Shown: positions 1 through 11,245 of the stretch, piece by piece
How the letters are laid out: the number at the start of each line of letters is the position of its first letter
Position numbering within the stretch: position 1 is the first letter of the stretch
NCBI GenBank assembly: GCA_021819025.1
Contig: JAKASN010000019.1
Location: 1 to 11,245 of the forward strand
Direction: 5' to 3'
DNA length: 11,245 bases
DNA from: Actinomycetes bacterium
Lineage (GTDB): Bacteria; Actinomycetota; Acidimicrobiia; Acidimicrobiales; Acidimicrobiaceae
Notes under the pieces: generated by a model
Database searches by the model: none
Told to the model about the DNA's origin: nothing
The model's input: the letters and a program-made list of their open reading frames with translations, nothing else
Program-made: the position numbers and the translations under genes

Positions 1-2
1 TT

Positions 3-1463
3 CGCGATCAGATGGTCGTTGAATACGCGGTATATGTCCAAAGCTTTCTGACCATTTCAGATCCGAGATTACGTGACTCGGTAGGCGACGAAATCGAATC
101 TGGCCTTCTCTGGCCCGAGCCTCGCATAGGACTCAATCCGAGTTTCGAGTCAGGCGGCAAGATCGACGATCTTGCTGACGGGGTAATTCTTCACAAGGAA
201 TGCCGAAAGATCTTTCAGATCAAGTCCGACGACGGCGAGGTCATTAGTCCCCTCGAGCTTCATCCCCACCAGGCACAAGCAATCGAGACCGCCCGCCGAG
301 GCGTCAACTACGTGCTGACTACCGGCACGGGATCCGGCAAGAGCCTTGCATACATCATCCCCATCGTGGACGCAGTTCTGCGCGAAGGTCCAGGCAAAGG
401 GATCAGGGCGATCGTGGTTTACCCGATGAATGCGCTGGCAAACTCCCAGGCCCAAGAACTCGATAAGTACCTCAACTGGGGATATACCAACCGAAGAGGT
501 CCCGTCACGTTCCAGCGCTATACCGGACAAGAAACCGACGCGGAAAAACAAGCCATCATCGAACAGCCACCTGACATCCTGCTCACCAACTACGTAATGC
601 TGGAACTTATTCTTACCCGGGTCGACGAGTTGTGCCTGGTTGACGCCGCCAAAGGTCTGCGATTCTTGGTCTTCGACGAGTTTCACACCTACCCCGGTCG
701 TCAGGGCGCCGACGTCGCGTTCCTGGCCCGGCGTGCCCGGTTGGCGTGCGGCGGTGACAAGCTTCAGATTGTCGGCACCTCGGCAACCGTGAGCAGCGCA
801 GGCGACCCCAGTCGCTCGGCGTATCCAGAGGCGTGGGTCGACCAGATTGAGGTGGATGCCCAGCTTGGCGACTGGCCACACCATTGGCTGCTCGGGTTCG
901 GCAATGCGACCAGCACGACGAACGAACGTACGATGTTGCCTGCGGTGATTCCAAGAACGGCTGTTGGAAACAGTTTCCAACTGATCCTTCCTGCGACACC
1001 TCCAGCGCAGACGGCGCTGCTCGGAGCATCGCTCTCTTCATTCGCGCTGGACTTTATTGTCCGACAAAAGATCGGCGGCGTCAATCTGAGCCACTTTCTC
1101 GTTAAGCAACTCCCCGTGCTCGTACCAGAGACCTACGACCAGCCTGTGCCATGGGATCCCGGACACTCCGTTGCCGACTGGCACGTGCCCCTGGTTCTTG
1201 AGCTCACCTACACTGCATGGGACCTTGCGCCCTGGGCAGCAGAGCTGGGCTACTCGGGTCCTCCCTTTGCCTATGACGAGGCCAGACGCGAACAGCTGCC
1301 GGCTGAGCTGGACGCGTGCTTTTTTCACCTGTATGGGTTTAGCAAAGGGCAGGTCGAATACGCAATGGAGAGTTTCCCAATCGTGAAACGCCATGACGAA
1401 GTACGATATGGCGAGTTTCGCACAAAGCGTATCATCCTTGAGAGTTTCGAATTGTATTCATGA
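3..1463 (+). CDS. Chimeric ORF: N-terminal part of a DEAD/DEAH-box defence helicase fused in frame to the C-terminus of an Eco57I-type N6-adenine DNA methyltransferase
   Basis: Residue numbers count from the ATG at 12. The frame is open to the window edge, so the true start probably lies upstream. Residues 1-265 match the start of large DUF1998-associated helicases: Walker A TGTGSGKS (104-111), VVYPMNALANSQ, TNYVMLELILTR, the DExH motif DEFH (222-225) followed by TYPGRQGADVA, and motif III GTSAT (255-259). From about residue 269 the similarity switches to the C-terminal target-recognition part of a large N6-adenine methylase: WLLGF, TNERT, VIPR, LSSFALDFIVRQKIGG, FLVKQLPVL, LELTYTAWDL, then GEFRTKRIILESF near the stop. 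Helicase domain 2 (arginine finger), DUF1998 and the methylase FxGxG and NPPY motifs are all missing. The product is therefore unlikely to work as either enzyme. Known: both families occur in DISARM- and BREX-like antiphage loci. Inferred: an in-frame deletion removed the helicase 3' part, anything between, and the methylase 5' part. An assembly collapse or a natural fusion is less likely. Confidence 0.82.
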   Translation, partial: RDQMVVEYAVYVQSFLTISDPRLRDSVGDEIESGLLWPEPRIGLNPSFESGGKIDDLADGVILHKECRKIFQIKSDDGEVISPLELHPHQAQAIETARRGVNYVLTTGTGSGKSLAYIIPIVDAVLREGPGKGIRAIVVYPMNALANSQAQELDKYLNWGYTNRRGPVTFQRYTGQETDAEKQAIIEQPPDILLTNYVMLELILTRVDELCLVDAAKGLRFLVFDEFHTYPGRQGADVAFLARRARLACGGDKLQIVGTSATVSSAGDPSRSAYPEAWVDQIEVDAQLGDWPHHWLLGFGNATSTTNERTMLPAVIPRTAVGNSFQLILPATPPAQTALLGASLSSFALDFIVRQKIGGVNLSHFLVKQLPVLVPETYDQPVPWDPGHSVADWHVPLVLELTYTAWDLAPWAAELGYSGPPFAYDEARREQLPAELDACFFHLYGFSKGQVEYAMESFPIVKRHDEVRYGEFRTKRIILESFELYS

Positions 1464-1749
1464 TCCGACTGGGCCCTTGACAAAGTACCCGGAATTTTGG
1501 AGAACGATAATTTGCGCACGTGGGCAACCAGGCGTTGGAGGCAGATCACCGGCGTGCTGTCACGACGAGCTTGCTGATGCGCCGACGTGTCGGACGCGTT
1601 GGTTGGCCTGGGTGCAGCGAGCCGCGGATGAGGTGTAGCGCAATGGGGTAAGGCGATGGCATTTCAGCGCAGTGAGAAAAACCGGTTGGAACGCTCTAAT
1701 TGCCCGCGCATGCTTCTGGGCCACGGCAACATACGAACACCACAGGGAG

Positions 1750-1767
1750 CTATTTTTATAGAAATAG
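1750..1767 (+). promoter_or_regulatory. AT-rich palindrome with a -10-like hexamer upstream of the SNF2 helicase operon
   Basis: CTATTT (1750-1755) and AAATAG (1762-1767) are perfect inverted arms around a 6-base centre in otherwise G/C-richer sequence. A TATAGA hexamer (1757-1762) overlaps the centre and would place a transcription start about 55 bases before the preferred start codon. No good -35 element sits 16-18 bases upstream. The arrangement fits a promoter with an overlapping operator, but this is a pattern match only. Confidence 0.3.
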
Positions 1768-1818
1768 TGCCAGGATCAGCGAGACGTCGGACCGATGGAA
1801 TTTAAGGGTGCTGTTATT

Positions 1819-1823
1819 GGAGG
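1819..1823 (+). promoter_or_regulatory. Ribosome binding site that decides the SNF2 helicase start
   Basis: GGAGG at 1819-1823 lies four bases before the ATG at 1828. The longer in-frame ATG at 1795 has no comparable purine tract before it. Starting at 1828 gives an N-terminus beginning MKNGERIRTSDGRLG, a natural start for this family. Confidence 0.65.
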
Positions 1824-1827
1824 AACT

Positions 1828-4800
1828 ATGAAGAATGGGGAGCGGATACGAACGAGCGACGGTCGACTCGGGGTGGTTAGTTCCGTAAGCGGATCCTGGA
1901 TAGAAGTTGTATTTCCAGACGGCATCGGGCGCGTTCACCTAGATGATGTGAAGCCTGTATCGCAAGGTCCGGTTGAGACGCTTTTGCAAGGTACCCTTGG
2001 AGATGCCATCCCATACGGCCTGAGACTCCAAGCGCTTTATCTTCAGCACGCCTATCGATTCGATCCCCGTTCGGGCCTCTCAAATGCACGAATCGAACCT
2101 AATCTTCATCAAGTATTTATCGCGGATCTCGTCACAAATAAGCTCCAGCCTCGCATGATTCTGGCCGACGAAGTTGGGCTAGGAAAGACCGTTGAAGCGG
2201 GTTTGATATTAAAAGAGTTGCGAGCGCGTGAAGTGATGGAACGCGTGCTCATTGTGTGTCCAGCGAGCCTGCAATACCAGTGGCAGGCTGAGATGCGCTC
2301 GAAATTCAACGAGGACTTTGAGATACTTACTAGCGCCGCGGCAAAGTATTTGGGGCAGGGCGGTGCCAATCCTTTCTTGCAGCGCAATAGTATTATCTGC
2401 TCCCTGCCCTTTGCGAGTGACCCGAAGCGCGCCGAGCAGATCATTGAAGCGCCGTGGGACCTTGTTATCTTTGACGAAGCGCATCGGGTGCGGCGGTGGC
2501 TTGAAAGTCGGGACAAGCCCAAGACTACCCGGGCGTATCGACTCGCAGACGATCTAAAAGACCTCGTTGCTGGACTACTTCTGTTGACCGCTACGCCGAT
2601 GCAGCTACATCCTTTCGAACTTTATTCGCTGATCGAGTTGGTAGAGCCGGGTATGTACGTGGACTTTGCTAGCTACGACAGCCGACGCAAAGAGCTGCCA
2701 CGCCTGAACGACCTGATGATCTCTCTCAAAAAGTGGCATGCGCTATCTGAGGGTGAGCGCGCCGACGTGGCCACCAAGCATTCACAACTCCTTAGAGAGG
2801 TTTTGGGTGATGACGTCGTTCCAAATACGTTGGACGACGATTTGCTCGGCATCGCGATGGATGGCCTCGTTTCAAAGCATCCGCTCGCGGGCGTGATGGT
2901 AAGAAATCGAAAAGCCGAGCTTGGTGGGTTCGCTGGCCGTGAGGCGTCACAGCATTTAGTTCAGCTCGGCGACGACGAGTTGGAACTGTACCAAGACGTT
3001 GCCACGTATCTGCGGGAAAGCTATAACCGCGCGACGGCGCGCAAGCAGCAAGCAATCGGGTTTCTCATGGTGACCTATCACAAGATGCTTGCGAGTAGTT
3101 CCTACGCGATACACCAGAGCCTCAAGCGACGGGTCGCGAAATTACGCAAACAGCTAGCTGGCGCTTCAGGCGAGACGAAGGTCAGGGGCCGCGCCCTAGG
3201 CGGTGAATACGAGGATCCCGTGGAGCTAAGTGAGGTTGTGGAAGAATTAGAAGCCCTGGACTTTGATCCAACTGAGGCTGAAGCTGAGATCGTTGAGCTG
3301 GAAGCACTCGTCGATCGCCTCAGCCAGATTCGTGATTCCAAAGCTTCAGAGCTGCTCGACTTGCTGGAATGGATCTTGGAACGCGATGCAAAAGAGAAGA
3401 TTGTTATCTTCACGCAATTCAAAGAGACACAGTCTTACCTCAAGGCACAACTTGAATTGGCAGGAATAAATGCCACGTGCTTTCACGGATCCCTAAATAT
3501 AGATGAGAAGGAAGATGCAATTCGTCAGTTTCGCAAGGACGCCCAAGTCCTGATATCGACGGAGGCTGGCGGAGAGGGCAGAAACCTTCAGTTCGCGCAC
3601 ATTCTGGTTAACTACGACCTACCTTGGAACCCGATGAAAGTCGAACAACGGATAGGACGGCTTGATAGGATTGGGCAGCGTCGTCAGGTATTCATCTACA
3701 ACCTCGCCTGCAAGGACACCATCGAAGAAAGGGTGTTAGACGTCCTGGGTGAGCGGATACGCCTGTTTAGCGAATCAGTAGGATCCTTAGATCCAATTCT
3801 TGGGCTGGTCGAGCAGAACCTTGCTGAACTTGTGATGAGTCAGTTCGAACGATTCGATGAACGATTCGAGGCATTTGCGGTCGACATTGATCGCATGACC
3901 CGAGAGGCGCGTGCGAACGAACGGGTCCTCGCTGATTTCGTCCTCGATCGTGCAAGTTTACGACGCGACCGAGCGAATGAATTGCTTGGCGAAACTCCTC
4001 TGGCATCGCACATTGATCTTTTCCGTGTCGTCGAGCAGACTTTAGATTACTTCGGCGGAACCGTAAAGCGCCACGTCGATGGCGGGCACGTTGTTACGCT
4101 ATCGCCGAGACTCAGCACCAAACTTCGAACTCGCTCGTCACAACTGAGGGGCGTATTCGATCCGGTCGAGGCGCTTGCTTTTGAGGACTTGGATTTTTTT
4201 GCGATTGGGCACGAACTGATTGACAAGATAATAAATTTTCCAATTCACAACGAAGCGGCGCAGACGACGGCACATCGAGTTTCCGGTCTCATGGATGGAC
4301 CGTACTTGGAGATCTACTATGAGATCCGAGCGGAAGGTTCGGCAGTCGTCGGAAAGGTAATACGACATAGGGTCGCACGGAATGGTCAGGTAAATAGCGA
4401 GGAGGTAATTTCATTGCCGCTCATTGGAGAGCCCATCGAAGTTGAGATACCGGATTGGCTTGATGGTGCCCGGGAGCAGAGTCGCCATCGCTTTGATCAA
4501 GAGCTTGAGTTGGCGAGAGAACTTGCCAGAGATGAGCATCTCACACGCCAGCAAGAGTCTCTCGACCGCGCGGCCCGAATATTCCAATACCGAAAAATTC
4601 GATTGCGGCGACGCATCGACGAAGATGCGGCTTGGATCCAGGATAAGGAGCGTTTTGGCTCCGACAGGGAACGGCGTGTACTACCTGCTCGGCGCGGAAA
4701 GCTCGCCAAGGATACAGAACGTCTCGAACACCTCGTGAGCGAATTCGAGGGGGAATGTGACCTTATCAAGGCTACAAAGGTAAATGTCACGGGAGTTACG

Positions 4801-4830
4801 TGGGCAGCTGCACTGGCGGTAGGAGCGTGA
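1828..4830 (+). CDS. SNF2/RapA-like superfamily 2 helicase, DISARM DrmD-like
   Basis: The gene encodes a 1000-residue DNA-translocating ATPase of the SNF2/RapA type. The N-terminus (about 1-50) looks like a small beta-barrel (SDGRLGVVSSV...WIEVVFPDG). Helicase motifs appear in order: motif I ILADEVGLGKT (111-121), II DEAH (216-219), III TATP (254-257), IV FTQF (528-531), the Q/T-rich STEAGGEGRNLQ, and VI RIGRLDRIGQ (608-617), so the motor looks complete. A charged, coiled-coil-prone insert lies between the two RecA lobes (about 430-515), and the last third (about 650-1000) is helical and charged with no motif I recognise. Known: proteins of this build serve as DrmD in class 1 DISARM and as helicases in other defence loci, and they also resemble the RNA polymerase recycler RapA. 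The neighbouring methylase and DEAD-helicase remnants favour the defence role. The stop overlaps the next start (GTGA). An ATG at 1795 is the alternative, weaker start. Confidence 0.88.
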   Translation: MKNGERIRTSDGRLGVVSSVSGSWIEVVFPDGIGRVHLDDVKPVSQGPVETLLQGTLGDAIPYGLRLQALYLQHAYRFDPRSGLSNARIEPNLHQVFIADLVTNKLQPRMILADEVGLGKTVEAGLILKELRAREVMERVLIVCPASLQYQWQAEMRSKFNEDFEILTSAAAKYLGQGGANPFLQRNSIICSLPFASDPKRAEQIIEAPWDLVIFDEAHRVRRWLESRDKPKTTRAYRLADDLKDLVAGLLLLTATPMQLHPFELYSLIELVEPGMYVDFASYDSRRKELPRLNDLMISLKKWHALSEGERADVATKHSQLLREVLGDDVVPNTLDDDLLGIAMDGLVSKHPLAGVMVRNRKAELGGFAGREASQHLVQLGDDELELYQDVATYLRESYNRATARKQQAIGFLMVTYHKMLASSSYAIHQSLKRRVAKLRKQLAGASGETKVRGRALGGEYEDPVELSEVVEELEALDFDPTEAEAEIVELEALVDRLSQIRDSKASELLDLLEWILERDAKEKIVIFTQFKETQSYLKAQLELAGINATCFHGSLNIDEKEDAIRQFRKDAQVLISTEAGGEGRNLQFAHILVNYDLPWNPMKVEQRIGRLDRIGQRRQVFIYNLACKDTIEERVLDVLGERIRLFSESVGSLDPILGLVEQNLAELVMSQFERFDERFEAFAVDIDRMTREARANERVLADFVLDRASLRRDRANELLGETPLASHIDLFRVVEQTLDYFGGTVKRHVDGGHVVTLSPRLSTKLRTRSSQLRGVFDPVEALAFEDLDFFAIGHELIDKIINFPIHNEAAQTTAHRVSGLMDGPYLEIYYEIRAEGSAVVGKVIRHRVARNGQVNSEEVISLPLIGEPIEVEIPDWLDGAREQSRHRFDQELELARELARDEHLTRQQESLDRAARIFQYRKIRLRRRIDEDAAWIQDKERFGSDRERRVLPARRGKLAKDTERLEHLVSEFEGECDLIKATKVNVTGVTWAAALAVGA

Positions 4831-6080
4831 GTCGCCCTCTCGCTTATGGAATCGACTTTGGAACGTCGAATAGCTCTATCTCGGTGGCGTGGAATGATGG
4901 CGCGGAGATTGGCGCGGTCAATGATAGGGGTGATACCTTCATGCCGTCGATCGTCTACATTGATTCGACCCGAAACCGCCTAGCGGGTATTGATGCGGTT
5001 GACAACTATGTTCGCTTTGCTACAGACCCAAGTCGCGCGCGAATCATGTCGTCGCTCAAGTCGTTCCTGACAGATCGATCATTTCAATTGACCACGACGG
5101 CTTGGGGCGAGCGCTTTACCATGCCCGACCTTGTCGCGATCATTTTGCGTGAGCTGAAACGGGCCAATGACGAGCGGTTGAATGCAAATGTAGAGCGCGT
5201 AGTAATAGGACATCCGGTGCTATTTGCGGGAGCCGTTGGTCCAGGCTTCGAGAGTCTGCAGGACCACGCCCTCGCACAACTCGAGCAAGCGGCTCGGATA
5301 GCTGGCTTCAAAGAGATTGAATTTCTCGATGAGCCTACCGCCGCATCCATGGGAGAAGACCAGACGGAGGGCATTGTAATGGCTCTCGACTTCGGCGGTG
5401 GAACTTTCGACGCCTCAATTATCGATTTTTCTGCAGAGATTGGCGAGGTGCTTTCGATGCATGGAGCGGCGATCGGCGGCGAACTCTTTGACACGTTGCT
5501 ATTTGATGCAAAAGTGGCCCGAGAACTCAACCTTGATCGGGAATACGTGATTAATGGCAAGCGTATGGCGGTCCCAGGCGTGCTTCGGAACATGAGAACG
5601 CTGCACGAAATCATTGGCATGGTTGGTGACGACCGAGTTAGAAGGGCCTTTGAGTATTTGAATCTTGCTGGAGACGCCCCTATGGCCGTCGTCGAAGAAA
5701 TAATTTATGGCGGCCATGCGTACAATTTCTTCCGTGCAATTGAGAATGCGAAGATCGAGCTGTCATCACAGCGCGCTTCCACGATTCGCTTTCGACGGCC
5801 ACTGATCGATATATCGATCCCCGTGCAGCAAGGCGAGTTCGAAGCTTTAATCGAGGCAAACATTGAAACCATCGATTTTCAGGTCGATCGGACTCTTGCC
5901 GACGCACGCTTGGATGCAAAGGACGTGGATTTAGTAATACGAACCGGTGGATCGTCGCGAATTCCGGCATTTGTACATCGTTTGGAAGATCGCTTTGGTC
6001 AAGAAAAGTTAGTAGAACGGGATGCTTTTACAACGGTGGCGCTTGGCCTAGGGATGCGGGCATGCGAGTTGTGGGGTTAG
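4827..6080 (+). CDS. Hsp70-family protein, ATPase domain only (YegD-like)
   Basis: The 417-residue protein carries the actin/Hsp70 ATPase signatures: phosphate 1 GIDFGTSNSS (8-17), DEPTAAS (168-174), phosphate 2 LDFGGGTFDAS (187-197) and the adenosine motif RTGGSSRIP (372-380). It ends after the nucleotide-binding domain, with no linker or substrate-binding domain, so it is far shorter than DnaK (about 640 residues) and close to E. coli YegD (about 450). It has no signal peptide or membrane segment and is cytosolic. The GTG at 4827 is chosen because it overlaps the helicase stop as GTGA, typical of translational coupling. An in-frame GTG at 4800 would overlap by 31 bases and adds a Gly/Cys-rich tail with no family similarity. 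AGGAG lies at 4821-4825, very close to the start, so coupling may matter more than direct binding. The fixed association with a SNF2 helicase suggests an ATP-dependent switch or remodelling factor for that complex; this role is inference. Confidence 0.85.
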   Translation: MSRPLAYGIDFGTSNSSISVAWNDGAEIGAVNDRGDTFMPSIVYIDSTRNRLAGIDAVDNYVRFATDPSRARIMSSLKSFLTDRSFQLTTTAWGERFTMPDLVAIILRELKRANDERLNANVERVVIGHPVLFAGAVGPGFESLQDHALAQLEQAARIAGFKEIEFLDEPTAASMGEDQTEGIVMALDFGGGTFDASIIDFSAEIGEVLSMHGAAIGGELFDTLLFDAKVARELNLDREYVINGKRMAVPGVLRNMRTLHEIIGMVGDDRVRRAFEYLNLAGDAPMAVVEEIIYGGHAYNFFRAIENAKIELSSQRASTIRFRRPLIDISIPVQQGEFEALIEANIETIDFQVDRTLADARLDAKDVDLVIRTGGSSRIPAFVHRLEDRFGQEKLVERDAFTTVALGLGMRACELWG

Positions 6081-6502
6081 AACGAATGTTAAAGCGACGT
6101 CGACATATTCTTACACCAGAAGAAGTGGAGCGCAACCAGCCGGACACCGATTCAATGAATCCCATTGGCGGAAGACGACGTTCGGTCTTCAAACGTCTCA
6201 TGGTTAGGCAGAGTGCCGGCGAGGGTCGAACCGTCTTGGAGGCCGTCGAAGGTGGAGTACCCCACTTCCATGGTAGCCATGATGCTGCTGATCACACGAC
6301 CGCACGAGACGAGGCCCTGGCAGTTGCGGATGTTCAGGCGCAAAAATCCTCGGAGGAACCGGAGGCGGGCTCGTTGGAAACTCTGACTGTGCTGGATCAA
6401 AGTCTTGTACGAGATTTCACACGGAAATTACCGAAAAAGTCTATTCGGATGTCAGACGATGTGCGGGACCGATATAGCCAGGAACCTCCGGTGGTTCCAT
6501 AG
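6062..6502 (+). CDS. Small charged protein of unknown function, third gene of the SNF2-hsp70 operon
   Basis: I do not recognise this 146-residue protein. It has a basic N-terminus (KRRRH, then GRRRSVFKRLMVRQ), a Gly/His/Asp-rich middle (HFHGSHDAADH), an acidic stretch (SSEEPEAG) and a basic tail before a proline end. It looks largely disordered and has no signal peptide, membrane segment or catalytic motif. The ATG at 6062 overlaps the end of the hsp70 gene by 19 bases and has AGGG eight bases upstream. A second in-frame ATG at 6086 lies just past the hsp70 stop, with GGGG nine bases upstream, and would give 138 residues. Either start means tight coupling. An adaptor, nucleic-acid-binding partner or Hsp70 co-factor is plausible by position alone. 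Confidence 0.65.
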   Translation: MRVVGLERMLKRRRHILTPEEVERNQPDTDSMNPIGGRRRSVFKRLMVRQSAGEGRTVLEAVEGGVPHFHGSHDAADHTTARDEALAVADVQAQKSSEEPEAGSLETLTVLDQSLVRDFTRKLPKKSIRMSDDVRDRYSQEPPVVP

Positions 6503-6688
6503 TCGACCAGCAGCGGTTCAACACGGGAACCGACGAATGGGAGTATCCGACGGACCGTAGTCGGCGAAGATTCCTGAATTAATTCTTACTGAGCGGCTTA
6601 ATATTACTTAGTTGACGCTGAAGGTATGTCCAAGACACACGTTCGATCGACCATAGTTACTCGTGCACCTTAATTGATTGATAAGGTC

Positions 6689-6706
6689 CCTTCGCTGCCG
6701 CGAAGG
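6689..6706. repeat. Inverted repeat, possible terminator stem
   Basis: CCTTCG (6689-6694) and CGAAGG (6701-6706) are perfect 6-base arms around a 6-base loop. No T-run follows on either strand, so this is a weak terminator candidate on its own. Confidence 0.35.
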
Positions 6707-6741
6707 CAGGGCTGCTAGGCAAGTTACACCCCAGGAGTTGG

Positions 6742-6757
6742 TAATGCTTCGGCATTA
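6742..6757 (+). terminator. UUCG-tetraloop hairpin, candidate terminator
   Basis: TAATGC (6742-6747), loop TTCG (6748-6751) and GCATTA (6752-6757) form a perfect stem closed by the very stable cUUCGg tetraloop on the + strand, followed by the T-rich TTGTTT. This resembles an intrinsic terminator facing rightward, about 240 bases after the last operon gene. The T-tract is interrupted and the stem is short, so confidence is moderate. Confidence 0.45.
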
Positions 6758-6784
6758 TTGTTTGGGTCATCGGGCTACCGAAAC

Positions 6785-7471
6785 TCATCCTCGGTTCCAG
6801 CTTACGGAGCTGGCAGCAACGAGGCGCGACTGTTCTACTACGACGTCATATAGCATTGCGACTCTGCGGACCATGATGCCGGATTGCAGATCAAACCGTA
6901 CTGAGAGTGAAGTGGCTCGATTCACTCCACCTGGAATTGGTTGACCGCCGTCGACCGTGCAAATAAGGCGTACATCCAAGAAGCCGTTGCCGTTACGTTC
7001 CCATTGACTTGGATGATCCATCAATTTCCAGTTGGTTGCTATCCATTCTGGATAGATGAACGAAGTCGCGAGCTTGGCCACGAGTTCGTCGCCCGAAAGA
7101 CTCCAGTGTCTCCGATCCGTAACGTCCCAAGTCTTGATTGCTTTCGTCGTCGAACCGCGGTAGTTTAGCGACAAAAATGGGAATTCGAATTTCATGCGAT
7201 AGCGACCCAAGTCTGTTTCTGGTGGCTCTTGGCGAAAACGCTGGCCAGATGGGGCAACTAGCATCCGTATGAGAAAATGCATGGGTCGGAGCAGTAGAGG
7301 GCCGTGAACTTCAGGGATTATCGTTTCGCCTCGCATGGTAGCTACGAAACGAGCCGGATGATACATCTGGATTAACGAGCAGTTGATCGTAGCTAGCCGC
7401 TTGTTGCGATAAAGTATCGCGTCGATTGCGGACCAGCCTGAGTCCTCGGGGAAAGCATTAGTGGTGTTCAT
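6785..7471 (-). CDS. Unknown 228-residue protein, second gene of a minus-strand pair
   Basis: The ATG at 7471-7469 overlaps the stop of the upstream secreted-protein gene as ATGA, which makes it the likely start and implies translational coupling. A longer frame back to 7546 would lie inside the neighbour. The protein has no clear signal peptide or membrane helix. It is aromatic and beta-strand-like in the middle (MKFEFPFLSLNYRG, TWDVTDRRHWSLSG). Its end (RFDLQSGIMVRRVA...) resembles the closing strands of LolA-like actinobacterial proteins, which often carry D-x-x-T/S-G-x-x-x-R near the C-terminus. That resemblance is weak, and I cannot name a family. Given the secreted partner, it could be an envelope-related factor or an immunity-like partner. 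An inverted repeat (CCAGCT...AGCTGG, 6797-6813) lies in its last codons. Confidence 0.62.
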   Translation of the reverse strand: MNTTNAFPEDSGWSAIDAILYRNKRLATINCSLIQMYHPARFVATMRGETIIPEVHGPLLLRPMHFLIRMLVAPSGQRFRQEPPETDLGRYRMKFEFPFLSLNYRGSTTKAIKTWDVTDRRHWSLSGDELVAKLATSFIYPEWIATNWKLMDHPSQWERNGNGFLDVRLICTVDGGQPIPGGVNRATSLSVRFDLQSGIMVRRVAMLYDVVVEQSRLVAASSVSWNRG

Positions 7472-7998
7472 ACGATGTAGACCTTCGCACTGATATACCA
7501 AGTTGGGGACGCACAAGCCCAATCTCCATTTTCCCAAATTACGCATGGCATGTTGACTGCTGCGGAGTAGTCGGCAAAAAAAGTGTAGGACCAGCCAGTG
7601 CTGAAAAATCCAGTCGGCGAATTCAAGTATTGCTGCATGTAGTTCTCCGACTTGACGATTCGTTCGTTTCTGTTCAGGTCAAGGCCATCAATCCTCAAAA
7701 AGCTGAAGTTGCCGCTGTACGACCTAAACGACACCAGCGCCTGCTTTGCTTCGGTCCAGTCATTCACATTGACAGTGACGCAGAACTGTGCCCAGTCGCC
7801 TTTGGCAGAGATGAGGTTATAGCAGCTTGTTCCCGCCCAAAGCAAAGGGGATGCAACTGAGGTTGGTGTGGCATTGTGACTGGAGTCCAGGACACCGGCA
7901 GAAGCAGAAATTGGTAGTAGCAGGGCACCCGACGCGATGGCCAACGATGTTATCAGCGAATACGTGATACGAGTCAGTACCTTTTGCAGAAGCCTCAT
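7468..7998 (-). CDS. Sec-secreted four-cysteine protein of unknown function
   Basis: The 176-residue product begins with a textbook Sec signal peptide: basic MRLLQKVLTR, a hydrophobic core (about 13-30) and the signal peptidase I site ASA before Gly35. There is no lipobox and no twin-arginine motif. The mature part (about 142 residues) has cysteines at 59, 73, 152 and 162, enough for two disulfides, and is rich in W, Y, F, N and S, suggesting a compact beta-rich exported domain. The ATG at 7998 is preferred over one 11 codons upstream because CGGAG lies five bases before it and the signal peptide then starts properly. I recognise no enzyme motif. It overlaps the next gene by ATGA, so the two are co-translated and probably work together. 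Confidence 0.7.
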   Translation of the reverse strand: MRLLQKVLTRITYSLITSLAIASGALLLPISASAGVLDSSHNATPTSVASPLLWAGTSCYNLISAKGDWAQFCVTVNVNDWTEAKQALVSFRSYSGNFSFLRIDGLDLNRNERIVKSENYMQQYLNSPTGFFSTGWSYTFFADYSAAVNMPCVIWENGDWACASPTWYISAKVYIV

Positions 7999-8079
7999 TG
8001 TCACTCCGATCCGATGGTCGCGATCACCCAAGTTCAGGTGAAACCAATATGAAAACTATCAGAGTGCAATGATCTAAGA

Positions 8080-8090
8080 GAGAAATTCTC
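8080..8090. promoter_or_regulatory. Short palindrome upstream of the secreted-protein gene pair
   Basis: GAGAA-A-TTCTC is a perfect 5-base inverted repeat in AT-rich sequence, 82 bases before the preferred start at 7998. It could be an operator, and a TTGAGA hexamer on the - strand overlaps it. No well-spaced -10 element is obvious. Confidence 0.25.
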
Positions 8091-8474
8091 AAGATAATTT
8101 AAGAGTTGCTCGCTACCTGGACTTCCGAGAAATCATGGATCACTATATTTCCGGAAAATACCTACTGATAATGCTCGGCGGACGGTTAGGTGGCAAGCTG
8201 CGTATGCTTTGCGGATATTGTAATGTTTCCAAACAGGATGACACATCATTCAGCGTCGGGGCCAGCGGGCACTCGGGAAACTAGAAGTTCGCGCGGACGC
8301 TGGCGCTGCTCGCTGAATTCTCGCGACATACTCTGCTTATCAATTTTATGCCTTGCATTAGGAGGGGTTTGATGGGTATCCCCATGTCGATGCGATAATT
8401 GACTAAAAGCGCGTAAGAAGGCATGGGCCGCGCGCAGACTTCGATATTGCGTGCATCGAAGTTAGAGACGCTAC

Positions 8475-8552
8475 GTGCGGATGGCTACTTGGCATTCCGA
8501 GGCTTACCTCCAGCAGTTCTATGGCTCGTTTGGCTTCGCAGTATCCGACCAC
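8475..8552 (+). pseudogene. Possible fragment of a GNAT (ElaA-like) acetyltransferase C-terminus
   Basis: In this frame the translation reads HSEAYLQQFYGSFGFAVS. It resembles the conserved end of ElaA-family N-acetyltransferases, where a histidine or glutamine, AxL, an FY pair and FGF precede a D-G-I-P-H motif. That closing motif is not found, a stop lies four codons before the fragment, and neither flank continues the similarity. It is therefore a small remnant at best, and chance resemblance is quite possible. Confidence 0.25.
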
Positions 8553-8827
8553 TGTAAAATGGGGCGGGTTTTTTCGCTGCGTAATGCGATGGCGCTGAAA
8601 CAGAGACATAGGTTCCCAATTGTGTCGGCGAGCTGGAGTGGCTCTTCTGCGTCGTCATATCGTGTAATCAGCTGAGACGCATTGTCATGGTGTGGCGGAT
8701 TGACTGGTTACAGGTGTAGGAGCACTCGGTCAGCCCAATGCAATACTGATGGCTAGTGCAACGACGAGTATGTGGTTTGGTATTTGTCCCGCACCTATGC
8801 TGCGGTCACGTCCTCAGGAGTTCTCCT

Positions 8828-9317
8828 TCAAGATCGCCCGGGCCTTTTGTTGAGTGGCGGTTTCGGCGCGACCCCTCTCTTATCGCGGAGCCGAGCGGTA
8901 AGCTCGATCTCGACCGCAATGCCAAAAAGGTAGCTGCTGCACAAGGCCTACGGCATTGCGCGTGTGTCGTCCAGCCTCTGCGAAAACTTCTACGAGCAGC
9001 CCTGAACGGCCGTCGATCACAGCTGGGGTCCGGTCGAATCCCGGTGCGACATTGACGATTCCAAATACATTGATGAATCTCTGAATGCGATCGAGGTCTC
9101 TATGCTCTGCTTGCAAGCTGGCAAGTACTGGGAGGGCGGTGATATGCGCGGCGTGTTTTCCTTCGGCCAAGCTGAGATCGTCACCGCCCTTTCCTCGGAT
9201 TGCCTGCTCCCCATTCATCGGGCCATTTCCGCCAAGATAGGCGATGCCGTTGTCGATGACACATCTCAAGTGGTTGGCGGCTGGCGGGAATAGTGGGGCA
9301 AAGACGATTCCGAGAGC
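8828..9317 (-). pseudogene. RidA/YjgF/YER057c/UK114-family pseudogene
   Basis: Read on the - strand from 9317, the frame begins ALGIVFAPLFPPAANHLR and continues with IAYLGGNGPM, ITALPVLASLQAEHRDLDRI, FGIVNVAPGF, PAVIDGRSGLLVEVFAEAGR and RNAVGLVQQLP. This is the conserved path of an imine/enamine deaminase-like RidA protein, nearly full length (about 150 residues). Two defects are visible. An in-frame TAG at 9318-9320 directly precedes it, with no start codon until residue 17. A one-base length error in the five-A run at 8924-8928 breaks the C-terminus. Removing one base restores LPFGIAVEIELTAR, the normal ending, and the frame then runs to a TGA at 8828-8830. It lies in the same orientation as the ligase upstream, suggesting a former shared operon. 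The frameshift alone could be a sequencing error; the missing start argues for real decay. Confidence 0.7.
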
Positions 9318-9554
9318 CTAGAGACCTCCAGCGAGCTTGCCAAATGCTACCTCGCCCCCAGCCGGTGTAATTGGAGCATCGATCGAGATATCGGCGTTGA
9401 TGACGAGGCGATCTCATTGCACAGCGGTGAGTTTCACGCTTCGTTGGGTTCGCAGTGGTGGCGCAATCACCATGGCGCGTGCAAGCGCCGCAGTTCTCTG
9501 CCGCTCATCTTGGTTGTCGAGGTAGCTCGGATCGACCGAGATTGACTTGCGGAG
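9318..9554 (-). pseudogene. Probable remnant of a GMC-family oxidoreductase C-terminus
   Basis: Directly after the ligase stop and in the same frame, the - strand reads SISVDPSYLDNQDER, then AALARAMVIAPPLR. This recalls the GMC C-terminal domain pattern (I-x-x-DP-x-YL ... A-x-x-IA-x-x-PxL). A TGA interrupts at 9414-9416. After it, RLVINADISI and DAPITPAGGEVAFGKLAGGL could be what remains of the closing L-x-V-x-DAS ... NTNAP ... GEKAA segment, shortened by deletion, before the TAG at 9318-9320. The roughly 60 residues normally between these blocks, and the whole FAD-binding domain, are absent. Only about 75 residues survive. The family call is tentative; the broken state is clear. Confidence 0.38.
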
Positions 9555-11027
9555 CTAGTCTCTTTCGCGCAGAGGCCCCTTGATGATCTTTCCCACCGAA
9601 TTCTTCGGCAGTTGTGCTTCGATGAAGATTGCGCTCGGCACTTTGTAGCGCGCCAGCGAGGTTTCACAGTATTGCAGAAGTTCAGCTTCGCTGATTGATG
9701 CGCCATCTTTGAGCGCGACGTAGGCGACCACTACTTCGCCGAGGCGCGAGTCGGGCTTTCCCACCACTGCGGCTTCGAGCACCGCCGGGTGCGAGTAGAG
9801 GACGTTTTCAATTTCTTTGGGGTAGATGTTCTCACCGCCGCGAATGATCATATCCTTGAGGCGATCCACCAGTACCAGGTAGTGGTCGGGATCGAAGAAT
9901 CCAATGTCTCCGGTGTGCAGGACACCTCCGCGCAGCGCCGCAGCGCTTTCGGCGGGGCGATTCCAATAGCCGCGCATAACGGTTGGGCCCCCGATGACGA
10001 CCTCGCCAGGTTCGCCCTGGGGAAGCTCGTCGCCATTTTCATCTACCACCGCCACGGTCTGGCCCGGAAGCGCCAGGCCAACCGTGCCTGGCTTGTGGAG
10101 GCCATGTAACGGGTTGAGTGTAGACGCTACGGTTGCCTCCGAGAGTCCATATCCCTCGACAATGGGGACGCCATAGCGGGTCTCAAATGCTGTGATCATC
10201 CCAGCTGGCATCGGAGCCGCGCCACAGATGACAAATCTCAGACTGGAGGTATCCGCGCTCGTCTCAGGCGGCAATGCCGTGAGCATGTTATACATCGTGG
10301 GCACCGCCGAGAAATAACTTGGCCGTTCAGCTTCTACGGTTCCCCAGAATTGCTTGGGATCGAACCTCGGGGCAATCGCCACCGATCCATTGGCCCAAAG
10401 GGGCGAGATGGTGCCCGCGATAAGGCCATTGGCATGAAAGAGTGGCAGCACGAGGAGACTGGTGTCGCTTGCGGTGAGCTCGAGAGCTGCGATCATCGAC
10501 TCGCACATCGCCGCGATGTTGGCGTGATCGATCATGACGCCCTTGGGTTTGCCGGTGGTGCCGCTGGTGTAGATCAACAAAGCGAGTTGAGAATCATCAA
10601 GATGGGATGTGGTCACTGTGGTATCGGGTTCACCGGAGGCGAAATCGTCGGCAAAGATTGTCGTTGTTGTCGCCGTCGCGGCGCGCCCAGCGGTGTCGGG
10701 ATCGACCAAGACCACTTTGGCGGCCGAATCGGTAATTTGATAGCTGGCCTCAGGGGCGGTAAGGGCGGGGTTGATGGGCGTCACCGCAGCCCCAAGTCGC
10801 CATGCGGAAAACAGCGCGATGATCATCTCGGCCCGGTTCGGCAACATCACCGCGGCGATATCGCCTCGCTTTATCCCGTGGCGGGCCAAGTTGGCGGCGC
10901 CAGCGCTGACCGCAGCCGCAAACTGGGCGTTGCTAAAGGTGCCATTGATCGCGCTGAGGCACTTCCCATCGGGATCTTGGCGGGCGCGAAATTCGGGTAA
11001 CTCAACCAAAGGAACTCTTGGAGGCAT
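9555..11027 (-). CDS. Class I adenylate-forming acyl-CoA ligase (FadD-like)
   Basis: The 490-residue protein is a complete acyl/aryl-CoA synthetase: it activates a carboxylic acid with ATP to the acyl-adenylate, then transfers it to CoA. Motifs are in place: P-loop YTSGTTGKPKG (153-163), A4/A5 region ICGAAPMP and EGYGLSEA (291-298), HTGD (371-374), hinge DRLKDMIIRGGENIYP (388-403) and the catalytic lysine in NSVGK (Lys480). Length and ending (GPLRERD) are typical, so it looks functional. The substrate cannot be read from the sequence; a medium-chain fatty or aromatic acid is usual for this group. It is cytosolic, with no signal peptide. The ATG at 11027-11025 is supported by the family N-terminus, although the upstream Shine-Dalgarno is weak. 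Downstream lie GMC- and RidA-like remnants in the same orientation, and upstream a divergent hydantoinase gene, suggesting a small catabolic cluster. Confidence 0.92.
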   Translation of the reverse strand: MPPRVPLVELPEFRARQDPDGKCLSAINGTFSNAQFAAAVSAGAANLARHGIKRGDIAAVMLPNRAEMIIALFSAWRLGAAVTPINPALTAPEASYQITDSAAKVVLVDPDTAGRAATATTTTIFADDFASGEPDTTVTTSHLDDSQLALLIYTSGTTGKPKGVMIDHANIAAMCESMIAALELTASDTSLLVLPLFHANGLIAGTISPLWANGSVAIAPRFDPKQFWGTVEAERPSYFSAVPTMYNMLTALPPETSADTSSLRFVICGAAPMPAGMITAFETRYGVPIVEGYGLSEATVASTLNPLHGLHKPGTVGLALPGQTVAVVDENGDELPQGEPGEVVIGGPTVMRGYWNRPAESAAALRGGVLHTGDIGFFDPDHYLVLVDRLKDMIIRGGENIYPKEIENVLYSHPAVLEAAVVGKPDSRLGEVVVAYVALKDGASISEAELLQYCETSLARYKVPSAIFIEAQLPKNSVGKIIKGPLRERD

Positions 11028-11192
11028 AATCGACCAGGTTAGGCCACCGAGAGGCTCCGGTCTATGTTCTCAGAGACCAAAAGTCTTCCGAAATTTCGTG
11101 TGGCGGAGCCAATGCCCAAGGGTGTGACCGATGTTACATTTCTTGACGCGACCCAATCACAGCTCGCTCGGTGATATGAGGAATGGAGAGCC
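11028..11192. promoter_or_regulatory. Divergent promoter region between the ligase and hydantoinase genes
   Basis: These 165 bp separate two divergently read genes and must hold both promoters. An inverted repeat GGTCT (11059-11063) / AGACC (11074-11078) with a 10-base centre lies 32 bases before the ligase start and could be a regulator site. For the right-hand gene, GGAG at 11185-11188 sits four bases before the ATG. No confident -35/-10 pair stands out. Confidence 0.4.
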
Positions 11193-11245
11193 ATGGGCAA
11201 GCGCCTGATAAATATCGACAATGGTGGAACTCTGACCGACGTTTG
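11193..11245 (+). CDS. Hydantoinase/oxoprolinase A-family protein, N-terminal fragment
   Basis: Only 17 codons lie in the window. The translation MGKRLINIDNGGTLTDV matches the conserved first strand and phosphate-binding turn of hydantoinase A / 5-oxoprolinase / acetone carboxylase beta-like ATPases (I-D-x-GGTxTDV). GGAG lies four bases before the ATG. These ATP-dependent enzymes act on cyclic amides or carboxylate ketones; which applies here cannot be told from the fragment. The Asn in DNGG in place of the commoner DIGG or DVGG is a variant I recall from an actinobacterial subgroup. The gene continues past the right edge. Confidence 0.72.
   Translation, partial: MGKRLINIDNGGTLTDV

Follow-up and report, generated by a model that had tools for sequence, protein, structure and literature searches.

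Three overlapping genes in an actinomycete contig, encoding an SNF2 translocase, an Hsp70-type ATPase and a small charged protein, form a candidate accessory defence module

Do the SNF2, Hsp70 and third genes of this locus belong together, and is the unit they form part of a defence system, one of its own, or something else? The window, that is the whole stretch of DNA analysed here, is 11,245 nucleotides long. It contains no Rfam family at the gathering thresholds, and its repeats resemble chance. The features discussed are:

3..1463, plus strand: neighbour outside the trio, remnant of ARMADA type I with the N-terminal part of YprA and the C-terminal part of a methylase (sequence similarity)
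1828..4830, plus strand: SNF2 translocase of RapA-like architecture, 1000 aa (profile matches, motifs, predicted structure)
4827..6080, plus strand: Hsp70 nucleotide-binding domain (NBD) only, YegD-like, 417 aa (profile match, motifs)
6062..6502, plus strand: third gene, 146 aa, charged (N-terminal motif HILTPEEVER, codon use)

The last three genes are a compact operon. An initial annotation had described them as an intact SNF2 protein, an Hsp70 without substrate domain and a charged small protein in overlapping or abutting frames, and the reading frames, profiles and motifs confirm this. All three proteins are also encoded, at 100% identity, by a database contig of 33,655 nucleotides that is longer than the contig of the window.

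The SNF2 gene starts with ATG (1828) behind a GGAGG, and its protein carries the motifs GLGKT (117), DEAH (216), TATP (254) and QRIGRLDR (607) and matches PF00176 (2e-20) and PF00271 (1e-24). The predicted structure is middling (mean pLDDT 76.9, pTM 0.46), and its domain arrangement is not used as evidence; long C-terminal helices are predicted at residues 878-943 and 952-982. The closest solved structure to the model is RapA of E. coli (1.7e-36), whose alignment to the SNF2 profile spans 744 columns. For most of the window SNF2 the domain layout of the two proteins is the same; however, the latter has an insert that RapA lacks, its C-terminal helical region lies outside the alignment, and its gene is linked to that of an Hsp70. 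It scores below the cut-offs of the RapA equivalog model (348 vs 576 bits, NCBIfam NF003426) and of the DrmD model (323 vs 610 bits), and it matches the PADLOC BrxHI/BrxHII model at 9e-104. In a quick tree of 47 SNF2 rows, which include 26 of the 119 listed relatives from outside the window and among which long branches (RapA, DrmD, two viral rows) and unusual composition were flagged, its family is a clade of its own with support 99. An HSA domain gave no profile match in the window ORFs that were scanned.

The likely start of the Hsp70 gene is the GTG at 4827, overlapping the SNF2 stop by 4 nt, and this gives the 417 residues stated by the initial annotation. The match to PF00012 is clear (6e-38, 130.9 bits vs a cut-off of 20.6), and the motifs DFGTSN, EPTAA, DFGGGTFD and GGSSRIP are kept. 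We take the first, third and fourth of these to be the phosphate 1, phosphate 2 and adenosine motifs, all of which, as in the NBD of the Hsp70 superfamily, are present. The ATPase motifs are intact in both the SNF2 and the Hsp70 protein. The Hsp70 terminates at ...GLGMRACELWG, directly after the NBD; therefore the substrate-binding domain of a canonical Hsp70 chaperone is absent, and the linker is absent as well. YegD-type proteins are also NBD-only, and the window Hsp70 can be aligned end to end with YegD, but it falls in a separate clade, is linked to SNF2 and scores 118 bits against the YegD equivalog cut-off of 331 (NCBIfam NF008673). Its family is again a clade of its own (support 100) in a quick tree of 53 Hsp70 rows, 34 of them from the 119 listed relatives outside the window. 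The best PADLOC match is weak (E 0.008). Cyanobacterial plasmid Hsp70s, whose genes adjoin DnaJ and GrpE, were considered as relatives of the trio and rejected.

The two large genes travel together. Of the 83 listed Hsp70 relatives on contigs of 4.3 kb or longer, 38, the window's own pair included, could be matched to the contig of a listed SNF2 relative, where about 0.6 would be expected by chance. The distances within the two families agree as well (Mantel r 0.92, with 0 of 5000 permutations as high), in a test that permutes rows and ignores their relatedness. Both results use the best 120 of at least 923 Hsp70 matches and the best 120 of at least 3408 SNF2 matches, and a shared contig is inferred by proxy, from the equal size of the two contigs. 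At all four loci that were read, the gene order and the overlaps are the same (4 nt between SNF2 and Hsp70, 10-19 nt between Hsp70 and the third ORF), and a third ORF with a common N-terminal motif is present. SNF2, Hsp70 and third ORF are a real conserved unit.

The module is also rare and patchy. In four genome samples, centre genomes included, it was found in 3 of 138, 1 of 397, 1 of 42 and 2 of 296 genomes (a match in G1502, having the same place and score as that in G947, was taken as the same genome). A class sample around G671 gave 3 of 395, the same three genomes as before, and phylum-level samples gave no new loci (1 of 296 and 1 of 246, each the genome already known). The module is absent from the 11 other genomes of the same genus that were searched, some of them incomplete. 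Among 80 genome-contig loci listed, some of them short, SNF2 adjoins Hsp70 only in L004, and in L081 a weak SNF2 match (28%, 4e-7) lies about 8 kb from the Hsp70 gene. Searches of plasmids (Hsp70 and SNF2) and of phages (Hsp70) gave no match above 60% identity, and in scans of viral contigs with both proteins the best match had 39% identity, which is no close relative. All four genomic loci apparently belong to a single class, and wide transfer is therefore not demonstrated.

The surroundings of the trio differ between loci. In the sister genome G922 the match to the window begins only at position 9443, which leaves the trio region unmatched. Defence genes are nearby at two of the four loci: the ARMADA type I remnant in the window and a type III restriction-modification-like pair in G947. 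At the other two, L004 and L223, the neighbours are housekeeping-looking or have no assignment, these names being mostly read from translations (only the L004 shikimate kinase was profile-scanned). The proposed association of the Hsp70 with defence genes thus holds at the first pair of loci but not at the second.

RapA is a recycler of the host RNA polymerase. The trio could accordingly be an accessory transcription or stress module, where the SNF2 protein would act like RapA on host polymerase and the Hsp70-like ATPase and the third protein would be loading or recycling factors under stress. The structural match to RapA, the full-length alignment with YegD and the settings of L004 and L223 speak for such a role. 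However, the very patchy distribution, with absence even within the genus, the fast evolution of the third gene (below) and the scores under both the RapA and YegD cut-offs do not fit it well; further, the window copy lies in a region unlike that of the sister genome, beside a remnant whose relative in the same-genus genome G399 sits in a defence island. We consider a transcription or stress role the less likely reading, but a serious rival.

The third protein is charged but balanced (16% K+R, 16% D+E, net charge 0), and an alternative start of its gene is possible at ATG 6086. It has no relative in 5.8 billion proteins (the one match among 68 candidates is itself), it lacks the C-terminal CxxC region of the other three third proteins, to which it is 17-23% identical, and an open frame of this length has a chance of about 0.07 alone. 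From these observations it could be argued that only SNF2 and Hsp70 make up the module, and that the small ORF of the window is a chance or decayed frame. Against this, each of the other three loci also has a third ORF overlapping its Hsp70 gene. The window motif HILTPEEVER resembles theirs more closely than most shuffles do (as good a match arose in 44 of 20000 shuffles within the first 40 positions and in 137 of 20000 at any position), and it ranks best among 84 open stretches of the window. The codon use is coding-like by a table made from SNF2 and Hsp70 (0.10 in its own frame vs -0.14 and -0.20 in the other two); by a ligase table it scores -0.14, and there SNF2 itself is slightly negative too. 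For the one pair measured, the third gene is constrained but fast (pN/pS 0.62 vs 0.28 and 0.29 for the others). A unit of two genes is in our opinion improbable.

Upstream of the trio, the initial annotation had seen helicase and methylase remnants. They are present, but as one ORF (3-1463), in which YprA is fused in frame to the methylase as assembled (junction about 789-837), and not as separate remnants. The YprA similarity extends to about residue 267, without the C-terminal DUF1998/nuclease region, and the similarity to a PglX-like methylase starts at 262-278 and is confined to the C-terminal part of that protein (roughly residues 1139-1344 of the 1375 in PD04). ARMADA type I, described by Bell et al. 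2025 (PMC12458937), consists of YprA, BrxHII and a PglX-like methylase; BrxHII lies between the other two in four annotated ARMADA type I plasmids, and G399 keeps the same order. The system thus also holds a RapA/BrxHII-like SNF2 helicase, but of another clade: five ARMADA BrxHII proteins group by themselves (support 100, quick tree) and are 27-29% identical to the window SNF2 over the aligned part. The window SNF2 was for these reasons, and because G399 has its own BrxHII, rejected as the ARMADA helicase. The YprA and methylase pieces, which follow the ARMADA type I gene order and gave no tblastn match (E up to 1e-3) in the 18.5-20 kb stretches of the other three loci, were likewise rejected as members of the trio. 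That these remnants belong to the trio is consequently not borne out. That the trio is part of an ARMADA type I or DISARM-like system with Hsp70 as an added subunit, as the common strand, the 364 bp spacing and the RapA/BrxHII-like helicase of both systems (in the available part of PMC12458937) might suggest, is very improbable given the separate BrxHII and the lone trios elsewhere.

The comparison with other defence systems gives a similar picture. In DISARM class 1, DrmD is an SNF2 helicase of the same wide family, but the trio lacks DrmB, DrmC and a methylase of its own; in the window ORFs scanned, the DISARM core is represented only by a weak DrmA match in ORF 3-1463 (6e-08), with no match to DrmB, DrmC or the DISARM methylase. 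Nor was BREX PglZ matched in these ORFs, despite the BrxHI/BrxHII match of SNF2. Hsp70 parts have precedents in defence. CnuD of CoCoNuT systems is, in the part of PMC11090510 available, an Hsp70-like component, as the trio Hsp70 would be, but it is an NBD/SBD unit whose Walker A-like motif is degenerate, and it occurs in McrBC systems with predicted RNA targeting; the trio Hsp70 is NBD only with intact motifs, and the scanned ORFs gave no McrBC match. Sensing by bNACHT25 depends on DnaJ, according to an excerpt of PMC12169576. The main text of the ARMADA paper (PMC12458937) nowhere uses the word Hsp70, and the literature searched gave no description of a trio of SNF2, Hsp70 and third gene. 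As a unit it is apparently undescribed, in agreement with the initial annotation.

The reading we prefer, at a probability of roughly one half, is that the trio is a self-contained accessory defence module with a RapA-like translocase, an Hsp70-type switch and a disordered adaptor, all predicted. The translocase would move on double-stranded DNA and strip or stall protein complexes on invading DNA, for instance phage transcription or replication complexes. The module would neither cut nor methylate DNA, as no nuclease or methylase is recognised in the trio, nor any other effector. The Hsp70-type ATPase may be a nucleotide-driven clamp that docks on SNF2, perhaps on the long C-terminal helices, and toggles the motor between an idle and an active state. 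Through the conserved motif at its N-terminus the third protein may tether this pair, and sensing or target binding would fall to its fast-changing middle and, at three loci, to the CxxC tail.

In favour of this defence reading we counted the linkage, the Mantel test, the separate clades, the conserved order, the fast third gene, the patchiness, the mismatch with G922, the defence neighbours, the intact motifs and the precedents of CnuD and bNACHT25. Counted against it were the settings of L004 and L223, the lack of an effector, the likeness to RapA, the apparent confinement to one class, the lack of close plasmid, phage or viral relatives, the lack of a database relative of the window third protein, the lack of an HSA match for the putative docking, and the quick method of both trees with the warnings on that of SNF2.

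Eukaryotic SWI/SNF and INO80 motors carry actin/Arp modules. By analogy, the trio could be a bacterial SNF2 remodeller whose dedicated subunit, an actin-fold ATPase of the Hsp70 type, would be a works-alike of the actin/Arp modules. The NBD on the long C-terminal helices would serve as a nucleotide-controlled clutch, and the fast-evolving, disordered adaptor would direct the motor to replication or transcription complexes of foreign origin. This is a doubtful proposal. Were it true, the trio would represent an undescribed kind of antiviral system that works without a nuclease.

Should the trio prove to be a defence system, an Hsp70-type switch would be joined there to an SNF2 motor. Since no nuclease or methylase is recognisable, its action would then be by moving or stripping protein-DNA complexes. 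Both SNF2 and Hsp70 offer clear motifs to mutate, so a role for an NBD-only Hsp70 of this kind is directly testable.

The window is one entire contig (C444) of a 2.74 Mb assembly that is 74% complete and consists of 543 contigs. It contains the following features:

3-1463, plus strand, leftmost open reading frame (ORF) of the window, open at the contig edge
1828-4830, plus strand, SNF2 gene, with ATG at 1828 behind GGAGG
4827-6080, plus strand, Hsp70 gene, with a GTG start at 4827
6062-6502, plus strand, small third ORF
6785-7546, minus strand, ORF with no Pfam family
7468-8031, minus strand, ORF with no Pfam family
8880-9269, minus strand, YjgF-like fragment (PF14588)
9555-11027, AMP-binding (acyl-CoA ligase-like) gene

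The GTG of the Hsp70 gene has four bases in common with the SNF2 stop, and an alignment shows that this start agrees with the N-termini of relatives. In the sister genome G922 (65% complete) the match to the window is confined to 9443-11245, at 92%, and the left part of the window is therefore variable. The YjgF-like fragment lies between the SNF2-Hsp70-third gene trio and the acyl-CoA ligase gene, close to this synteny break at 9443. By eye, the start of the ORF at 7468-8031, which lies beside the trio, resembles a signal peptide.

The SNF2 and Hsp70 genes belong together. Linkage was counted between the best 120 of 923 Hsp70 relatives and the best 120 of 3408 SNF2 relatives, using contigs of the same size as a proxy for one contig. 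Of these Hsp70s, 83 come from contigs of 4300 nt or longer, and 38 of the 83, the window's own among them, share their contig size with a listed SNF2 relative; 500 draws of random lists of similar lengths gave a mean of 0.62 such pairings and a maximum of 4. Further, the two proteins diverge in parallel: the distance matrices of the 38 pairs correlate with r = 0.92, a value reached by none of 5000 permutations of the rows (relatedness uncorrected), and the nearest neighbour is identical for both proteins in 25 pairs.

Quick trees give a similar picture. In the SNF2 tree of 47 rows, where RapA, DrmD and two viral rows sit on long branches and 12 rows have an odd composition, the subfamily forms a clade of 28 rows (18 linked and 10 of unknown linkage, SH-aLRT 99) with linked rows spread throughout, and five rows from the defence system ARMADA form a separate clade with support 100. 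In the Hsp70 tree of 53 rows the family clade holds 38 rows (24 linked, 14 of unknown linkage; support 100). The 15 rows outside it are YegD, with no SNF2 annotated beside its gene, and 14 rows with no SNF2 match in the stretch examined, some of these stretches being short.

Both proteins keep intact ATPase motifs. The SNF2 protein matches SNF2-rel_dom and Helicase_C in Pfam, with a RapA_C match under the cut-off, and its top PADLOC model is BrxHI/BrxHII (9e-104). The top NCBIfam models are RapA and DrmD, each under its cut-off. The closest solved relative is RapA of E. coli, both by sequence (2e-60) and by fold (1.7e-36, from a model of only moderate quality); it aligns with the SNF2 profile across 744 columns, compared with 591 for the ARMADA BrxHII of Rhodococcus PD04. 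In the C-terminal part the same moderate model predicts long helices at 878-943 and 952-982. Some SNF2 relatives (P0203, P0204 and P0205) carry an extra PadR-type regulator domain, PF03551.

The Hsp70 consists of the nucleotide-binding domain (NBD) only and retains the nucleotide-site motifs. It can be aligned with YegD from end to end, yet scores only 118 of 331 bits on the YegD model. A four-cysteine regular expression is matched by 19 of the 38 linked Hsp70s, all of 431-454 aa, and a 31-row alignment places the cysteines in an insert; the window Hsp70 has none of the four. The insert typifies much, but not all, of one SNF2-linked sub-clade, with P0040, P0072 and the Hsp70s of L004, L222 and L223, the other three loci with the trio, as examples. 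These three loci, where the third gene has a CxxC region, belong to that sub-clade.

In L004, L222 and L223 (genomes G671, G947 and G953) the third ORF encodes 231-252 aa and shares 10 nt with the Hsp70 gene. These proteins contain 13-16% proline, many charged residues and a CxxC-bearing region near the end. In the alignment the N-termini of the third proteins show a motif of the type YxP[TS]P[EK]E, which in the window reads HILTPEEVER. Of 20000 shuffles, 44 reach the score of the window motif when only the first 40 positions are considered, and 137 reach it when any position is allowed; among 84 open stretches of the window this score ranks first (20.7 against 13.0 for the second). Since identity to the other three is just 17-23%, the small ORF of the window is only a probable ortholog. 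Its sole match among 5.8 billion proteins is its own copy, and none of the four third proteins matches a family in Pfam or PADLOC. The third gene evolves fast between L004 and L223: its pN/pS is 0.62, compared with values of 0.28 (SNF2) and 0.29 (Hsp70), a rough guide only because this is a single pair with synonymous sites close to saturation.

The distribution is patchy. At E up to 1e-60, in overlapping samples that count the centre genome, the Hsp70 is found around the window's genome in 1 of 296 (phylum), 2 of 296 (class), 1 of 397 (order) and 1 of 42 (family) genomes, and around G671 in 1 of 246 (phylum), 3 of 395 (class) and 3 of 138 (order). A single class seems to contain all four loci, because G671, G947 and G953 are of one order and G1502, taken to be the same genome as G947, is of the window's class. 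Upstream of the trio in G947 there is a type III methylase with a weakly matching Res-like helicase, separated from the trio by a shikimate kinase/dehydroquinate synthase gene. The surroundings of L223 and L004 show only housekeeping-looking or unassigned genes, mostly named by eye from translations.

The ORF at 3-1463 is the remnant of a system other than the trio. Its residues 1-267 correspond to the start of YprA helicases (55-57% identity), and from residues 262-278 on it corresponds to the methylase end of the same plasmid systems (33-43%). The order YprA - helicase - methylase is found in Rhodococcus PD04, Nocardioides JS614, R. qingshengii VT6 and Deinococcus radiophilus; the gene tables of these stretches, which are incomplete, list no Hsp70. 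In Chroococcidiopsis the order is helicase - methylase, other genes, then a DEAD helicase. A further stretch, from a Streptomyces plasmid, carries no annotation. According to Bell et al. (PMC12458937), YprA - helicase - methylase is the arrangement of ARMADA type I, and a reversed order occurs in many archaea and cyanobacteria. Relative to PD04, arithmetic gives about 10.6 kb absent from the window, and ARMADA's own BrxHII would fall within it.

The YprA start is present in 5 of 118 order-level genomes, the window's own included (E up to 1e-40). The nearest, 81% identical, is in G399, of the same genus, where a YprA gene interrupted by an insert, then BrxHII and then the methylase are followed by GmrSD and nSTAND3-Mrr genes, with no SNF2-Hsp70 following the methylase. 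This split suggests that the decay of ARMADA type I is not confined to a single genome of the genus. The stretch that splits YprA (L232:9671-11178) resembles an insertion element by eye. Downstream of the full methylase, a second partial C-terminal copy (L236:9570-10339) is 46% identical to the window piece. Together L232 and L236 form a dense defence island with a DUF4011/MTES_1575 helicase-nuclease, ARMADA type I, GmrSD and nSTAND3-Mrr. Among the other stretches with a YprA start, L234 (G364) has no methylase match after the helicase, and the contigs of L233 and L235 end too soon to judge.

Within the main texts of PMC12458937 and PMC12839542, the word Hsp70 is absent. CoCoNuT has Hsp70 proteins (PMC11090510) and one antiphage sensor depends on DnaJ (PMC12169576). 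Our literature searches, covering titles and abstract openings with most subscription papers out of reach, found no SNF2-Hsp70 pair of this kind among the papers listed.

The SNF2 protein would translocate on DNA, because this activity is an established property of the SNF2 family. Hsp70 NBDs undergo nucleotide-driven movements, and because of these the Hsp70 may act as a clamp or clutch. The motif, make-up and speed of the third protein suggest that it could tether and sense. Because none of the trio proteins was recognised as a nuclease or methylase, we propose that the trio would remodel rather than cut.
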